Of a DNA stretch of 64,000 nt, positions 1 through 64,000 are shown one piece after another. Position 1 is the first letter of the stretch, and every line of letters starts with the position of its first letter. The notes under the pieces were generated by a model. It searched no databases, had not been told where the DNA came from, and saw only the letters and a program-made list of their open reading frames with translations. The stretch lies in contig NZ_JAKFGM010000001.1 of assembly GCF_021502585.1 (NCBI RefSeq), positions 744,001-808,000 on the forward strand, written 5' to 3'. Both the position numbers and the translations under genes were made by a program. This DNA is from Sphingomonas cremea (GTDB lineage Bacteria > Pseudomonadota > Alphaproteobacteria > Sphingomonadales > Sphingomonadaceae).

Positions 1-1029
1 GGCAAGGGCCGCGTTCTGCTCACCAATCGCTCGGCGGAAACATTGCTCCGCCACGGCGATGAGAACATCGAAGGGCGGGAGTTGGCCGAGGTTTCCACCG
101 AACTGGCGGAATTCCTTAGCGGCGAGACGCGCGACGCTGACGTGTTGGTCCATTCGGCCGAGGGGCAACGAACGCTGGCGGTAAAGCGCATGCGCTATGC
201 CGATGGGTCGGTTCTGACGTTCGACGACATCACCGACCAGTTGAGCGACCAGCGCCGCGCCGCGTGGTCCGACATCGCCCGTCGTATTGCTCATGAGATC
301 AAAAACCCCCTTACTCCGATTCAACTCGCTGCCGAGCGATTGCAGCGGCGATATGGTGAGGAGGTAGCCTCCGATCCGGAAACCTTCACGCGATTAACGG
401 ACACCATCATTCGCCAGGTTGCCGACCTCAGGCGCATGGTAGACGAATTCTCCAACTTCGCGCGGATGCCCAAGCCGGTGTTCCGGGAAGAAAATGTGCA
501 TGAGATCGCGCGAGCGGCGCTTTTCCTGCACGAAGTCGCCCATCCGGGAATTTCGTTCAGCCTCGATCCCCCATCAGGTGACATTCGCCTGGTTTGCGAT
601 CGCCGCCAACTTAGCCAGGCGCTGACCAACATTGTCAAAAATGCAGTGGAAGCGATTGAATTGCGCAGAAATCGCGGCGAACCTAATCCTGACGGCGACC
701 GTATCGACCTATCCGTCCGGCGCGAGGCCGACCAGCTTGTATTCGACCTAACCGACACCGGCGTCGGCCTGCCACAGGATCGCGAGCGTCTGATGGAGCC
801 GTATATGACAACGCGGATCCGCGGCACTGGCCTCGGACTCGCGATCGTCAAGAAGATCGTCGAGGAACATCTTGGGGAGATCGCATTTCTCGACAGGCCA
901 GGGGGTGGAACCCGCGTTCGTATCGCATTCGACGCCGACCGGCTGGAAGCGCTTGCGACCGAGGAACCGCAAACATCGTTGGCAGGCCGTGGTGAAGATG
1001 ACGAATATGATGAGGAGGAACCCAGCTGA
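1..1029 (+). CDS. ntrY: NtrY-type sensor histidine kinase, C-terminal part (5' end outside window)
   Basis: Membrane sensor kinase of the NtrY/NtrX two-component pair, linked in Alphaproteobacteria to nitrogen and redox control. The reading frame is open from base 1, so the periplasmic, membrane and HAMP parts are missing and only the end of a PAS domain, the HisKA domain and the HATPase domain are visible. The phospho-acceptor His codon is at 292-294 within an HEIKNP H-box. An N-box (KNAVEAI) and the glycine boxes DTGVGL and GTGLGL follow. The stop overlaps the ntrX start (TGATG), so the two are translationally coupled. The acidic tail after the ATPase domain is ordinary. Confidence 0.93.
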   Translation, partial: GKGRVLLTNRSAETLLRHGDENIEGRELAEVSTELAEFLSGETRDADVLVHSAEGQRTLAVKRMRYADGSVLTFDDITDQLSDQRRAAWSDIARRIAHEIKNPLTPIQLAAERLQRRYGEEVASDPETFTRLTDTIIRQVADLRRMVDEFSNFARMPKPVFREENVHEIARAALFLHEVAHPGISFSLDPPSGDIRLVCDRRQLSQALTNIVKNAVEAIELRRNRGEPNPDGDRIDLSVRREADQLVFDLTDTGVGLPQDRERLMEPYMTTRIRGTGLGLAIVKKIVEEHLGEIAFLDRPGGGTRVRIAFDADRLEALATEEPQTSLAGRGEDDEYDEEEPS

Positions 1030-2408
1030 TGGCGCTTGAAGTGCTGGTCGTCGACGATGAAGCCGACATCCGCGAGCTCGTATCCGGGGTATTGGAGGAT
1101 GAGGGTTATGCGGTGCGCTCGGCTGCCGACAGCAGCGCGGCACTCGATGCAATCGACGATCGCCGGCCCAGCCTGGTGCTGCTCGATGTCTGGTTGCAGG
1201 GGTCGAAGATGGACGGCCTGCAACTGCTCGAGCAAATCAAGAAGCGCGACCCGACGTTGCCGATCCTGATGATTTCGGGGCACGGCAACCTCGACACCGC
1301 AGTGGCGGCGATCCGTGAAGGCGCAGTCGATTTCATCGAAAAGCCGTTCAAGGCGGATCGACTGCTGCACCTAGTGGGGCGCGCGACCGAAACCGATCGG
1401 CTGCGACGCGAGAATGCTACGCTCCGTCAGCAGGTGGGTCCTGACGACCAACTCGATGGTACTTCGGTGGCAATCAATACGGTGCGGGCAACGCTGAAAC
1501 GAGTGGCGCCGACAGGTAGCAGGGTGATGATCAACGGCCCGGCTGGGGTCGGCAAGGAAATCGCTGCCCGCATGATCCATAATTGGAGTCCGCGTGCCAG
1601 TGCGCCGTTCATCGTCCTGTCGGCAGCGATGATGAGTCCCGAGCGGGTGGAGGAGGAATTATTCGGTAGCGAGCAGGGCGGGGTGTCGCGCCCAGGATTG
1701 CTCGAGCAAGCGCATGGCGGAACCATCTTCCTCGATGAAATCGCCGACATGCCGCTTACCACCCAAGCCAAGATTTTGCGGGTGCTTACCGACCAAAGCT
1801 ATACGCGGGTCGGCGGCCAGCGGCCGGTCAAGGTGGACGTTCGGGTACTTTCGGCGACTTCTCGCAACCTGGCGGACGAGATAGCGGCGGGTCGATTCCG
1901 CGAAGATCTCTACTATCGCCTCAACGTGGTCCCCGTGAGGATTCCGCCCTTGCGGGAACGCCGCGAGGACATTCCCGAGCTGGTCAACCATTTCCTTGCC
2001 CGCTTCGCGGCCGAGAAGCGGATCCAGACACCGGAGCTGTCCAAGGAAGCAATGGCTGCTCTCCAGGCACACGACTGGCCTGGCAATGTCCGGCAGCTGC
2101 GCAACATCATCGAGCGGACGCTGATCCTGACCCCGGGCGACCGGGTAGGATGCATTGAGGTCGACTTGTTGCCGCCAGAGATTATCGACTCCCAGGGATC
2201 TGCCGGCCTGGGCGGGGCATCGATGGCCATCATGGGATCACCGCTGCGCGAAGCCAGGGAAAGCTTCGAGCGCGAATATCTCAAGATCCAGATCCGCAGA
2301 TTTTCGGGGAATATCTCGCGAACTGCCTCGTTTATCGGGATGGAACGCTCGGCGCTGCACCGGAAGCTCAAGGCCCTCGGACTTGGCGACAAGCGCGATG
2401 AGGATTAA
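1029..2408 (+). CDS. ntrX: NtrX-type response regulator (receiver - AAA+ - Fis-like HTH)
   Basis: Response regulator partner of NtrY, 459 residues. An N-terminal receiver carries the phospho-acceptor Asp near residue 54 (LLDVW) and the conserved Lys in EKPFK. A central AAA+ domain has Walker A GPAGVGKE and Walker [11 protein letters not shown]-terminal Fis-type helix-turn-helix ends the protein. The segment that normally carries the sigma54-contacting GAFTGA loop (roughly residues 210-225) instead reads [14 protein letters not shown], so the loop is absent. This is known for alphaproteobacterial NtrX and argues against classical sigma54 activation. The start overlaps the ntrY stop and hfq follows 8 bases later. 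Confidence 0.94.
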
Positions 2409-2416
2409 TCACAATA

Positions 2417-2908
2417 ATGGCTGACAAAGCGCTGAGCCTGCAGGATCAATTCCTGAATTCAATTCGCCGATCGAAGGTCCCGGTGACAATCTTCCTGGTG
2501 AAAGGCGTCAAGCTGCAGGGGATTGTCACCTGGTTTGACCCCTTTTCGCTGCTGCTCCGTCGCGATGGTAGCGCCCAGCTGGTCTACAAGCATGGTATCT
2601 CTACCATCATGCCCGCACAGCCGCCCGCTGACCTGGAACTTTCGACAGGTGGGGAAGGGGGCAATGGAAAGAAACCAATGCTTCAGGACCTGTTCCTGCA
2701 AGCGGCATCGCGCGAGCGGGAGCCGATGACGGTATTCCTCGTCAATGGCGTAATGTTGCAGGGCGCAGTGGCGGGGTTCGACCAGTTTTCACTGGTGCTT
2801 GAACGCGGCGGGCAGGTCCAGCTTGTCTATAAGCACGCCATTTCGACCATGCAGCCGGGTCATCCGCTCAATCTGGGGGGTGAAACCAACCCGGGGGACG
2901 ACGACTGA
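2417..2908 (+). CDS. hfq: Tandem-domain Hfq RNA chaperone
   Basis: RNA chaperone that pairs small RNAs with mRNAs. At 163 residues it is about twice a normal Hfq, and two complete Sm domains are visible. The first (about residues 8-68) starts LQDQFLN and ends [10 protein letters not shown]. The second (about 90-150) starts LQDLFLQ and ends [10 protein letters not shown]. Both keep the Sm2 YKH motif and the proximal-face Gln. They are joined by a Gly-rich linker and followed by a short acidic tail. A trimer of this protein could rebuild the six-fold ring; that is inference. It sits between ntrX and hflX, the usual alphaproteobacterial neighbourhood. Confidence 0.93.
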
Positions 2909-2958
2909 GCGTTTTCAATCGTAGCGATGACAGTGGCGTAACGCGCGGCGAGCGTGCC

Positions 2959-4203
2959 GTGCTCGTCGTGCCCGAACGGGTTGGGGATGGGGGGCTGCGC
3001 TCGGTGGAAGCCCGGGTCGAAGAGGCCGCTGGCCTTGCCGAGGCGATCGGAATCGATGTGGTCGCCCGCCGTTCCTTCCGCCTCCGCCAGATCAGGCCCG
3101 CGAGCTTGTTCGGCAAAGGACAGGCTGAGGAAGTTGCCGGTCTCGCAGAGGCGCATGAAGCCACGCTACTGGTTGTCGACGCCGCGCTGACGCCAGTCCA
3201 GCAGAAGACGCTGGAGGATCTGACCAAATGCAAGGTCATCGACCGTACTGGCCTGATCCTCGAAATATTCGGTGAACGGGCCGCGACAGCCGAAGGGCGA
3301 TTGCAGGTCGAGTTGGCCCATCTCGATTATCAGGCGGGACGGCTGGTCCGCAGTTGGACCCACCTCGAACGCCAGCGGGGCGGCTTCGGCTTTCTCGGTG
3401 GTCCGGGCGAAACCCAGATAGAGGCCGACCGCCGGCTGATCCGTGATCGGATGGCCCGAATCCGCCGCGAGCTCGACCAGGTTCGTCGCACGCGCGGGCT
3501 GCATCGCGGCCGGCGGCAGAGGGCGCCCTGGCCGGTGATTGCCCTGGTCGGCTATACCAATGCAGGCAAATCGACGCTGTTTAACCGCATGACGCAAGCG
3601 TCGGTAATGGCTGAGGACCTGCTGTTCGCGACACTCGATCCGACGATGCGCCAGGTGAACATCCCTGGCTTTGACAAGGCGATATTGTCCGACACCGTTG
3701 GATTTGTTTCCAACCTGCCGACTGAGCTGGTGGCGGCATTTCGGGCAACTTTGGAGGAAGTGTCGGCTGCGGACCTTATCCTTCACGTGCGTGACATCGC
3801 TCACCCCGACAGCGAGGCGCAGGCCGCGGACGTCGAGACGGTGCTGTCGTCCCTCGGGCTGGCGGAGGAGGATTCGCCGCCGCGGCTTGAGGTCTGGAAC
3901 AAGCTTGACCTGCTCTCCCAGGGCGAAAGGGACGAAGCCCTGGGTGAAGCGAAAAGGCGCGACGATGTGGTGGCTGTTAGCGCATTAACCGGGGAAGGTG
4001 TTGACGAGCTAAGGGAAACGATCTCTCACCTGCTCCATTCAGGCTCGCAGACCCACCACATCCGCCTCAACGCGGGCGATGGGACGCGCATCGCATGGCT
4101 CCATGCGCGCGGAGAGGTGATCGAGCAGCTATCGGACGGGGACCAACTCCAACTCGAAGTGAAGCTAAGCCCGGAAAACTGGGCCAGGTTCGAGCGGCTT
4201 TAG
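2959..4203 (+). CDS. hflX: Ribosome-associated GTPase HflX (true start possibly CTG 2905)
   Basis: Translation-factor GTPase that binds the 50S subunit and splits stalled ribosomes. An N-terminal HflX domain precedes a Gly-rich linker and a GTPase domain with G1 GYTNAGKST, G3 DTVGF and G4 NKLD. The first standard start is GTG 2959 (414 residues), but similarity to known HflX N-termini (an FNR...GERAVLV stretch) begins before it. The only start-like codon upstream is CTG 2905, which overlaps the hfq stop and has a GGGGGA element just ahead. An in-frame stop lies at 2881-2883. The gene ends head-on against mazG with a 4-base overlap. Confidence 0.93.
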   Translation: MLVVPERVGDGGLRSVEARVEEAAGLAEAIGIDVVARRSFRLRQIRPASLFGKGQAEEVAGLAEAHEATLLVVDAALTPVQQKTLEDLTKCKVIDRTGLILEIFGERAATAEGRLQVELAHLDYQAGRLVRSWTHLERQRGGFGFLGGPGETQIEADRRLIRDRMARIRRELDQVRRTRGLHRGRRQRAPWPVIALVGYTNAGKSTLFNRMTQASVMAEDLLFATLDPTMRQVNIPGFDKAILSDTVGFVSNLPTELVAAFRATLEEVSAADLILHVRDIAHPDSEAQAADVETVLSSLGLAEEDSPPRLEVWNKLDLLSQGERDEALGEAKRRDDVVAVSALTGEGVDELRETISHLLHSGSQTHHIRLNAGDGTRIAWLHARGEVIEQLSDGDQLQLEVKLSPENWARFERL

Positions 4204-4931
4204 GCTTTTTTTGCCTCGACCCAGAGCGCTTCCATTTCGGCCAGACTCATTTGCTGGAAGCCGGGCGTCGCCTCGATTGCACGAAAGCGCTTTTCAAATT
4301 TGCGATTGGCCTTACGCAGTGCTTCTTCCGGGTCAATTTTAAGATGACGTGCGAAGTTTACAGCGGCGAAAAGCAGATCGCCGACCTCCTCCTCAAGCTC
4401 ATCGGCCGGAGCTTCGGCAATTTCGTCCAGTTCTTCGCGAATCTTGGCCTTGGGGCCTTCGATATCGGGCCAATCGAAACCCGTTTGCGCCGCGCGTTTC
4501 TGCAACTTGGCAGCCCGTTCCAGGGCAGGCAGTGCTTGAGCGACGCCGGCAAGCGCACTTTTGTCGGGATTCTTGGACCGTTCTTCGGCCTTGATGACCT
4601 CCCAAAGATGATGACCGCCTTCCTGCGCATCGCCGAAGATATGGGGATGGCGCCGCTCGAGCTTGTCGGAAATGCCGTTCAGAACGTCGGCAAGCGAGAA
4701 ATGACCGGCTTCCTCGGCCATCCGGGCATGAAACACGACTTGCAGTTGTAGATCGCCAAGCTCGTCGACCAAGCTGTCCATATCGCGGCGATTGATCGCG
4801 TCGGCCACTTCGTAAGCCTCTTCGATGGTGTAGGGCGCGATCGTTTCGAAGGTTTGCACGCTGTCCCATTCGCATCCGCTGACCGGGTCGCGGAGCCGCT
4901 TCATAATGTCGACCAGTCGTTCCAGGCTCAT
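4200..4931 (-). CDS. mazG: Nucleoside triphosphate pyrophosphohydrolase MazG
   Basis: House-cleaning enzyme hydrolysing (d)NTPs to monophosphates and pyrophosphate. Two MazG repeats are visible: the first with EEAYEV and DELGDLQLQ, the second with DEIAEA and EEEVGDLLF, giving the acidic metal-binding helices of the family. The ATG at 4931 is preferred (243 residues) because a GGAGG ribosome site precedes it closely; a GTG at 4967 would only add a weak extension. The stop overlaps the convergent hflX stop. An AT-rich palindrome about 65 bases upstream may belong to its promoter. Confidence 0.94.
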   Translation of the reverse strand: MSLERLVDIMKRLRDPVSGCEWDSVQTFETIAPYTIEEAYEVADAINRRDMDSLVDELGDLQLQVVFHARMAEEAGHFSLADVLNGISDKLERRHPHIFGDAQEGGHHLWEVIKAEERSKNPDKSALAGVAQALPALERAAKLQKRAAQTGFDWPDIEGPKAKIREELDEIAEAPADELEEEVGDLLFAAVNFARHLKIDPEEALRKANRKFEKRFRAIEATPGFQQMSLAEMEALWVEAKKA

Positions 4932-4993
4932 TGGTCCTCCAAAGCTTCGGAGAAGGCCTTTAGCCACTCCGCTGGCTGCAATCTCTGAGTATG

Positions 4994-5007
4994 ATAATAT
5001 ATATTAT
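4994..5007. promoter_or_regulatory. AT-rich perfect palindrome upstream of mazG
   Basis: Fourteen bases reading ATAATATATATTAT form a perfect palindrome of A and T only, in the 118-base gap between mazG and the aspartyl protease gene, both read leftward. It could be an operator or a -10 region for mazG. No partner regulator can be named. Confidence 0.35.
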
Positions 5008-5049
5008 GTAAAGTAATAGGATGATGTACAGGGGGCTTTGCGTCGCCTC

Positions 5050-5637
5050 TCAGCTCTGAAGGACCAACCACCGGCCTTCGACCCCCCAGCGTTCCAGCGT
5101 CGACAGATAGTTCATTCCAAGCACGTTCAAATCGTCATGGTCAGCAACGTGCAGCCCAATATTGCTGCGCTCGATCGGACCGATTGCAAGACTGTCGGCC
5201 CGAGCCGACGCGACACGCAGCATGCCGTTGCCAGTTCGGACGACCTGGTTGCGGCTGCTGCTGACGGCCACGCCGGCATCTTCCGCAGTGTCACGACCGA
5301 TCGTCGTCATGGTGGCACCACTATCGACCAGAAATTTGACCGGAACGCCGTTAAGTGAAGCCTGGACCCAGAAATGGCCGTCGATCGCCATCGGAATCCG
5401 AACTTCTCTGCCTTCAACCACCGGTTCACCTGTGGCTTCGGCCTTGAGCCGCTGCGCAACATATCCAAGGTCGTCTCGGAAAGTGAACAGAACGAAGCCC
5501 GCGGTAAAAATCGCGACCCACGCCAAAGCCATTGTTGCCAGCCGCGCAAAGCGCTCACGCCTGGCGATCAGCCCTCCTGCGACGAGCATCATCGCCATAA
5601 GCAAGTAAAGGCTGCCGAGCATCCAATCGTTGGTCAA
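5050..5637 (-). CDS. Membrane-anchored retropepsin-like aspartyl protease (clan AA, TIGR02281 type)
   Basis: Predicted single-domain aspartic protease of 195 residues. Two hydrophobic segments (about residues 8-24 and 32-51) anchor it. The C-terminal half has the retroviral-type active site LVDSGATMTTI with the catalytic Asp in DSGA, and a later LGMNYL motif typical of the family. Such proteins must dimerise to be active. The start codon overlaps the stop of the upstream MBL-hydrolase gene, so it is the last gene of the metG-tatD-MBL run. Its substrate is unknown. Confidence 0.82.
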   Translation of the reverse strand: MTNDWMLGSLYLLMAMMLVAGGLIARRERFARLATMALAWVAIFTAGFVLFTFRDDLGYVAQRLKAEATGEPVVEGREVRIPMAIDGHFWVQASLNGVPVKFLVDSGATMTTIGRDTAEDAGVAVSSSRNQVVRTGNGMLRVASARADSLAIGPIERSNIGLHVADHDDLNVLGMNYLSTLERWGVEGRWLVLQS

Positions 5638-6398
5638 AGCGTCACTTCCTGGCCGTCAAATGCGGGTTCCGCCCAATCCGGCAGCTCCGCGATCAGCGTG
5701 GCATAATCCATGCTTTTGTCGAGATGGGTCAGGAGCAATTGCCCGACCCCCAGTTCGCGGGCCCAACCTAGCACGGCATCGAGATGCGCATGGGTCGGAT
5801 GAGGCTCTCTCCGCAGGCAATCGCAGATCCAGACATCGAGCCCTTCATACATAACTGCCATGTCTGGCGAAAATTCATGAAAATCAATCGCATAACCGAA
5901 CGACCGGTCTCGCTCGTCAACCCGGATGCCAAGCGAAGTGATTCCTCCGTGAGGCTGGTCGACGAAACGAAGCATTGCCTCCCCCAGAGCCAAGCGATCG
6001 TCGATCGCCACCGGCGTGATTGATGGCGAATAAAAGGGAGTTCCTTCAAAAGCATAAGCGAACCGCTTGCCAAGGAGGCGCAACGTATCGGCGCGCGCAT
6101 GGAGTGGTACCGGCCAGCCTAGCTGATGAGCAACTTGCCTCAGATCATCGATTCCGTGGCAATGATCCGCATGGTCGTGGGTCACAATTACCCGATCCAC
6201 AATGGCAGTGTCGGCCGCAAGAAGCTGCTCGCGCAGGTCGGGTCCGCAATCAATCAGCAGCCGCTCGCCAGCACTTTCGACCAGGATGGACGAGCGCGTA
6301 CGACGGTTCCTGGGCTCATCGGGATCGCAATTGCCCCAATCATTCCCGATCCGCGGAACGCCGGACGATGCCCCGCAGCCCAGGATCCGGACTTTCAC
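5634..6398 (-). CDS. MBL-fold metallohydrolase (PhnP/lactamase-B type)
   Basis: Metallo-beta-lactamase-fold hydrolase, 254 residues, probably a phosphodiesterase of the PhnP-like group. It begins MKVRILGCGASSGVPR, a hallmark of this family, and has the metal-binding motif THDHADH near residues 74-80. Further His and Asp ligands follow, including GYAIDFHEF and HAHLD. Overlapping start and stop codons with tatD upstream and with the protease gene downstream indicate one operon. A tatD-MBL pair next to metG is common in Alphaproteobacteria. The physiological substrate cannot be read from sequence. Confidence 0.88.
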   Translation of the reverse strand: MKVRILGCGASSGVPRIGNDWGNCDPDEPRNRRTRSSILVESAGERLLIDCGPDLREQLLAADTAIVDRVIVTHDHADHCHGIDDLRQVAHQLGWPVPLHARADTLRLLGKRFAYAFEGTPFYSPSITPVAIDDRLALGEAMLRFVDQPHGGITSLGIRVDERDRSFGYAIDFHEFSPDMAVMYEGLDVWICDCLRREPHPTHAHLDAVLGWARELGVGQLLLTHLDKSMDYATLIAELPDWAEPAFDGQEVTL

Positions 6399-7174
6399 GC
6401 GGCGGCTTTTCCGAACAGCTTGAAGAAGTTGGCGGTGGTCGCTTCGGCGAGCTCGTCGAGCGGTTCATCACGCAACTCGGCCAGGAATGCGGCGGTGTCT
6501 GCAACGAACGCAGGCTCGCACGTCTGGCCTCGATGCGGGACCGGTGCAAGGAAGGGAGAATCCGTTTCGACCAGCAGGCGGTCTTGTGGGATCGCCTTTG
6601 CCACCTCCTGCAAGTCCTTGGCATTCTTGAAGGTCACAATGCCGGAGATGGAAATATAGAAGCCGAGGCCAAGTGCAGTCCGGGCCAGGTCGGCGGTGCC
6701 GGTGAAGCAATGCAGGACGCCGGCAACGCCCCCCTTCCCGACTTCCCGGGAAAGAATCTCCGCAGTGTCGGCTTCCGCCTCCCTTGTATGCACAATCAGC
6801 GGCAGCCCGGTTGTCCGCGCCGCCTCGATATGCGCCTGGAAGCGCTCCCGCTGCGCCGAGCGATCCGACTTGTCGTAATAATAGTCGAGACCGCATTCCC
6901 CGATCGCGATCACGCGGGGATGCGCCGCCGCTTCGGCAAGTGCCGTGGCGCCGAGATCGGGATGGGCATCTGCCTCGTGGGGATGGACGCCAATGCTAGC
7001 CCATACGTCATCATTGCGCTCGGCCGCCCCGACCACATCGGCCCACTCGCTCTGGCGGGTAGAAATATTGAGGAAACCGCCAATTCCGCGCTTCCGCGCA
7101 TTGGCCAGCACTTCCTCCTGCCGCTCGGCGAGGCCGGCGTAATTGAGGTGGCAGTGGCTGTCGATCAGCTTCAT
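6395..7174 (-). CDS. tatD: TatD-family metal-dependent deoxyribonuclease
   Basis: TIM-barrel metal-dependent hydrolase of the TatD/YcfH group, 259 residues, the usual length. The metal motif DSHCHL is at residues 5-10. It continues with GVHPHEAD, GECGLDYYYD, VHTREAE, and ETDSPFLAP near the C-terminus, all diagnostic. Members are 3'-5' DNA exonucleases or related phosphoesterases. The start overlaps the metG stop by 4 bases and the stop overlaps the MBL-hydrolase start by 4 bases. Confidence 0.93.
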   Translation of the reverse strand: MKLIDSHCHLNYAGLAERQEEVLANARKRGIGGFLNISTRQSEWADVVGAAERNDDVWASIGVHPHEADAHPDLGATALAEAAAHPRVIAIGECGLDYYYDKSDRSAQRERFQAHIEAARTTGLPLIVHTREAEADTAEILSREVGKGGVAGVLHCFTGTADLARTALGLGFYISISGIVTFKNAKDLQEVAKAIPQDRLLVETDSPFLAPVPHRGQTCEPAFVADTAAFLAELRDEPLDELAEATTANFFKLFGKAAA

Positions 7175-8679
7175 GCCGCCGCTTCCTCCTCCTCGCCAAG
7201 TTCGAGGCGCGGGAAGATCGGTGTCGGTTGGGCGATCGGATTTCCATCCTTGCCGCTGTCGATCAACGCAATCAGCTTCTCGGCGGACGCAGGGATCACG
7301 GGCTTCACTGCCTCAGCCAATTCCCGAACTGCCACGACCAGCGTGCCGAGCACGGCCGCCATACGCTCAGGGTCGGTTTTCTTGAGCGCCCAAGGTGCGG
7401 CGGTATCGATATATGCGTTGCAGGCGAACACTGCGCCCATCCACGCCTCCAGCCCAGCCGAGAATGCGAACTGGTCAAACTCCGCGGCCAGCGTCTCGCA
7501 AGCCTGGCGAACCTGATCAAGCAATGCCCGGTCTTCGTCGGCTTCCCCGGCCGCAGGAAGAACAGCGCCCAAATTCTTGAAAACCATCGATAGACTGCGC
7601 TGGGCCAGGTTGCCGAAGCTGTTCGCCAGCTCACTGTTAACGCGGTTGACGATCGCTTCGCGGCTATAGCTGCCATCCTGCCCGAAGCTGATCTCGCGCA
7701 GCAGGAAATAGCGCAGCTGGTCGACCCCAAAGTCGGCTGCCAGGTCCATGGGATCGACCACATTGCCGAGTGATTTCGACATTTTCTCGCCGCGCGCGAG
7801 GAGGAAGCCATGGCCGAACACCTGCTTGGGCAGCGGCAGGTTCGCGGACATCAGGAAGGCCGGCCAATAGACCGCATGAAAGCGGACGATATCCTTGCCG
7901 ATCAGATGGACATCCGCGGGCCAGAAACGCGCATACTCTCCCTCCCGCTCGGGGAAGCCTACTCCCGTCATGTAGGTGGTTAGCGCGTCGACCCAGACGT
8001 ACATGACGTGGCCCGGCGATCCAGGCACCGGCACGCCCCAATCGAAGCTGGTGCGCGAAACGCTTAGGTCCTTTAGTCCGCCTTCCACGAACCGGACGAC
8101 TTCGTTGCGGCGGCTCTCGGGCCGGATGAAGTCCGGATTGTCGCGGTAGAGGCTAAGCAGGCGATCCTGATATTTCGATAGGCGGAAGAACCAAGTTTCC
8201 TCCGTGGTCCATTCAACCGGCGTGCCCTGGGGCGAAAGCCGTTCGCCCCCGTCCCCGTCGATCAGCTCGCTCTCGTCGTAGAACGCCTCGTCCCGGACCG
8301 AATACCAACCCTCATATCGGTCGAGATAGAGGTCGCCGGCCTTCTCCATCGCCTTCCAAATCGCAACGCTCGCCTCATAATGTCGAGGTTCCGTGGTTCG
8401 GACGAATGCATCATAGCTGATATTTAAATCGTCGCACATCTTACGGAAATAGCCCGACATTTCGTCGGCATACTCGAGCGTATCGCGACCTTCCGCGCGG
8501 GCCGTTTGGACCATCTTCAGCCCATGTTCGTCGGTCCCGGTAACCAGCCGCACGTCGCGACCCTGGGCGCGGCGAAAACGAGCCATGGCGTCGGCGGCGA
8601 TCGCCTCATAGGCGTGGCCAATGTGCGGCTTGCCGTTTGGATAGCTGATCGCGGTCGTGATGTAATAGGGCTCGGCCAT
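7171..8679 (-). CDS. metG: Methionyl-tRNA synthetase
   Basis: Class I aminoacyl-tRNA synthetase charging tRNA-Met; 502 residues. The HIGH-type motif appears as PHIGHAY near residue 20 and the KMSKS loop as EKMSKSLGN near residue 297. It is the short form: no C-terminal EMAP/tRNA-binding domain follows the anticodon-binding helices, as in many Alphaproteobacteria. It lies downstream of holB and upstream of tatD, with which it shares a 4-base overlap, so all three are probably co-transcribed. Confidence 0.97.
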   Translation of the reverse strand: MAEPYYITTAISYPNGKPHIGHAYEAIAADAMARFRRAQGRDVRLVTGTDEHGLKMVQTARAEGRDTLEYADEMSGYFRKMCDDLNISYDAFVRTTEPRHYEASVAIWKAMEKAGDLYLDRYEGWYSVRDEAFYDESELIDGDGGERLSPQGTPVEWTTEETWFFRLSKYQDRLLSLYRDNPDFIRPESRRNEVVRFVEGGLKDLSVSRTSFDWGVPVPGSPGHVMYVWVDALTTYMTGVGFPEREGEYARFWPADVHLIGKDIVRFHAVYWPAFLMSANLPLPKQVFGHGFLLARGEKMSKSLGNVVDPMDLAADFGVDQLRYFLLREISFGQDGSYSREAIVNRVNSELANSFGNLAQRSLSMVFKNLGAVLPAAGEADEDRALLDQVRQACETLAAEFDQFAFSAGLEAWMGAVFACNAYIDTAAPWALKKTDPERMAAVLGTLVVAVRELAEAVKPVIPASAEKLIALIDSGKDGNPIAQPTPIFPRLELGEEEEAAA

Positions 8680-8703
8680 GGCCCTGCCCCTAGCGGCCTC
8701 GCC

Positions 8704-9669
8704 CTAAGGCTTCAAGGCGACCGACGCCAGGATTCCGCCAAGCTGGAACACGGTAGCCGCGGGATCAAGCGATAGCCGCGGCGCTAGTGCAACCATCTCT
8801 CGCGCGTTGGCATAGGCATCGAGCGCCCGTCCCCGAGCATCCCCTTCCAGGGTTATTGCCTCTTGCGCGATCAATCCGGGGACAAGTTCGAGAAACGCGG
8901 CATAGCGATCGGCCGCCGCCTTGGGGCCAAGGGTATTGGCCAACTTGGAACGGCGTGAATTGTCGCCATCCCCCCCACGAAGGATTGCCAATGCCTGGCC
9001 CTCCAGCGGCGCCAGGTCGAGTGCGGCGATATCCATCGCGCGGCCGATCGAGCCGTTGGAGAATTCTACCAATGATCTAATCCTGTCGGCTTTTTCTTCA
9101 GGAAATGAGCAACTTAGCAGTGACGTCATGGCGTCGCTGTCGAGCCTTTCGAAATCCAGCCTACGGCATCGCGAGCGAATGGTGGGCAGCAGGCGGCCGG
9201 GCGCGTGGCTGACGAGGAAGAACAGCGTATTTGGTGGCGGCTCTTCGAGCATCTTGAGCAGTGCATTTGCCGCCGATGCCTCAAGGTCATCGGCGGAATC
9301 GATCACGATTGCCCGCCACGGGCTCATCGAAGGAGTTACTGATAGCAGGTCACCGAGCGAGCGGACCTGGTCGACGCTGATATTGCGCGCCAAGCCTCCC
9401 GTGGGTCGCTCCAACCGTTCCAGCCAGCGAAAATCGGGGTGGCTGCCGGCAGCGATGAGTCGAGCGATCGGATGATCAGGCTGCGTTGAAAGGCCTGGTA
9501 GCCCTACCGGCGGGCCGGCCGCCTCCGCAAGGACCCGAGTTGCCGCGATCCGGGCGAAACTGGCTTTGCCGACGCCTTTGGGACCCGCCAGCAACCATCC
9601 ATGATGGAGCCGGCGCGACGCCCATGCGTTGGAGAATTGCTCGACCGCCTTGTCCTGGCCCACAATCAC
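8704..9669 (-). CDS. holB: DNA polymerase III subunit delta prime
   Basis: Clamp-loader subunit of the replicative polymerase, 321 residues. The N-terminal AAA+ domain has a P-loop (GPKGVGKASF) and an IIDSAD-like Walker B region. Later come the LLKMLEEPP and RSRCRRL segments typical of delta prime. The four-Cys zinc module seen in many homologues is not evident. The GTG start overlaps the tmk stop (GTGA); tmk-holB-metG is a common gene order. Confidence 0.92.
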   Translation of the reverse strand: MIVGQDKAVEQFSNAWASRRLHHGWLLAGPKGVGKASFARIAATRVLAEAAGPPVGLPGLSTQPDHPIARLIAAGSHPDFRWLERLERPTGGLARNISVDQVRSLGDLLSVTPSMSPWRAIVIDSADDLEASAANALLKMLEEPPPNTLFFLVSHAPGRLLPTIRSRCRRLDFERLDSDAMTSLLSCSFPEEKADRIRSLVEFSNGSIGRAMDIAALDLAPLEGQALAILRGGDGDNSRRSKLANTLGPKAAADRYAAFLELVPGLIAQEAITLEGDARGRALDAYANAREMVALAPRLSLDPAATVFQLGGILASVALKP

Positions 9670-10295
9670 GGCAGCAAGTCCCCCAGGGCATAGAGCAGCC
9701 GTGCGGTGACGGTTGCCGGCGGACCGCTGGCATCGATCAGCTTGACCCGGTCTGGCTCATTGGTAGCAATCGCCCTGAATCCGGCATCGACCGCTGCATG
9801 ATAGCTTGGCGGGCGGGATCCGATCCGGTCGCCGAGATTGCCATCCCGCGCCCGCGCCCGGACAGCTCCCTCGGCTTCATCCAGGACCAGCACCAGGGTG
9901 CGATCGGGAAGGAAGTCGCTGCTGCCGAAGCGGTGGAGGGCGCGAACGGCCTCGATTCCAAGCCCCCCGGCTTCGCCCTGATAGGCAAGGCTGCTGTCCA
10001 GGAAACGGTCGGAAAGCACCCATTCCCCCCGCTCCAGCGCAGGCAATATGGTCTTTTCGACATGGTCGGCACGAGCCGCCGCGAATAACAGGGCCTCGGC
10101 GCGTGGATTCCAACGCGTATCCTCCCCCTCCAGCAACAGCTTGCGAATCGCCTCCGCTCCCGGGCTCCCGCCCGGTTCGCGGGTAACGAGCAGTTGAAGG
10201 CCCCTGCCCTGCAGAGCCTCGGCCAGCGCAGTCAGCTGGGTCGACTTTCCAACCCCTTCCCCGCCCTCAAGGCTAATGAAACGCCCGCGCGCCAT
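9666..10295 (-). CDS. tmk: Thymidylate kinase
   Basis: Phosphorylates dTMP to dTDP for DNA synthesis. It has 209 residues, normal for the family. The P-loop is EGGEGVGKSTQ at residues 9-19. The dTMP-binding TREPGGSPGAEAIR segment follows around residue 38, and a DRFLDSSLAYQG motif contains the conserved DR pair. It is first of the overlapping tmk-holB run and lies 10 bases after the D,D-carboxypeptidase gene. Confidence 0.96.
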   Translation of the reverse strand: MARGRFISLEGGEGVGKSTQLTALAEALQGRGLQLLVTREPGGSPGAEAIRKLLLEGEDTRWNPRAEALLFAAARADHVEKTILPALERGEWVLSDRFLDSSLAYQGEAGGLGIEAVRALHRFGSSDFLPDRTLVLVLDEAEGAVRARARDGNLGDRIGSRPPSYHAAVDAGFRAIATNEPDRVKLIDASGPPATVTARLLYALGDLLP

Positions 10296-10304
10296 TGCGC
10301 CGGC

Positions 10305-11483
10305 TCAGGCCATACCAAGCAGTTGCTTGAAGCCGATCCAGGCGCGGGCGAAGAAGCCGGCCTCGCCGACGGCTTCGGCCGCGACCAGCGGCATAACCTG
10401 CTCGCCGGCATCCGATGTCGTCACAACCAGGTCTGCGATGTGCTGGCCCTTGGCGATCGGCGCCTTGACCGGTCCCTGGTAGCGAATCTTGGTTGACTGG
10501 ATCTTGGACAGAACTCCGGCAGGAATTGTCACCGCCAGGTCGCGGGGCGCCACCAGCGCCACTTCGCTATCGCTGCCCAACTGGACCTTGGCGCTGCCGA
10601 CCGAAGCGCCGGCCTTGTATAAAGGCTTGGTTTGCCAGGCGCTGAATCCCCATTGCATCAAGCGTACCGACTCTTCGATGCGCTGGTTGAAGCTGTCCAG
10701 CCCGGCAATGACCATGACGAGCCGCCGGCCATTCTGCTCCGCCGACCCAGTGAAGCCGTAGCCGGCTTCGTCAGTATGACCGGTCTTTAGTCCGTCCGCA
10801 CCAGGTACCCGGCCCAACAAGGGATTGCGATTCGCCTGCGTGATGTCGGTACCCGAGCCAAGGGTCTTGCCCCAGGTGAAGCTCGTCTGGCTGTAGAATT
10901 TCTTATAAAGCTGGGGATGGTTCTCGATCTCGGCCCGGGCCAGCGTCGCAAGATCGCGCGCGGTGACATAGGTCCGTCCCTCGTCCGGCCAACCGTTGGA
11001 ATTGCCGAATTGGCTGTTGGCGAGGCCCAGCCGCTTGGCATTCTCATTCATGACGTTGGCGAAGGCTTCCTCGGTTCCGGCGATACATTCGGCCAGCACG
11101 ACAGACGCGTCGTTACCCGACAGCGTGACGATGCCGTGAAGGAGGTTTTCGACGCTGACCTGTTCGTTCGGCGAGAGGAACATCGTCGATCCAGCCTGAG
11201 GCCCATGCCATTTCTGCCAGGTTTCCGGCCTCACCGTGCACATTTTGTTGAGTGCCAAATCGCCGCGGTCGATCAGCTCGAATGCCACGTTGGTGGTCAT
11301 CATCTTGGCCATCGACGCCGGCGGCATGCGCCGATCCGCATCCTTCGCAAGCAGCACCGCCCCGGACGACAGGTCGATCAGATAAGCAACCGGGGCCGGC
11401 GTATCAAAAGGCGGTGCCTTGGCCGGCGCGGCCGAGACCAGCAGGAGCGAGGCGGCAGTAAGGGTAAACGTGGCTCGAATCAT
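10305..11483 (-). CDS. D-alanyl-D-alanine carboxypeptidase (PBP5/6-type, peptidase S11)
   Basis: Periplasmic low-molecular-weight penicillin-binding protein that trims the terminal D-Ala from peptidoglycan stem peptides; 392 residues. An N-terminal signal peptide ends about VSAAPAKA. The three active-site motifs are SMAK (SxxK, near residue 58), SGN (SxN, near 122) and KTG (near 225). A PBP5 C-terminal beta domain follows, and the last 20 residues form an amphipathic stretch suited to membrane attachment. It sits directly upstream of tmk. The name dacC or dacA cannot be decided from sequence. Confidence 0.94.
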   Translation of the reverse strand: MIRATFTLTAASLLLVSAAPAKAPPFDTPAPVAYLIDLSSGAVLLAKDADRRMPPASMAKMMTTNVAFELIDRGDLALNKMCTVRPETWQKWHGPQAGSTMFLSPNEQVSVENLLHGIVTLSGNDASVVLAECIAGTEEAFANVMNENAKRLGLANSQFGNSNGWPDEGRTYVTARDLATLARAEIENHPQLYKKFYSQTSFTWGKTLGSGTDITQANRNPLLGRVPGADGLKTGHTDEAGYGFTGSAEQNGRRLVMVIAGLDSFNQRIEESVRLMQWGFSAWQTKPLYKAGASVGSAKVQLGSDSEVALVAPRDLAVTIPAGVLSKIQSTKIRYQGPVKAPIAKGQHIADLVVTTSDAGEQVMPLVAAEAVGEAGFFARAWIGFKQLLGMA

Positions 11484-11558
11484 CGGACGTATCGGCTCCG
11501 GGTGCTTGAGGGGCAGAGTCTCTTGTCTAACGACTGCTAACGTCCGGCGCGAGTGGCA

Positions 11559-12656
11559 TCATCCCGCAATCGCATCCGCCAACAGCCCGACCGACAAGGC
11601 GTAGAAATTGGAGCAATTATAATCGAGGATCGCTCGATAGTTGGTCGTCAACAGATAGGCGGTGGAGTCGCGGCCGTCCGGCTCGATCAGTGTCGCCATT
11701 TCATTTTCGGGAAGGTTACGCCCGAGCGGCTGAATCCCCAGCGCGCGCCATTCACGCATCGTCTTCCACTGGCTGTGCCGCTTATAGACCGGTGCGCAGC
11801 GCGGTGCGACCAGCTTGGAGACGATCGCGGCGCGATTGAGCGTTGGCGGCACACGCACGGGTATTCCCCAGTGGACATTCGGCTTCCAACCGGCATCGCG
11901 AAGATAAGCAGCGATGGAAGCCAATCCATCCGCCTCGCTCCGCCAGATATTGGCCACACCATCACCGTCGCCGTCGGTCGCGAGGCGAAGTACGGCCGAT
12001 GGCATGAATTGGGGATAACCGGTTGCCCCTGCCCAGCTGCCCTTCAACCGGCTTCGCGGCGTGCCGCGATCGAGCAGTTGGAGCGCCGCCACGAACTCTG
12101 CCTCGAACAGCGGCCGCCGACGCCCCTCATAGGCCAGCGTCGCCAGGGCTTCGAGCAAGTCGAAGCCGCCGGTCACCGTGCCATAGCTGGTTTCATGGCC
12201 ATAAATGGCCATCAGCACCTGTGGCTCGACTCCGAATCGCTGCTCGATCCATCGAAGCCTGGTGTAATTGGCGGCATAGCGTGCTTGCCCACGACGGATG
12301 AGGTCGCTGGTAACATGGGCGCGTCGGTATGGCGCGAAGGGCGGGATAGCGTTGGGATTGTTCACTCCGCCTGGCTGGGCGCGGTCGAGCTGGATCACTC
12401 GGCTGTTCAGCGACAGGAAGGGCACCACCGCCTGGATCGTCGCCTCCCTCACCCCCGCGCTTCGGGCGGCGCCGGAAAGGCGCGACTTATAGGCGGCGAA
12501 GCCGGTTAGCGCCGGGGTGGCCAGCGGAGGCGGGGAATATTGACTGACCGGCGCCATTGCGACCGGCTGGGAGTCCGGCAAGGGCGCGAGCGGGTCGGTT
12601 TGGGCAACGGCGCCTGTTCCGGTAACCGATAATCCAAGCGCCAACCAAAATCGCAT
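11559..12656 (-). CDS. Lytic murein transglycosylase (MltB-like)
   Basis: Periplasmic enzyme cleaving glycan strands of peptidoglycan with 1,6-anhydro product formation; 365 residues. A signal peptide (to about GAVAQ, residue 19) and a Pro-rich linker lead into the catalytic domain. The catalytic Glu is in GHETSYG near residue 183. ATGYPQFMPS and DGDGVANIW segments, typical of the MltB-2 group, follow. It is transcribed toward the D,D-carboxypeptidase gene, 75 bases away, so two wall hydrolases lie side by side. Confidence 0.9.
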   Translation of the reverse strand: MRFWLALGLSVTGTGAVAQTDPLAPLPDSQPVAMAPVSQYSPPPLATPALTGFAAYKSRLSGAARSAGVREATIQAVVPFLSLNSRVIQLDRAQPGGVNNPNAIPPFAPYRRAHVTSDLIRRGQARYAANYTRLRWIEQRFGVEPQVLMAIYGHETSYGTVTGGFDLLEALATLAYEGRRRPLFEAEFVAALQLLDRGTPRSRLKGSWAGATGYPQFMPSAVLRLATDGDGDGVANIWRSEADGLASIAAYLRDAGWKPNVHWGIPVRVPPTLNRAAIVSKLVAPRCAPVYKRHSQWKTMREWRALGIQPLGRNLPENEMATLIEPDGRDSTAYLLTTNYRAILDYNCSNFYALSVGLLADAIAG

Positions 12657-12730
12657 TTCGCCTCCTTACGGGGTTCTCAACCTACGCTAGCGATGGTTGG
12701 CCAATGAACCGAATGCATTCAACCCGTGCC

Positions 12731-12759
12731 TTGCACAGCCCATCGTCGTCGCTTAGGCG
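12731..12759 (+). promoter_or_regulatory. Predicted promoter of tRNA-Ser
   Basis: A TTGCAC -35 (12731-12736), a 17-base spacer and a TAGGCG -10 (12754-12759) lie about 30 bases before the mature tRNA. The same spacing and a TAGG-type -10 recur before rpsB, rpmE and proS in this window. Confidence 0.5.
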
Positions 12760-12790
12760 GGCGAGCATGAAGCTCGGATGACCGGCGCAT

Positions 12791-12881
<91 letters not shown>

Positions 12882-12883
12882 CG

Positions 12884-13771
12884 TCAACGCCCTACATCGG
12901 CGCGCGATTGGGGCCGGGCATCTGGCCGAAATGCCGGAAAGACCTCAAACAAATATTTGAATTCCGGCAATATATAAACGATTCCATTAGTTTCCGCGAA
13001 AAGCGGTTTCACCATGTCATCGTAAAACTTGGCCGGGATATTGATGCAGCCGAATGTGATGCGATTATCGTTCGCCGTGGGCGAACGCAGGCGCTGCAAG
13101 CGCCGCTCCTTCTTGTTCGTCGTGACCACTGGGTGCAGCGAAATCGACGTTTCATAATCTACCCACAAGACATTGCGGTTGCCGCTGGCAAGCCCGAACT
13201 TGGCAACGAAACGTCCTGCTGGCGTCGTCCGGTCTTCCGGTTTGATATCGGAAAGTTCGCGATCGCCAACTCCGGGCGCGGAATCGTCTCCGGCCGTGAT
13301 GCCGAGCAACGCGGGTGTCGCGCCGATGAATTGGCCCTCGGCGTCAAACAGGAACACCATGGCCGCGACCTTGTCGATCACGATGAACGGCAATCCGCCA
13401 TTGTCGCCCGATGCGATAATCCAGTTCGTCACAATGGAGACCGTTTCGGATGGCGGCTTGTCTGAGTCCGCAAGTTCGCCTGCAACCATCCGCGGCCTGG
13501 AAGCTTCAGATATTTCGGTCGGTTGTTCGGCGGATCTCGGCTCCGCAAGTTCGGCATGACCTTCTGGTGCCAATGGGTCCGCCCCACCTGTGCCTTCGCT
13601 GGGGCGGGCGAATGCTCTGAGGGACCAACCGCCGGTGTCCATGACCTCATCCGCCGGTGTCATCGGCACGGCGCCACTCGTCGTATGAATGGACTGCGCC
13701 ATCGCGAACGGCGGAAAGGCCACGCCTGCAAGCGCAAGCGCAACCAATGCTGCCGTCGCGCGATCGCGCAT
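12884..13771 (-). CDS. L,D-transpeptidase-like (YkuD) periplasmic protein
   Basis: Predicted exported protein of 295 residues from the ATG at 13771; a TTG at 13777 would add two residues and has better spacing to a GAGG. A signal peptide ends near FAMAQ. A poorly conserved, acidic and Pro-rich linker (to about residue 115) precedes the YkuD domain. The conserved His is in SLHPVV, and the nucleophile Cys (about residue 242) is in FGCIN. The Ser and His that normally precede Gly-Cys are replaced by Thr-Phe. The fold is clear but the enzymatic activity is less certain. It may cross-link peptidoglycan or be a non-canonical member. Confidence 0.8.
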   Translation of the reverse strand: MRDRATAALVALALAGVAFPPFAMAQSIHTTSGAVPMTPADEVMDTGGWSLRAFARPSEGTGGADPLAPEGHAELAEPRSAEQPTEISEASRPRMVAGELADSDKPPSETVSIVTNWIIASGDNGGLPFIVIDKVAAMVFLFDAEGQFIGATPALLGITAGDDSAPGVGDRELSDIKPEDRTTPAGRFVAKFGLASGNRNVLWVDYETSISLHPVVTTNKKERRLQRLRSPTANDNRITFGCINIPAKFYDDMVKPLFAETNGIVYILPEFKYLFEVFPAFRPDARPQSRADVGR

Positions 13772-13853
13772 AACCAATATCCGCTACCTCAAACCAATTT
13801 TGACAACAGAGTTCGATAGACCAGAATGCCTAACGAACCCTGCAGTCAAACGG

Positions 13854-14147
13854 TTAGTTCCGAGGCCGCTTTGCAGCCAACTGCTGCTCGATGCTGTCCA
13901 CTCGGCTAGTCAGCTGATCGATACGCTGGTTAGCTTGCTGGGCAGACGCCCCGGCGGCCTGCGCCGCAGAGTTGGCTGACTGTGCTGTGGCGTCGACCTG
14001 CTGAACTTTCGCTTCAAGCGCGCTGATGCGGCTATTCACACCGGCGATTTGCTCATCCACATATTTTGTGGTGGCGCAGGCGCTCAGACTTAAACCGCCA
14101 AGGACGACCATTCCGGCGGTCCCAATGCTCTTTCCAAATGAGGGCAT
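13854..14147 (-). CDS. Small coiled-coil outer-membrane lipoprotein (Lpp-like)
   Basis: A 97-residue lipoprotein. The signal peptide ends in a lipobox LSAC, giving a lipidated Cys near residue 24. The mature part is an Ala-, Ser- and Gln-rich heptad coiled coil resembling Lpp or OprI alanine zippers. The C-terminus is KRPRN and not the terminal Lys that E. coli Lpp uses for covalent peptidoglycan attachment. A strong AGAGGAG ribosome site precedes the ATG. It stands alone, divergent from the TonB-receptor gene. Role inferred: envelope structural protein. Confidence 0.78.
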   Translation of the reverse strand: MPSFGKSIGTAGMVVLGGLSLSACATTKYVDEQIAGVNSRISALEAKVQQVDATAQSANSAAQAAGASAQQANQRIDQLTSRVDSIEQQLAAKRPRN

Positions 14148-14460
14148 TTCTCACTCCTCTGTTCGCAGAACTTGATGTTCAAGGACCAAGCTCGCATCCC
14201 AATTCAACTTGAACTCGACTTTGTCCAAGTTGCCGAGGCTGATTGGAATAGCCGTAGTTCGCCGGCGTTTTCTGTAGGTAAATATACGGAGAATTTCGCA
14301 GTTTTGCGCTGTTGCAAGTTGGCGCTCGTTATCGGGAGCCGCTCCTTGCTGCGAATTCGAACGACGCGGTTGATCGAGCCGTTCGTCGATTAGTCGAACT
14401 GCTCTCCTCCCCCTACCGCCCCCGGTCTAGCGCCAGCCAGCGTTCCAATGGGGAGTATCG
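14148..14460. other. Divergent intergenic region, no gene seen
   Basis: This gap of 313 bases between the lipoprotein and the TonB-receptor genes contains both ribosome sites. It is richer in A and T in its left half. There is a short odd palindrome TTCAACTTGAA at 14203-14213. I cannot assign a convincing promoter pair or an RNA; the open frame at 14172-14393 has no coding character. Confidence 0.5.
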
Positions 14461-16599
14461 ATGCGTCGCGGCCTGTCACAACTTAGCTTGCTCGCACTTT
14501 CGGCTGCCCTGGCTTCTCCTGCCCTTGCTCAGCAGGGCGATGCGCCGTCATCCGGTGCGGGCCAAAGAGCCCAGACCGCCGTCTATGACGCCGCATTCTT
14601 CGCGCCGTCAGCGCCCCAGACCGCACTCGAAATCGCCCGGCTCGTCCCCGGCTTCTCGCTCGATCTTGGCGACGTTTCCACGCGCGGCTTTGCCGGGGCA
14701 GCCGGCAATGTCGTAATCAACGGGGCCCGGCCGAGCTCGAAGTCGGAAACGTTGACGGACACGCTCCGCAACATCCCCGCTAGCCGGGTGGTCCGGGTCG
14801 AAGTGGGGACCGGCGACCTTTACGGCGCCGAATATTCGACCAAGAGCCAGGTGCTAAATGTGATCCTGTCGGCAGAAGGCGGTATCGACGGGAACATAAC
14901 CGGCTCTTTCCGGCGGCTCTACACGGGGAGGATCATCCCCGACGTATCAGGATCGGCCCTGATCCGCCGCGGCAACTCGACCTTCAACCTGTCGGCCGGA
15001 ACCAGCAATGTCCTCAACCTGGAGGAAGGCACCGACACGCTGACGGATCCCGATACAGGCGAACTCGTCGAGTTCAGGCGCAAGCATAATAGCTACCGTG
15101 ACTTCAATCCTTACGTGTCGGGTAGCTGGGGGCTTGAGCAGTCGGGTAGCAGCGCCGTCCATCTCAATGGGCGATGGTCACCCGGCAGCTTCTACCTGAC
15201 GCAATCCAACCATGTTGTTCCGGTAGGTTTTCCAGAACGCGACGACGACCTGCTGCAAGATTTCAAAAGCCCGGTTTGGGAGATCGGCGGCGACATTTCC
15301 CGGCCGCTCGCCAAAGGCGCAATCAAATTGATCGGACTGGTCAATCGCCAGCAGCGCAATGGATGGCGGGAACGTTATCGATTCCGCACAGAAGGCGGCG
15401 GTGAGGTGCTTGGCGGGTTCGAGCAGTTCCAGGACGCGCAGCGCAACGAGACGCTACTGCGCCTCACCTGGACTCGCGACAATTTGCTCGGCTTCTCTTT
15501 TGAAACCGGGGTAGAAGGAGTGCTCAACACGCTGGACCAGAACGTCCGGCTGTTCGAATTTCTCGCCGGGGGCCAGCCCGTGCAGATCGACCTGCCAGTC
15601 GATTCCGCAACGGTGAAGGAAAAGCGCGCAGAACCCTTCGTCAATTTCGGTCGTCAGCTTTCGAAATCGATCCGTATCGATGGCGGAGTGACTTACGAAT
15701 ATTCAAGCATCCGGGTCCGTGGGGATACCACGGCCGACCGATCATTGCGCTTCTGGAAGCCAAGCCTCACTCTAGACTGGAAGGGTGGCAAAGGTTGGCA
15801 TGGCCAGATTTCAGCCAAGCGAACCGTCGCGCAGCTGGATTTCTACGACTTTATCAGCTCGGCCGAGCTGTCGACCGACAGGGTCAACGCGGGCAATCCC
15901 GACCTGGTCCCCCAACAGGCCTGGGAATTTCGCGGCACGATCGAACATCCAATCCTCGGCGATGGCGTTGCCAAGGTCGATGTCGGATACGACCTGATCA
16001 ACGATCTTCAGGATCGCATCCTGATCTTTGACGACGAAGGGAACGGATTCGATGCGCCCGGGAATATCGGCACCGGCAAACTCTACTTTGCCAAGCTGAC
16101 CCTGGACGCTTCGCTCGGAAAAATCGGCCTCAAGGGCATGCGCCTCAAGTTCAATGGGCAGCTTCAGCATACGCGGGTAGAAGACCCGATCAGCGGCGAG
16201 ATGCGCAATTTCTCTGGCGAGTTTCCCGATTGGGATTGGACAGTTGAGTTTCGTCACGATCTCAAGAGTTTCTCGTACGGTTTTACCGTCAATGACAGTG
16301 ACCAGTTCACTTTCTTCCGAACCGACGAATTCGATACCAATTACAATGGCGGACCTTATGGAACCGCGTTCGTCGAATATCGGCCGCGGCCTGGAACCAC
16401 GATTACGCTAGATCTCGACAATGCGTTCGGCACGTCGGGTAACCGCAACCGTTTGCGGTTCATTCCCAATCGCGGCCAAACCGGTTTCCGCATCAACGAA
16501 TTTCGAGAGCGCAACCGCCATCTCAACTTCGGCCTGACGCTGAAGCAGAGCTTCGGACGAAACGGCAACAACGGCAGTGGGGTGGCGCAGGGCGGTTAG
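14461..16599 (+). CDS. TonB-dependent receptor-like outer membrane protein
   Basis: Outer-membrane barrel protein, 712 residues. A clear signal peptide ends ASPALAQQ (about residue 25). A plug-type domain follows, with [24 protein letters not shown] and [14 protein letters not shown] segments in shortened form, then a long region of alternating beta strands. The last strand ends LTLKQSF and is followed by about 14 Gly/Asn-rich residues, so the barrel does not end on the usual terminal aromatic residue. No obvious TonB box is seen after the signal peptide. A GGGGAG ribosome site precedes the ATG. Substrate unknown; the glutaryl-CoA dehydrogenase gene lies 47 bases downstream. Confidence 0.85.
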
Positions 16600-16645
16600 C
16601 GCCGCTAAAGGGCGGCGCGACACTCATCCTTTCGCGGAGATTTAC

Positions 16646-17836
<1,191 letters not shown>

Positions 17837-17887
17837 GCCGCCTAACCGCGACTATGCTCCTGCCCGAACCTCGGGGGGAGCATCGTC

Positions 17888-18448
17888 ATGATCACTTGGA
17901 TCATCATTGGCCTGATTGTCCTGGCGCTGCTCTATGGCGTCACGGTCTACAACAGGCTCGTCCGGCTCCGTGCCCTCGTGAAAGAGGGCTTTAGCGGAAT
18001 TACCGTCCAGCTACGCCGCCGCGCTGACCTCGTCCCCAATTTGGTCGAGACGGTTAAGGGCTATGCGTCCCACGAGCGCGAGACGCTCGATGCGGTAACT
18101 GCGCATCGCGCCGACGCGGTGAATGCGGGAAGCGTTCAGGCTACCGCCCAGGCCGACACGGCCATGACTGCGATGCTCGGGCGGCTGTTCGCGGTCGCCG
18201 AGGCTTATCCCGATTTGAAGGCCGACGACAATTTCCGCCAATTGCAGAGCGAACTTTCGGCGTTGGAAGGCGAGCTCCAGTTGGCCCGGCGCTACTACAA
18301 TGCAACCGCCCGTGACCTGAATACGCGCGTGCGGTCTTTCCCGGACCTATTCTTCGCCGGCCCGTTGGGCTTTGGCGAAGAGCCCTATTACGAGGATGCC
18401 GACTCCAGCATCCAGACTGCGCCCAAGGTCGAATTCCAGCGGCCCTGA
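17888..18448 (+). CDS. lemA: LemA family protein
   Basis: Small membrane-anchored protein of 186 residues with an N-terminal transmembrane helix (about residues 3-22) followed by a helical coiled domain. Diagnostic LemA segments are visible: YNRLVRLR, RRADLVPNLVETVKGYA and ARRYYNATARDLN. The function is not established; in many bacteria lemA is paired with a DUF2207 or TPM-domain gene, as here, where the next gene starts 5 bases later. Confidence 0.93.
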   Translation: MITWIIIGLIVLALLYGVTVYNRLVRLRALVKEGFSGITVQLRRRADLVPNLVETVKGYASHERETLDAVTAHRADAVNAGSVQATAQADTAMTAMLGRLFAVAEAYPDLKADDNFRQLQSELSALEGELQLARRYYNATARDLNTRVRSFPDLFFAGPLGFGEEPYYEDADSSIQTAPKVEFQRP

Positions 18449-18453
18449 CGACG

Positions 18454-20361
18454 ATGCGCATCGTCGCCGCAATCGTCGCGCTGTTTGCGCTCATTCTTCC
18501 GCAGACTGCGGCCGCAGAAGAGCGGATCCTTGGTTTCGATAGCCACATTGCAATTCGACCTGACGGGATGCTGGACGTCAGCGAAACGATCCATGTCCGG
18601 GCAGAGAATGTCGCGATCAACCATGGCATCTATCGCGACTTTCCTACCCGATACGATGCGCCCGGCGGCCGGCGGGTCAAGGTCGACTTCGACCTGGTCA
18701 GCACCTCGCTCGACGGACAGCCGGAGCCGGCCAAGGTCGAGATGCTGAACAATGGGGTCCGCATCCGTATCGGCACCGCCGACCGTATCGTGTCACCGGG
18801 CGAGCATCGCTACACCATCCGCTACCATGCCACTCGAATGATTGGCCGGTTCGACGATTATGACGAGCTCTACTGGAATGTAACGGGTAACGGGTGGGAC
18901 TTTCCGATCGACCGGGCAGCCGCCACGATCACACTGCCCTCGCCCGCACGATTTGGGCAGCGCGCTGTCTACACTGGTGCACAAGGCTCGACCGAGAGCG
19001 CTGCGAGAGTGGTCGAGGACGATGCGGGGACGATCCGGTTCGAAACGACCCGACCGTTGGGTCCGCGCGAAGGACTGACCGTTGCGGCGGCCTTTCCAAA
19101 GCAGGTGATCGCGGCGCCGCCAGCTTCGTCGCGCCTGGCTTGGTTCCTGTCCGACTGGGGGCCGCCGCTGGTTGGGGCCGGAGGCCTTGGCGGAGTGCTC
19201 GCTTATTTATTCTATGCCTGGAGAAAGGCGGGGCGCGACCCGGCAAAGGGTACCGTCGTTCCACTGTTTTCGCCTCCGGATGACCTCTCCCCTGCCGCAA
19301 TGCGCTATGTCGTCGAGCAGAAGCTCGATAATCGCGGCTTTGCTGCGGCGCTGGTCGATGCGGCGGTCAAGGGCCATGTCCGGCTGGTCGAGGAAGACCG
19401 CGGCTTCTTTCGAAGCAACGAACGGCGGATCGAGCGCCATGACCTCCCCGATGCCAAGCCACTCGCGCCTGCGGAAATGGCCTCCCTTGACGCACTGGTC
19501 GATCCGGATGCTTCGCTTGTGATGGAGCAAAAGAACCATGCCACCTTCGCCGCCGCCCAAAAGACACTAAGCGACCGATTTGCCGAAGCCTATGAAGGTC
19601 GATTGTTTAACCGCAACTACGGCTGGATGGGCGCTGCGGTCGCCATATTGATCGCGGCCCTTTGGCTTGCGGCTGTGGCGGTGGTCTTGGCGGAAAGCGG
19701 CGGGCGATCGCCACTGGCTCTGTTGTCATGTGGCGGGTTGGCGATTGCCTTCTTGCTTTTCCACGCGCGGCCCGGCGTAGGCACTGGGCGATGTCTGCTG
19801 CAGTTGCTTGCCGCGCTCATCGGCGGCGCGGCAGTGCTGGTCGGATTTCCTATCCTTGCCGAGGCGCTCAACAGCGGCCGATGGATACCCCTCGCAATTC
19901 CGCTAATCGGCCTGCCATTCGTGATCAGCAGCTTCTGGTGGATGTCGGCGCCGACGAAAGAAGGCCGTGGGGTTCTCGATCGGATCGCCGGATTCAAACA
20001 GTATCTGTCGATAACCGAACGCGACCGGCTAGACCGAATGCAGGCGCCGGAAGACAGTTTGCAGTTGTTCGAGCGCTATTTGCCTTATGCCATAGCCCTG
20101 GGCGTCGAGAACCGTTGGGCCGATCGCTATACCGGCCTGCTGGCAGCCGCAGCTGCCGCGCCCGGATCGAGCCAGGGCTTTGCCTGGTATTCGGGCTCGT
20201 CGAGCCCATGGAGCGATACCGGCGGCTTTGTCGATTCGATCGGCTCTTCACTCGCCAGTACGATCAGCTCCGCATCAACTGCACCGGGCTCCTCGAGCGG
20301 ATCGGGCGGCGGAGGGTCGTCGGGCGGCGGCGGTGGCGGTGGCGGCGGTGGCGGCTGGTAA
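18454..20361 (+). CDS. DUF2207 membrane protein with glycine-rich tail
   Basis: Predicted membrane protein, 635 residues. An N-terminal signal (ends about TAAAEE) is followed by an extracytoplasmic beta-rich DUF2207 domain including GIYRDFPTRY. A transmembrane segment lies near residue 240, then a cytoplasmic portion, and three or more hydrophobic segments around residues 390-490. The C-terminus is a Ser/Gly stretch ending in an almost pure Gly run and Trp, common in this family. It forms a two-gene unit with lemA. Function unknown. Confidence 0.88.
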   Translation: MRIVAAIVALFALILPQTAAAEERILGFDSHIAIRPDGMLDVSETIHVRAENVAINHGIYRDFPTRYDAPGGRRVKVDFDLVSTSLDGQPEPAKVEMLNNGVRIRIGTADRIVSPGEHRYTIRYHATRMIGRFDDYDELYWNVTGNGWDFPIDRAAATITLPSPARFGQRAVYTGAQGSTESAARVVEDDAGTIRFETTRPLGPREGLTVAAAFPKQVIAAPPASSRLAWFLSDWGPPLVGAGGLGGVLAYLFYAWRKAGRDPAKGTVVPLFSPPDDLSPAAMRYVVEQKLDNRGFAAALVDAAVKGHVRLVEEDRGFFRSNERRIERHDLPDAKPLAPAEMASLDALVDPDASLVMEQKNHATFAAAQKTLSDRFAEAYEGRLFNRNYGWMGAAVAILIAALWLAAVAVVLAESGGRSPLALLSCGGLAIAFLLFHARPGVGTGRCLLQLLAALIGGAAVLVGFPILAEALNSGRWIPLAIPLIGLPFVISSFWWMSAPTKEGRGVLDRIAGFKQYLSITERDRLDRMQAPEDSLQLFERYLPYAIALGVENRWADRYTGLLAAAAAAPGSSQGFAWYSGSSSPWSDTGGFVDSIGSSLASTISSASTAPGSSSGSGGGGSSGGGGGGGGGGGW

Positions 20362-20367
20362 GGGCGC

Positions 20368-20901
20368 TTAATCCCAGGCCGGGCGCCGCAAGACGATCGT
20401 CGGGTCGCCATCGTAATCGGTCTCGTGCAACTGCTCGAACCCCAATCGCTCCGCCAACCTTAGCGAGGGGGCGTTTGCGGGGGCGATGATTGCCCAGATT
20501 GGCGTCGGGGCGAGCGTTGCCTCGGCCCACTCCAGCACGGCGCGGCAGGTTTCGCCGGCCATTCCCTGCCCATGGACCTCATGGCTGAAGATCCAGCCCA
20601 TTTCCGGCTCGTCGCCAAATTCGGGGTCAAGCGCGCGCCATGCGGTGAACAGGCCGGCATTGCCGACCAGTTTCCCGTCGCTCTTCCGTTGGATGGCCCA
20701 TGTACCGAAGCCATTGATCTGCCATCCGCCAACAGCAGCGAGTAAGCGGCGCCAGCATTCCTCCTGGCCCATCGGCTCGGGCCCGAAGTGCCGATGCACG
20801 TCGGGATGCTGCAATAGCTGATGGTAAGGGCGGAAGTCCTCCTTCCGCCAAGGCCTGATCAAGAGACGCTCGGTCTCCAGGGTCGGAGCCGAGCGCACCA
20901 C
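20368..20901 (-). CDS. GNAT family N-acetyltransferase (RimJ/RimL-like)
   Basis: Acetyl-CoA-dependent acetyltransferase of 177 residues. It opens with LETERLLIRPW, typical of the RimJ/RimL-like Acetyltransf_3 group, has an EMGWIF strand, and an acetyl-CoA-binding HGQGMAGE turn. It ends in the usual LAERLGFEQL helix. The start is GTG. It lies just downstream of rpmE in the same direction and converges on the DUF2207 gene. The substrate (protein N-terminus or small molecule) is not readable. Confidence 0.88.
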   Translation of the reverse strand: MVRSAPTLETERLLIRPWRKEDFRPYHQLLQHPDVHRHFGPEPMGQEECWRRLLAAVGGWQINGFGTWAIQRKSDGKLVGNAGLFTAWRALDPEFGDEPEMGWIFSHEVHGQGMAGETCRAVLEWAEATLAPTPIWAIIAPANAPSLRLAERLGFEQLHETDYDGDPTIVLRRPAWD

Positions 20902-20910
20902 TGCTTGCGC

Positions 20911-21141
20911 TTACTTCTTGCTGAGGCTGAGGCCGCCAAAGCGCTTGTTGAAGCGCGCGACCTGTCCGCCAGTGTCGAGCATCTGGCCGCGGCCGCCGGT
21001 CCAGGCCGGATGCGCGGTGGGATCGATCTCGAGCTGCAGCGTGTCGCCTTCCTTGCCCCACGTCGAGCGGGTCTGGTAGGTCGTGCCGTCGGTCATCTGG
21101 ACCGTGATGAAGTGATAATCGGGGTGCGTCCCGCTCTTCAT
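20911..21141 (-). CDS. rpmE: 50S ribosomal protein L31
   Basis: Ribosomal protein L31, 76 residues, starting [19 protein letters not shown]. It is the zinc-independent form: no CxxC motifs are present. The ATG at 21141 is the conserved start; the open frame extends upstream only because it crosses the divergent riboswitch region. An AAAGGA element precedes the ATG and a good promoter lies at 21194-21222. The acetyltransferase gene follows 9 bases after the stop. Confidence 0.96.
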
Positions 21142-21193
21142 GACATATTCCTTTAGATTGGCTGGTTCCGACCAGCCTGAAAAGTGAGCCGCG

Positions 21194-21222
21194 CCCCTAG
21201 CGTAGAGCGCTGCGCTTGACAA
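21194..21222 (-). promoter_or_regulatory. Predicted promoter of rpmE
   Basis: Read on the minus strand: TTGTCA (21217-21222), a 17-base spacer and TAGGGG (21194-21199), about 50 bases before the L31 start. It overlaps a plus-strand TTGACA at 21216-21221 that could serve the divergent B12 operon. Confidence 0.55.
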
Positions 21223-21234
21223 GGTAGCGTTGGG

Positions 21235-21375
21235 CGGAGCACTCGCACGCCAGGACCAGGGTCCGGCGGCGTAATGCCGTCGGCGAAGGGGGAAGCCGGC
21301 GAATATCCGGCACTGTGCCCGCAACTGTGAGCCGCTCCAAGAGCGGCAAGTCAGATACCCGCCTTGGCCCGTCGT
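21235..21375 (+). ncRNA. Cobalamin riboswitch
   Basis: An adenosylcobalamin-sensing leader upstream of the B12 import genes. The conserved core is visible as GGGGGAAGCCGGC near 21288, the box CACTGTGCCCGCAACTGTG at 21311-21329, and AAGTCAGATACCCGCC at 21348-21363, which are diagnostic of this class. Ends are approximate. The distance to btuB (about 80 bases) is enough for an expression platform that masks the ribosome site when B12 is bound. Control direction is from family knowledge: B12 represses. Confidence 0.93.
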
Positions 21376-21457
21376 CCGTTTCCCGGCCGGGACCAGCCGC
21401 GGGACGTGGGCCGACCGCGCTTTAAAGGCGTGTGCCTTCCCTCCGTGACGACATGTC

Positions 21458-23314
21458 ATGGAACCAGGAAGGAAGAATGTGCCCGAACTCCCGATTAGCG
21501 ACCCCCCCGCCATTATCGTTACTGCCTCGCGCGTCGAGCAAACTGCCAGCGAGACACCCGCCAGCGTCACCCTGATCGATTCGCTGAATATCGAGCGGCT
21601 GGGCGCGCCGATGGTCTCCGATTTTCTGCACCTCATTCCCTCGGTTTCGGTCGCGGTCAGCGGGCCTGTAGGTTCTCTGACGCAAGTTCGAATTCGCGGG
21701 GCTGAGGCCAATCAGACGCTACTGTTCGTCGAGGGGATTAGAGCCAACGACCCGGCCGCAGGCAACGAACCGCGCTTCGAACTCCTCAACGCAGACCTCG
21801 CCAGCAGGATCGAGGTCGTCCGCGGGCCGCAATCCGCGCTTTGGGGCTCGGAAGCGATTGGCGGAGTCATTGCCGTCAGCGGCGAAGCGCCAGGTTCGGG
21901 CGGCACGCAGGGTTTTGCCGAGGGTGGCAGCCACGAAAGCTGGCGGGGCGCGGCCCGGACCAGCATAGGCGACTTGGAACGCGGCTTCTCGGTTGGCATG
22001 GCCGGTCAGCGCAGTGACGGCATCGACAGTTTTCGGGGCGGTGGCGAAAAAGACGGGTATCGTAACCTCGGGCTCCGCAGCGCTGGTCGCTACCGGCTTT
22101 CCCCCACCCTTCTGCTTGGCGCCTCAGGCTTTGCCCTGCGCGGTAAAAGTGAATTCGACGGGTTCGACCCAATCACTTTCTCTCATGCCGACACGCTCGA
22201 CGAAACGCACAGCAAGCTCGCTGCCGGCAGGCTATATGCCGAGATTGGCCGACGCGAGGCAAGCTACGGGATCGTTTCCGCCAGCCTACTCGGTTCATCG
22301 AACCGCAACGAGATTGGCGACACTACGGTCAATCGAACCGAAGCTAGCCGTCGAACCCTTGGCTTGGAGGGGGGCCACCGCTTTGGAAAGCACCAGCTCA
22401 TCGCTGCGCTGGAAAGCGAGAGAGAAATGTTCGAGGCGCGCGACGCTGCATATGGTGGATTCACTAACCAGGACCGCACGCGCAAACATCAGTCTGTCAC
22501 CGCGGAATGGCGGGCAACAGACCTAGGGCCTGTGAGTGCCGACTTCGCCATCCGTCAGGATGTGTATTCCCGGTTCAAGGATGCCCTTACCTATCGTGCA
22601 GCTTTAAAGGTCGAGATTGGGAGCGGAGTTTCCATCGCAGGAAACTATGGGGAAGGCATTGCCCAGCCTAGCTTTTTTGATCTCTATGGATTCTTTCCCG
22701 GATCGTTTGTCGGCAATCCGGATTTGAAACCGGAATCGAGCCGTGGCGGAGATATTTCGCTGCGATATTCGGCGGGGCCGTTGGGCGGGTCGCTGACATA
22801 TTACCGCCAGCGACTGAAGGACGAGATTGTCGATATCTTCGATGCTTCGACTTTCCTGTCATCCACTACCAACGCAACAGGCAAGAGCAGACGTCAAGGC
22901 ATTGAGGTGGAGGGCTATTATCGCCCTTCTGATGCGCTTCGCATAACGGCTAACTATACATGGCTCGACGCCAGCGAGCCTGGCGTCAACGGAGGGCAGT
23001 TGAAAGAACAGCGCCGCCCCAAACATAGTGGCAGCGTGTCAATCGATGGCGCTCACGGTCGGCTCACCTATGGCGCGGCGATTGCCTACACAGGCGACCG
23101 GATCGACACCAACTTCGATGCCTTTCCGGCAGAGCGTGTGCGCTTGGGCGCTTATTGGCTGGCCAGCGCACAACTGGGTTATCGCATCATCGATCAGGTC
23201 GAAGCGCACCTGCGCGTCGCCAATGCATTCAACGACGATTATCAGGACGCTGTCGGCTACCGTACCGAAGGAAGGAGCATCAATGTCGGCGTTCGCGTCG
23301 CTCTTGACCGCTAG
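21458..23314 (+). CDS. btuB: BtuB-like TonB-dependent vitamin B12 receptor, signal peptide not seen
   Basis: Outer-membrane cobalamin receptor, 618 residues. A TonB-box-like AIIVTASR sits at about residues 18-25, followed directly by a plug domain ([49 protein letters not shown]) and a 22-strand-type barrel. The protein ends in a long terminal strand, VGVRVALDR. Upstream, the frame closes at a stop at 21446-21448, so no signal peptide is encoded. ATG 21458 or GTG 21479 (behind AGGAAGGA) are the starts available. The assignment follows from the riboswitch and the ABC genes behind it. Confidence 0.88.
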
Positions 23315-24032
23315 CGCCGCGATCCGGGTCGCGTCGCTCAATATGTGCGCCGACGAGTATCTTCTGCTGCTCGCCCGTCCAGCAGAGGTTGCAAGCGTCA
23401 GCCGGCTTTCGCGCGATCCGTCGGATTCATCGCTTTGGCGAATTGGCCGGCGCTTCCCGGGCAACCGGGGCGATCTGGAAAGCGCGCTACCTTCCCGGCC
23501 AAACTTGCTGCTCACGATGGGAGGCGGCGGCCGCGCTACTATTTCGATCGCCAGGCGCATGGGATTGCAGACCCTCGACCTGCCCTTCCCCGCTACAATT
23601 GATGACGTCGAGCGTAACCTCGATCGGGTCGCTGCCGCGCTCGGAGACATTCGGCGCGCCATCCCCTGGAGGCGAACGCTGGCAGCGCTTCGCCGTTCGC
23701 AATCCCCTCCTGCTGATGCCATTTTCCTCGGAGCGGGAGGCAACAGCGTCGCGGCCACATCGCTGGAAGCGCAATGGATGCTGCTGGCCGGGCTCCGCCA
23801 GCGGATGCTTCCAGGTGGACGAGCCAGCCTCGAACTGTTGGCGACCAAGCCACCAGCCGTCGTTCTCCGCTCCTCCTACCGCCGCAACGAGCGTTCGCTC
23901 GGGCAGTCCTGGCTCGATCATCCCCTTGCCAGGCCGAGACAATCTCGCACCTTGGTAACCGACGGACGTCCATGGACTTGCGCCGGTCCGCTTATGGTGA
24001 ACGAAATCGCTCGGTTGCGGAGCCCCAAATGA
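23283..24032 (+). CDS. btuF: Periplasmic B12-binding protein of ABC transporter (BtuF-like)
   Basis: Substrate-binding protein of the helical-backbone metal/cobalamin class, 249 residues. The ATG at 23283 lies inside the end of btuB (32-base overlap). The N-terminus [10 protein letters not shown] is a short, weak signal-like stretch. VASLNMCADEYLLLL is the typical first strand and helix of BtuF proteins, and RRFPGNRGDLE and LPSRPNLLL follow. Its position between receptor and permease, under the riboswitch, supports cobalamin as ligand. The ATGA overlap with the next gene indicates tight coupling. Confidence 0.82.
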   Translation: MSAFASLLTASAAIRVASLNMCADEYLLLLARPAEVASVSRLSRDPSDSSLWRIGRRFPGNRGDLESALPSRPNLLLTMGGGGRATISIARRMGLQTLDLPFPATIDDVERNLDRVAAALGDIRRAIPWRRTLAALRRSQSPPADAIFLGAGGNSVAATSLEAQWMLLAGLRQRMLPGGRASLELLATKPPAVVLRSSYRRNERSLGQSWLDHPLARPRQSRTLVTDGRPWTCAGPLMVNEIARLRSPK

Positions 24033-24985
24033 GGCTGGCCGTCGTGGCATTGCTGTTGGTCGTAGCCGCGGCCCACTTGCTTCTGCCGATTGCCCCTCTG
24101 AGGGAAGCTCAAGCCATTGATCCGGGTCTGGCCAACCTCATTCTGCTGGAGTTGCGACTGCCGAGGACCCTGTTGGCTTTAGGCTACGGCGCGGCGCTCG
24201 GCGCAAGCGGCGCTGCCTTGCAGGCGATGTTCGCTAATCCCCTGGCTTCGCCCGACATCAGCGGTGCCTCCAGCGGGGCGGCGCTTGGCGCGGTGTTGGG
24301 TGGCTATTGGCTGGGATTCAGCCAGCCAATCGCGTTGGCTGCCTGTGGTGCTGCTGGCGCGCTGGGTGCATTGGCATTCCTCGTTGCCTTGGCCGGACGG
24401 CGGTCCGACACCGCAACGTTGCTTCTCGCCGGGCTCGCCATTTCACTGGCCGCAGGTGCGGCGACCAGCCTCGCCCTGGCGCTCGCCCCATCGCCATTCG
24501 CCTTTTACGATGCATTCGACTGGCTGATGGGCAATTTTACCGATCGTAGCCTTTTGCAAGCCGCGGCGGCACTGATCCCGGCATCCCTAGCTACCGCTTT
24601 TCTGTTGCGCCGTTCGAAGGCGCTGGACCTAATTGCCCTGGGCGACGACGTGGCCGCGTCGATCGGGCTTCGGCCGCGGCAGCTTTCGCTAGAAGTCATT
24701 GCCTTGTCGGCAATCGCCGTCGGCGCCTGTGTGTCGGTTGCCGGAGCGATCGGATTTGTCGGACTGGTAGCACCCTTCTTCGGGCGACAGTTAAGCCGCG
24801 GACACCCGGGCGCGGCGATGGTACCGGCGGCAATCATCGGCGCCATCCTGCTCGCCGTTGCGGACTTGGCTGTTCGTTCGGTCCATCTCGACCGCCCGAT
24901 CCCCGTTGGAGTCGTTACCTCCCTGTTTGGGACCCCGCTGTTCCTGTGGTTGGTCCTCACGATGCGGCGGCGGGTGACGGCATGA
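24029..24985 (+). CDS. btuC: FecCD-type ABC permease (BtuC-like)
   Basis: Inner-membrane permease of the BtuC/FecCD family, 318 residues with about nine to ten hydrophobic helices. RLPRTLLALGYGAALGASGAALQ and NPLASPDISGASSGA near the N-terminus are family signatures, and GAIGFVGLVAPFFGR near residue 245 is the conserved coupling region. The start overlaps the btuF stop and the stop overlaps the btuD start, both as ATGA. Substrate inferred from the operon. Confidence 0.92.
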   Translation: MRLAVVALLLVVAAAHLLLPIAPLREAQAIDPGLANLILLELRLPRTLLALGYGAALGASGAALQAMFANPLASPDISGASSGAALGAVLGGYWLGFSQPIALAACGAAGALGALAFLVALAGRRSDTATLLLAGLAISLAAGAATSLALALAPSPFAFYDAFDWLMGNFTDRSLLQAAAALIPASLATAFLLRRSKALDLIALGDDVAASIGLRPRQLSLEVIALSAIAVGACVSVAGAIGFVGLVAPFFGRQLSRGHPGAAMVPAAIIGAILLAVADLAVRSVHLDRPIPVGVVTSLFGTPLFLWLVLTMRRRVTA

Positions 24986-25686
24986 CGTCATTAATTGCTC
25001 GCCAGGTCGCAATCGACGAAAGGCTCTTGCAGACGGACCTGGATGTGACGGCGGGCGAACTCGTGGCGCTTGTCGGCCCCAATGGCGGCGGCAAAACCAG
25101 CCTGCTGCGTGCCCTGGCCAGGATCGAAGATGCGGGCGGCAAGGTGATGATCGACGGCGAGGAGGTCGACGCATCGCCACCGGCGCGGCGAAGACGGCTG
25201 CTGAGTTTCCTCCCCGCATCGCGGGATATGACCTGGCCAATTTCCGTTCGCGATGTCATCGCCCTTGGTCTTGACCGACCCGATGCAAGAAGGATCGGCT
25301 ACCTCATTGAGCAATTTGAGCTCGAGCGCCTAGCTGGTCGCCCGGTCAATCGCCTGTCGACCGGCGAACGCGCCCGGGTCCTGATGGCCCGTGCACTGGC
25401 TGCGCGGCCAATTGCTTTGTTGCTCGACGAGCCGATGTCGAATCTCGATCCTTATTGGGTGCTGCGTTTTCTTGAGCAATTCAGGATGGCAGCGGATGAA
25501 GGTCAAATCGTGCTGGTGGCGCTCCATGACCTAAGCCTTCTCGGTCGCTTCGATCGAGCACTGTTGATAGCGGACGGCAAGATCCAGATGAGCGAAGCGC
25601 CCGCTAACCTGATGGCCAGCGAGCGCTTCGCGGAGATATTCCGAATCCGGGCAGAGCCGGCTGGAGGGTGGGCAATCAGGCGCTAG
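24982..25686 (+). CDS. btuD: ABC transporter ATP-binding protein (BtuD-like)
   Basis: Nucleotide-binding subunit of the B12 importer, 234 residues from the ATG at 24982, which overlaps the permease stop. Walker A is GPNGGGKTS. The signature is LSTGERARV (with T in place of the usual S-G-G pattern), Walker B is ALLLDEP, the D-loop is SNLD, and the switch His is in ALHDLS. It is last in the four-gene unit, and its end overlaps the convergent fabZ gene by 11 bases, so transcription must stop inside or beyond fabZ. Confidence 0.92.
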
Positions 25687-26152
25687 GCGGATCGGCAATC
25701 ATCGCCGTAAACTGCGCCTCGGCCGCCAGCTTGCCATTCACAGAAGCGCGGCCCGCAAACTTGCATACACTGGCGCGCTTCTGGACGAACTCTACATCGA
25801 GCTGAAGCAGGCACCCAGGCTCTACAGGAGCCCGAAACTTCGCGCCCTCGATCGCCATGAAATAGACAAGCTTGCCGCTGTTCGCGAGACCAAGGCTCTC
25901 AACCGCCAATATACCTGCGGCCTGGGCCAGCGCCTCGACAATCAACACGCCGGGCATGATCGGGCGCCCAGGGAAGTGTCCCTGGAAGAACCCCTCGTTC
26001 ATGCTCACGGCTTTGATGGCGGTAATCAACTGGTCGGGGACAATCATTTCGACCCGGTCCACCAACAGCATCGGGTAGCGATGCGGCAACGCCGCCATCA
26101 CCCGCCGGACATCCAGCGGACCGACGGCGGCGCTTGTCGTTACTTCGTTCAC
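25676..26152 (-). CDS. fabZ: 3-hydroxyacyl-ACP dehydratase FabZ
   Basis: Fatty-acid elongation dehydratase, 158 residues. The hotdog-fold signature [11 protein letters not shown] is near residue 24. The catalytic His is in [13 protein letters not shown], followed by EALAQAAG with the catalytic Glu. The start overlaps the skp stop by 4 bases. In most Proteobacteria lpxD lies between skp and fabZ and lpxA follows; neither is here. Confidence 0.96.
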
Positions 26153-26733
26153 CGGCCCTGCGGATTCTGCTGCTGCGTTTGTGCTGGAGCAGTCGTCGAT
26201 ACGCTGGTCAGCGCTCCATTGAGGTCGGCGAGCACGTCATTGGTGATGTCGAGACCCGGGGCAAAGCGGAGCGCGGCGCCAGTGTCCACCAGGACGTTCG
26301 CGCCCCGGCGTTCCATTGCCGGCTGCAGCAGTGGCACGAGCTTCGCGTTTATCTGCTGGCTGATATACGCCTGGTTGCGCTGGATCTGGGTCTGCTGGCG
26401 CTCGAGTTCCTGCGCGGCGGTCGATTCCTTCTGCTGGAACGCCTGGATCCGCTGGGTGAGCGCGGCATCGGGCTGCTTACCCGCCAAGGCAGTCACCGCC
26501 GTCTGGAGTTGCTGGCGCTCCGGCTGGAGTTGCGTGGTGAGGGTCTGGCGGCGCGTGTTGAAGGCATTGACCTGCGACTGGAGCGCAGCCGAGGCGGTCT
26601 TGCAGGCATTACACTCTCGACCAACTCGCTCCAGGTCGACAACGGCGACTTGGGCGGCCGGCACGCGCTGTGCAAGCGCCGGAGAAGCCAGGGCGGAAGC
26701 CGCAATCAGAGCGGCAGCAATACGATTCTTCAT
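26149..26733 (-). CDS. skp: OmpH/Skp family periplasmic chaperone
   Basis: Periplasmic chaperone carrying unfolded outer-membrane proteins to the BAM complex; 194 residues. A signal peptide ends [26 protein letters not shown] opens the mature OmpH domain, followed by a long Gln-rich helical hairpin (about residues 50-130). The C-terminus is Gln/Thr-rich and disordered. The start shares a base with the bamA stop (TAATG). Confidence 0.9.
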
Positions 26734-29402
26734 TAGAATTGAGTTCCTACATTGAATGAGAAGAGCTTTGTTTCATCGCCTTCCTGCTTCAGCAGGGCTT
26801 TGGCAATGTCGATACGCAGCGGACCGAACGGAGATACCCAGTTGACCCCAAAGCCAACTGACAGTCGGGGCTTGGCCGAATTCCCCTGGAAGAATTCCTT
26901 GAAGCCAGACCCCGGAACATAGGTGAAGCCGGTGTTGCAGGTCTGGCCTGGCAATAAAATCTGCACCTGAGGGGCACTGCCTTCATCCGAGTTGTCCGGC
27001 TCGGTGCAGGTTCCCGGAACGTCGAGCAAGTCCGGCGTAGTCAGTTTCCAGACCGACCCGATATCGACGAACGCCGAAGGACGAAGTCCCAGATTCTTTA
27101 GAGCAGAGGTAGCCGGGAATTCGACTTCGAGCCGTCCCATATAATAGGCCTTGCCGCCAAGCGCATCGGTGAACAGGCTGTCTGACGTATCTACCTCGGT
27201 GGGCGTTGTATAAGCGAAACGTACGACGCGGGGGCCGATGCCGCGAATATCGAATCCGCGCATGGTCGGGCCGAAGAAGCGGTCGCTGATGCGGATCGGA
27301 TCTTGTCCCACTTCGTCAGATTTCTCCAGCGAATGGATATAGCCACCTTCGCCATGGATCGAGAGGATGAAGCCCATCGGGAGGCCGATGAATTTCGTCG
27401 CATCCAGCCGCGTGCGGATGTATTTCACGTCGCCGCCCAAGCCAGCAAAATCCTGGCCCCAAACGATGCGTTGGCCGCGGGTCGGGCGAACGCTGTTAGT
27501 ATCGTCATAGGCGACGGTATGACCGATGGCTGAGGTCAGTCGCTTGCCCAGTTCCTGGCAGAGATAGCGGCCGGCTTTGAGCGGGTTACACACCGTCGGG
27601 AGTGGACCATCGCCGTCCGGATCGGTGAAGAAGGTACCCTTGTCGAGCGTGATATTGTCGCGGATGAGCGAATAACGGGTGCCGAAACTAATATATTCGG
27701 TGACCGGGAATCCAAGCCGGATCGCGCCACCGATCGAGTTCTGACCATAGGTCTGGTTGCGATCGCCGCTCGCGTCGAAATTGAAGCTATTATAGGTGCG
27801 GTAAAAGATTTCGCCGCCCAACAAGACGTTCTTGTCGAACAGGAAAGGCTCGGTAAAACCGGCCGAAATCGACTTGGCATACTTCGAGTAGCTCACGCCG
27901 GTCTGGAGCTGTTGGCCCTTGCCCATGAAATTGCGCTGGGTGATCGACGTTGAAAGGATGAACCGCTCTAGGCTGGAATAGCCGGCGGACAGCTCAAGCT
28001 GGCCGGTCGATTTTTCCTCAACGTCGACGTTGAGAACAACCCGGTCGTTTGAAGAGCCTTGTGCCTGCTTGATCTCCAGATTTTCCTGGAAGAAGCCGAG
28101 ACTCTGAATTCGATCCTGGCTGCGCTTGACCTTGAAGGCATTGAAAGCGTCGCCCTCGTTCAGGCGGAATTCGCGGCGAATGACCTTGTCGCGCGTAACC
28201 GTGTTGCCCTGAATGTTGATCCGCTCAACGTAGACACGCGGAGTTTCGCCGACGCGGAAGGTGAGATTCATCTCTCGCTTTTCGGCGTCACGGTCGAATG
28301 ACGGAGAAACATCGGCGAAGGCATATCCCCTCGCCCCGGCCAGTTCGTTGAGGCCGGTGACGGTGTCCTCGACGAGCTTTGCGTTGAACCAGTTACCCGG
28401 CTTGATCTTGACGATAGATTTGACGAAGTCGGCGTTGAAATCGCGGAGCTCGCTTTCGGCCTCGACCGTACCGAATTTATAGCGAGGCCCTTCTTCCACC
28501 ACATAAGTGATGATGAAGTCCTTGCGGTCCGGGGTCAGCTCGGCCAGCGCAGAGACGACGCGGAAGTCAGCGTAACCCTGGGTCAGGTAATAGGCGCGCA
28601 GCTTTTGCTGGTCGGCGGCAAGTCGGTCCGGGTCGTAGCTGTCGTTCGACTTGAAGAAGCCGAGCAGGCCGCCAGCTTCCTTCGTGTACATTTCCTTGCG
28701 CAGCCGGCCGTCCGAATATTCCTCGTTGCCGATAATATTGATGGCGCGGACCTTGGACTTGTCGCCTTCGCTGATTTCGAAGATCAGGTCGACGCGATTT
28801 TGGTCCAGCTGCACAATCTTGGGCTCGACAGACGCAGCGAATCGGCCCTGGCGACGATAAAGCTCTATGATCCGGTCGACGTCGGCACGAACCTTGGACC
28901 GGGTAAAGATTTGGCGAGGAGCCAGCTTGATTTCCGGGGTGATCTTGTCGTTCTTGATCCGCTTGTTGCCCTCGAGGACAATGCGGTTGATGACCGGGTT
29001 CTCGCGGATCGTAATCACCAAATTGCCCGTATCCGCGCCAGTGATCACGACGTCGGCGAACAATTCGGTCGCGTAGAGGTCCTTCAGCGCCTGGTCGAGT
29101 GTCTCAGCCGTATAGCTCTGACCTGGCGAGAGGGAGGCATAGCTGCGAACGGTTTCGGGCTCGAGCCGCTCCGCCCCCACGACCTTGATCGACCGGATCG
29201 TGCCAGTTGTGGCAGCCGGGACAGGCGCCAGTTCGGGCGTCGGCTGAACTGCCTCCGGTGCCGGCTGCGCCGCTGCCGGGGCAGTCTGCGCAGTAGGAGC
29301 TGATTCCTGGGCCAGGATGGGTGCGGACCAGCCGCCAAGGATGGTACCGACCAGAAAAACTCTGCCCATCCGCTTGGTAAATTGAGTACTGCTGGAACTC
29401 AC
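26733..29402 (-). CDS. bamA: Outer membrane protein assembly factor BamA
   Basis: Central BAM-complex insertase for outer-membrane beta-barrels, 889 residues. The GTG at 29402 is preferred: a GGGGA site lies just upstream and it gives a signal peptide ending APILAQ. A Pro/Ala-rich linker (about 40 residues) is followed by five POTRA domains, including IVLEGNKRIKNDKI and VYVERINIQGNTVTRDKVI, then a 16-strand barrel with the conserved substrate-exit RGF motif (MRGFDIRG). It ends NVGTQF with the terminal aromatic residue. Located between rseP and skp. Confidence 0.95.
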   Translation of the reverse strand: MSSSSTQFTKRMGRVFLVGTILGGWSAPILAQESAPTAQTAPAAAQPAPEAVQPTPELAPVPAATTGTIRSIKVVGAERLEPETVRSYASLSPGQSYTAETLDQALKDLYATELFADVVITGADTGNLVITIRENPVINRIVLEGNKRIKNDKITPEIKLAPRQIFTRSKVRADVDRIIELYRRQGRFAASVEPKIVQLDQNRVDLIFEISEGDKSKVRAINIIGNEEYSDGRLRKEMYTKEAGGLLGFFKSNDSYDPDRLAADQQKLRAYYLTQGYADFRVVSALAELTPDRKDFIITYVVEEGPRYKFGTVEAESELRDFNADFVKSIVKIKPGNWFNAKLVEDTVTGLNELAGARGYAFADVSPSFDRDAEKREMNLTFRVGETPRVYVERINIQGNTVTRDKVIRREFRLNEGDAFNAFKVKRSQDRIQSLGFFQENLEIKQAQGSSNDRVVLNVDVEEKSTGQLELSAGYSSLERFILSTSITQRNFMGKGQQLQTGVSYSKYAKSISAGFTEPFLFDKNVLLGGEIFYRTYNSFNFDASGDRNQTYGQNSIGGAIRLGFPVTEYISFGTRYSLIRDNITLDKGTFFTDPDGDGPLPTVCNPLKAGRYLCQELGKRLTSAIGHTVAYDDTNSVRPTRGQRIVWGQDFAGLGGDVKYIRTRLDATKFIGLPMGFILSIHGEGGYIHSLEKSDEVGQDPIRISDRFFGPTMRGFDIRGIGPRVVRFAYTTPTEVDTSDSLFTDALGGKAYYMGRLEVEFPATSALKNLGLRPSAFVDIGSVWKLTTPDLLDVPGTCTEPDNSDEGSAPQVQILLPGQTCNTGFTYVPGSGFKEFFQGNSAKPRLSVGFGVNWVSPFGPLRIDIAKALLKQEGDETKLFSFNVGTQF

Positions 29403-29475
29403 GCTTCCCCGCCTATGTTGCTTGGCGGCTCCTTCAACGGCGCCGCAGATGATGCCTAGCCCTGCCCCAACCAAT

Positions 29476-30606
29476 CTATCCAATCAAGCGCCCAAGTCGC
29501 TCAAACAGCCCGAAAGTCGCTAAGTCATTGACTGTGGTGAAAAGGAGCAACGCCAGAAGGAGTGCCAGGCCTCCACGAAACGCCCAATCCTGTGCCCTTT
29601 CGCTAACCGGCCGGCGCCTGATCGCCTCCGCTGCGTAAAAGACGAGGTGACCTCCATCGAGCATAGGAACTGGCAAGAGATTGATGAACCCGAGATTTAT
29701 GGAGAACAACGCCAGCAAGTAAGTGAAGTCGAAAATGCCTAGGCTCGCTTGCTGGCCGGCGACCTGGGCCATTCTCAAAGGTCCGCCAACCTCCTTCACA
29801 GATCGCTGGCCCATGACGATCTGGCCTACGACATCAACGATTGATCGCGTGATTTTGGCGGTCACCACCGTTGCCGCGGGAACGGCCTCGAAGATCGACA
29901 TCCGGTCGAAGTTCGGTTCGGGCGGCATCAACCCCAGCAAGCCTATTTGATAGGTTTGCCCGAATTCGTCGGCGCGCTGCTCCGTCCCGATGCGCGCATT
30001 GGTCGATCGAATTGACCCTTCGCGTTCGAAGCGGATAATTACTTCTTCGTTCGGCCGGATCGAGACGATCCTCCGCAAATCTTCGAATGAGGCCGTCTCC
30101 TGACCTGCGATGCTCAAGATTCGGTCGCCGGTGACGAGGCCGATGCTTGCCGCGGTGCTACCGGACTGGACACCTCCGGCAACAGGTGGCGTGTTCGGCA
30201 TTCCGAACGCCAGGAAAAATGTAGCGAATATGACGATCGCAAGAATGAAATTGGCTACGGGGCCAGCAAGCACGATCAAGAAACGTTGCCACCAGGGCCT
30301 GAGGTGGAAGGCGCCGGATCGCAATTCCGGTGCAAGATCGGCATGGGAATCGGCTTGGCTTGCCGGATTCATGTCGCCGACAAAACGGACATAGCCGCCG
30401 AGCGGCAACCAGCCGATTTTCCAGCGCGTGCCCCGCTTGTCGGTCCAGCCAGCGACCTCGTGCCCGAAACCGATTGAAAATTGCTCGGCGCCGACGCCGA
30501 ACAGGCGCGCGACCCAATAATGCCCAAGTTCGTGAAACAGCACGAGTGGCCCGATCGCGCACAAAAATGCGATCGCTACGAACCACAGCGGCGGCTGGGC
30601 GAGCAT
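29476..30606 (-). CDS. rseP: RIP metalloprotease RseP (site-2 protease)
   Basis: Intramembrane zinc protease that releases envelope-stress sigma factors by cutting anti-sigma proteins; 376 residues. HELGH near residue 26 is the zinc site in the first membrane helix, and NLLPVPMLDGGHL near residue 310 supplies the third ligand. Only one PDZ domain (GGVQSGSTAASIGLVTGDRIL) is evident between them, against two in E. coli, as usual in Alphaproteobacteria. Start overlaps the dxr stop. Confidence 0.95.
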   Translation of the reverse strand: MLAQPPLWFVAIAFLCAIGPLVLFHELGHYWVARLFGVGAEQFSIGFGHEVAGWTDKRGTRWKIGWLPLGGYVRFVGDMNPASQADSHADLAPELRSGAFHLRPWWQRFLIVLAGPVANFILAIVIFATFFLAFGMPNTPPVAGGVQSGSTAASIGLVTGDRILSIAGQETASFEDLRRIVSIRPNEEVIIRFEREGSIRSTNARIGTEQRADEFGQTYQIGLLGLMPPEPNFDRMSIFEAVPAATVVTAKITRSIVDVVGQIVMGQRSVKEVGGPLRMAQVAGQQASLGIFDFTYLLALFSINLGFINLLPVPMLDGGHLVFYAAEAIRRRPVSERAQDWAFRGGLALLLALLLFTTVNDLATFGLFERLGRLIG

Positions 30607-31769
30607 CAGGCGGCCATTTCGCTCATCAGAACCCCGGACAATGCCCTCGCAGATCGGTCGATGTCGATCACTTCGGCGATGGACCGGGGCGCGGCTGCGC
30701 TCGTCCGAGCTAATGTTTGCTCAACAGTCCGGACAATGTCCAGGAAGCCGATCCGGCGGCCAAGGAAAGCTGCGACCGCCTCCTCATTGGCGGCGTTGAG
30801 AACGATCGGCGCCGCCCCGCCGGCCTCCAGCGCTTCTCGAGCTACCTGCAAGGCCGGAAATCGATCGAAATCAGGCATTTCGAACGTCAAAGACCCGATC
30901 CGTGAAAGATCAAGCGTCTCGGCGGGAGTTTCCATCCGTTCCGGGTATGCGAGGGCGTGAGCGATGGGAATGCGCATGTCAGGGCTGCCTAGCTGGGCAA
31001 GCACCGACCCGTCCACATATTCGACCATCGAATGAATGACCGATTGAGGATGAACAATAATTTCGATCCGGCGGCTCGGCACGCCAAAGAGGTGATGTGC
31101 TTCGATGAGCTCAAGGCCCTTGTTCATCATCGTGGCTGAGTCGACGCTGATCTTGGCGCCCATCGACCAGTTGGGATGCGCAACCGCCTGCTCAGGCGTC
31201 ATCGCCGCCATCTGGTCGCGGCTCCGGTCCCGGAACGGTCCTCCGCTGGCAGTCAGGATCAATTTTGCGACGTCGCAAGAGCGAGTATCAGCAAGACACT
31301 GGAAAATAGCGTTATGTTCGCTATCCACCGGCAGGATTGCTGCTCCTGATGCGCGTGCAGCGGCGATCATCAGTTCGCCTGCCGTAACGAGCGCTTCCTT
31401 ATTGGCCAGTGCCACAGTCCGCCCAGCCTCGATCGCCGCCATTACCGGCTCCAGGCCGGCACATCCGACGATAGCGGCCATGACCCATTCGGCTTCGCCT
31501 GCGGCTGCCTCGGCCAGCGCCTCTCGTCCACTGCCGGCCCGGCAAACGCTGCCCTCGAGGCGCTGCTCGAGCTCGGGAAGCAGTGCGGCGTCATCGATCA
31601 CCGCGAGCTTGGCGCCCGTCCGCTTGGCAGCATCGGCCAGCGCAGCCACATTGCGCGCAGCGGTCAAGGCGATCACCTCGAAGCGATCAGGATGGCGCTC
31701 AATCAGATCCAATGTGGAACTACCCACTGACCCCGTCGCGCCGAGGATCGAGACGCGCCGCCGGCTCAT
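30606..31769 (-). CDS. dxr: 1-deoxy-D-xylulose 5-phosphate reductoisomerase
   Basis: Second step of the MEP isoprenoid pathway, making MEP from DXP with NADPH. It is 387 residues from the ATG at 31769, which overlaps the cdsA stop as ATGA; a TTG two codons earlier is less likely. NADPH-binding GATGSVGSSTLDL opens the protein. Metal and substrate motifs PVDSEHNA, LTASGGPFR and NWSMGAKISVDSATMMNKG are intact. It feeds uppS two genes upstream. Confidence 0.97.
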   Translation of the reverse strand: MSRRRVSILGATGSVGSSTLDLIERHPDRFEVIALTAARNVAALADAAKRTGAKLAVIDDAALLPELEQRLEGSVCRAGSGREALAEAAAGEAEWVMAAIVGCAGLEPVMAAIEAGRTVALANKEALVTAGELMIAAARASGAAILPVDSEHNAIFQCLADTRSCDVAKLILTASGGPFRDRSRDQMAAMTPEQAVAHPNWSMGAKISVDSATMMNKGLELIEAHHLFGVPSRRIEIIVHPQSVIHSMVEYVDGSVLAQLGSPDMRIPIAHALAYPERMETPAETLDLSRIGSLTFEMPDFDRFPALQVAREALEAGGAAPIVLNAANEEAVAAFLGRRIGFLDIVRTVEQTLARTSAAAPRSIAEVIDIDRSARALSGVLMSEMAA

Positions 31770-32413
31770 AGCCAACCCGACAACATTAGGGCGGCAGTGA
31801 GAACGGCAACCGGAACAAGCCCGTCGAGCCGGTCAAGCAACCCGCCATGGCCCGGCAGCCAAGTACCGCTGTCCTTGACCCCCGCGCGGCGCTTGAGCCC
31901 GCTCTCGAACAAGTCACCGAGCTGTGCCGCAATCGCAAACGGGACCGCCAGCCACAGCAAAACCGCCGGGAGGCCGACCATGTTCGCCCAAGCCCCTGCA
32001 ATAACGGCAGCGCTGGCGACACCACCGACCAAGCCTGCAATCGTCTTGTTTGGGCTAATCGATGGTGCAAGTTTTGGCCCGCCGATGGCGCGCCCGGCGA
32101 AATAGGCGCCGATGTCCGTCGACCAGACGACGAGAAATACCCAGATTAGGAGGTCGAAGCTCTTGCCAATGCCCTGAAACTCTGCCCGCTCGCGTATCCA
32201 CAGCAGCGAGATGGCGGGCAGCAGGCAATAGATGAAGCCGAGCAGCTTCCAGCCAAAGCTCCATCGCGCGACGATACGCGACCATTCGACGTACATGATC
32301 GTCGCAACGGCCGCTACGAGGATCGCAAAGGGCCAGCCGCCGAGCAGCGCCGCAACCAGCGCAATTAGGATCAGGACGATTCCCACTGCGGTGCGGGTGG
32401 CCAATTCCTTCAT
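31766..32413 (-). CDS. cdsA: Phosphatidate cytidylyltransferase
   Basis: Makes CDP-diacylglycerol from phosphatidate and CTP, the precursor of all phospholipids and substrate for pssA further along. It has 215 residues, shorter than the E. coli enzyme, with about six membrane helices. The CDS signature is visible as KRRAGVKDSGTWLPGHGGLLDRLDG at the C-terminus, with SPNKTIAG earlier. The start overlaps the uppS stop. Confidence 0.94.
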   Translation of the reverse strand: MKELATRTAVGIVLILIALVAALLGGWPFAILVAAVATIMYVEWSRIVARWSFGWKLLGFIYCLLPAISLLWIRERAEFQGIGKSFDLLIWVFLVVWSTDIGAYFAGRAIGGPKLAPSISPNKTIAGLVGGVASAAVIAGAWANMVGLPAVLLWLAVPFAIAAQLGDLFESGLKRRAGVKDSGTWLPGHGGLLDRLDGLVPVAVLTAALMLSGWL

Positions 32414-33162
32414 CGGCCACCAAACCGGCGCTGCCGGCCCGCAAATTCTTGAAGCGCTGCGTTGAGGGCGGTCTCGTCAAAGTCGGGCCACAAAGTGTCG
32501 GTGAACACCAGTTCGGCATAAGCCGATTGCCAAAGCAGGAAATTGGACAATCGCTTTTCACCCGATGTCCGGATCAAAAGGTCAAGTTCGGGAAGATCGC
32601 TCGTCATCAACTCCATGCCGAGCTTGGCCTCGTCTATTTCGGCCGGATCAAGCTTGCCGTCTTTGGCTTGCATCGCAAGCTTGCGAGCAGCGGCGGCGAT
32701 TTCGCTGCGAGCACCGTAGTTTAGCGCTACTACCAACGTCAGCCGGCGATTGTGCGCGGTCCGCTCCACGGCCCGCTCAAGGCGCTCTACAAGCTGTGGG
32801 CCAAAGGCCTTGTGGTCGCCGATCAGGCGAAGCCGAACACCTTCCCGCTCCAATTCGTCGAGCTCGCGCTCCAAATAATAGCCTAGCAGGCCCTTCAGGT
32901 CGCTGACCTCTTCTTCCGACCGACGCCAATTCTCCGAAGAAAACGCATAGAGAGTAAGGACTTCAACGCCGGATTTTACAGCTGCCCGCAAAACCTTGCG
33001 AACAGCTTCCGCCCCTGCGCGGTGGCCGGCGACACGTGGCAGACCACGCTTGGAAGCCCACCGGCCATTGCCGTCCATAATGATCGCGACATGGCGAGGA
33101 ACAACTCCTCCTGCACTGCCGTGCAAAGGCGCCCCCCCGGTCGCGGCGGGCTGGGATGTCAC
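32410..33162 (-). CDS. uppS: Isoprenyl transferase (undecaprenyl diphosphate synthase)
   Basis: cis-prenyltransferase producing the C55 lipid carrier for peptidoglycan and other glycans; 250 residues. The active-site Asp is in [14 protein letters not shown] near residue 29. The substrate motif GHRAGAEAV and the C-terminal [19 protein letters not shown] and ELVFTD motifs are all present. Start overlaps the frr stop (ATGA) and the stop overlaps cdsA. Confidence 0.96.
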
Positions 33163-33716
33163 TTGCCGAGGATTTCCTGTTCCTTCGCATGTGCGGCGGC
33201 ATCGATGTCCTTGATCGTGTCGTCGGTCATCTTCTGCACTTCGGTGCCAAGCCGCTTGTGCTCGTCCTCGCTGATCTCGTGCTTTTTCTCGTCGGTCTTC
33301 AGTGCGTCCATTCCGTCGCGGCGAACATTGCGGACGGCAATGCGCGCCTTTTCCGCATATTGGCCGGCAAGCTTGGCGAGTTCCTTTCGCCGTTCCTCGG
33401 TCAGCTCCGGAATTGGCAGGCGGATCATCTGACCATCGGTGATGGGGTTGATGCCGAGACCGGCATTGCGGATCGCCTTTTCCACCGCGCTGACGTTGCT
33501 ACGGTCCCAGACCTGCACCGAAATCGTCCGCGGTTCAGGTACCGATACCGTTGCGACCTGGTTGATCGGCATGTTGGCGCCATAAACCTCGACTGCAATC
33601 GGGTCGAGCAACGCCGTTGAGGCACGCCCGGTTCGAAGACCGGCGAGATCGTGCTTCAGCACCTCCAGCGCGCCGTGCATCCGGCGGTTGATATCGTTCT
33701 TGTCGTAGGCGGGCAT
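33159..33716 (-). CDS. frr: Ribosome recycling factor
   Basis: Releases the ribosome from mRNA after termination together with EF-G; 185 residues, the exact family length. LRTGRAS and [28 protein letters not shown] are hallmark segments, and the C-terminal half is the long helical domain ending [10 protein letters not shown]. It starts 3 bases after the pyrH stop, so it is read with pyrH. Confidence 0.97.
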
Positions 33717-33719
33717 CCT

Positions 33720-34442
33720 CTACTCCTCGTTCTGAACGATCGTCGCGATCCCACGTCCGGCGAGCACCTCTGCGAGGTTTCCGGGCTGCCGGATATTGAA
33801 CACGACGATCGGAATCTTGTTGTCGCGGCAAAGCGCGACGGCGCTGGCGTCCATCACCTTGAGGTCGTCCGCCAGGACCCGGTTAAAACTGAGGCTGTCA
33901 TAACGCGTGGCGCCGGCCACTTTCTTCGGATCGGCATCATAAACGCCGTCGACGCTGGTGCCCTTGAACAATGCGTCACAACCCATCTCCGCGGCGCGCA
34001 GTGCAGCGGCGGTGTCGGTGGTGAAATAGGGATTGCCTGTGCCGGCGGCGAAGATGACGATTCGGCCTTTCTCCATGTGCCGCATGGCACGGCGCCGAAT
34101 GTAAGGCTCACACACGCTCGACATCGGAATGGCCGACTGCACACGTGTGTCGACCCCGATCTTTTCGAGTGCATTCTGGACCGCCAATGCGTTCATCACG
34201 GTCGCCAGCATGCCCATATAGTCGCCTGTCGCCCGGTCAAAGCCCTGGGCGGCACCAGCGATTCCGCGGAAGATATTGCCGCCACCCACAACCAGGCAGA
34301 GTTCGTGGCCGGCTTCCTTGGCCGCTGCGATTTCTCCAGCCATGCTGGCTACTGTTGCCGGGTCAATGCCGAATTGGCCCTGGCCCATCAACGCCTCGCC
34401 CGACAGCTTCAGCAGGATGCGATGGAAGCGAGGTCGGGGCAT
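33720..34442 (-). CDS. pyrH: Uridylate kinase
   Basis: Bacterial UMP kinase of the amino-acid-kinase fold, 240 residues from the ATG at 34442, which has GAGGAAT upstream; a TTG at 34451 is an alternative. Motifs [10 protein letters not shown] (nucleotide binding) and [10 protein letters not shown] are typical. The C-terminal [12 protein letters not shown] is also characteristic. It lies between tsf and frr as in most Proteobacteria. An imperfect 13-base-pair hairpin lies in the gap after tsf. Confidence 0.96.
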
Positions 34443-34478
34443 TCGTGGCAATTCCTCTCATCTGGCCCGGATACGCGA

Positions 34479-34513
34479 AGGGGCGGATGCGCTCTTACGG
34501 CGCACCCGCCCCT
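34479..34513 (-). terminator. Hairpin between tsf and pyrH (attenuator or RNA-stability element)
   Basis: AGGGGCGG pairs with CCGCCCCT and TGCGC with GCGCA around one A/C mismatch, with a seven-base loop. No T-run follows in the direction of transcription, so it is more likely a partial attenuator or a 3'-end stabilising stem than a full intrinsic terminator. Confidence 0.45.
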
Positions 34514-34549
34514 CTGCCAACCGCATTTCACTGCAGCAAGCTGCGCTGA

Positions 34550-35494
34550 TTAGGCGACCGGCTCGTCCTTCTTGACGCCGGCGGCGGCGGCTACTTCGGC
34601 CGCGAAGTCGCTCTCGGCCTTCTCGATGCCTTCGCCAAGCTGGAAGCGCTCGAACGCCTTCAAGGTGATCGGCGAACCGGCGTCCTTGCCCGCCTGGGCT
34701 ACGACGTCGGCGACCGGGGTCTTGTTGTCGATTACGAAAAGCTGGCTGAGCAGAGCATTTTCCTTGCGGAACTTTGCAATGCCGCCCTCAACCATCTTCT
34801 CGACGATGTTGGCCGGCTTGCCGCTTTCCTTGGCCTTTTCGGTTGCGATTGCGCGCTCGCGCTCAACCAGCGCCGGATCGAGACCCTCGGCGTCAAGCGC
34901 CAGCGGATTGGCCGCGGCAATGTGCATCGCGATCTGCTTACCCAGCGCTTGCAGCGTCTCTGCCGGAGCACCGCTCTCCAGCGCGACCAGCACGCCGATC
35001 TTGCCCATGCCGGGAGCAACCGAATTGTGGACATAGCTGACCACGGCGCCTTCAGCGACCTCTAGCACCGCGGTGCGCCGCAGCGACTGGTTCTCGCCAA
35101 TGGTGGCGATGTTGTCGGTCAGCTTCTCTTCGACGGTTCCGCCGGTCGGATAGGCGGCGCCCTTCAACGCCTCGACGTCGCCGCCGGTACTCAGCGCCAG
35201 CTGTGAGACATTGCGGACAAATTCCTGGAATTGCTCGTTCTTGGCGACGAAGTCGGTTTCAGAGTTGACCTCGACCACAGCGCCCTTGGCACCCTCGACC
35301 GCGACGCCAACAAGGCCTTCGGCAGCAGTGCGGCCGGCCTTCTTCGCGGCGGCGGCGAGGCCCTTGGCACGCAGCCAGTCGACCGACGCTTCCATTTCGC
35401 CCTGGTTCTCTGCCAGCGCCTTCTTGCAATCCATCATGCCGGCGCCCGTGCGCTCGCGCAGTTCCTTCACCGAAGCGGCGGTGATCTCAGCCAT
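34550..35494 (-). CDS. tsf: Elongation factor Ts
   Basis: Guanine-nucleotide exchange factor for EF-Tu, 314 residues. The N-terminal UBA-like domain [21 protein letters not shown] is unmistakable. [14 protein letters not shown] marks the conserved core, and the dimerisation subdomain and C-terminal module follow. The GGAGG site stands 9 bases before the ATG. It follows rpsB with an 86-base gap that holds a strong hairpin. Confidence 0.97.
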
Positions 35495-35520
35495 GATTCA
35501 AACCTCCAAAATGGGAAAAT

Positions 35521-35560
35521 GGGGCGCGTCGCGGGATATTTCACCCCCGCGACGCGCCCC
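35521..35560 (-). terminator. Strong hairpin between rpsB and tsf
   Basis: A perfect 15-base-pair stem (GGGGCGCGTCGCGGG with its complement) and a ten-base loop. On the minus strand it is followed by ATTTTCCCATTTT and then the tsf ribosome site. This fits a leaky terminator that lowers tsf-cluster transcription relative to rpsB. Confidence 0.65.
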
Positions 35561-35580
35561 GAATATTGGTCGCGAAGGGC

Positions 35581-36336
35581 TTAAGCCTCGAGCGCGGCTT
35601 CCGCCGGCGGCTCGGCCATCGCACCGATGTCCTCGCCTCGCGCTGCAGCGCCGCCGGTTTTGCCAGCGTTCGCGGCATTGGCGATCGCCTCGCAATAAAG
35701 GCGGATTGCGCGGCTGGCGTCGTCGTTGCCCGGAACCGGGAATGCGATGCCCTGCGGGTTCGAGTTGGAATCGAGGATGGCAATGACCGGGATGCCCAAA
35801 ACATTGGCTTCCTTGATCGCCAGCTCTTCCTTGTTGGTGTCGATGACGAACATCACGTCGGGAAGGCCGCCCATGTCGCGAATACCGCCCAGGCTGTTCT
35901 CCAGCTTGTCGCGCTCGCGCGTAAGCTGGAGCACTTCCTTCTTGGTTAGTCCGGCGGTGTCACCCGACAGCTGCTCCTCAAGGCTCTTGAAGCGCTTGAT
36001 CGAGTTGGAAATGGTCTTCCAGTTGGTCAGCATGCCGCCGAGCCAACGGTGATTGACGAAATGCTGGCCGGATGCGCGGGCGGCTTCGGCCACCGCGTCC
36101 TGGGCCTGGCGCTTGGTGCCGACAAACAGGACCTTACCGCCACGGGCAACTGTCTGCTGCACGAAGTCGAGCGCACGAGCGAACAGCGGAACGCTTTGCG
36201 ACAGGTCGATAATGTGGACCCCGTTGCGGTCGCCGAACAGGTACGGCTTCATCCGCGGGTTCCAACGGTGGGTCTGGTGGCCGAAATGTGCGCCGGCCTC
36301 GAGCAATTGCTGCATGGTGACGACGGTAGTCGCCAT
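35581..36336 (-). CDS. rpsB: 30S ribosomal protein S2
   Basis: Small-subunit ribosomal protein S2, 251 residues. [21 protein letters not shown] near the N-terminus and [16 protein letters not shown] are the family signatures. [19 protein letters not shown] lies in the central part. The C-terminal Ala/Glu-rich tail is unstructured. The ribosome site AAGGAGAT is excellent. It is first of the eleven-gene leftward cluster and has its own promoter at 36432-36460. Confidence 0.98.
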
Positions 36337-36431
36337 AGGGATATCTCCTTGCGGTTATGCCTCGGCGGATCCGAGTAACCGGGCTTTCGTCCGGCACCGC
36401 TATGATTGAACCCGCCTGTGGGATGGCGCGG

Positions 36432-36460
36432 CCCCTAGCCGATGAAGCCTGTCATTTCAA
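36432..36460 (-). promoter_or_regulatory. Predicted promoter of rpsB
   Basis: On the minus strand: TTGAAA (36455-36460), 17 bases, TAGGGG (36432-36437), about 95 bases before the S2 start. It has the same form as the rpmE promoter. It is separate from the two LexA-type boxes, which lie upstream on the other side. Confidence 0.55.
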
Positions 36461-36477
36461 GCGCTTCGGCCAAATGA

Positions 36478-36492
36478 GAACATAAAAGGAAC
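36478..36492 (+). promoter_or_regulatory. LexA-type SOS box 1
   Basis: GAAC-N7-GAAC with an AT-rich spacer (ATAAAAG), exactly the direct-repeat operator of alphaproteobacterial LexA (GTTC-N7-GTTC on the other strand). It lies just upstream of the TTGACA at 36501. Confidence 0.7.
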
Positions 36493-36500
36493 GATATCGC

Positions 36501-36529
36501 TTGACAGAGATAGAACATTTATAGAACAT
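36501..36529 (+). promoter_or_regulatory. Predicted SOS-controlled promoter of the small membrane protein gene
   Basis: A consensus TTGACA at 36501-36506 points rightward. The -10 is not clear-cut: GAACAT at 17 bases and TAGAAC at 15 bases are both possible, and both fall inside the second LexA-type box. A repressor bound there would block RNA polymerase. The start of the small ORF lies about 75-80 bases downstream. Confidence 0.5.
36513..36527 (+). promoter_or_regulatory. LexA-type SOS box 2
   Basis: A second GAAC-N7-GAAC (spacer ATTTATA), 35 bases after the first, overlapping the expected -10 region. Two perfect boxes this close in a GC-rich genome are unlikely by chance. Confidence 0.75.
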
Positions 36530-36610
36530 CGTGCGAATTGAACCGATTGCTGGCCATTTTGGAACCTCACCGGTCCGGATGTGTTCAGCGGCAACACGGA
36601 AGGAACGCTG

Positions 36611-36829
36611 ATGCTCGCAGCCCTTGCTACCTTGGCCTTGTTCGGATTTGCCCTGGCGATGCTTGCCGAAATGCTTCGCCGTGACGGGCGGAAAATCCTA
36701 GCAGCGCTCCAGGGACGTTCCTGGATTTCCCAGCCGCAAAGCCCGCGTCCAATGACAGTGCGCTTCAGCCACCGCTATCCGGCTATTCAGCCGTTGCGGG
36801 CACCGCCTTTGCTGCGCGCCGCTGCTTGA
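36611..36829 (+). CDS. Small one-pass membrane protein, probably SOS-inducible
   Basis: A 72-residue protein I cannot assign to a named family, though its layout resembles small conserved hypothetical proteins of sphingomonads. A hydrophobic helix covers about residues 1-20 (MLAALATLALFGFALAMLAE). It is followed by a basic stretch RRDGRK, an ALQGRSW motif and an Arg/Pro-rich tail ending LLRAAA. ATG 36611 has AAGGA five to eight bases upstream; a GTG at 36581 would add ten polar residues. Two LexA-type boxes and a TTGACA precede it. Its end overlaps the convergent pssA end by 47 bases. By analogy only, Caulobacter SidA and DidA are small damage-induced membrane division inhibitors. Confidence 0.65.
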   Translation: MLAALATLALFGFALAMLAEMLRRDGRKILAALQGRSWISQPQSPRPMTVRFSHRYPAIQPLRAPPLLRAAA

Positions 36830-37559
36830 CCCTTGCATAGCCGGCAATGCTGAATGGCAGCAGGGCAAGGTAAAGGACGGAAACCGCCAGCAGCGTCCAC
36901 CAAGGTTCATTCAGCAGCGCTGCACCAAGCAGTGCGACTCCCGCGAGCGCGCTTAATCGCCAGCCGCGACGGATTCGGATCGAAGACCAGGTATAGGTCG
37001 GCACGCTACTGATCATCATCAGGGCAATGAACAACGTCCATGGCAGGACCAGCGCCCAGCTGCGGAAGGCGTCGTTGCCGCTGATCAGCCATAAGTACAT
37101 CGGCACGAAGGTGAGCCCGGCCCCGACCGGCGCCGGCACGCCGGTATTGAATCCGGCCGACTTGTGCGGCTGATCGTCCATATCGATCCGCGCATTGAAT
37201 CGGGCCAGGCGAAGCGCGCAGCAAACTGCCAGCGCAAGCGCGGCTATCCAGCCGAACCGGGGCGCATCCTTCAACGACCAGAGAAAGATAATCAGCGCCG
37301 GGGCTGTGCCGAACGCGATATTGTCCGACAGGCTATCGAGCTCGGCTCCGAACCTGCTCTGCGCCCTTAACAATCGTGCGATGCGGCCATCAAATCCGTC
37401 CAGAACCCCGGCGCCGACAATACAGGCCAACGCCTGTGGCCAATCGCCGGTGATTCCAAACCGGACACCGGTTAGGCCGAAGCATAAGGCCAGCGCGGTT
37501 ATCGCGTTGGGCGCAAATGCCCTGATGGGAAGTCCGTGGCGCTCCGCCTGGGAGGTCAT
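36783..37559 (-). CDS. pssA: CDP-diacylglycerol-serine O-phosphatidyltransferase
   Basis: Makes phosphatidylserine from CDP-diacylglycerol and serine; 258 residues with about seven or eight membrane helices. The CDP-alcohol phosphotransferase signature (D-G-x2-A-R-x8-G-x3-D-x3-D) is visible as [11 protein letters not shown]...[10 protein letters not shown] around residues 57-79. The start overlaps the psd stop by 4 bases, so product and next enzyme are made together. It converges on the small SOS ORF. Confidence 0.95.
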
Positions 37560-38287
37560 TGGCTGATGCCGAGACGCTGCGGATCGACGCCGATTTCACC
37601 GATAACGGTCTCTCCGGCGATAGCCCGTTGGCCCAGCAGCACCTGCGAACCCGTGCCGGCGGGCAAATAGACGTCTACCCGGCTGCCGAAACGGATCAGG
37701 CCAATGCGTTCGCCAGCCTCCACCCGATCGCCCTCCTTGACGAACGACAGGATTCGCCGTGCGACTAGGCCGGCGATCTGGGTAAAGCCGATTTTCAACC
37801 CATCCTCGCGCTCGACAAGGAAATGCTGCCGCTCATTGTCCTCGCTGGCCTTGTCGAGGTCGGCGTTCAAGAATTTGCCAGGGACATAGGCGATCCGCCT
37901 CACGGTCCCCGAGATTGGCGATCGATTGATGTGGACGTCGAACACGCTCATGAAAATCGATACGCGAGTATATTCGCCCGCAAGGCCACCCTCGCCCGCC
38001 AGCTCCAGCGGAGCGGTGACGCGGCTGATCATCGTCACCAGACCGTCGGCTGGGGCGACGATCAGCTTGGGATCTGCCGGCGTGGTCCGGATCGGATCGC
38101 GAAAGAAGGCAGCGACCCAGATCGTCAGACCGATCAGCAACCAGCCAAGGAAATGATTGAGCAAGCTGTACGTAGCCAGCGCGGCAAACGCAGCGATCAA
38201 AGTGTATTTTCGCCCCTCCGGGTGAACCGACGGGAAACGCCATTTGACGGTCGTCAGGTGGCTGTTGGGCTTATCGATCTCGGGCAT
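37556..38287 (-). CDS. psd: Phosphatidylserine decarboxylase, short form
   Basis: Pyruvoyl enzyme turning phosphatidylserine into phosphatidylethanolamine; 243 residues from the ATG at 38287 (AGGGAC upstream). The longer frame to 38389 passes through a run of eight C and lacks conservation. It is the short, PSD-A-like type. The self-cleavage Ser is expected in RFGSRVD near the C-terminus. An N-terminal membrane segment ([21 protein letters not shown]) and [13 protein letters not shown] are visible. It is paired with pssA in one unit and divergent from icd. Confidence 0.94.
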
Positions 38288-38400
38288 GCCAAGTCCCTTA
38301 GGGGCAAGCCGCCCCCCCCGCAATCGCCCAGAGTTGCCTATCACCGCCTGCTTGCCTAAGGCGCGCCGCGACCCTCCAAATTCCCGCAAGGCAAGAAGAC

Positions 38401-39630
38401 ATGGCCAAGATCAAGGTGAAGAACCCGGTCGTCGAGCTCGACGGCGACGAAATGACTCGCATCATTTGGCAATGGATCCGCGAACGGCTGATCCTGCCCT
38501 ATCTCGATATCGACCTGAAGTATTTCGACTTGGGTATCGAAAAGCGCGACGAGACCGAAGACCGTATTACCGTCGAGGCGGCGGAGGCGATCAGCAAATA
38601 TGGCGTCGGCGTCAAGTGCGCGACAATCACTCCGGACGAGGCACGGGTCGAGGAATTTGGCCTCAAAAAAATGTGGAAGTCGCCTAACGGGACTATTCGC
38701 AATATCCTTGGCGGCGTCGTTTTCCGCGAACCGATCGTCATATCGAACATCCCGCGTCTCATCCCGGGCTGGACCGACCCGATCGTCGTCGGCCGTCATG
38801 CCTTCGGCGACCAATATAAGGCGACCGATTTCAAGGTGCCGGGCAAGGGCAAGCTGACCATCAAATGGGTTGGTGAGAATGGCGAGGAGATCGAGCATGA
38901 GGTGTTCGACTTCCCGTCGGCCGGAGTCGCCATGGGGATGTACAACCTTGACGATTCGATCCGCGATTTCGCGCGGGCCAGCCTGAACTACGGCCTGCAG
39001 CGCAAGTGGCCGGTGTATCTGTCGACCAAGAATACCATCCTCAAGGCCTATGACGGCCGGTTCAAGGATATCTTCCAGGAGGTATTCGATGCCGAGTTCA
39101 AGGCTGCGTTCGATAAGGTCGGCATCGAATATCAGCACCGCCTGATCGACGACATGGTCGCCAGCGCGCTCAAATGGAGCGGCAAGTTCGTCTGGGCCTG
39201 CAAGAATTACGACGGCGACGTCCAGTCGGACCAGGTCGCCCAGGGCTTTGGCTCATTGGGCCTGATGACGTCGGTGCTGATGAGCCCCGATGGAAAGACC
39301 ATCGAGGCAGAGGCAGCTCACGGTACCGTCACTCGCCACTACCGCATGCACCAGCAGGGCAAGGCCACGTCGACCAACCCGATCGCATCGATCTTTGCCT
39401 GGACCGGGGGCCTCAAGTTCCGCGGCAAGTTCGACGACACGCCCGAAGTGGTCCGCTTTGCCGAAACGCTCGAGCGAGTCTGTGTCGAAACGGTCGAGAG
39501 CGGCAAGATGACCAAGGACCTCGCCATCCTCGTCGGCCCCGACCAGGCGTGGATGACCACTGAGCAATTCTTCGAGGCGATCCGCGAGAATCTGGAAGCG
39601 GCAATGGCCGCCGAGGCGGTCGGAGCTTAA
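38401..39630 (+). CDS. icd: NADP-dependent isocitrate dehydrogenase
   Basis: TCA-cycle enzyme forming 2-oxoglutarate and NADPH; 409 residues. It is the dimeric eukaryotic-like subfamily II type: [16 protein letters not shown] at the start, [29 protein letters not shown] with substrate Ser/Asn, and [24 protein letters not shown] with metal Asp residues. The coenzyme region [11 protein letters not shown] predicts NADP use. It stands alone, 114 bases from the divergent psd start. Confidence 0.97.
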
Positions 39631-39664
39631 TCGACAGACGCCGCCCGCCGTGCTTGTATGAGGC

Positions 39665-41434
39665 ATGGCGGGCGACACTCAAATTACTCCGGCACTAAGC
39701 GACGCGATCACTATTTTAGGCGCGGCGGGCATCGTCATCCCGACTTTTGCGCGCTTCAAGATTAATCCGGTAATCGGCTTCATCCTGGTAGGTATCGTCG
39801 CCGGACCCTTCGGGCTCGGTGCGCTAACCGGGCGCTACCCCGTGCTGGATTGGGTTTCGATCACCGATCCGGAGGGGATCAGGCCGTTCGCCGAGCTTGG
39901 CATCGTATTATTGCTGTTCTCGATAGGGCTCGAACTCAGCTTCCGCCGCCTGGTGGCCATGCGCAAAATGGTCTTCGGAATCGGCGCGGCAGAGATGATG
40001 TTGACCGCCGCCCTGATCGGTGGAGCGCTAATCGTCGCCAACCTGCCGCCAATCAGCGCGCTGTGGCTTGCACTGGCACTGGCCATGTCTTCGACCGCAC
40101 TGGTGCTGCCGATATCGGGCACGCAAAGTCCGGTGGGACGCGCCGCGCTTGCCATGTTGCTGTTCGAAGATCTGGCGCTCGTACCCATGCTGTTCCTTAT
40201 CGGCGCCGCCGGCGGAGCCGCGACGAGCAGCCTTGGCTGGATCGCTGTCGAAGGATCTGTTGTCATTATCGCAATCTTGCTGGTTGGCCGCTTTGTCCTA
40301 CCCGCCTTGTTTGCCCAGGCCGCACGATCGAAGAAGCCCGAGCTATTCCTGGCCATTTCGCTGCTGGTGGTAATCCTTGCCGCCACCGTGACCCGTTCGG
40401 TCGGCCTTTCGCCAATCCTCGGCGCGCTGGTTGCTGGCCTGGTCATCGCGGAAACCGAATATCGCAACGAAGTCGAAGTGGTCATCGAACCGTTCAAGGG
40501 CCTCGCGCTTGGCGTCTTCCTGATCACGGTTGGAATGCGCATCGATGTAGGTGCCCTCCTGAACGCCTGGCCGGAACTGCTCGGGGCATTGGTGGCGGTT
40601 ATTCTGGTCAAGGCGTTGGTCACCGGAGCTCTACTGAGAATGGTCGGCGCGAGACTCGGGACTGCCGCGGAGACCGGGTTGTTGATGGCCAGCCCGTCCG
40701 AAACCACGCTGATCGTCCTCGGCGCAGCAGGCGCGGTCGGCATCCTCCAGCCAGACGCCGTCGCCTTCTGGTCCGCGGCCACCGCGATTGGCCTAACAAT
40801 TACCCCAATGCTCGCAAGCCTCGGGCGTTTTGCGGCGCGCAGGGTCGATCATACCACCCTGTCCGGAACGGAAATCGGGCCTTCGACGGACAAGACGATC
40901 ATTTTCGGCTTCGGTCGCGTTGGCCGAATGGTTGCCAACATGCTCAATGAGCACGGCCAGCAATATCTGGCGGTCGACAGCGACATCGACGGATTTCTTG
41001 ACGCAAGAAAGTCGGGTTATTCCGTACTTTACGGCGATGTATCGAGACGTGAATTGATCGAGAAGCTGGACCTTGACCAGGCAAAGGCGGTGGTGTTGAC
41101 GATGGATGACCCGGCGCTGACCAAGCGAGTTGCGAAACGGCTGCGCGCGGAACACCCCTCCCTTCCGATCATCGCCCGAGCCCGCGACACCGACCACGCC
41201 GCCGCACTTTACCGCGCCGGGGTAACCGACGCGGTTCCGGAGGCGTTGGAAGCATCGCTGCAGCTATCGGAAGCTGTGCTGGTCGACATCGGCGTCGCGA
41301 TGGGCCCGGTGATCGCCAGCATCCACGAAAAGCGCAGCGAACTGCGAGCCGAGATCATGGACGCAGGGCAACTGGAAGTGGAGCCTAGTTTGGGGCGGCG
41401 ACGAGTGAGGGACTCTACTATTCGACAGGTGTGA
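39665..41434 (+). CDS. CPA2 family monovalent cation:proton antiporter (KefB-like)
   Basis: Predicted K+/H+ antiporter, 589 residues. About twelve membrane helices in the first 400 residues form the Na+/H+ exchanger domain (PVIGFILVGIVAGPFG, LALAMSSTALVLP, LFEDLALVPMLF). A cytosolic TrkA-N/RCK domain begins IIFGFGRVGRMVAN near residue 415, suggesting nucleotide gating. No C-terminal TrkA-C domain is apparent. The last 17 bases overlap the convergent GFA-family gene. The exact ion and thiol-conjugate control are not readable. Confidence 0.9.
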   Translation: MAGDTQITPALSDAITILGAAGIVIPTFARFKINPVIGFILVGIVAGPFGLGALTGRYPVLDWVSITDPEGIRPFAELGIVLLLFSIGLELSFRRLVAMRKMVFGIGAAEMMLTAALIGGALIVANLPPISALWLALALAMSSTALVLPISGTQSPVGRAALAMLLFEDLALVPMLFLIGAAGGAATSSLGWIAVEGSVVIIAILLVGRFVLPALFAQAARSKKPELFLAISLLVVILAATVTRSVGLSPILGALVAGLVIAETEYRNEVEVVIEPFKGLALGVFLITVGMRIDVGALLNAWPELLGALVAVILVKALVTGALLRMVGARLGTAAETGLLMASPSETTLIVLGAAGAVGILQPDAVAFWSAATAIGLTITPMLASLGRFAARRVDHTTLSGTEIGPSTDKTIIFGFGRVGRMVANMLNEHGQQYLAVDSDIDGFLDARKSGYSVLYGDVSRRELIEKLDLDQAKAVVLTMDDPALTKRVAKRLRAEHPSLPIIARARDTDHAAALYRAGVTDAVPEALEASLQLSEAVLVDIGVAMGPVIASIHEKRSELRAEIMDAGQLEVEPSLGRRRVRDSTIRQV

Positions 41435-41855
41435 ACGTCAGGGTTCCCGCGGTATAAGTCCTGTGCGCGGGATTGTCCCCGGGATGGCGCTGGCCGTCGT
41501 AGACCACTACCTCCCGGAAATCGAACGGCGAGATCCCCTCCAGGCATGCAACGTTGACGCCCAGTTGGTCGGGATTCGAGCGGCGCTTGTGGTGGGTGTA
41601 AATTCCGCAATTCCGGCAGAAATGATGCTCGGCGGTGCGGGTGTTGAAGCGGTAGGTCGCGAGCTGCTCCGCGCCCTCCAGGATCGTGAAATTATCGTCC
41701 GTCGACGTCACCGCGATTGCGCCGCGCATCCGGCAGATGCTGCACGTGCATCGCCGAGCGGACGCGAAACCGAGAGGCAGGCGTGCGGTGAACTTGACTG
41801 CGCCGCAGTGGCATAAGCCGTTGAGGGTGACTGGTTCCGACGACTTCAGATCCAT
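41418..41855 (-). CDS. GFA family glutathione-dependent formaldehyde-activating-like protein
   Basis: A 145-residue zinc protein of the Gfa-like (CENP-V) fold. Cys motifs are LCHCGAVKF near residue 15, CTCSICRMRG near 38, and HHFCRNCGIYTHHKRR near 80, forming structural and catalytic zinc sites. Most members have no proven activity on S-hydroxymethylglutathione, so the name is by family. Its ATG shares one base with the alaS stop, so it is likely co-transcribed with alaS. Confidence 0.9.
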   Translation of the reverse strand: MDLKSSEPVTLNGLCHCGAVKFTARLPLGFASARRCTCSICRMRGAIAVTSTDDNFTILEGAEQLATYRFNTRTAEHHFCRNCGIYTHHKRRSNPDQLGVNVACLEGISPFDFREVVVYDGQRHPGDNPAHRTYTAGTLTFTPVE

Positions 41856-44512
41856 CAGGCCGCGACCTTCTCCAGCGCCTCGCGGACGGCCTGCAGCGCT
41901 TCCTTGGCCTTAGATCCGTCAGGCCCGCCGCCTTGCGCCATGTCGGGGCGGCCACCGCCGCCCTGCCCGCCCATCGCCTCGACCGCGGCCTTGACCAGTT
42001 CGACCGCCGAAACATGACCTACAAGGTCATCGGTAACCCCGACCGCCACGCTGCCACGGCCTTCGTTAACTGCAACCAGCACGGCGACACCGCTACCCAA
42101 GCGTTGTTTCAGCCCGTCGATTTCGCCCCTGAGGCCCTTGGGGTCGAGCCCATCGACCACCTGGCCGAGGAAGGCGCGACCACCAACCTGCTCCGGACCG
42201 GCAGCTTCGGACTTCGAACCGCCACCCATAGCCAGCGCCTTTTTGGCGTCGGCCAGCTCGCGCTCCAGCTTGCGGGCATTATCGACCAGCGCGGCGACAC
42301 GGGCCGGAACTTCGTCTGGCGACGCCTTCAGGGCCGAAGCGGCCTCACGCAGTTTCTCGTCGCGGGCATTGAGCCATAGCCGCGCGCCTTCTCCGGTCAA
42401 CGCTTCAATTCGGCGCACCCCTGACGAAACCGCGCTCTCGGAAATAATCTTGAAAATGGCGATGTCGCCGGTGGCGGCGACGTGAGTCCCGCCGCACAGC
42501 TCGACGGAATAATAGCGGCTGTCATCCTCGCGTCCCATGCTGAGCACGCGGACCTCGTCGCCATATTTCTCCCCGAACAGGGCAAGCGCGCCTGAATTGA
42601 CCGCCTCATCCGGCGTCATCAGCCGGGTCAGGACCGGCTCATTGGCGCGGATCTCGGCGTTCACATCGGCTTCGATCAGGGCGATTTCGTCGGGCGTCAG
42701 CGCTTTGGGATGTGAGAAATCGAACCGGAAGCGGTCGGGCGCTACCAAGCTGCCCTTCTGGGTGACGTGCCCGCCAAGGCGATTGCGCAGGGCAGCGTGG
42801 AGCAGGTGGGTCGCGCTGTGATTGGCGCGGGTCGCGGCCCGGCGCTCGACATCGACCTGCTGCTGCAGCACGTCACCGACATTGACCGCGCCCTTAATCA
42901 CCCTGGTCTTGAGGGCGTGCAGCTTGCCCAGGGGTTTCAATGTGTCCTCAACGTTCCCCTGGAAACCAATGATCGAACTTAATTTTCCGGCATCGCCTAC
43001 CTGGCCGCCGCTTTCGCCGTAGAAGGGCGTCTGGTTGAGGATGATGGTGACGGTTTCGCCCTGCTTGGCTTCCTCGACGCGGGTGCCCTCCTTGACCAGG
43101 GCGAGCACTACGCCCTCGCCCTCATGGCCCGAATAGCCGGTGAACTCGGTCGGCCCGACCTCTTCGGCAATGTCGTACCACAGCTCGTCCGAGGCCTTCT
43201 CGCCCGAGCCTTTCCAGGCAGCCCGGGCAGCGGCTTTCTGCTCGGCCATGGCGGCATCGAAGCCGGCACGATCAACGCCTAGGCCGCGGGCACGAAGCGC
43301 ATCCTCGGTCAGGTCGTACGGGAATCCGTAGGTGTCGTAGAGCTTAAAGGCGGTTTCGCCGGGCAAGGTACCACCCTCGGGCATCTCGCCGGTCGCTTCG
43401 TCGAGCAATTTGAGGCCGTTGGCGAGCGTCTGGCGGAAGCGGGTTTCTTCCTGCAGCAGCGTCGCCTCGATCAACGGCTGGGCACGGACCAGGTCGGGAT
43501 AGGCGGCACCCATCTCAGCGACCAGCTCGGGTACCAAGCGGTACATCAAAGGATCCTTGGCGCCGAGCAGGTGCGCGTGGCGCATTGCACGTCGCATTAT
43601 GCGGCGAAGGACATAGCCCCTGCCCTCGTTCGCCGGCAGCACGCCGTCAGCGACCAAGAAACCGCTGGCCCGCAAGTGATCGGCGATTACTCGATGGCTT
43701 GCCTGCTGCTCTCCCACGGCTTTGGTCCGCGTCAGCTCCTCCGACGCCGCGATCAGGGCCTTGAAGGTGTCGGTGTCATAATTGTCGTGTACGCCCTGCA
43801 TGACCGCAGCAACGCGCTCGAGGCCCATGCCGGTGTCGATGCTCTTCTTGGGCAGCTCGGAGACGATCTCTCCCGCGGCCTGCTCGAACTGCATGAACAC
43901 GAGGTTCCAGATCTCGACAAACCGATCGCCGTGTTCGTCGGGTGATCCGGGCGGGCCGCCGAAGATATGATCGCCATGGTCATAAAAGATTTCGGAACAT
44001 GGGCCGCACGGTCCGTCGTCGCCCATTGCCCAGAAATTATCTTTTGTGGGGATGCGGATGATGCGGCTGTCAGGCAGGCCGGAGATCTTCTGCCACAGGC
44101 CGAACGCCTCGTCGTCAGTGTGATAGACGGTGACCGTCAGCTTGTCGGCGGGAAGCTCCCAGTCGCGTGTAAGCAGGGTCCAGGCATGGTGGATCGCCTG
44201 CTCCTTGAAATAATCCCCAAACGAGAAATTCCCCAGCATTTCGAAGAAAGTATGGTGTCGCGCCGTGTAGCCCACATTATCCAGGTCGTTGTGCTTGCCC
44301 CCGGCGCGGACGCATTTCTGGCTACTTGCGGCGGTAACATAGGGTCGTGTTTCCAAGCCGGTGAAGACATTTTTGAACGGCACCATGCCGGCGTTGACGA
44401 ACATCAAGGTCGGGTCGTTGTGCGGTACCAGAGGCGCGGACGGCACTCGCGCGTGTCCCTCCTTCTCGAAATAGTCGAGGAAGCCGCGGCGAATGTCGTT
44501 CGTCGATGTCAT
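41855..44512 (-). CDS. alaS: Alanyl-tRNA synthetase
   Basis: Class II synthetase charging tRNA-Ala, 885 residues from the ATG at 44512, where the conserved N-terminus [19 protein letters not shown] begins. The catalytic core has [15 protein letters not shown] and [11 protein letters not shown]. The editing domain has [13 protein letters not shown] and the CGGTH zinc motif, and the C-Ala part carries a Gly-rich [15 protein letters not shown] segment. A longer TTG start at 44548 is not supported. GFA gene follows. Confidence 0.97.
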
Positions 44513-44557
44513 GGAATGGCAGATACGTTCCTTGCTGCAATGCGGCAAGACGTGGCG

Positions 44558-45409
44558 TCACCGCGACGGAGGTGGATCCCAATCGCCTGAGAGGCACGCT
44601 TCGATGCCGAAGCGAGGGCGGAAGCCGAGTTCGTGTTCGGCCAAGCTGGCGTCGTAAATGCGGTCAATCGACCGCGGAGGCGTCCAGCCTTTCACCGCCA
44701 TCCTGTCGATTAAGCCGGGGCAGCGCCGCTCGATCGCCGTCGGCGCTGAATGAAGTAGTTCCTCCGCATCCTCGCGATGGAAGGGCGTCGCCGCGCTAAT
44801 TACATAAGTCGCGGGAGGTCCTTTGCGATCCAATGCCAGGGCATGAGCCTCGGCCACGTCGCGACGGTCGACGCCACGATAAAGGCGATAGGTGGCCATC
44901 AGTTCCGCTGGCTCCGGAAAGCAGCGCGACATGCGCAGGCTGGTGCAAGTCAGCGAGCTTCCCGCCGACGCTACCAGCTCCTCTGCTTCCAACTTGGTCT
45001 CGTCATAAATGTCGCGCGGACGGGGGGCGACTTGCTCATCAATCCACGCTGCTCGATCGTTCGGCTCCAGCGCGTTGCCGTAGATCGAGGTCGTGCTGGT
45101 GAAGACGAAGGCCTTTGCCCCCGCGCTAATCCCAAAGTCGATAAGCCGTTCGGTCCCCTCGACGTTGGCCAGGCGAAATTCTTCATCGCTCCGGTGCCCG
45201 ACGTGCGGCGCATGAAGCGCGGCGACGTGGACGATGGCATCGAGTGCACCGATTCGCCGGCCCCATTCGGCCGCATCGGTGCAATTTGCCACGATGTCGA
45301 CTTGCGAGGCAGCACGAAGATCGACTCCCACTACAGCATGCTCGCCGGCCAACCGATCGACAATGGCGCTGCCAATGAGCCCGGCGGCACCGGTGACGAC
45401 TATTCTCAT
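44558..45409 (-). CDS. NAD-dependent epimerase/dehydratase (extended SDR)
   Basis: Nucleotide-sugar-type short-chain dehydrogenase, 283 residues from the ATG at 45409, behind an excellent AGGGAGGG site. The NAD-binding motif is GAAGLIGSAI. The catalytic Ser/Thr lies in FTSTTSIYG and the YxxxK pair in YDETK near residue 138. It is just upstream of alaS and divergent from mtgA. Substrate cannot be determined; no sugar-biosynthesis genes are adjacent. Confidence 0.87.
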   Translation of the reverse strand: MRIVVTGAAGLIGSAIVDRLAGEHAVVGVDLRAASQVDIVANCTDAAEWGRRIGALDAIVHVAALHAPHVGHRSDEEFRLANVEGTERLIDFGISAGAKAFVFTSTTSIYGNALEPNDRAAWIDEQVAPRPRDIYDETKLEAEELVASAGSSLTCTSLRMSRCFPEPAELMATYRLYRGVDRRDVAEAHALALDRKGPPATYVISAATPFHREDAEELLHSAPTAIERRCPGLIDRMAVKGWTPPRSIDRIYDASLAEHELGFRPRFGIEACLSGDWDPPPSR

Positions 45410-45462
45410 TTTCCCTCCCTGGCCGCGATTGTCAGCCCGGACATCGCCGATTAGCAAGGCGC

Positions 45463-46437
45463 ATGGCCAAGCGACCCAAAAGCAGCATCCCGACCTACAA
45501 GCGCCGGCGCAAGGGGCGCGGCTTTTGGGGATGGCTAGTTCGCATGTTCTTGGGCCTGTTTCTGTTCAGCATCCTTTGGGTTTTGCTTTACAGGTTCGTT
45601 CCGCCGCCGATCACTGCAACGATGCTTGGCGACTTCTTCGCCGGACGCGGGGTCGAGAAGGACTGGATGAGCCTCGACGAGATGGATCGCGACATGGTCC
45701 GGGCGGCGATCGGCGCAGAGGACAGCAAATTTTGCCAGCATAACGGGTTCGATTTCGAAGCGATCGAAGATGCGATGAAGCGCAATGCCTCGGGCGGGCG
45801 CATTCGCGGCGGATCAACCATCAGCCAGCAGACCGCAAAGAATGCCTTCCTGTGGCAGGGCGGCGGCTATCCGCGGAAAGCCGCAGAGGCCTATTTCACC
45901 TTCTTGATCGAGCACCTTTGGGGCAAGCGGCGGATCATGGAGGTCTATCTCAATATCGCCGAAACCGGCATCGGCACCTATGGCGCAAATGCGGGGTCCG
46001 AGCGCTATTTCGGCCATGACGCCAGTGCCATGTCGGCGACGGAAGCGGCACGGATCGCGGCGATATTGCCGTTGCCGAAGAAGCGCGGCGCAATTGCTCC
46101 AAAGGGCTTCACCCGCCGCTACGGCAATACCATCGCGGCACGCATCGGCCAGGTCCGCCGTGACGGGCTCGACGCCTGCGTCTATGCCAGCTCCACTGCT
46201 CCGAAGGAAAAAGCCCCGCCGCCGAGTAAGGCACCGCGTGAACTGCCTGGCGAGGAATATGAGACTGCGACTCCGCCCCCACCCGAAGCGTCGGTGGACA
46301 CGACCCCGGTGGAAGAACCACCGGAGACCGTAGCGCCCACTACAAATGATTTGGTCGGGACTGAGCCTCAACCGGTCGAGGAGATGCCACAGAAGGAGCC
46401 GCCACCGGAAGGCACGCCGCCGGCCCCGCCAAGCTAA
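45463..46437 (+). CDS. mtgA: Monofunctional peptidoglycan glycosyltransferase with long Pro/Glu-rich tail
   Basis: Membrane-anchored GT51 enzyme polymerising lipid II into glycan; 324 residues. A basic N-terminus and one membrane helix (about residues 24-46) precede the catalytic domain. Its motifs are GAEDSKFCQHNGFD with the catalytic Glu, RGGSTISQQTAKN and KRRIMEVYLN. The domain ends near residue 245 and is followed by about 75 residues rich in Pro, Glu and Thr, absent from E. coli MtgA and probably disordered in the periplasm. Stop lies 9 bases from the convergent dnaE stop. Confidence 0.93.
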   Translation: MAKRPKSSIPTYKRRRKGRGFWGWLVRMFLGLFLFSILWVLLYRFVPPPITATMLGDFFAGRGVEKDWMSLDEMDRDMVRAAIGAEDSKFCQHNGFDFEAIEDAMKRNASGGRIRGGSTISQQTAKNAFLWQGGGYPRKAAEAYFTFLIEHLWGKRRIMEVYLNIAETGIGTYGANAGSERYFGHDASAMSATEAARIAAILPLPKKRGAIAPKGFTRRYGNTIAARIGQVRRDGLDACVYASSTAPKEKAPPPSKAPRELPGEEYETATPPPPEASVDTTPVEEPPETVAPTTNDLVGTEPQPVEEMPQKEPPPEGTPPAPPS

Positions 46438-46446
46438 CAGTAGACG

Positions 46447-49400
46447 CTAGCCGACCAATGCCAGTCTTGGCGGCTCCTGCGCGCTCAACTCGACCGCACC
46501 CTCGCCCAAAATTCGGGTAAGGCGGGAAGCGAGATCAGCATCAAGATTGAAGTCGCGACCAAGGAGCATCGTCGCATACCGGCCTTCGCTCACCGGCAAG
46601 ATTACACGGAGGGATCCACTGCCACCCTGCTTTCCCGCGAGTTCGCGGGCAACTTCTGACAGCGACGCTGGATCTGCAATTCTCAAATGCATCCGCAGCC
46701 GCGTTTTCTTTGCCAGATTGTCCAGAGCCTCGAATCTCTTGACGGTAACGCGAGGCATATCGTCGCCCGGCCGCCGATCGAGCTCGACGGTCATCAGTCC
46801 ACACGTACCTGATTTGGCCGCATTCTCGAGGTCGGCCGATGGCTCTTCGTCGAAGGCTGTAGCCTCATATTGCCCGCTTGCATCGGACAGGGTCGCAGTA
46901 AGGAACCGCCGCCCCTTTGCCGAGACCCTCCACCGTGCACCTTCGACCAGGCCCGCGAGCATCGACGTCGATCGCCCGCCGTCGACAGGCGCCGGCAAAG
47001 CCGCAACCTCGGCGAAACTGCGAACCTTGTGAGCTGTGAGCAGGTGGCGCTGCGTATCGACGGGATGAGCGGAAAAGAAAAACCCGAATGCATCGCGCTC
47101 GGCCGCCATCCGCTCCGCAAGCGTCCAGCGAGCGTCGCGCGGAAGCCGGATGGGCGCGACGCTGCTTTCGCCGCCTCCGCCAAACAGGCCATGCTGGCCG
47201 CTTGTTCTCTGGTCGTGCGCAGCCGCTGCATGAGCCAAAATTGTCTCGGCGGCAGCATGAACAGACGGGCGATCAGGTTTAAGCCTGTCGAACGCGCCTG
47301 CCGCCGCCAGGCTTTCGAGTTGGCGACGGTTAAGCAACTTGGGATCGATCCGCTCGGCGAAATCGTCCAGGTTCTTGTACGGACCGTTCGCTTCACGCTC
47401 TACAACCAGCGCTTCCATCGCCTTTTCGCCGACCCCCTTTAGCGCGCCCAGAGCATAGCGGACCTTGCCGTCCTCGACGCTGAAGTCTGCGCGTGACTTA
47501 TTGACGTCAGGCGGAAGGCACTCGACCCCGCTGCGGCGAATATCCTCGACGAACAGCGACAGCTTGTCGGTCTGCGCCATGTCGAAGCTCATCGACGCCG
47601 CGAAAAACTCGGCCGGGTGATGGGCCTTCAGCCAAGCGGTGTGATAGGCAACCAGCGCATAGGCTGCGGCGTGGCTCTTATTGAAGCCATAGCCGGCGAA
47701 TTTGTCGATCAAATCGAACAGCTCGTTGGCCTTGAGCGCGTCGATATTATTTGCCGCGCAGCCCTCGATGAAGCGAGCGCGCTGGGCGTCCATCTCCGCC
47801 TGGATCTTCTTGCCCATCGCGCGGCGCAGTAGGTCCGCTTCGCCAAGCGAATAGCCCGCCAACACCTTGGCGGCTTCCATCACCTGTTCCTGGTAGACGA
47901 AAATTCCGTAGGTTTCCTTGAGAACCGACTCAAGCATCGGGTGCGGATAGGCGATCTGCACCCGGCCGTTCTTGCGGTCGCCGAACAGCGGAATATTGTC
48001 CATCGGTCCGGGACGGTACAGCGACACGAGCGCGATGATATCGCCGAAGCTGGTGGGCCGGACCGCGGCGAGCGTCCGACGCATGCCTTCCGATTCCAAC
48101 TGGAAGACACCGACGGTGTCGCCGCGCTGGAGCAGTTCATAGACTGCCGGGTCGTCCCAGTGCAGCCTTGCGAAATCGACTTCGATCCCGCGCTGTCGGA
48201 GCAGGCGCTGGCCCTCCTTGAGCACCGACAGTGTCTTGAGTCCAAGGAAGTCGAACTTCACCAGGCCCGCGCCCTCGACATATTTCATGTCGAACTGGGT
48301 CACCGGCATGTCGGAACGGGGATCGCGATAGAGCGGTACCAGTTCGTGAAGAGGGCGGTCACCGATCACCACGCCGGCGGCATGGGTCGACGAGTGGCGC
48401 GGCAGACCCTCGAGCTTCATCGCCAGGTCCAGTAGCCGCCTCACATCCGGATCGGAGCGATACTCCTTCGCCAACTCGGCAACGCCATTGAGACTGCGTT
48501 CGAGCGTCCACGGGTCGGTCGGGTGGTTAGGGATCAGCTTAGCCAGCCGGTCGACCTGGCCATAACTCATCTGCAGAACTCGGCCGGTGTCCTTGAGCAC
48601 CGCCCGCGCCTTCAGCCGCCCGAAGGTGATAATCTGCGCCACCCTGTCACGCCCATATTTCTGCTGAACGTACTGGATGACCTTGTCGCGGTGGGTTTCG
48701 CAGAAATCGATGTCGAAGTCGGGCATCGACACGCGCTCGGGATTGAGGAAGCGCTCGAATAGCAGGTTCAGCTCTATCGGGTCGAGGTCGGTGATGGTCA
48801 GCGCCCATGCGACCACGCTACCCGCGCCGGACCCACGTCCGGGGCCGACCGGGATGTCGTTCGCCTTGGCCCACTGGATGAAGTCGGCGACAATCAGGAA
48901 GTAGCCCGCAAAGCCCATTCGGGTGATGACATCGATTTCGAAGTCGAGGCGTTCGCGATAGGCGGGCTTTTCCACTTCCGCCTTGCCTTCGAGGCGACGT
49001 TCCAATCCCGCATGAGCCTCGCGCCGCAGTGTCTCGTCCTCATCATCGCTGAGGCGTGGGAGGATCGGCCTACGCTGCGGCGCGGCGACGGCGCAGCGCT
49101 GGGCTATGACGGCCGTATTGGCGATCGCCTCGGGAATATCGGCGAACAGCTGCTCCATCGTCTCTGCCGGCTTCAGCCAGGCTTCGGGAGATGAAGTCTT
49201 GCGCTCATTATTTTCAACATAGGTCGAGCCGGCAATGCACAGCATCGCATCATGGGCGGCGTGGAAGCCGGGTTCCGAATAATGGGCCGGATTTGTGGCG
49301 ACCAACGGTAGATCGAGGGCGTAGGCAAGGTCGATCAACTGGCTCTCTGCTGCCTCTTCGATGGGATCGCCGCGGCGCGACAATTCGATGTACAGTCGAT

Positions 49401-49896
49401 CAGGGAAGAGTGTTTTCAGCTGCCCGGCATAGGTACCCGCCTTGTCGGCCTGCCCATCAGCAAACAGTCGAGCCAGTGCCCCCTCCCCGCCCGCGGTCAG
49501 CACGATCAGACCATCAGTCGCGCCGCGAAGCGCTTCGAACGCGACGTGCGGTTCCTGCTGGATTGGGCGGTCGAGGTGCGCGGAGGAAACGAGGCGGCAG
49601 AGATTGTGATAGCCCGTTTCGTCCTGGGCTAGCAGCGCAAGCCAATCGAGCGTCCCCGCAGGACCGATGTCAATCGACCGCGCCACCGCCAGCATTGCGC
49701 CGACGATTGGCTGAACTCCCTCCGCCATGCAGGCCTCGCCGAACGGCATCGCTGCATAAAGGCCATTGCGGTCAACAAGCGCGACGGCGGGAAATCCAAG
49801 CTTCCTGGCCTGCTTGGCAATCGCCTTTGGCTCAATCGCCCCTTCCAGCATGGTGAAGCAGGAAAAAACGCGCAGCGGAACATACGGGCCGGACAT
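46447..49896 (-). CDS. dnaE: DNA polymerase III subunit alpha
   Basis: Catalytic subunit of the replicative polymerase, 1149 residues, the usual DnaE1 length. The N-terminal PHP domain begins YVPLRVFSCFTMLEGAI. Polymerase-active Asp residues are in MPDFDIDF near residue 395 with upstream PGRGSGAGS. Further motifs are DGFLGLKTL-like FDFLGLKTLSVL, AMGKK, and KSHAAAYALVAY. The C-terminal OB domain and tau-binding region follow. It reads leftward alone and converges on mtgA. Confidence 0.97.
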   Translation of the reverse strand: MSGPYVPLRVFSCFTMLEGAIEPKAIAKQARKLGFPAVALVDRNGLYAAMPFGEACMAEGVQPIVGAMLAVARSIDIGPAGTLDWLALLAQDETGYHNLCRLVSSAHLDRPIQQEPHVAFEALRGATDGLIVLTAGGEGALARLFADGQADKAGTYAGQLKTLFPDRLYIELSRRGDPIEEAAESQLIDLAYALDLPLVATNPAHYSEPGFHAAHDAMLCIAGSTYVENNERKTSSPEAWLKPAETMEQLFADIPEAIANTAVIAQRCAVAAPQRRPILPRLSDDEDETLRREAHAGLERRLEGKAEVEKPAYRERLDFEIDVITRMGFAGYFLIVADFIQWAKANDIPVGPGRGSGAGSVVAWALTITDLDPIELNLLFERFLNPERVSMPDFDIDFCETHRDKVIQYVQQKYGRDRVAQIITFGRLKARAVLKDTGRVLQMSYGQVDRLAKLIPNHPTDPWTLERSLNGVAELAKEYRSDPDVRRLLDLAMKLEGLPRHSSTHAAGVVIGDRPLHELVPLYRDPRSDMPVTQFDMKYVEGAGLVKFDFLGLKTLSVLKEGQRLLRQRGIEVDFARLHWDDPAVYELLQRGDTVGVFQLESEGMRRTLAAVRPTSFGDIIALVSLYRPGPMDNIPLFGDRKNGRVQIAYPHPMLESVLKETYGIFVYQEQVMEAAKVLAGYSLGEADLLRRAMGKKIQAEMDAQRARFIEGCAANNIDALKANELFDLIDKFAGYGFNKSHAAAYALVAYHTAWLKAHHPAEFFAASMSFDMAQTDKLSLFVEDIRRSGVECLPPDVNKSRADFSVEDGKVRYALGALKGVGEKAMEALVVEREANGPYKNLDDFAERIDPKLLNRRQLESLAAAGAFDRLKPDRPSVHAAAETILAHAAAAHDQRTSGQHGLFGGGGESSVAPIRLPRDARWTLAERMAAERDAFGFFFSAHPVDTQRHLLTAHKVRSFAEVAALPAPVDGGRSTSMLAGLVEGARWRVSAKGRRFLTATLSDASGQYEATAFDEEPSADLENAAKSGTCGLMTVELDRRPGDDMPRVTVKRFEALDNLAKKTRLRMHLRIADPASLSEVARELAGKQGGSGSLRVILPVSEGRYATMLLGRDFNLDADLASRLTRILGEGAVELSAQEPPRLALVG

Positions 49897-49961
49897 TGTC
49901 CGACTATGGGGAAAGCGGCCGCGAGTCGCTAGCGCCTGCGCGACTTATCCCCAGATTTGCA

Positions 49962-50477
49962 TCAGGGCGCGGGCTTCGGCCTTGGATGATATGTGAAGTC
50001 GAAATTGTTCGACCAGCTAAGCCCGTGATCGGTCGACTGCTCGCCATGCTGGCGAACCGATCCGTCCTCATTTTTTGAATAGGTCATGCGGATGAGCGCG
50101 TCCTGGCCGGGACCATTGACGCCTTTCCAAAATCCCAGGAGGACCATTTTGCCGTTGGTATAGCCGCCTGCAAATTCCACTCTCGAATTGCTGGAATCAA
50201 TCCATGTTTGGTGCCAGCGGCCATCCTCCGCCACATAGTTGTTTAGACTGCCGCCAGGCGTTCCTTTCAACGGCATCCAGTTTTCGCGGATCGCACAACC
50301 GCCATAGAGTTTCTCTATCAAGCTATTTGCCACCGTGTTTGGCTTGCCGGTCGGAGTCACGACCCACTCTCCGACCCAAAAATCAAACTGGCGATGCTCG
50401 GGCCCTGCGCAGGGAGACTGCGAAGCCTGTGCTGGCTGGGAAGCCGCCTGGGCAAGCAGTAACAGAAGGGATATCAT
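49962..50477 (-). CDS. Secreted DUF1579-like protein
   Basis: Predicted exported protein of 171 residues. A short signal peptide (MISLLLLLAQAASQPAQA) leads to a mature part starting PCAGPEHRQFDFWVGEW. The FDFWxGEW motif is typical of DUF1579 and related lipocalin-like beta-barrel families, and the rest alternates beta strands (WHQTWIDSSN, VLLGFWKG). Two Cys in the mature part could form a disulfide. Function unknown. It follows the glutathione peroxidase gene by 26 bases in the same direction. Confidence 0.75.
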   Translation of the reverse strand: MISLLLLLAQAASQPAQASQSPCAGPEHRQFDFWVGEWVVTPTGKPNTVANSLIEKLYGGCAIRENWMPLKGTPGGSLNNYVAEDGRWHQTWIDSSNSRVEFAGGYTNGKMVLLGFWKGVNGPGQDALIRMTYSKNEDGSVRQHGEQSTDHGLSWSNNFDFTYHPRPKPAP

Positions 50478-50503
50478 GCTTTTCTCCCTCTGCGGAGCAG
50501 CTG

Positions 50504-50983
50504 CTACAGCAGTGCCTCGATATCTCTCGTAAGCTCTTCGGGCTTAGTCTGTGGGGCATAGCGCTTGAGGACCTTGCCAGAGCGGTCGACCAGGAATTTC
50601 GTGAAATTCCACTTGATGGCCCTGCTGCCGAGCAGGCCCGGTGCCTCGTCCTTCAAGCGTTGGTAGATTGGCGCGGTATCGTCGCCATTGACGTCAATCT
50701 TGCCCATTACGGGGAAGCTGACGTCGTAGGTGAGCTTGCAAAAATTGGCGATTTCTTCGGCATTGCCGGGTTCCTGGGCACCGAACTGGTTGCAGGGAAA
50801 TCCGAGCACGGTGAACCCCTGGTCCCCGTAGCGCCGCTGCAGTGCCTCCAACCCCTCATATTGCGGAGTAAAGCCGCATTTGGATGCGACATTGACGATC
50901 AGCATCACCTCGCCCTTGTGCGATGAAAGATCGGTGGTCGATCCGTCGGCGGCCTTGATCGGGATGGTGGTGAAGTCGGTCAT
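50504..50983 (-). CDS. Glutathione peroxidase (Cys type)
   Basis: Thiol peroxidase of the GPx family, 159 residues, reducing hydroperoxides; many bacterial members use thioredoxin. The peroxidatic Cys is in [15 protein letters not shown] near residue 36 and is a Cys, not selenocysteine. [14 protein letters not shown] supplies the conserved Gln and the possible resolving Cys, and [13 protein letters not shown] completes the family motifs. The start overlaps the lolD stop, so it is the fourth gene of the proS-lolC-lolD unit. Confidence 0.93.
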
Positions 50984-51654
50984 TCCAGCACTCCTTCGTG
51001 CAACCTTACCACCCTGTCCATCTTCGCTGCGAGGCGCTCATTGTGCGTGGCGACCAGCGCAGCGCTGCCCTCGCCGCGGACCAGTGCCAGGAATTCACCC
51101 AGCACCCGGTCAGCCGTCGCCTCGTCAAGGTTGCCGGTTGGCTCGTCGGCCAGCACGAGCGGCGGGCGATTGGCGAGCGCCCGGGCAACCGCGACGCGCT
51201 GCTGCTCCCCGCCCGACAGCTTGGACGGGCGATGGTCGAGGCGCTGGGACAGTCCGAGCTTGCCAAGCAATGACTCTGCGCGAGTTCGGGCGTCAGCTGG
51301 GTCAACGCCATGGATGATCTGAGGCAGCATCACATTTTCGCGTGCATCAAAATCGGGCAGCAGATGATGGAACTGATAGACGAAGCCCAACGTGTCGCGC
51401 CGAAGAGCGGTGCGCCCATCGTCATCGAGCGATGCCGCTTCCTGGCCTGCGATGCGAATCGAGCCTTCGAATCCTCCTTCGAGTAGCCCAACCGCCTGGA
51501 GCAGCGTCGACTTGCCCGAACCGGATGGGCCCAGCAAAGCCACTATCTCGCCCGGCTGCACCGCGAGATCGACGCCGCGCAGCACCTCGATGGTGACATC
51601 GGCCTGGATGAAACTGCGCTTAAGGTCGCGCGTCTGGAGGACCGGTTCACTCAT
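50980..51654 (-). CDS. lolD: Lipoprotein-releasing ABC transporter ATP-binding protein LolD
   Basis: ATPase powering lipoprotein extraction from the inner membrane toward LolA; 224 residues from the ATG at 51654. Walker A is [11 protein letters not shown], the Q-loop lies in [10 protein letters not shown] (a LolD-specific stretch), the signature is LSGGEQQRV and Walker B is LVLADEP. The start overlaps the lolC end by 8 bases, which indicates that both subunits are made together. The Gpx gene overlaps its stop. Confidence 0.95.
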
Positions 51655-52897
51655 AGCGCAGCACCTGGACCGGGTCCGTGTTGGCCGCATTGCGCGCCGG
51701 GAACAGCGTGGCGACATATGTCAGTACCAAGGTCACGGTTACGATTGCCGCGACTTCGAACGGGTCCGTCCGCGACGGCAGCTCAGTCAGGAAGCGAACC
51801 GAGGGATCCCACAGATTCTGGCCCGTGATCAGCTGGATGAAGTCGACCACGCCCTGACGGAAAAAGAGGAAGATCGCCCCGATCAACGCCCCGATGGCGA
51901 TGCCGATAAGGCCGATTGTGAGACCTACGGTCATGAAGATTTTGAGCATCGAGCGCCGGCTGGCGCCCATCGTTCGGAGGATGGCAATGTCGCGCGTTTT
52001 GGCACGGACAAGCATGATCAACGACGAGGCGATGTTGAAGGCCGCCACCAGGATGATGATGCACAACACGACGAACATGGCGATCCGCTCGACCTCCAGC
52101 GCCTCAAACAACGCCGAGTTCATCTGCCGCCAGTCGACGATGATGCCCTTACTCTGAACTAACGGCTGGAGGGGTGCGAGCGTCGGGCCAACCCGATCGG
52201 GATCGTCGACCTGCACTTCGACCATACCGACCTGGTCGCCGAGCATCAGCAGCGTTTGCGCGTCCTGCATCGGCATGATGACGAATGCCTTGTCATATTC
52301 GAAAATACCGACCTCAAAGATCGCTCCAACGGTATAAGTAACGATCCTCGGCACCGTGCCGACCGGGGTCGAGCGGCCTTCCGGGCTGATCAGCGAAATT
52401 TCGCTGCCGGGAAAGGCGCCCAGTGTTTCCGCCAGCCGAGCGCCTATGGCAACACGTCCGCTGCCCGGCGTAATATTGCGCAGGTCTCCGGAAACGACTT
52501 TGCCGTTGAGGACCGGATTTTCCCGGATGTCCTTCAGCGTGTTGCCGCGAACCAGCACGCCTTCGACCCTGCCGTTCGCCGAAGCCATCAAAGGCTGCTC
52601 GATCAGCGGCGTCGCCGACCGGACACCGGGGGTCTTGCGGGCCGCTTCGACAACCTGCTCCCAGTTCGCCAGGCGGCCGTCATAACCCTGGATAATGGCG
52701 TGGCCATTCAGGCCGACGATCTTGTCGAACAGTTCCGCCCGGAAGCCATTCATGACGCTCATCACGATGATCAACGCCGCAACGCCTAGCGCGACTGCGC
52801 CAACCGAGAAGCCTGCCACAACGAAAATGAACCGCTCACCTTTGATCGGAACGAGATATCGCTTGGCGATCATTTTCTCATAAGCGTTGAGGATCAT
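51647..52897 (-). CDS. lolC: Lipoprotein-releasing ABC transporter permease LolC/LolE
   Basis: Inner-membrane subunit of the Lol system, 416 residues, with an N-terminal membrane helix ([21 protein letters not shown]), a large periplasmic domain ([24 protein letters not shown] is the family signature) and three C-terminal helices. Only one permease gene is present; Alphaproteobacteria often use a single homodimeric LolC/E-type (LolF) protein. The start overlaps the proS stop as ATGA. Confidence 0.94.
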
Positions 52898-54216
52898 GCG
52901 GTTAGTCGCTCAAGCGCAGATTCGATCGAAAGTTCCTGCTTTTCCCCCGTGCGGCGATTTTTGAGCTCTACGACACCTGCGGCAAGGCCGCGCGGCCCGA
53001 TGATCAGCTGCCATGGCAGGCCAATCAGGTCCATGGAGCCCAACTTCACCCCGCCCCGCTCGTCGCGGTCGTCATAAAGAGTTTCGATGCCAGCGACGGT
53101 CAATTTCGCATAGATTTCGTCGGCCGCCTTGACCGATGCCTCGTCGTCGCCGCGCATCGTGACCAGCCCGACCTTCCACGGGGCCACAGCCTCGGGCCAG
53201 ATGATGCCATTATCGTCGTGGCTGGCCTCGATGATCGCTCCGACCAGACGCGACACGCCGATCCCGTAGCTGCCCATTTCAGGCGTTACCATCGATCCGT
53301 CGGGGCCCGAGACCTTCAGGCCCATCGAATTCGAATATTTGGTACCGAAGTAGAAGATGTGGCCAACCTCGATCCCGCGGCCCTGGCGTTGACGCTCAGA
53401 AGCCACCTCGGCCCATCGCGCCTCGTCATGGGTCTCGTCAGTCGCCGAATATGTCGAGCTAACCTGCTCGAATAAGGCCTCCAGCCCCGCCGCGTCGTCG
53501 TAGCTTAGGTCCGCCTGGCTCCAGTCGAATTCCTCGAACTTGGAATCGTAGAACACTTCGCTCTCGCCGGTCGGGGCCAAAACGATAAATTCGTGGCTCA
53601 GGTCTCCACCGATGGGGCCAGATGCCGCCTTCATGGGTACCGCGCGAATGCCCATCCGCTGGAACGTCCGAAGATAGGCCAGCAACTGAGTATAGTAGCT
53701 GAGCCGCGCTCCTGCCTCGTCGAGGTCGAAGCTGTATGCGTCCTTCATCAGGAATTCGCGGCCGCGCATCACGCCGAACCGCGGGCGAACCTCATCCCGA
53801 AATTTCCACTGGATGTGATAGAGGGTCCGCGGCAGGTCGCGATAGCTCTTGACGTCACCCTTGAAGATCTCGGTGATCATCTCTTCGTTGGTCGGCCCAT
53901 ATAGCATATCGCGGTCGTGCCGGTCCTTGATGCGCAACATCTCCGGCCCATAGGCGTCATAGCGGCCCGATTGGCGCCACAGATCGGCCGACTGGAGAGT
54001 CGGCATCAGCAATTCAATCGCCCCTGCCCGGTCCTGCTCCTCGCGCACGATCTGCTCGATCTTACTCAGGACGCGCCAGCCGATCGGCAACCATGCATAA
54101 ATGCCTGCGGCAGTCTGGCGCACCAGCCCTGCCTGCAGCATCAGCTTGTGGCTGACAATCTGCGCGTCCGAAGGGCTTTCCTTCATGACCGGGAGGAAGG
54201 ATCGGGAGACACGCAA
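52894..54216 (-). CDS. proS: Prolyl-tRNA synthetase, short alphaproteobacterial form
   Basis: Class II synthetase charging tRNA-Pro; 440 residues, so it lacks the INS editing domain of the 570-residue E. coli form, as typical of Alphaproteobacteria. The start is a TTG giving [23 protein letters not shown], which matches the conserved N-terminus. Motif 2 and 3 regions are [24 protein letters not shown] and [18 protein letters not shown]. It leads the proS-lolC-lolD-gpx unit and has a TAGG-type promoter upstream. Confidence 0.96.
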
Positions 54217-54258
54217 GTGAGGGAACTTTCCGATAAAGTGAGGCAGGAATTGAGCGCT

Positions 54259-54287
54259 GTCCTAGTCAGCGGCCCTCATGAAGGCAA
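54259..54287 (-). promoter_or_regulatory. Predicted promoter of proS
   Basis: On the minus strand: TTGCCT (54282-54287), 17 bases, TAGGAC (54259-54264), giving a short leader of about 35 bases before the TTG start of proS. Same architecture as the rpsB and rpmE promoters. Confidence 0.45.
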
Positions 54288-54385
54288 TCGCCGGCAGTGA
54301 TGTGGCACGACAGTCACAGCTTAACAAAGAATGTGTCGTTCATGTGCGTTTGGGCGTGACAAGCGCCGTTTGGCGGGCGTAGCGC

Positions 54386-54533
54386 TTCCTCCCACGGACG
54401 AGGTCGTCAGGCCGGAAGTCCGGGGAGGAGCCGACGCCTGTCAGGGGGCAAAGGCGCTTCAGAACTTCCAAGGGGGCTGACGAGCAATCGTCACGCAAGG
54501 ACGCCCGGGCTTCTAGCCCGGGCGTTTTTGTTT
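54386..54533 (+). ncRNA. Candidate structured small RNA with intrinsic terminator
   Basis: A gap of 315 bases between proS and the aminotransferase has no coding sequence but shows strong RNA structure. A long stem pairs CCTCCC-A-CGGAC (54388-54399) with GTCCG-GGGAGG (54418-54428). A hairpin CGCCT/AGGCG lies at 54435-54456, and TGACGA-GCAA-TCGTCA with a GNRA loop at 54478-54493. It ends in a terminator with a T-run at 54502-54529. A possible promoter (GTGACA at 54356, TAGCGC at 54380) fits a start near 54387. I do not recognise it as SRP, 6S, RNase P or tmRNA. Ends are estimates. Confidence 0.6.
54502..54529 (+). terminator. Intrinsic terminator of the candidate small RNA
   Basis: A perfect nine-base-pair stem CGCCCGGGC/GCCCGGGCG with loop TTCTA, followed by TTTTTGTTT on the plus strand. 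The T-run is on this side only, so it serves rightward transcription and not the leftward aminotransferase gene. Confidence 0.85.
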
Positions 54534-55680
54534 ATGCGCGGTCGATTTTGCCCAATGCCGCCACGAGCTGCTCGATATCCGCCTCCGTGACATGGAGATG
54601 CGGCGCGATTCGGATTGCATCGCCCCTTCGGCTGACGTGCACACCGTTGGCTGCAAGACTTTGAACGGTATCGGCCGGTGCACCGGGCGGCAAGCTGACG
54701 CCCAGGATATGACCGCAACGAAAGTCACGAGACAGCACGCCGAATCCGAGCGGCTCGATCCGCTCGATGATTCGCTGGTTGGTCTGGCAAATCAGTTCGA
54801 AAACATTACGGATATCCCATTCGCGGAGCTGCTCGAGCGCGGCAATCGCGCCGGGAAGTATGGTGGTTACACAGGTTTCGCCGACATCGAAGCGACGAGC
54901 CCCGGGCCGATATTCGTCGCAATATTCGACCAATCGCGCGAAATCCCCGGCATTTGCCCGCACCAACCAGGTCTCCTCGAGAGGCCGCCCGCCATGCCAC
55001 TGCGGCGCGACATACATGAAGCTGAAGCCATATGGGCAAAGAAGCCACTTGTAGCCGGCTGCCACCATGAAGTCCGGCTGCACCGCTGCCAGGTCGAATG
55101 GCACCGTGCCCAGCGATTGCGTCAGATCGAGGACAAGTGCGGTGCCGAGCCGGCGGCAGGTTTCGCCAATCGCCGCCAGATCAATCCTTGCGCCATCCGT
55201 CCAGTGAGCTGCCGAGAGCGATGCAACGCGTGCGGAGGTGTCCAGGCTGGCGAGTATGGCCGACGTCCAGTCCCCGTTGGGCGGAGTGGGCACGGTCCTT
55301 ATTTCCGCCCCACTTTCTGCCGCGACGCGCCGCCATGCCAGGACGTTCGACGGGAACTCCTGCGCCATCAACAAAATATGGTCGCCTGCGCGCAACGTGG
55401 GTTCGAGGATCCGCGCGGCGGTGCTGATGCCATAGCTGGCGGCCGGGACGATTGCGTAATGGTCCGCCGCTCCACCGAACAGGTCGGCGCAGGTCAGGCG
55501 GAGCGTCTCCGCATCTTCGAAGAAATTTGCGGACGCGCGCTCCCATGGGCGCGATTTCGCCCGCGCCGCCTTCTCCAGAGCCTCTCGCGATCGGCGCAAA
55601 AGCGGCGAATTATAGGCGGTGTTGAAGTAGGCGATCCCGTCGGGCACCTCGAACAGGTCGCGATATTGGCCTATTTTCAT
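54532..55680 (-). CDS. Class V PLP-dependent aminotransferase-fold enzyme
   Basis: Aminotransferase class V protein (cysteine-desulfurase/isopenicillin-epimerase/kynureninase fold), 382 residues from the ATG at 55680; the longer frame runs into the tRNA gene upstream. YFNTAYNSPLL opens the protein. The PLP Lys is in AAGYKWLLCPYG near residue 209, preceded by LDLTQSLGTVPFD with the cofactor-binding Asp, and SAAHWTDGARID. The C-terminal domain ends with RRGDAIRIAPHLHVTEADI. No catalytic Cys loop of desulfurases is obvious, so the reaction is unknown. Confidence 0.88.
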   Translation of the reverse strand: MKIGQYRDLFEVPDGIAYFNTAYNSPLLRRSREALEKAARAKSRPWERASANFFEDAETLRLTCADLFGGAADHYAIVPAASYGISTAARILEPTLRAGDHILLMAQEFPSNVLAWRRVAAESGAEIRTVPTPPNGDWTSAILASLDTSARVASLSAAHWTDGARIDLAAIGETCRRLGTALVLDLTQSLGTVPFDLAAVQPDFMVAAGYKWLLCPYGFSFMYVAPQWHGGRPLEETWLVRANAGDFARLVEYCDEYRPGARRFDVGETCVTTILPGAIAALEQLREWDIRNVFELICQTNQRIIERIEPLGFGVLSRDFRCGHILGVSLPPGAPADTVQSLAANGVHVSRRGDAIRIAPHLHVTEADIEQLVAALGKIDRA

Positions 55681-55752
55681 GGTGCGGCGCCCTACGCCCG
55701 AGCAATGGCATTGGCCATGGCCAGTTGGGCGGCAGTGGCATGGGACAGAAAA

Positions 55753-55829
55753 TGGTAGCGGAGGAGGGACTTGAACCCCCGACACGCGGATTATGATTCC
55801 GCTGCTCTAACCAGCTGAGCTACTCCGCC
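55753..55829 (-). tRNA. tRNA-Met (anticodon CAT; elongator, tRNA-Ile2 possible)
   Basis: A 77-base tRNA with encoded CCA. The acceptor stem GGCGGAG pairs with CTCCGCT, including one G-U pair at the end, and the discriminator is A. The anticodon stem GCGGA/TCCGC holds the loop ATCATAA, giving anticodon CAT. The T arm has GGTTCAAGTCC. It lacks the mismatched 1-72 C-A pair expected of initiator tRNA. Elongator Met is most likely, but a lysidine-modified Ile tRNA cannot be excluded by eye. Confidence 0.92.
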
Positions 55830-55862
55830 CCGTATAGGCATGGCCCGATGGGCGCGGGCGAG

Positions 55863-55891
55863 CCTATAGGTAGCAAGTATTTAAGCGTCAA
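55863..55891 (-). promoter_or_regulatory. Predicted promoter of tRNA-Met
   Basis: On the minus strand: TTGACG (55886-55891), 17 bases, TATAGG (55863-55868), ending 34 bases before the mature tRNA. This is the best sigma70-type match seen in the window. Confidence 0.65.
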
Positions 55892-55952
55892 CAAGAGGTG
55901 GAACCCACCACCCCCAACCTCGTTCAGTCCGAGGAATGGAGAGCTCGACCCG

Positions 55953-56363
55953 ATGGAACCATTGACCCCCCTCGAAACGCTATGCCGCATCATCCTTCGC
56001 GCGAAAGAATATGAGGCACAGGTCCCGACCGATTATGACGGCGGCGAAGCGCCGGAAAATGTCGATGATGAGGGTCATGAGACACTTTCGGTCCTGGACG
56101 ACGCCATCAACACCAGCGTTGAGGAAGAGTTGATCGCATCGCTCGAAGACCTCGCCGAGGACCAGCAGGCCGAGCTGCTAGCCTTCGCCTGGGTCGGCCA
56201 GGGGACCTATGAAGCGGCCGATTGGGACGAAGCGATCGAAGCAGCGACCGAGGAGAATAATGTCGTCGAAGAATTGATGGATATGCCAATGCTGGCCTCG
56301 GTACTCGAAGCGGGCATGGCCGCCTTCGATATCAACTGCGACGGAATCGGCGACCTCAGCTAG
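55953..56363 (+). CDS. DUF3775 domain protein
   Basis: A small acidic protein of 136 residues that I place in DUF3775 (conserved in Alphaproteobacteria, function unknown). The ATG at 55953 opens MEPLTPLETLCRIILRAKEYEAQ, the conserved start, with GGAGAG upstream. An acidic loop (YDGGEAPENVDDEGHE) is followed by helices including LAEDQQAELLAFAWVGQGTYEAADWDEAI and a C-terminal GMAAFDINC. No signal or membrane segment. It converges on the 2H phosphoesterase gene with a 4-base overlap. Confidence 0.82.
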   Translation: MEPLTPLETLCRIILRAKEYEAQVPTDYDGGEAPENVDDEGHETLSVLDDAINTSVEEELIASLEDLAEDQQAELLAFAWVGQGTYEAADWDEAIEAATEENNVVEELMDMPMLASVLEAGMAAFDINCDGIGDLS

Positions 56364-56863
56364 CGGCCTCGGAAGGGATAACGCGCCAGCGTTTCCCACG
56401 GGCCCTCCAGATAACGGTGCAGCGCCAGTCCCGCGAGACCGAGCGGCCGCGGCCGAAAATCGCGCGCAAGCTTCGCCAACAGCGCCCGCGCAATCTTCGG
56501 CGGCACCTTGTTCTGGATGGTTACATGCGGCCGCCACCCCGCCGAATCTTGCGCGCTAAGCAGTCCGTGAAAATGATCGGCAATTTCGTTGCGGATGGAG
56601 TCGAGCTCCTCCGACACGACGCGAATGGCAATTCCGCCACCGAGGTCCATCAACCCCGCCAGGGCGGCGTTCGGCGCTGGTCCTGTGGCGTGCAACGCGA
56701 GCTGGCGCCGGACCTCCTCTTCAGCTGACGGCGGCAGCGCATGGAAGAGCGTTAAATGGACCGACACCCGGTTGAGCTCCGGCGGATAATTGGCCCGTCG
56801 AAGGCCTTCCAGCCAGGCAAAATCATCTGGCGCAAATTCGGCAGTGACGATCAGCGCGCCCAT
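56360..56863 (-). CDS. 2H phosphoesterase (2'-5' RNA ligase family)
   Basis: A 167-residue protein of the 2H phosphoesterase superfamily, whose members act on 2'-5' or cyclic phosphodiester bonds in RNA or nucleotides. The two catalytic H-x-T motifs are seen: HLTLFH near residue 36 and HVTIQNK near residue 112. The spacing fits the LigT/YjcG-like group. It lies 10 bases downstream of kup in the same direction, which does not suggest a shared function. Confidence 0.87.
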   Translation of the reverse strand: MGALIVTAEFAPDDFAWLEGLRRANYPPELNRVSVHLTLFHALPPSAEEEVRRQLALHATGPAPNAALAGLMDLGGGIAIRVVSEELDSIRNEIADHFHGLLSAQDSAGWRPHVTIQNKVPPKIARALLAKLARDFRPRPLGLAGLALHRYLEGPWETLARYPFRGR

Positions 56864-56873
56864 GGCCAGCTGA

Positions 56874-58823
56874 CTAAATCTCCACCTGGCTACCCAATTC
56901 GACGACGCGATTGGTCGGCAGCTTGAAGAACTCCATCGCGCTTTCGGCGTTGCGCAGCATCCAGGCGAACAATTTCTCGCGCCAGATCGCCATCCCCGGC
57001 CGTGCCGACGCGATTAGCGTTTGCCGGGCCAGGAAGAAACTGGTGTCCATCATCTTGAACTGCGGTCCGCATGCCTTGACCTGGGCCAGGGCCGAGGGAA
57101 CGTCGATTTCCTCCATGAACCCATAGCGCAGGATGATCCTGAAGAAGCCAGCGCCATAATCCTTGGTTTCAATCCTGCGTTCGCCCCTGACGAAGGGAAC
57201 GTCCTCGATCCGGACGGTCAGAAGCATGACACGCTCATGCAGCACTTTATTGTGCTTGAGATTGTGCAGCAATGCATGCGGTACGCCGGTCATGGAGGTC
57301 GTCATGAACACCGCCGTTCCCGGCACTCGCGCCGCGCTGGTCGCCGCGGATTTGATGAACACCTCGATCGGCAACGTCGCCTCGGCCATGCGCTCGATCA
57401 TCAACTTGCGGCCCTTGGCCCAGGTTGTGAGGAAGGTGAAGGCGATGGCGCCGATCAGCAGCGGGAACCAGCCGCCAGCGGGCACCTTGAGCAGATTGGC
57501 GCTGAAATAGAGCAGGTCGATCGTGAAGAAGATCGCCAATAGGGGAATGGCTTTCCACGACGGCCACTTCCACAAGGTGAACAGGACGACCGAGATCAGG
57601 ACAGTGTCGATGGCCATCGCGCCGGTGACGGCAATGCCATAGGCCGCGGCCAGGTTCGACGAGGAGCCGAACATGATCACGAGAAGGATGACCATTACCA
57701 GCAGTGCCCAGTTGATTACCGGGATATAGATCTGCCCTGCCGCATGTTCGCTGGTGTGGGTGATCCTGAGACGTGGGATGAAGCCCAGCTGGATCGCCTG
57801 TTGGGTTACTGAGAACGCGCCCGAGATTACCGCCTGGCTGGCAATAATTGTCGCCAGCGTAGCGAGGATAACAAGCGGCAAGCGCAGCATTTCGGGTGCT
57901 AGGAAGAAGAAGGGGTTCTTGACCGTCGCAAGCGCGTCAACGGGGTCTTGCGACAATAGCATTGCGCCCTGCCCCATATAGTTGAGCAGCAGCGCCGGCA
58001 TGACGAAATAGAGCCAGCTGTACTTGATCGGCCGCCGACCGAAATGACCCATATCCGCGTAGAGCGCTTCAGCGCCCGTCACCGCCAGAACGACGCTTCC
58101 CATGGCGATGAATGCACGCAGGGGTTCCGAGAGATAGAATTGGACCGCATTCAACGGGTTGAACATTTCGAGGAACACGGCCGGATGCCGGACGATGTGC
58201 ATTCCACCGAGGACAGCGATCGTGACGAAGTAAATCAGCATGATCGGCCCGAAAAGCGCCCCGACCTTCGCCGTTCCGCGTGCCTGGATCGCGAACAGTC
58301 CTACAAGGATGGCGATCGCGGTTGGGCGAACATAAGGCGCGAAGCCGGCCTGGACCGTTGTCAGGCCCTCCACCGCCGAAAGCACCGAGATCGCCGGTGT
58401 AATCATGCTGTCGCCATAGAACAGGGCAGTAGCAAAGACGCCGAGCATGACGATGCCCATCGTCCACTTCTTCTTTTCGCCCTCGGCTACGGTGCGATTG
58501 ATCAATGCCAACAGGGCGAGGCTGCCACCCTCTCCCTTGTTGTCGGCACGCATGATGATCGTGACATATTTCAACGCCACGATGATCAGCATCGACCAGA
58601 AGATGAGACTTAGTACGCCATAGATGTGCAGCGCGTCGGGCACGAGCGTATGATGCCCGGCAAATGTCTCACGAAAGGCGTAGATCGGCGAGGTGCCGAT
58701 ATCTCCAAACACGATGCCCACCGCACCGACCATCAGCTTGGGAAGGGAGCCGTGGGCGTGGCCTTGGCCGCCAAAATTCTCTTCGGTCGCGACCTCGGCG
58801 GTTCCCGTGGCGGTAATGCTCAT
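56874..58823 (-). CDS. kup: Kup-type potassium uptake protein
   Basis: Inner-membrane K+ transporter, probably K+/H+ symport; 649 residues with about twelve helices and a cytosolic C-terminal domain. [19 protein letters not shown] near residue 35 is the family signature, followed by [16 protein letters not shown] and [41 protein letters not shown] is also typical. The N-terminus (about 25 residues) is polar with His. The gene is followed by the 2H phosphoesterase gene. Confidence 0.95.
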
Positions 58824-59009
58824 ACTTTAATACAGCCCTCAGGCGCCCCTTGGCGCGGCGCGCCGCCTTAGCCCCTGATCGTTTCAGGCTCAACAGTCCG
58901 TCAACACTGAATTGGGGCTTGCTCCAAAATGCACCGGTAAAAAGGCGCTGTAATCGTCCGAGTTGAGGTCTATAGGGCCGCCACTTTACAAAATCGGAGC
59001 GAGCACATC

Positions 59010-60110
59010 ATGCGCGTCGGAGTACCAAAGGAAATCAAGGTTCATGAATATCGCGTCGGCCTGACGCCAGCGTCAGTGGCGGAACTGGTCGCGGCGGGTC
59101 ATGAGGTGTTCGTCGAGACGAAGGCCGGCACGGGGATCGACTTTTCCGACGCTGCCTATGAGAAGGTAGGTGCCAAGATCCTGCCGACAGCGGCCGACGT
59201 GTTCGCGCAGAGCGACATGATCGTGAAGGTGAAGGAGCCACAGCCCCAGGAAATCGCGATGCTCGAGCCGCGGCACATCCTGTTTACCTACCTCCACCTC
59301 GCTGCGGACAAGGCCCAGGCCGAAGGACTGATGAAGTCAGGTGCGACCTGCATCGCCTATGAAACCGTTACGTCTCGTTCCGGCGCACTGCCGCTGCTCA
59401 AGCCAATGTCGGAAGTTGCGGGCCGGATGTCGGTCCAGGTTGGCGCTCATTATCTTGAAAAAGAACAGGGTGGCCGGGGCGTTCTGCTCGGCGGCGTTCC
59501 CGGCGTGGCGCCGGCCAAGGTTGCAATTCTCGGCGGCGGCGTCGCGGGCGTCAATGCAGCGCAGATGGCGACTGGCATGCGTGCCGACGTTACTATTTAT
59601 GACATCAACAATGATCGGCTGGCAGAGCTGGACATGTTCTTTTCCAGCCAGATCAAGACTGCCTTCGCTTCCAAGGCCGCGATCGCCCAGGCAGTGACGG
59701 AAGCCGAACTGGTCATAGGCGCGGTGCTGGTGCCGGGCGCCGCTGCTCCCAAGCTTGTCACACGTGACATGCTTAAGACGATGAAGCGGGGTTCGGTGCT
59801 GGTAGACATCGCCATCGACCAGGGCGGCTGCTTCGAGACTTCGAAGCCGACCACTCATGACCATCCCGTCTACGAGATCGACGGCGTGATCCATTATTGC
59901 GTTGCCAACATGCCCGGGGCTGTTGCCCGCACGTCAACCTTCGCACTCAACAACGCCACCCTTCCTTTCGCGCTGAAGCTCGCAAATATGGGGGCCGAAG
60001 CGGCGATGGCCGAAGACGCGCATCTGGCCAACGGGCTCAATGTGTCGGGCGGCAAGATTCGGCATGAGGCGGTGGCCGAGGCGCTCGACCTGGCCTACGA
60101 GCCGGCCTGA
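59010..60110 (+). CDS. ald: Alanine dehydrogenase
   Basis: NAD-dependent oxidative deamination of L-alanine to pyruvate and ammonia, or the reverse; 366 residues. MRVGVPKEIKVHEYRVGLTP is the conserved N-terminus. VKVKEPQ holds the substrate Lys near residue 74 and FTYLHLA the catalytic His near 95. The NAD-binding loop is ILGGGVAGVNAAQMA. IDQGGCFETSKPTTHDHPVY completes the active site. A GGAGCGAG site precedes the ATG. Its last 16 bases overlap the convergent ccmI-like gene. Confidence 0.97.
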   Translation: MRVGVPKEIKVHEYRVGLTPASVAELVAAGHEVFVETKAGTGIDFSDAAYEKVGAKILPTAADVFAQSDMIVKVKEPQPQEIAMLEPRHILFTYLHLAADKAQAEGLMKSGATCIAYETVTSRSGALPLLKPMSEVAGRMSVQVGAHYLEKEQGGRGVLLGGVPGVAPAKVAILGGGVAGVNAAQMATGMRADVTIYDINNDRLAELDMFFSSQIKTAFASKAAIAQAVTEAELVIGAVLVPGAAAPKLVTRDMLKTMKRGSVLVDIAIDQGGCFETSKPTTHDHPVYEIDGVIHYCVANMPGAVARTSTFALNNATLPFALKLANMGAEAAMAEDAHLANGLNVSGGKIRHEAVAEALDLAYEPA

Positions 60111-60739
60111 ACTTTCTCGGGGGGTGGTGACTTGGTCGCCGCCCCTCTCGTCATTAATAGCAGGCCGTCTTCAACCATCGGACGCCAGCTGGCATTTGCT
60201 GGGGCGTTGGCCAAGACCTGGCTCCACAGTCGGATGGCCTCATCGGGATTGCCTGAGCGAGCTTCGGCCAGCCCTAGAAAAAAGGGCGGCGCCGGATAAC
60301 CTGGTGCAAGCTGCGCTGCCCGCACATAAGCATAACGGGCCGCAGGACTGAGCGTGCGGCTGTGATCGAACAGCGCATTGCCGAGCCCTACCCACAATTT
60401 ATAGTCGCCCGGGCTCCTTGCAATCTGAGTCCGAAGCAAATTCACCGCATCCTGGGTATTGCCACGGGATGCCAATGCGTCGGCCATATTGAGCCATGTG
60501 TCGGAATAGTCGAACTGCCCCATCAACGCTTGACGTGCGCCCGTGAGCGGCATCGACGGCAGCCGTTCAGCCGATGTGCGTGGGGTTCCGGGCAAGCCAG
60601 GGCTGCCCTGAAGCGAATAGCCGGCGCAGCCGAAAGCAACGGCGGCACCCGCGAGCGTCAGCATCGGCCCACGCAGCTTCAATAGCCACAGCAGTGCGGC
60701 AGTTAGCAGCGCCAACAAGGCAAGCCAGGCGAAACCCAT
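60095..60739 (-). CDS. ccmI: Tetratricopeptide cytochrome c biogenesis protein (CcmI/CycH-like)
   Basis: Apocytochrome-handling factor at the end of the ccm operon; 214 residues from the ATG at 60739, next to the ccmH stop. Two N-terminal membrane helices (about residues 2-20 and 27-45) are followed by TPR-like repeats: YSDTWLNMADALASRGNTQDAVNLL, LWVGLGNALFDH and PPFFLGLAEARSGNPDEAIRLW. Such domains bind the apocytochrome C-terminus. It is shorter than classical CcmI, so the assignment leans on gene order. Confidence 0.82.
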   Translation of the reverse strand: MGFAWLALLALLTAALLWLLKLRGPMLTLAGAAVAFGCAGYSLQGSPGLPGTPRTSAERLPSMPLTGARQALMGQFDYSDTWLNMADALASRGNTQDAVNLLRTQIARSPGDYKLWVGLGNALFDHSRTLSPAARYAYVRAAQLAPGYPAPPFFLGLAEARSGNPDEAIRLWSQVLANAPANASWRPMVEDGLLLMTRGAATKSPPPEKVQAGS

Positions 60740-61143
60740 CAGCTGCGCCTCCTCACCATCCGCTTGCGCAGCAGCCAGGCGCCGGCCAGCAAGAAGATCA
60801 GTGGGGCTGCCCAAAGCGGCCAGGTGACTGGCTCAACCGGCGGACGATAGCTGACCCAATTGCCATAGCGCGCGATCAGCCAGCGACGGACCGTCTCCGG
60901 CTTTTCTCCAGCGGCTATCCGCTGACGCACCAGGGCCCGCATGTCGCCAGCCATTTCGGCATTGCTGTCGGCAATCGACTGACCCTGGCAGACCAGGCAG
61001 CGCAATTCTTCCATCAATGCCTTGGCCTGGGCTTCCTGCCGCGGATCTGGAAGCTGTTCATTAGCCCACCGTGCAGGCGGCAGTTCGCTATCCGCCCAGG
61101 CCGGCGCAGCCACCAGCAACAGGAAGGCAAACCAGTGCTTCAC
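60739..61143 (-). CDS. ccmH: Cytochrome c-type biogenesis protein CcmH
   Basis: Thiol-redox component that keeps the apocytochrome CxxCH motif reduced for haem attachment; 134 residues. The GTG at 61143 is preferred: it overlaps the upstream stop (GTGA), has GGGAGG upstream and gives a signal peptide ending APAWA. The redox motif LRCLVCQGQSI is near residue 50. A C-terminal membrane helix (WPLWAAPLIFLLAGAWLL) anchors it on the periplasmic side. Confidence 0.94.
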   Translation of the reverse strand: MKHWFAFLLLVAAPAWADSELPPARWANEQLPDPRQEAQAKALMEELRCLVCQGQSIADSNAEMAGDMRALVRQRIAAGEKPETVRRWLIARYGNWVSYRPPVEPVTWPLWAAPLIFLLAGAWLLRKRMVRRRS

Positions 61144-61667
61144 TTTGCTGCCTCCCACTCCTGGACGATCATCGCCACGTCACCAGGCTCAATCGGGCCC
61201 ATATGCTGGTAGCGAACGACACCGCGCCCATCGATAACGAAAGTCTCCGGTACTCCCGATGAGCCAAGCGCAAGTTGGACTTGGCTTTCCGGATCCGCGC
61301 CAATTCGGTCAAATGGGTCACCATTGCGCTCGATAAAGGCCGCGACATCCTCCGGCCGGTCTCGCACAGCGATGGCATCGATCGGCAATCCGCGGTGCTT
61401 GAGCTCGGTCAGCAATGGCGCTTCGGCAATGCATGGCACGCACCAGCTCGCAAAAACGTTGATCAGGCGGGGCCGGCCGCTTGAGAAGTCTGCCGAGGAC
61501 AAGCCCTGCCTCCCCGGGATTGCGGGTGCAAGTGCGAAGGTCGGAACGGGCTGGCCAATCATCTTCGACGGAATCTTTTGGTCGGCCGGACTGCTCAACC
61601 GCCAGGCGACGGCCCCGACGAAGGCGATCAATACCAGCAGCGGCAGGAAGCGAAGAGCGCGGTTCAA
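61140..61667 (-). CDS. ccmG: Thiol:disulfide interchange protein CcmG/DsbE
   Basis: Membrane-tethered periplasmic thioredoxin-like protein of cytochrome c maturation; 175 residues from a TTG at 61667 that overlaps the ccmF stop (TTGA). An N-terminal helix (FLPLLVLIAFVGAVAW) is followed by the DsbE-type domain with the redox motif SWCVPC near residue 75. The cis-Pro lies in SGVPETFVID, and the group-specific GRGVVRYQHMGPI follows. Fourth position and overlaps fit the operon. Confidence 0.94.
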   Translation of the reverse strand: MNRALRFLPLLVLIAFVGAVAWRLSSPADQKIPSKMIGQPVPTFALAPAIPGRQGLSSADFSSGRPRLINVFASWCVPCIAEAPLLTELKHRGLPIDAIAVRDRPEDVAAFIERNGDPFDRIGADPESQVQLALGSSGVPETFVIDGRGVVRYQHMGPIEPGDVAMIVQEWEAAK

Positions 61668-63586
61668 GCGAAGGCCTCCTCGCCGAGTATCCGCTGGCGA
61701 CGTTCTCGGGTCAGACGGCCTAGCAAAGCTAATGTGCCGCCCAGTGCAATCAATATGCCACCCAGCCAGATCAGGGTGACGAACGGCTTCCACCACAATC
61801 GCAATTGCCAGCGCCCTTGGCCGTCCTGTTCGCCCAACACCGCATAGAGCTGGCCATTCCAGCTAGTGTCGATGGCAGCCTCGTTGGTCGTCGTCGGTGG
61901 CTCGGCAAAGAAGCGGCTTTGCGGTTCGAGGATCGTCACGCCCAACCCCCGCGAAGCACGAAGTTCAGCCTCGAGCGCCGACCAGTTCGGCCCCGCCACG
62001 GGCGTCACGTCGCGGAACTCGACCAGCCAGGGCCCAATTTCGATCCGGTCGCCGAGCCGGGCAACCGCGAGCTTCTCTTCGGTGAACGCGCTGTCCGATG
62101 CCATACCGAGAATCGCAACGGCAACGCCGAAATGCGCCAGCGCCATGCCCCATACGGCAAGCGGCGTTCGGCGGAGCGATCGACCGAACAGCGGTAACAG
62201 ACTTGCAGGCAGCAGGGCGGCACCTATCGACAGGCCTAGGCGAGGCAGCCAGCCGATCTGGGGCGCCAAAATGAAACTCGTGATCAATACAGCCAGCGCG
62301 ACAAGCAGGCCGGGAGCGAGCCGAGGCAGGATTGGCGCCGCATCCCGTCGCCATTTGAGCTGCGGGGCGATCAGCATCAGCCCCGCGAGCAACAGCGCGA
62401 GCGGGCTGGCGACACTGTTAAAATAAGGCGCGCCGACGGACAGTTTTTCGCCCGACGATGCTTCGGCGATCAGCGGGTAAAGCGTGCCAACGAACACAAT
62501 GCCGAGGATTGCCGAAAGAAGCAGGTTGTTCGCTACAAGCCCGCCTTCGCGACTGACAATCTCAAACGGCGCGCCCTCTTTCACATGTGCGATACGAACG
62601 GCGAACAGGGTCAGAGCGCCGCCGATGTAAAGTGCTAGCAGGCAGAGTATGAACGTACCCCGCGTCGGATCGACCGCAAACGCATGAACCGACGTCAGGA
62701 TTCCCGAACGCACCAGGAAGGTACCGATCATCGACAGGGAAAAGGCAATCAGCGCCAACATCATCGTCCAGGCGCGAAGCCCGCCTCGCGCCGCAAGGAC
62801 ATTAATGCTGTGCAATAGCGCAGTCGCGGCCAGCCATGGCATCAGCGAGGCATTCTCGACCGGGTCCCAGAACCACCAGCCACCCCAACCGAGCTCGTAA
62901 TAGGCCCAGTAACTACCAGCGGTGATACCAAGGGTGAGCAAAATCCAGGCGCCAAGCACCCATGGCCGCATGGCCCGAGCGATGGCTGGACCTACCTCGC
63001 TCCGAACCAGGCCGCCGACCGCAAGGCTGAACGCAACCGACAGCCCGACATAACCGAGGTAGAGAGTCGGCGGGTGAAATGCCAAGCCCGGGTCCTGAAG
63101 CAATGGATTGAGACCGCGCCCATCCAAGGGGGCCGGACTCAACCGTTCGAACGGATTTGAAGCAAACAGGAGAAATGCAAAGAAGCCCAGGGCCAACGCC
63201 GCCTGGGCACCGAGCGCCGCACTGAGGGTGCGCTCACCAAGCCGCCGTTCGAACAACGCGACGATGGCACCTGCCACGGCCAGCACTGCCACCCAAAGCA
63301 GCATTGATCCCTCATGGTTTCCCCAGGTGCCAGCAAATTTGTAAAGCCAAGGCTTCTGGCTGTGGCTGTTCTCAAAAACGAGCAGCACGCTCATGTCGCT
63401 GCGCAGAAACAAAAAGATCAGCGCGCCGAAAGCGAACAGGGTCAATAGTCCCTGGGAAAGCGCGAGCGCGCGGACGGTTGAAATGCGACGGCCCTGATCA
63501 CCGCCCAGCCCGCACGCCAACGCAAGCTGCAGCGCCGCAAGTGCGGCTGCCAGCCACAAAGCGGCAAGCCCAGCTTCAGCTATCAC
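61664..63586 (-). CDS. ccmF: Haem lyase CcmF
   Basis: Large membrane subunit of the System I haem ligation complex; 640 residues with about fifteen hydrophobic segments. The tryptophan-rich haem-handling motif WGGWWFWDPVENASLMPWL is near residue 236. NSHSQKPWLYKFAGTWGNHEGSMLLW near residue 73 carries a conserved His, and GLAFHPPTLYLGYVG near 170 another. A periplasmic domain lies near the C-terminus. It overlaps both ccmE and ccmG by 4 bases. Confidence 0.96.
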   Translation of the reverse strand: MIAEAGLAALWLAAALAALQLALACGLGGDQGRRISTVRALALSQGLLTLFAFGALIFLFLRSDMSVLLVFENSHSQKPWLYKFAGTWGNHEGSMLLWVAVLAVAGAIVALFERRLGERTLSAALGAQAALALGFFAFLLFASNPFERLSPAPLDGRGLNPLLQDPGLAFHPPTLYLGYVGLSVAFSLAVGGLVRSEVGPAIARAMRPWVLGAWILLTLGITAGSYWAYYELGWGGWWFWDPVENASLMPWLAATALLHSINVLAARGGLRAWTMMLALIAFSLSMIGTFLVRSGILTSVHAFAVDPTRGTFILCLLALYIGGALTLFAVRIAHVKEGAPFEIVSREGGLVANNLLLSAILGIVFVGTLYPLIAEASSGEKLSVGAPYFNSVASPLALLLAGLMLIAPQLKWRRDAAPILPRLAPGLLVALAVLITSFILAPQIGWLPRLGLSIGAALLPASLLPLFGRSLRRTPLAVWGMALAHFGVAVAILGMASDSAFTEEKLAVARLGDRIEIGPWLVEFRDVTPVAGPNWSALEAELRASRGLGVTILEPQSRFFAEPPTTTNEAAIDTSWNGQLYAVLGEQDGQGRWQLRLWWKPFVTLIWLGGILIALGGTLALLGRLTRERRQRILGEEAFA

Positions 63587-63996
63587 TGGTTCGCCATTTG
63601 CGGCGGCATATAACGTTCGTCATGCTTGGCGAGGATGGTGTCGGCAATGAACAGCCCACCGGGACCGAGCCGCCCTTCGGCGACCACCCCGCTTCCTTCA
63701 CGGAACAGGTCGGGTGTGATGCCGCGGTAGACGACGGCTGTTTCCGCCTTTGTGTCGCTGACCGCAAAGCGAATGGTAAGACCGTCGGGATTGCGCTTGA
63801 GCGATCCTTTGACCACCATTCCGCCGAGCCGCATTGACTTGCCAGGAGCCGTCTTTCCTGCAGCGATGTCGGATGGCGTCACGAAATAGGCCGCGCGATC
63901 CTGCAAGCCCCACATGGCAAACAAGACAGCACCGATCAGGGCAGTGACAGCCAGGATAAGCAGTACCAGACGCTGATGCTTGGGCCGAACCATCAT
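63583..63996 (-). CDS. ccmE: Cytochrome c-type biogenesis haem chaperone CcmE
   Basis: Periplasmic haem carrier, 137 residues, apparently complete within the window. An N-terminal membrane anchor (LVLLILAVTALIGAVLFAMWGL) precedes an OB-fold domain. The covalent haem-binding His is in LAKHDERYMP near residue 126, with the conserved Tyr four residues later. A double ATG opens the protein and either could be used. It overlaps ccmF and heads the visible ccm genes. Any further upstream member would be outside the window. Confidence 0.95.
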   Translation of the reverse strand: MMVRPKHQRLVLLILAVTALIGAVLFAMWGLQDRAAYFVTPSDIAAGKTAPGKSMRLGGMVVKGSLKRNPDGLTIRFAVSDTKAETAVVYRGITPDLFREGSGVVAEGRLGPGGLFIADTILAKHDERYMPPQMANQ

Positions 63997-64000
63997 TGTC

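Follow-up and report, generated by a model that had tools for sequence, protein, structure and literature searches.

The segment 54391-54529 on the plus strand of the window (the whole 64,000-nucleotide stretch of Sphingomonas cremea DNA that was analysed) is, judged from its sequence and that of its relatives, almost certainly an independently transcribed, structured, non-coding RNA gene. The RNA and its homologues constitute a previously unclassified family of a familiar kind, the terminated sRNA. We consider it reasonably probable that the window RNA is the local copy of a Sphingomonadaceae-wide RNA family, acting in trans via its G-rich segments. The first-pass annotation had described an unrecognised structured small RNA here, a description that now has strong support from conservation, covariation, promoter and terminator, and the structural elements that it listed within 54386-54533 were found where it had placed them (Table 1).

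Table 1. Predicted features of the RNA gene and its neighbours, in window coordinates
Feature	Position	Strand	Basis
Small RNA, ~139 nt	54391-54529	+	R1/R2 covariance models; 5' end placed from the conserved promoter, +/- 3 nt
-35-like element GTGACA	54356-54361	+	RTGACA 16-18 nt from a TA-starting -10 in homologous loci
-10-like element GTAGCG (family consensus cTAGC)	54379-54384	+	Comparison of homologous loci
Hairpin P1: CGGAC/GUCCG closing GGUC-GUCA-GGCC	54395-54422	+	Alignment, R2 match
G-rich segment 1 (GGGGAGGA)	54422-54429	+	GGGGA or AGGGA almost invariant in family
Hairpin P2, G-rich apical part GUCAGGGGG, G-run 54444-54448	54430-54455	+	Fold prediction
G-rich segment 3 (AAGGGGG), leads into P3	54470-54476	+	Alignments
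Hairpin P3: UGACGA-GCAA-UCGUCA	54478-54493	+	Paired cells in alignments
Intrinsic terminator P4: 9-pair GC stem, UUCUA loop, T-run	54502-54529	+	Two-sided changes, genus and other genera
proS (proline--tRNA ligase), divergent neighbour	52894-54216	-	NCBIfam NF008979
lolC/E-type permease downstream of proS	51647-52897	-	TIGR02212 lolCE

Genomic context

The RNA occupies a conserved place ahead of the proS-lolC-lolD operon and is oriented divergently from it; in all 34 of the genus loci first examined it is divergent from proS. In those other genera whose locus lacks proS, the gene on the upstream side belongs to a single cluster (30/36), similar in sequence to the lolC-type gene that adjoins proS in the window, so that the locus is most likely the same one as in the window. 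The downstream side is far less constant. The aminotransferase gene adjoins the RNA in the window and in none of the other loci tested; pyrG, a TonB-receptor-like gene or some other gene takes its place there, often in convergent orientation. In the window the 3' end of the RNA abuts the stop codon of this convergent aminotransferase gene, the longest frame of which spans 54532-55785. A tRNA gene at 55756-55829 (minus strand) overlaps the 5' end of that frame and the aminotransferase protein therefore probably begins later than the longest frame indicates. On the other side, the interval that separates the start of proS from the RNA promoter (54217-54355) contains pieces that recur in relatives, including GGCAAT and TGTGGC/GCCACA-like pairs, and these may be the promoter of proS or an operator common to both genes.

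Promoter, terminator and coding potential

The predicted promoter emerges from the comparison of loci, since the arrangement TGACA-N16-18-TA is found at a fitting distance in 77 of 101 homologous loci, against a mean of 1.4 in shuffles and 0 in a control region. A promoter-like pair had been proposed just before 54386 and this cross-locus comparison indicates that it is real, though a sigma-70 consensus scan of the window did not report the GTGACA/GTAGCG pair. From the positions of the two elements the transcript would start near 54391 and would thus be about 139 nt in length, which moves the start from 54386 and shortens the earlier estimate of about 145 bases. The housekeeping sigma factor would be expected to transcribe the RNA up to the terminator, at about 54529.

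The terminator, a plus-strand stem with a T-run, matches its earlier description exactly. The stem (54502-54524) and T-run (54525-54529) are kept in 34/34 aligned genus homologues, with 100% of the P4 cells paired in the 34-sequence alignment, and a terminator is present in every aligned copy (34 genus and 36 other-genera sequences). Two-sided changes in P4 occur within the genus and, in other genera, affect 7 of its 11 pairs, so that this element is not only conserved but covaries. Upstream of the U-tail the window transcript is, as had been claimed, devoid of a reading frame: by eye, 54391-54524 contains no ATG, GTG or TTG in any frame.

Secondary structure and covariation

The predicted fold of 54386-54533 has an energy of -83.6 kcal/mol, compared with a mean of -58.05 in dinucleotide shuffles (z -5.8), and none of the 200 shuffles was as stable. 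As the terminator supplies much of this stability, the real test is the comparison with relatives. A consensus plan was obtained by averaging single-sequence pair probabilities over 36 sequences from other genera, and this recovers P1, P2, P3 and the terminator; plain RNAalifold, run over the full alignment, gives a poor consensus because the length of P2 varies. In the MAFFT alignment (A2), 91.7% of cells are paired, against 30-39% when the partners are slid by 1-3 columns, a figure that is favoured because the structure was derived from the same sequences. Two-sided changes are the stronger evidence for the predicted fold. These are seen in 20 of 38 pairs among the 36 other-genera sequences, where shuffles give 9.9 and slid controls 7-11, and the cells with two-sided changes number 76, compared with 27 in shuffles and 11-22 in slid versions. 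Loss of the stems in relatives would have spoken against the RNA; the stems are instead conserved and covarying.

The individual hairpins differ in how well they are kept. P3 has paired cells at 100% in the genus and 97% in other genera, and the GCAA hairpin reported at 54478-54493 is exact and preserved in 34/34 aligned genus homologues. The window P1 is the homologue of a hairpin that reads CGAA...UUCG in other genera, with the third pair changed from A-U to G-C. The long stem first drawn over 54388-54428 holds for its conserved parts, CGGAC/GUCCG and GGUC/GGCC, but its outer UCCUCCC/GGGAGGA pairing is specific to the window; part of UCCUCCC (54387-54393) precedes the likely start, and relatives do not share these outer pairs. 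Covariation of P2 is seen among the other genera, in helices 4 and 5, and its pairing in the window copy is weak. The second hairpin of the first-pass annotation (54435-54456) is the weakest of the stems; what is conserved in it is the G-rich apical loop.

Distribution in the Sphingomonadaceae

A BLAST search with 54300-54560 gave matches in 34 of 61 genomes, its own included, all of one genus. The core shared across these 34 sequences consists of CCAAGGGGGCTGACGAGCAATCGTCACGCAAGGA followed by the terminator, within which GGGGG, most of P3 and the terminator stem show little or no variation. R1, a covariance model of this 3' core built from the genus homologues and matching the window at 54468-54527, is found in 67/71 genus genomes and in all 53 of those of good quality, usually as one copy, and across the family in 113/299 genomes and 43/96 genera. 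R2 rests exclusively on 36 other-genera sequences, with the window genus left out, and yet it matches the window at 54393-54527 over model positions 1-150 of 150 with 69.7 bits (E 1.3e-16 for the window, or 5.1e-15 for the whole genome to which it belongs). R2 raises the family tally to 165/299 genomes and 64/96 genera. The homologues in other genera share a common plan of P1 (CGAAACGCAGGC-AA-GGCCGUGGUUCG), GGGGA, a longer P2, AAGGGGGC, P3 and the terminator. Outside the family, R2 gave 7 matches in a class-wide sample of 385 genomes, with E-values of 3e-4 to 7e-3; as these are weak and about as many as chance predicts, the RNA appears from these searches to be restricted to Sphingomonadaceae in the wide GTDB sense, from Sphingomicrobium to Zymomonas. 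Some genera of the family carry, away from proS, a clearly divergent subtype of the RNA (loci L217, L218, L226 and L227), marked by GCCAAGGAAUGGGGGG, ACAUGAGGGUUUGG and a P3 loop enlarged by a long insertion, and a separate alignment of this subtype would probably extend the family.

Relation to known RNAs

As a family, the RNA is absent from Rfam 15. The Rfam search that had been proposed for it was run with all 4227 families, and at the gathering score there was no match at the RNA in the window or in 20 relatives, nor did a permissive scan of six relatives give one. Other loci did yield matches. A cobalamin riboswitch is found in the window at 21242-21380 (plus strand; 71.3 bits, gathering score 31.5), and locus L084 has sub-threshold AaHKsRNA41 matches on both strands of 1234-1420 (39.7 and 35.4 bits), which suggests a palindromic repeat near that locus. 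The only full-length match in the genome to 6S RNA (RF00013), an RNA that sequesters polymerase, lies away from the RNA locus at C1:455987-456154 (minus strand; locus L206). It scores 45.7 bits, just below the Rfam cut-off of 46.4, and automatic annotation would thus miss the 6S RNA of this genome.

Terminated trans-acting sRNAs offer the closest likeness, in that they too have their own promoter, a length of 100-160 nt, several stem-loops, a U-tailed terminator and a single intergenic copy; the window RNA differs in having no Rfam match at the gathering score. The unpaired motifs of such RNAs are usually C/U-rich, whereas those of the window RNA are G-rich. The CCUCCUCCC "cuckoo" sRNAs are alphaproteobacterial RNAs in which a repeated short motif is shown by loops. 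The window RNA is also alphaproteobacterial and also has a repeated short motif in its loops, but this is of the opposite, G-rich kind. Membership was rejected because the CCUCCUCCC motif is not common to the transcripts of relatives, as read by eye; in the window, CUUCCUCCC sits at the likely start or ahead of it, and this too is absent from relatives.

The Zymomonas orthologue is located between proS and pyrG (loci L208, at 2428-2580, and L209) and has a predicted length of ~150 nt. The Zms sRNAs of Z. mobilis include plus-strand RNAs, among them Zms6 (ZM4 454669-454972, 304 nt) (PMC6970203, PMC7064620). When compared by their listed ends, 0 of the 10 Zms sRNAs for which ends are listed match the ~150 nt predicted for the orthologue, and it is possible that the orthologue overlaps a published Zms transcript.

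G-rich segments and a possible mode of action

How might such an RNA act? Its most constant features besides P3 and the terminator are runs of 4-6 G that follow P1, lie within P2 and precede P3, and in the window these are at 54422-54425, 54444-54448 and 54472-54476. The GGGGG of segment 3 is invariant in the 34 genus homologues and near invariant in the 36 other-genera sequences. G-runs number 205 against 139 in dinucleotide shuffles, and in predicted folds they have a mean unpaired probability of 0.50, compared with 0.26 for other G. The Zymomonas copy, although AT-richer, retains three runs of 5-6 G at predicted open positions. That the runs are constant, enriched, open and kept even in Zymomonas favours an action in trans through the G segments, on either C-rich RNA or protein, although in moving from a conserved G motif to a mechanism we infer.

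In the proposed mechanism the stems would keep the three G-rich segments (GGGGA after P1, GGGG in the P2 loop and AAGGGGGC before P3) partly open, so that they could base-pair with short C-rich sequences in mRNAs or in other small RNAs. A tandem Hfq possibly assists via the U-rich 3' tail of the RNA; the presence of such a gene in the same genome had been noted, and it is indeed in the window at 2426-2872 (plus strand), as one frame with two Hfq domains (Pfam PF17209 twice). Base pairing in trans through the G-rich segments is a model to which we would give a little under an even chance. Perfect or one-mismatch complements (12-mer) of the invariant core GTCAGCCCCCTT showed no enrichment in four genus genomes, where each total was below that of the reversed-pattern control. 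In two Zymomonas genomes CCCCCTTG occurs at about twice the level of the reversed-pattern control. Of its 111 distinct sites there, 19 fall close to a possible start of any kind, and few show a Shine-Dalgarno-like sequence; no gene is evidently common to both genomes and there is no convincing or common position at gene starts. A broader and rather unlikely form of trans action is that the three open segments capture C-rich RNA or a G-run-binding protein, with the RNA serving as a global sponge or hub in the Sphingomonadaceae. If this is true, the captured C-rich RNA could include the anti-Shine-Dalgarno-like loops of other sRNAs.

Alternative explanations

An RNA with repeated G-rich motifs on and between its stem-loops could instead bind or sequester a protein, for which the motifs would be docking sites, much as GGA motifs dock protein in CsrB/RsmZ. 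The display of several copies of a short G-rich motif by hairpins is what such docking would look like, and an invariant core that has no enriched complement in the genome also fits it. However, the best CsrA/RsmA match in the genome reaches 15.8 bits against a cut-off of 27, for which reason a CsrB/RsmZ-type sponge was rejected; the most conserved G-run (AAGGGGGCUGA) has no GGA and no candidate protein was found, leaving protein docking as a minority prospect. More doubtful still is an action in cis on the divergent proS-lolCD operon, through supercoiling or transcription factor sharing at the promoter, with the RNA as a by-product. The gene does stay at its locus family-wide, beside proS or, when proS is missing, a lolC-like gene, but it is the body of the RNA (P3 and the G-run) that is most conserved, with covarying stems, and a by-product needs neither.

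That the window RNA ends where the convergent aminotransferase gene has its stop codon might suggest that it regulates the downstream gene, as a leader, an attenuator or an antisense RNA. With a conserved upstream neighbour and a downstream gene that differs among loci and is often convergent, the RNA does not behave as a leader, and as it also carries its own terminator this role is highly improbable. Least credible of all is that the RNA is a diverged copy of a known family (6S, SorX, the threonine leader or tmRNA). The sub-threshold Rfam matches that could be cited for this, SorX (RF02784; 29.1 bits, gathering 46.6) and Thr_leader (RF00506; 31.8 bits, gathering 55), rest largely on the terminator and neither is seen in relatives. 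With SorX the window RNA shares a GC-rich terminator and a preceding hairpin, whereas for Thr_leader the downstream gene is the convergent aminotransferase rather than thr genes, and the 6S-like RNA sits elsewhere in the same genome. The trans-acting small RNA, exerting its effect through the G-rich segments, is the reading that we prefer.

Significance

Sphingomonads are employed to break down pollutants and Zymomonas to produce ethanol, and few described small RNAs were found for either group. Covariance models of the R1/R2 type could become an Rfam family and so bring about the annotation of the RNA. It has been retained in all good genomes of a single genus and, across the family, in two thirds of the genera sampled; its 25-nt core is almost unchanging, and an RNA with such conservation is probably under strong selection.
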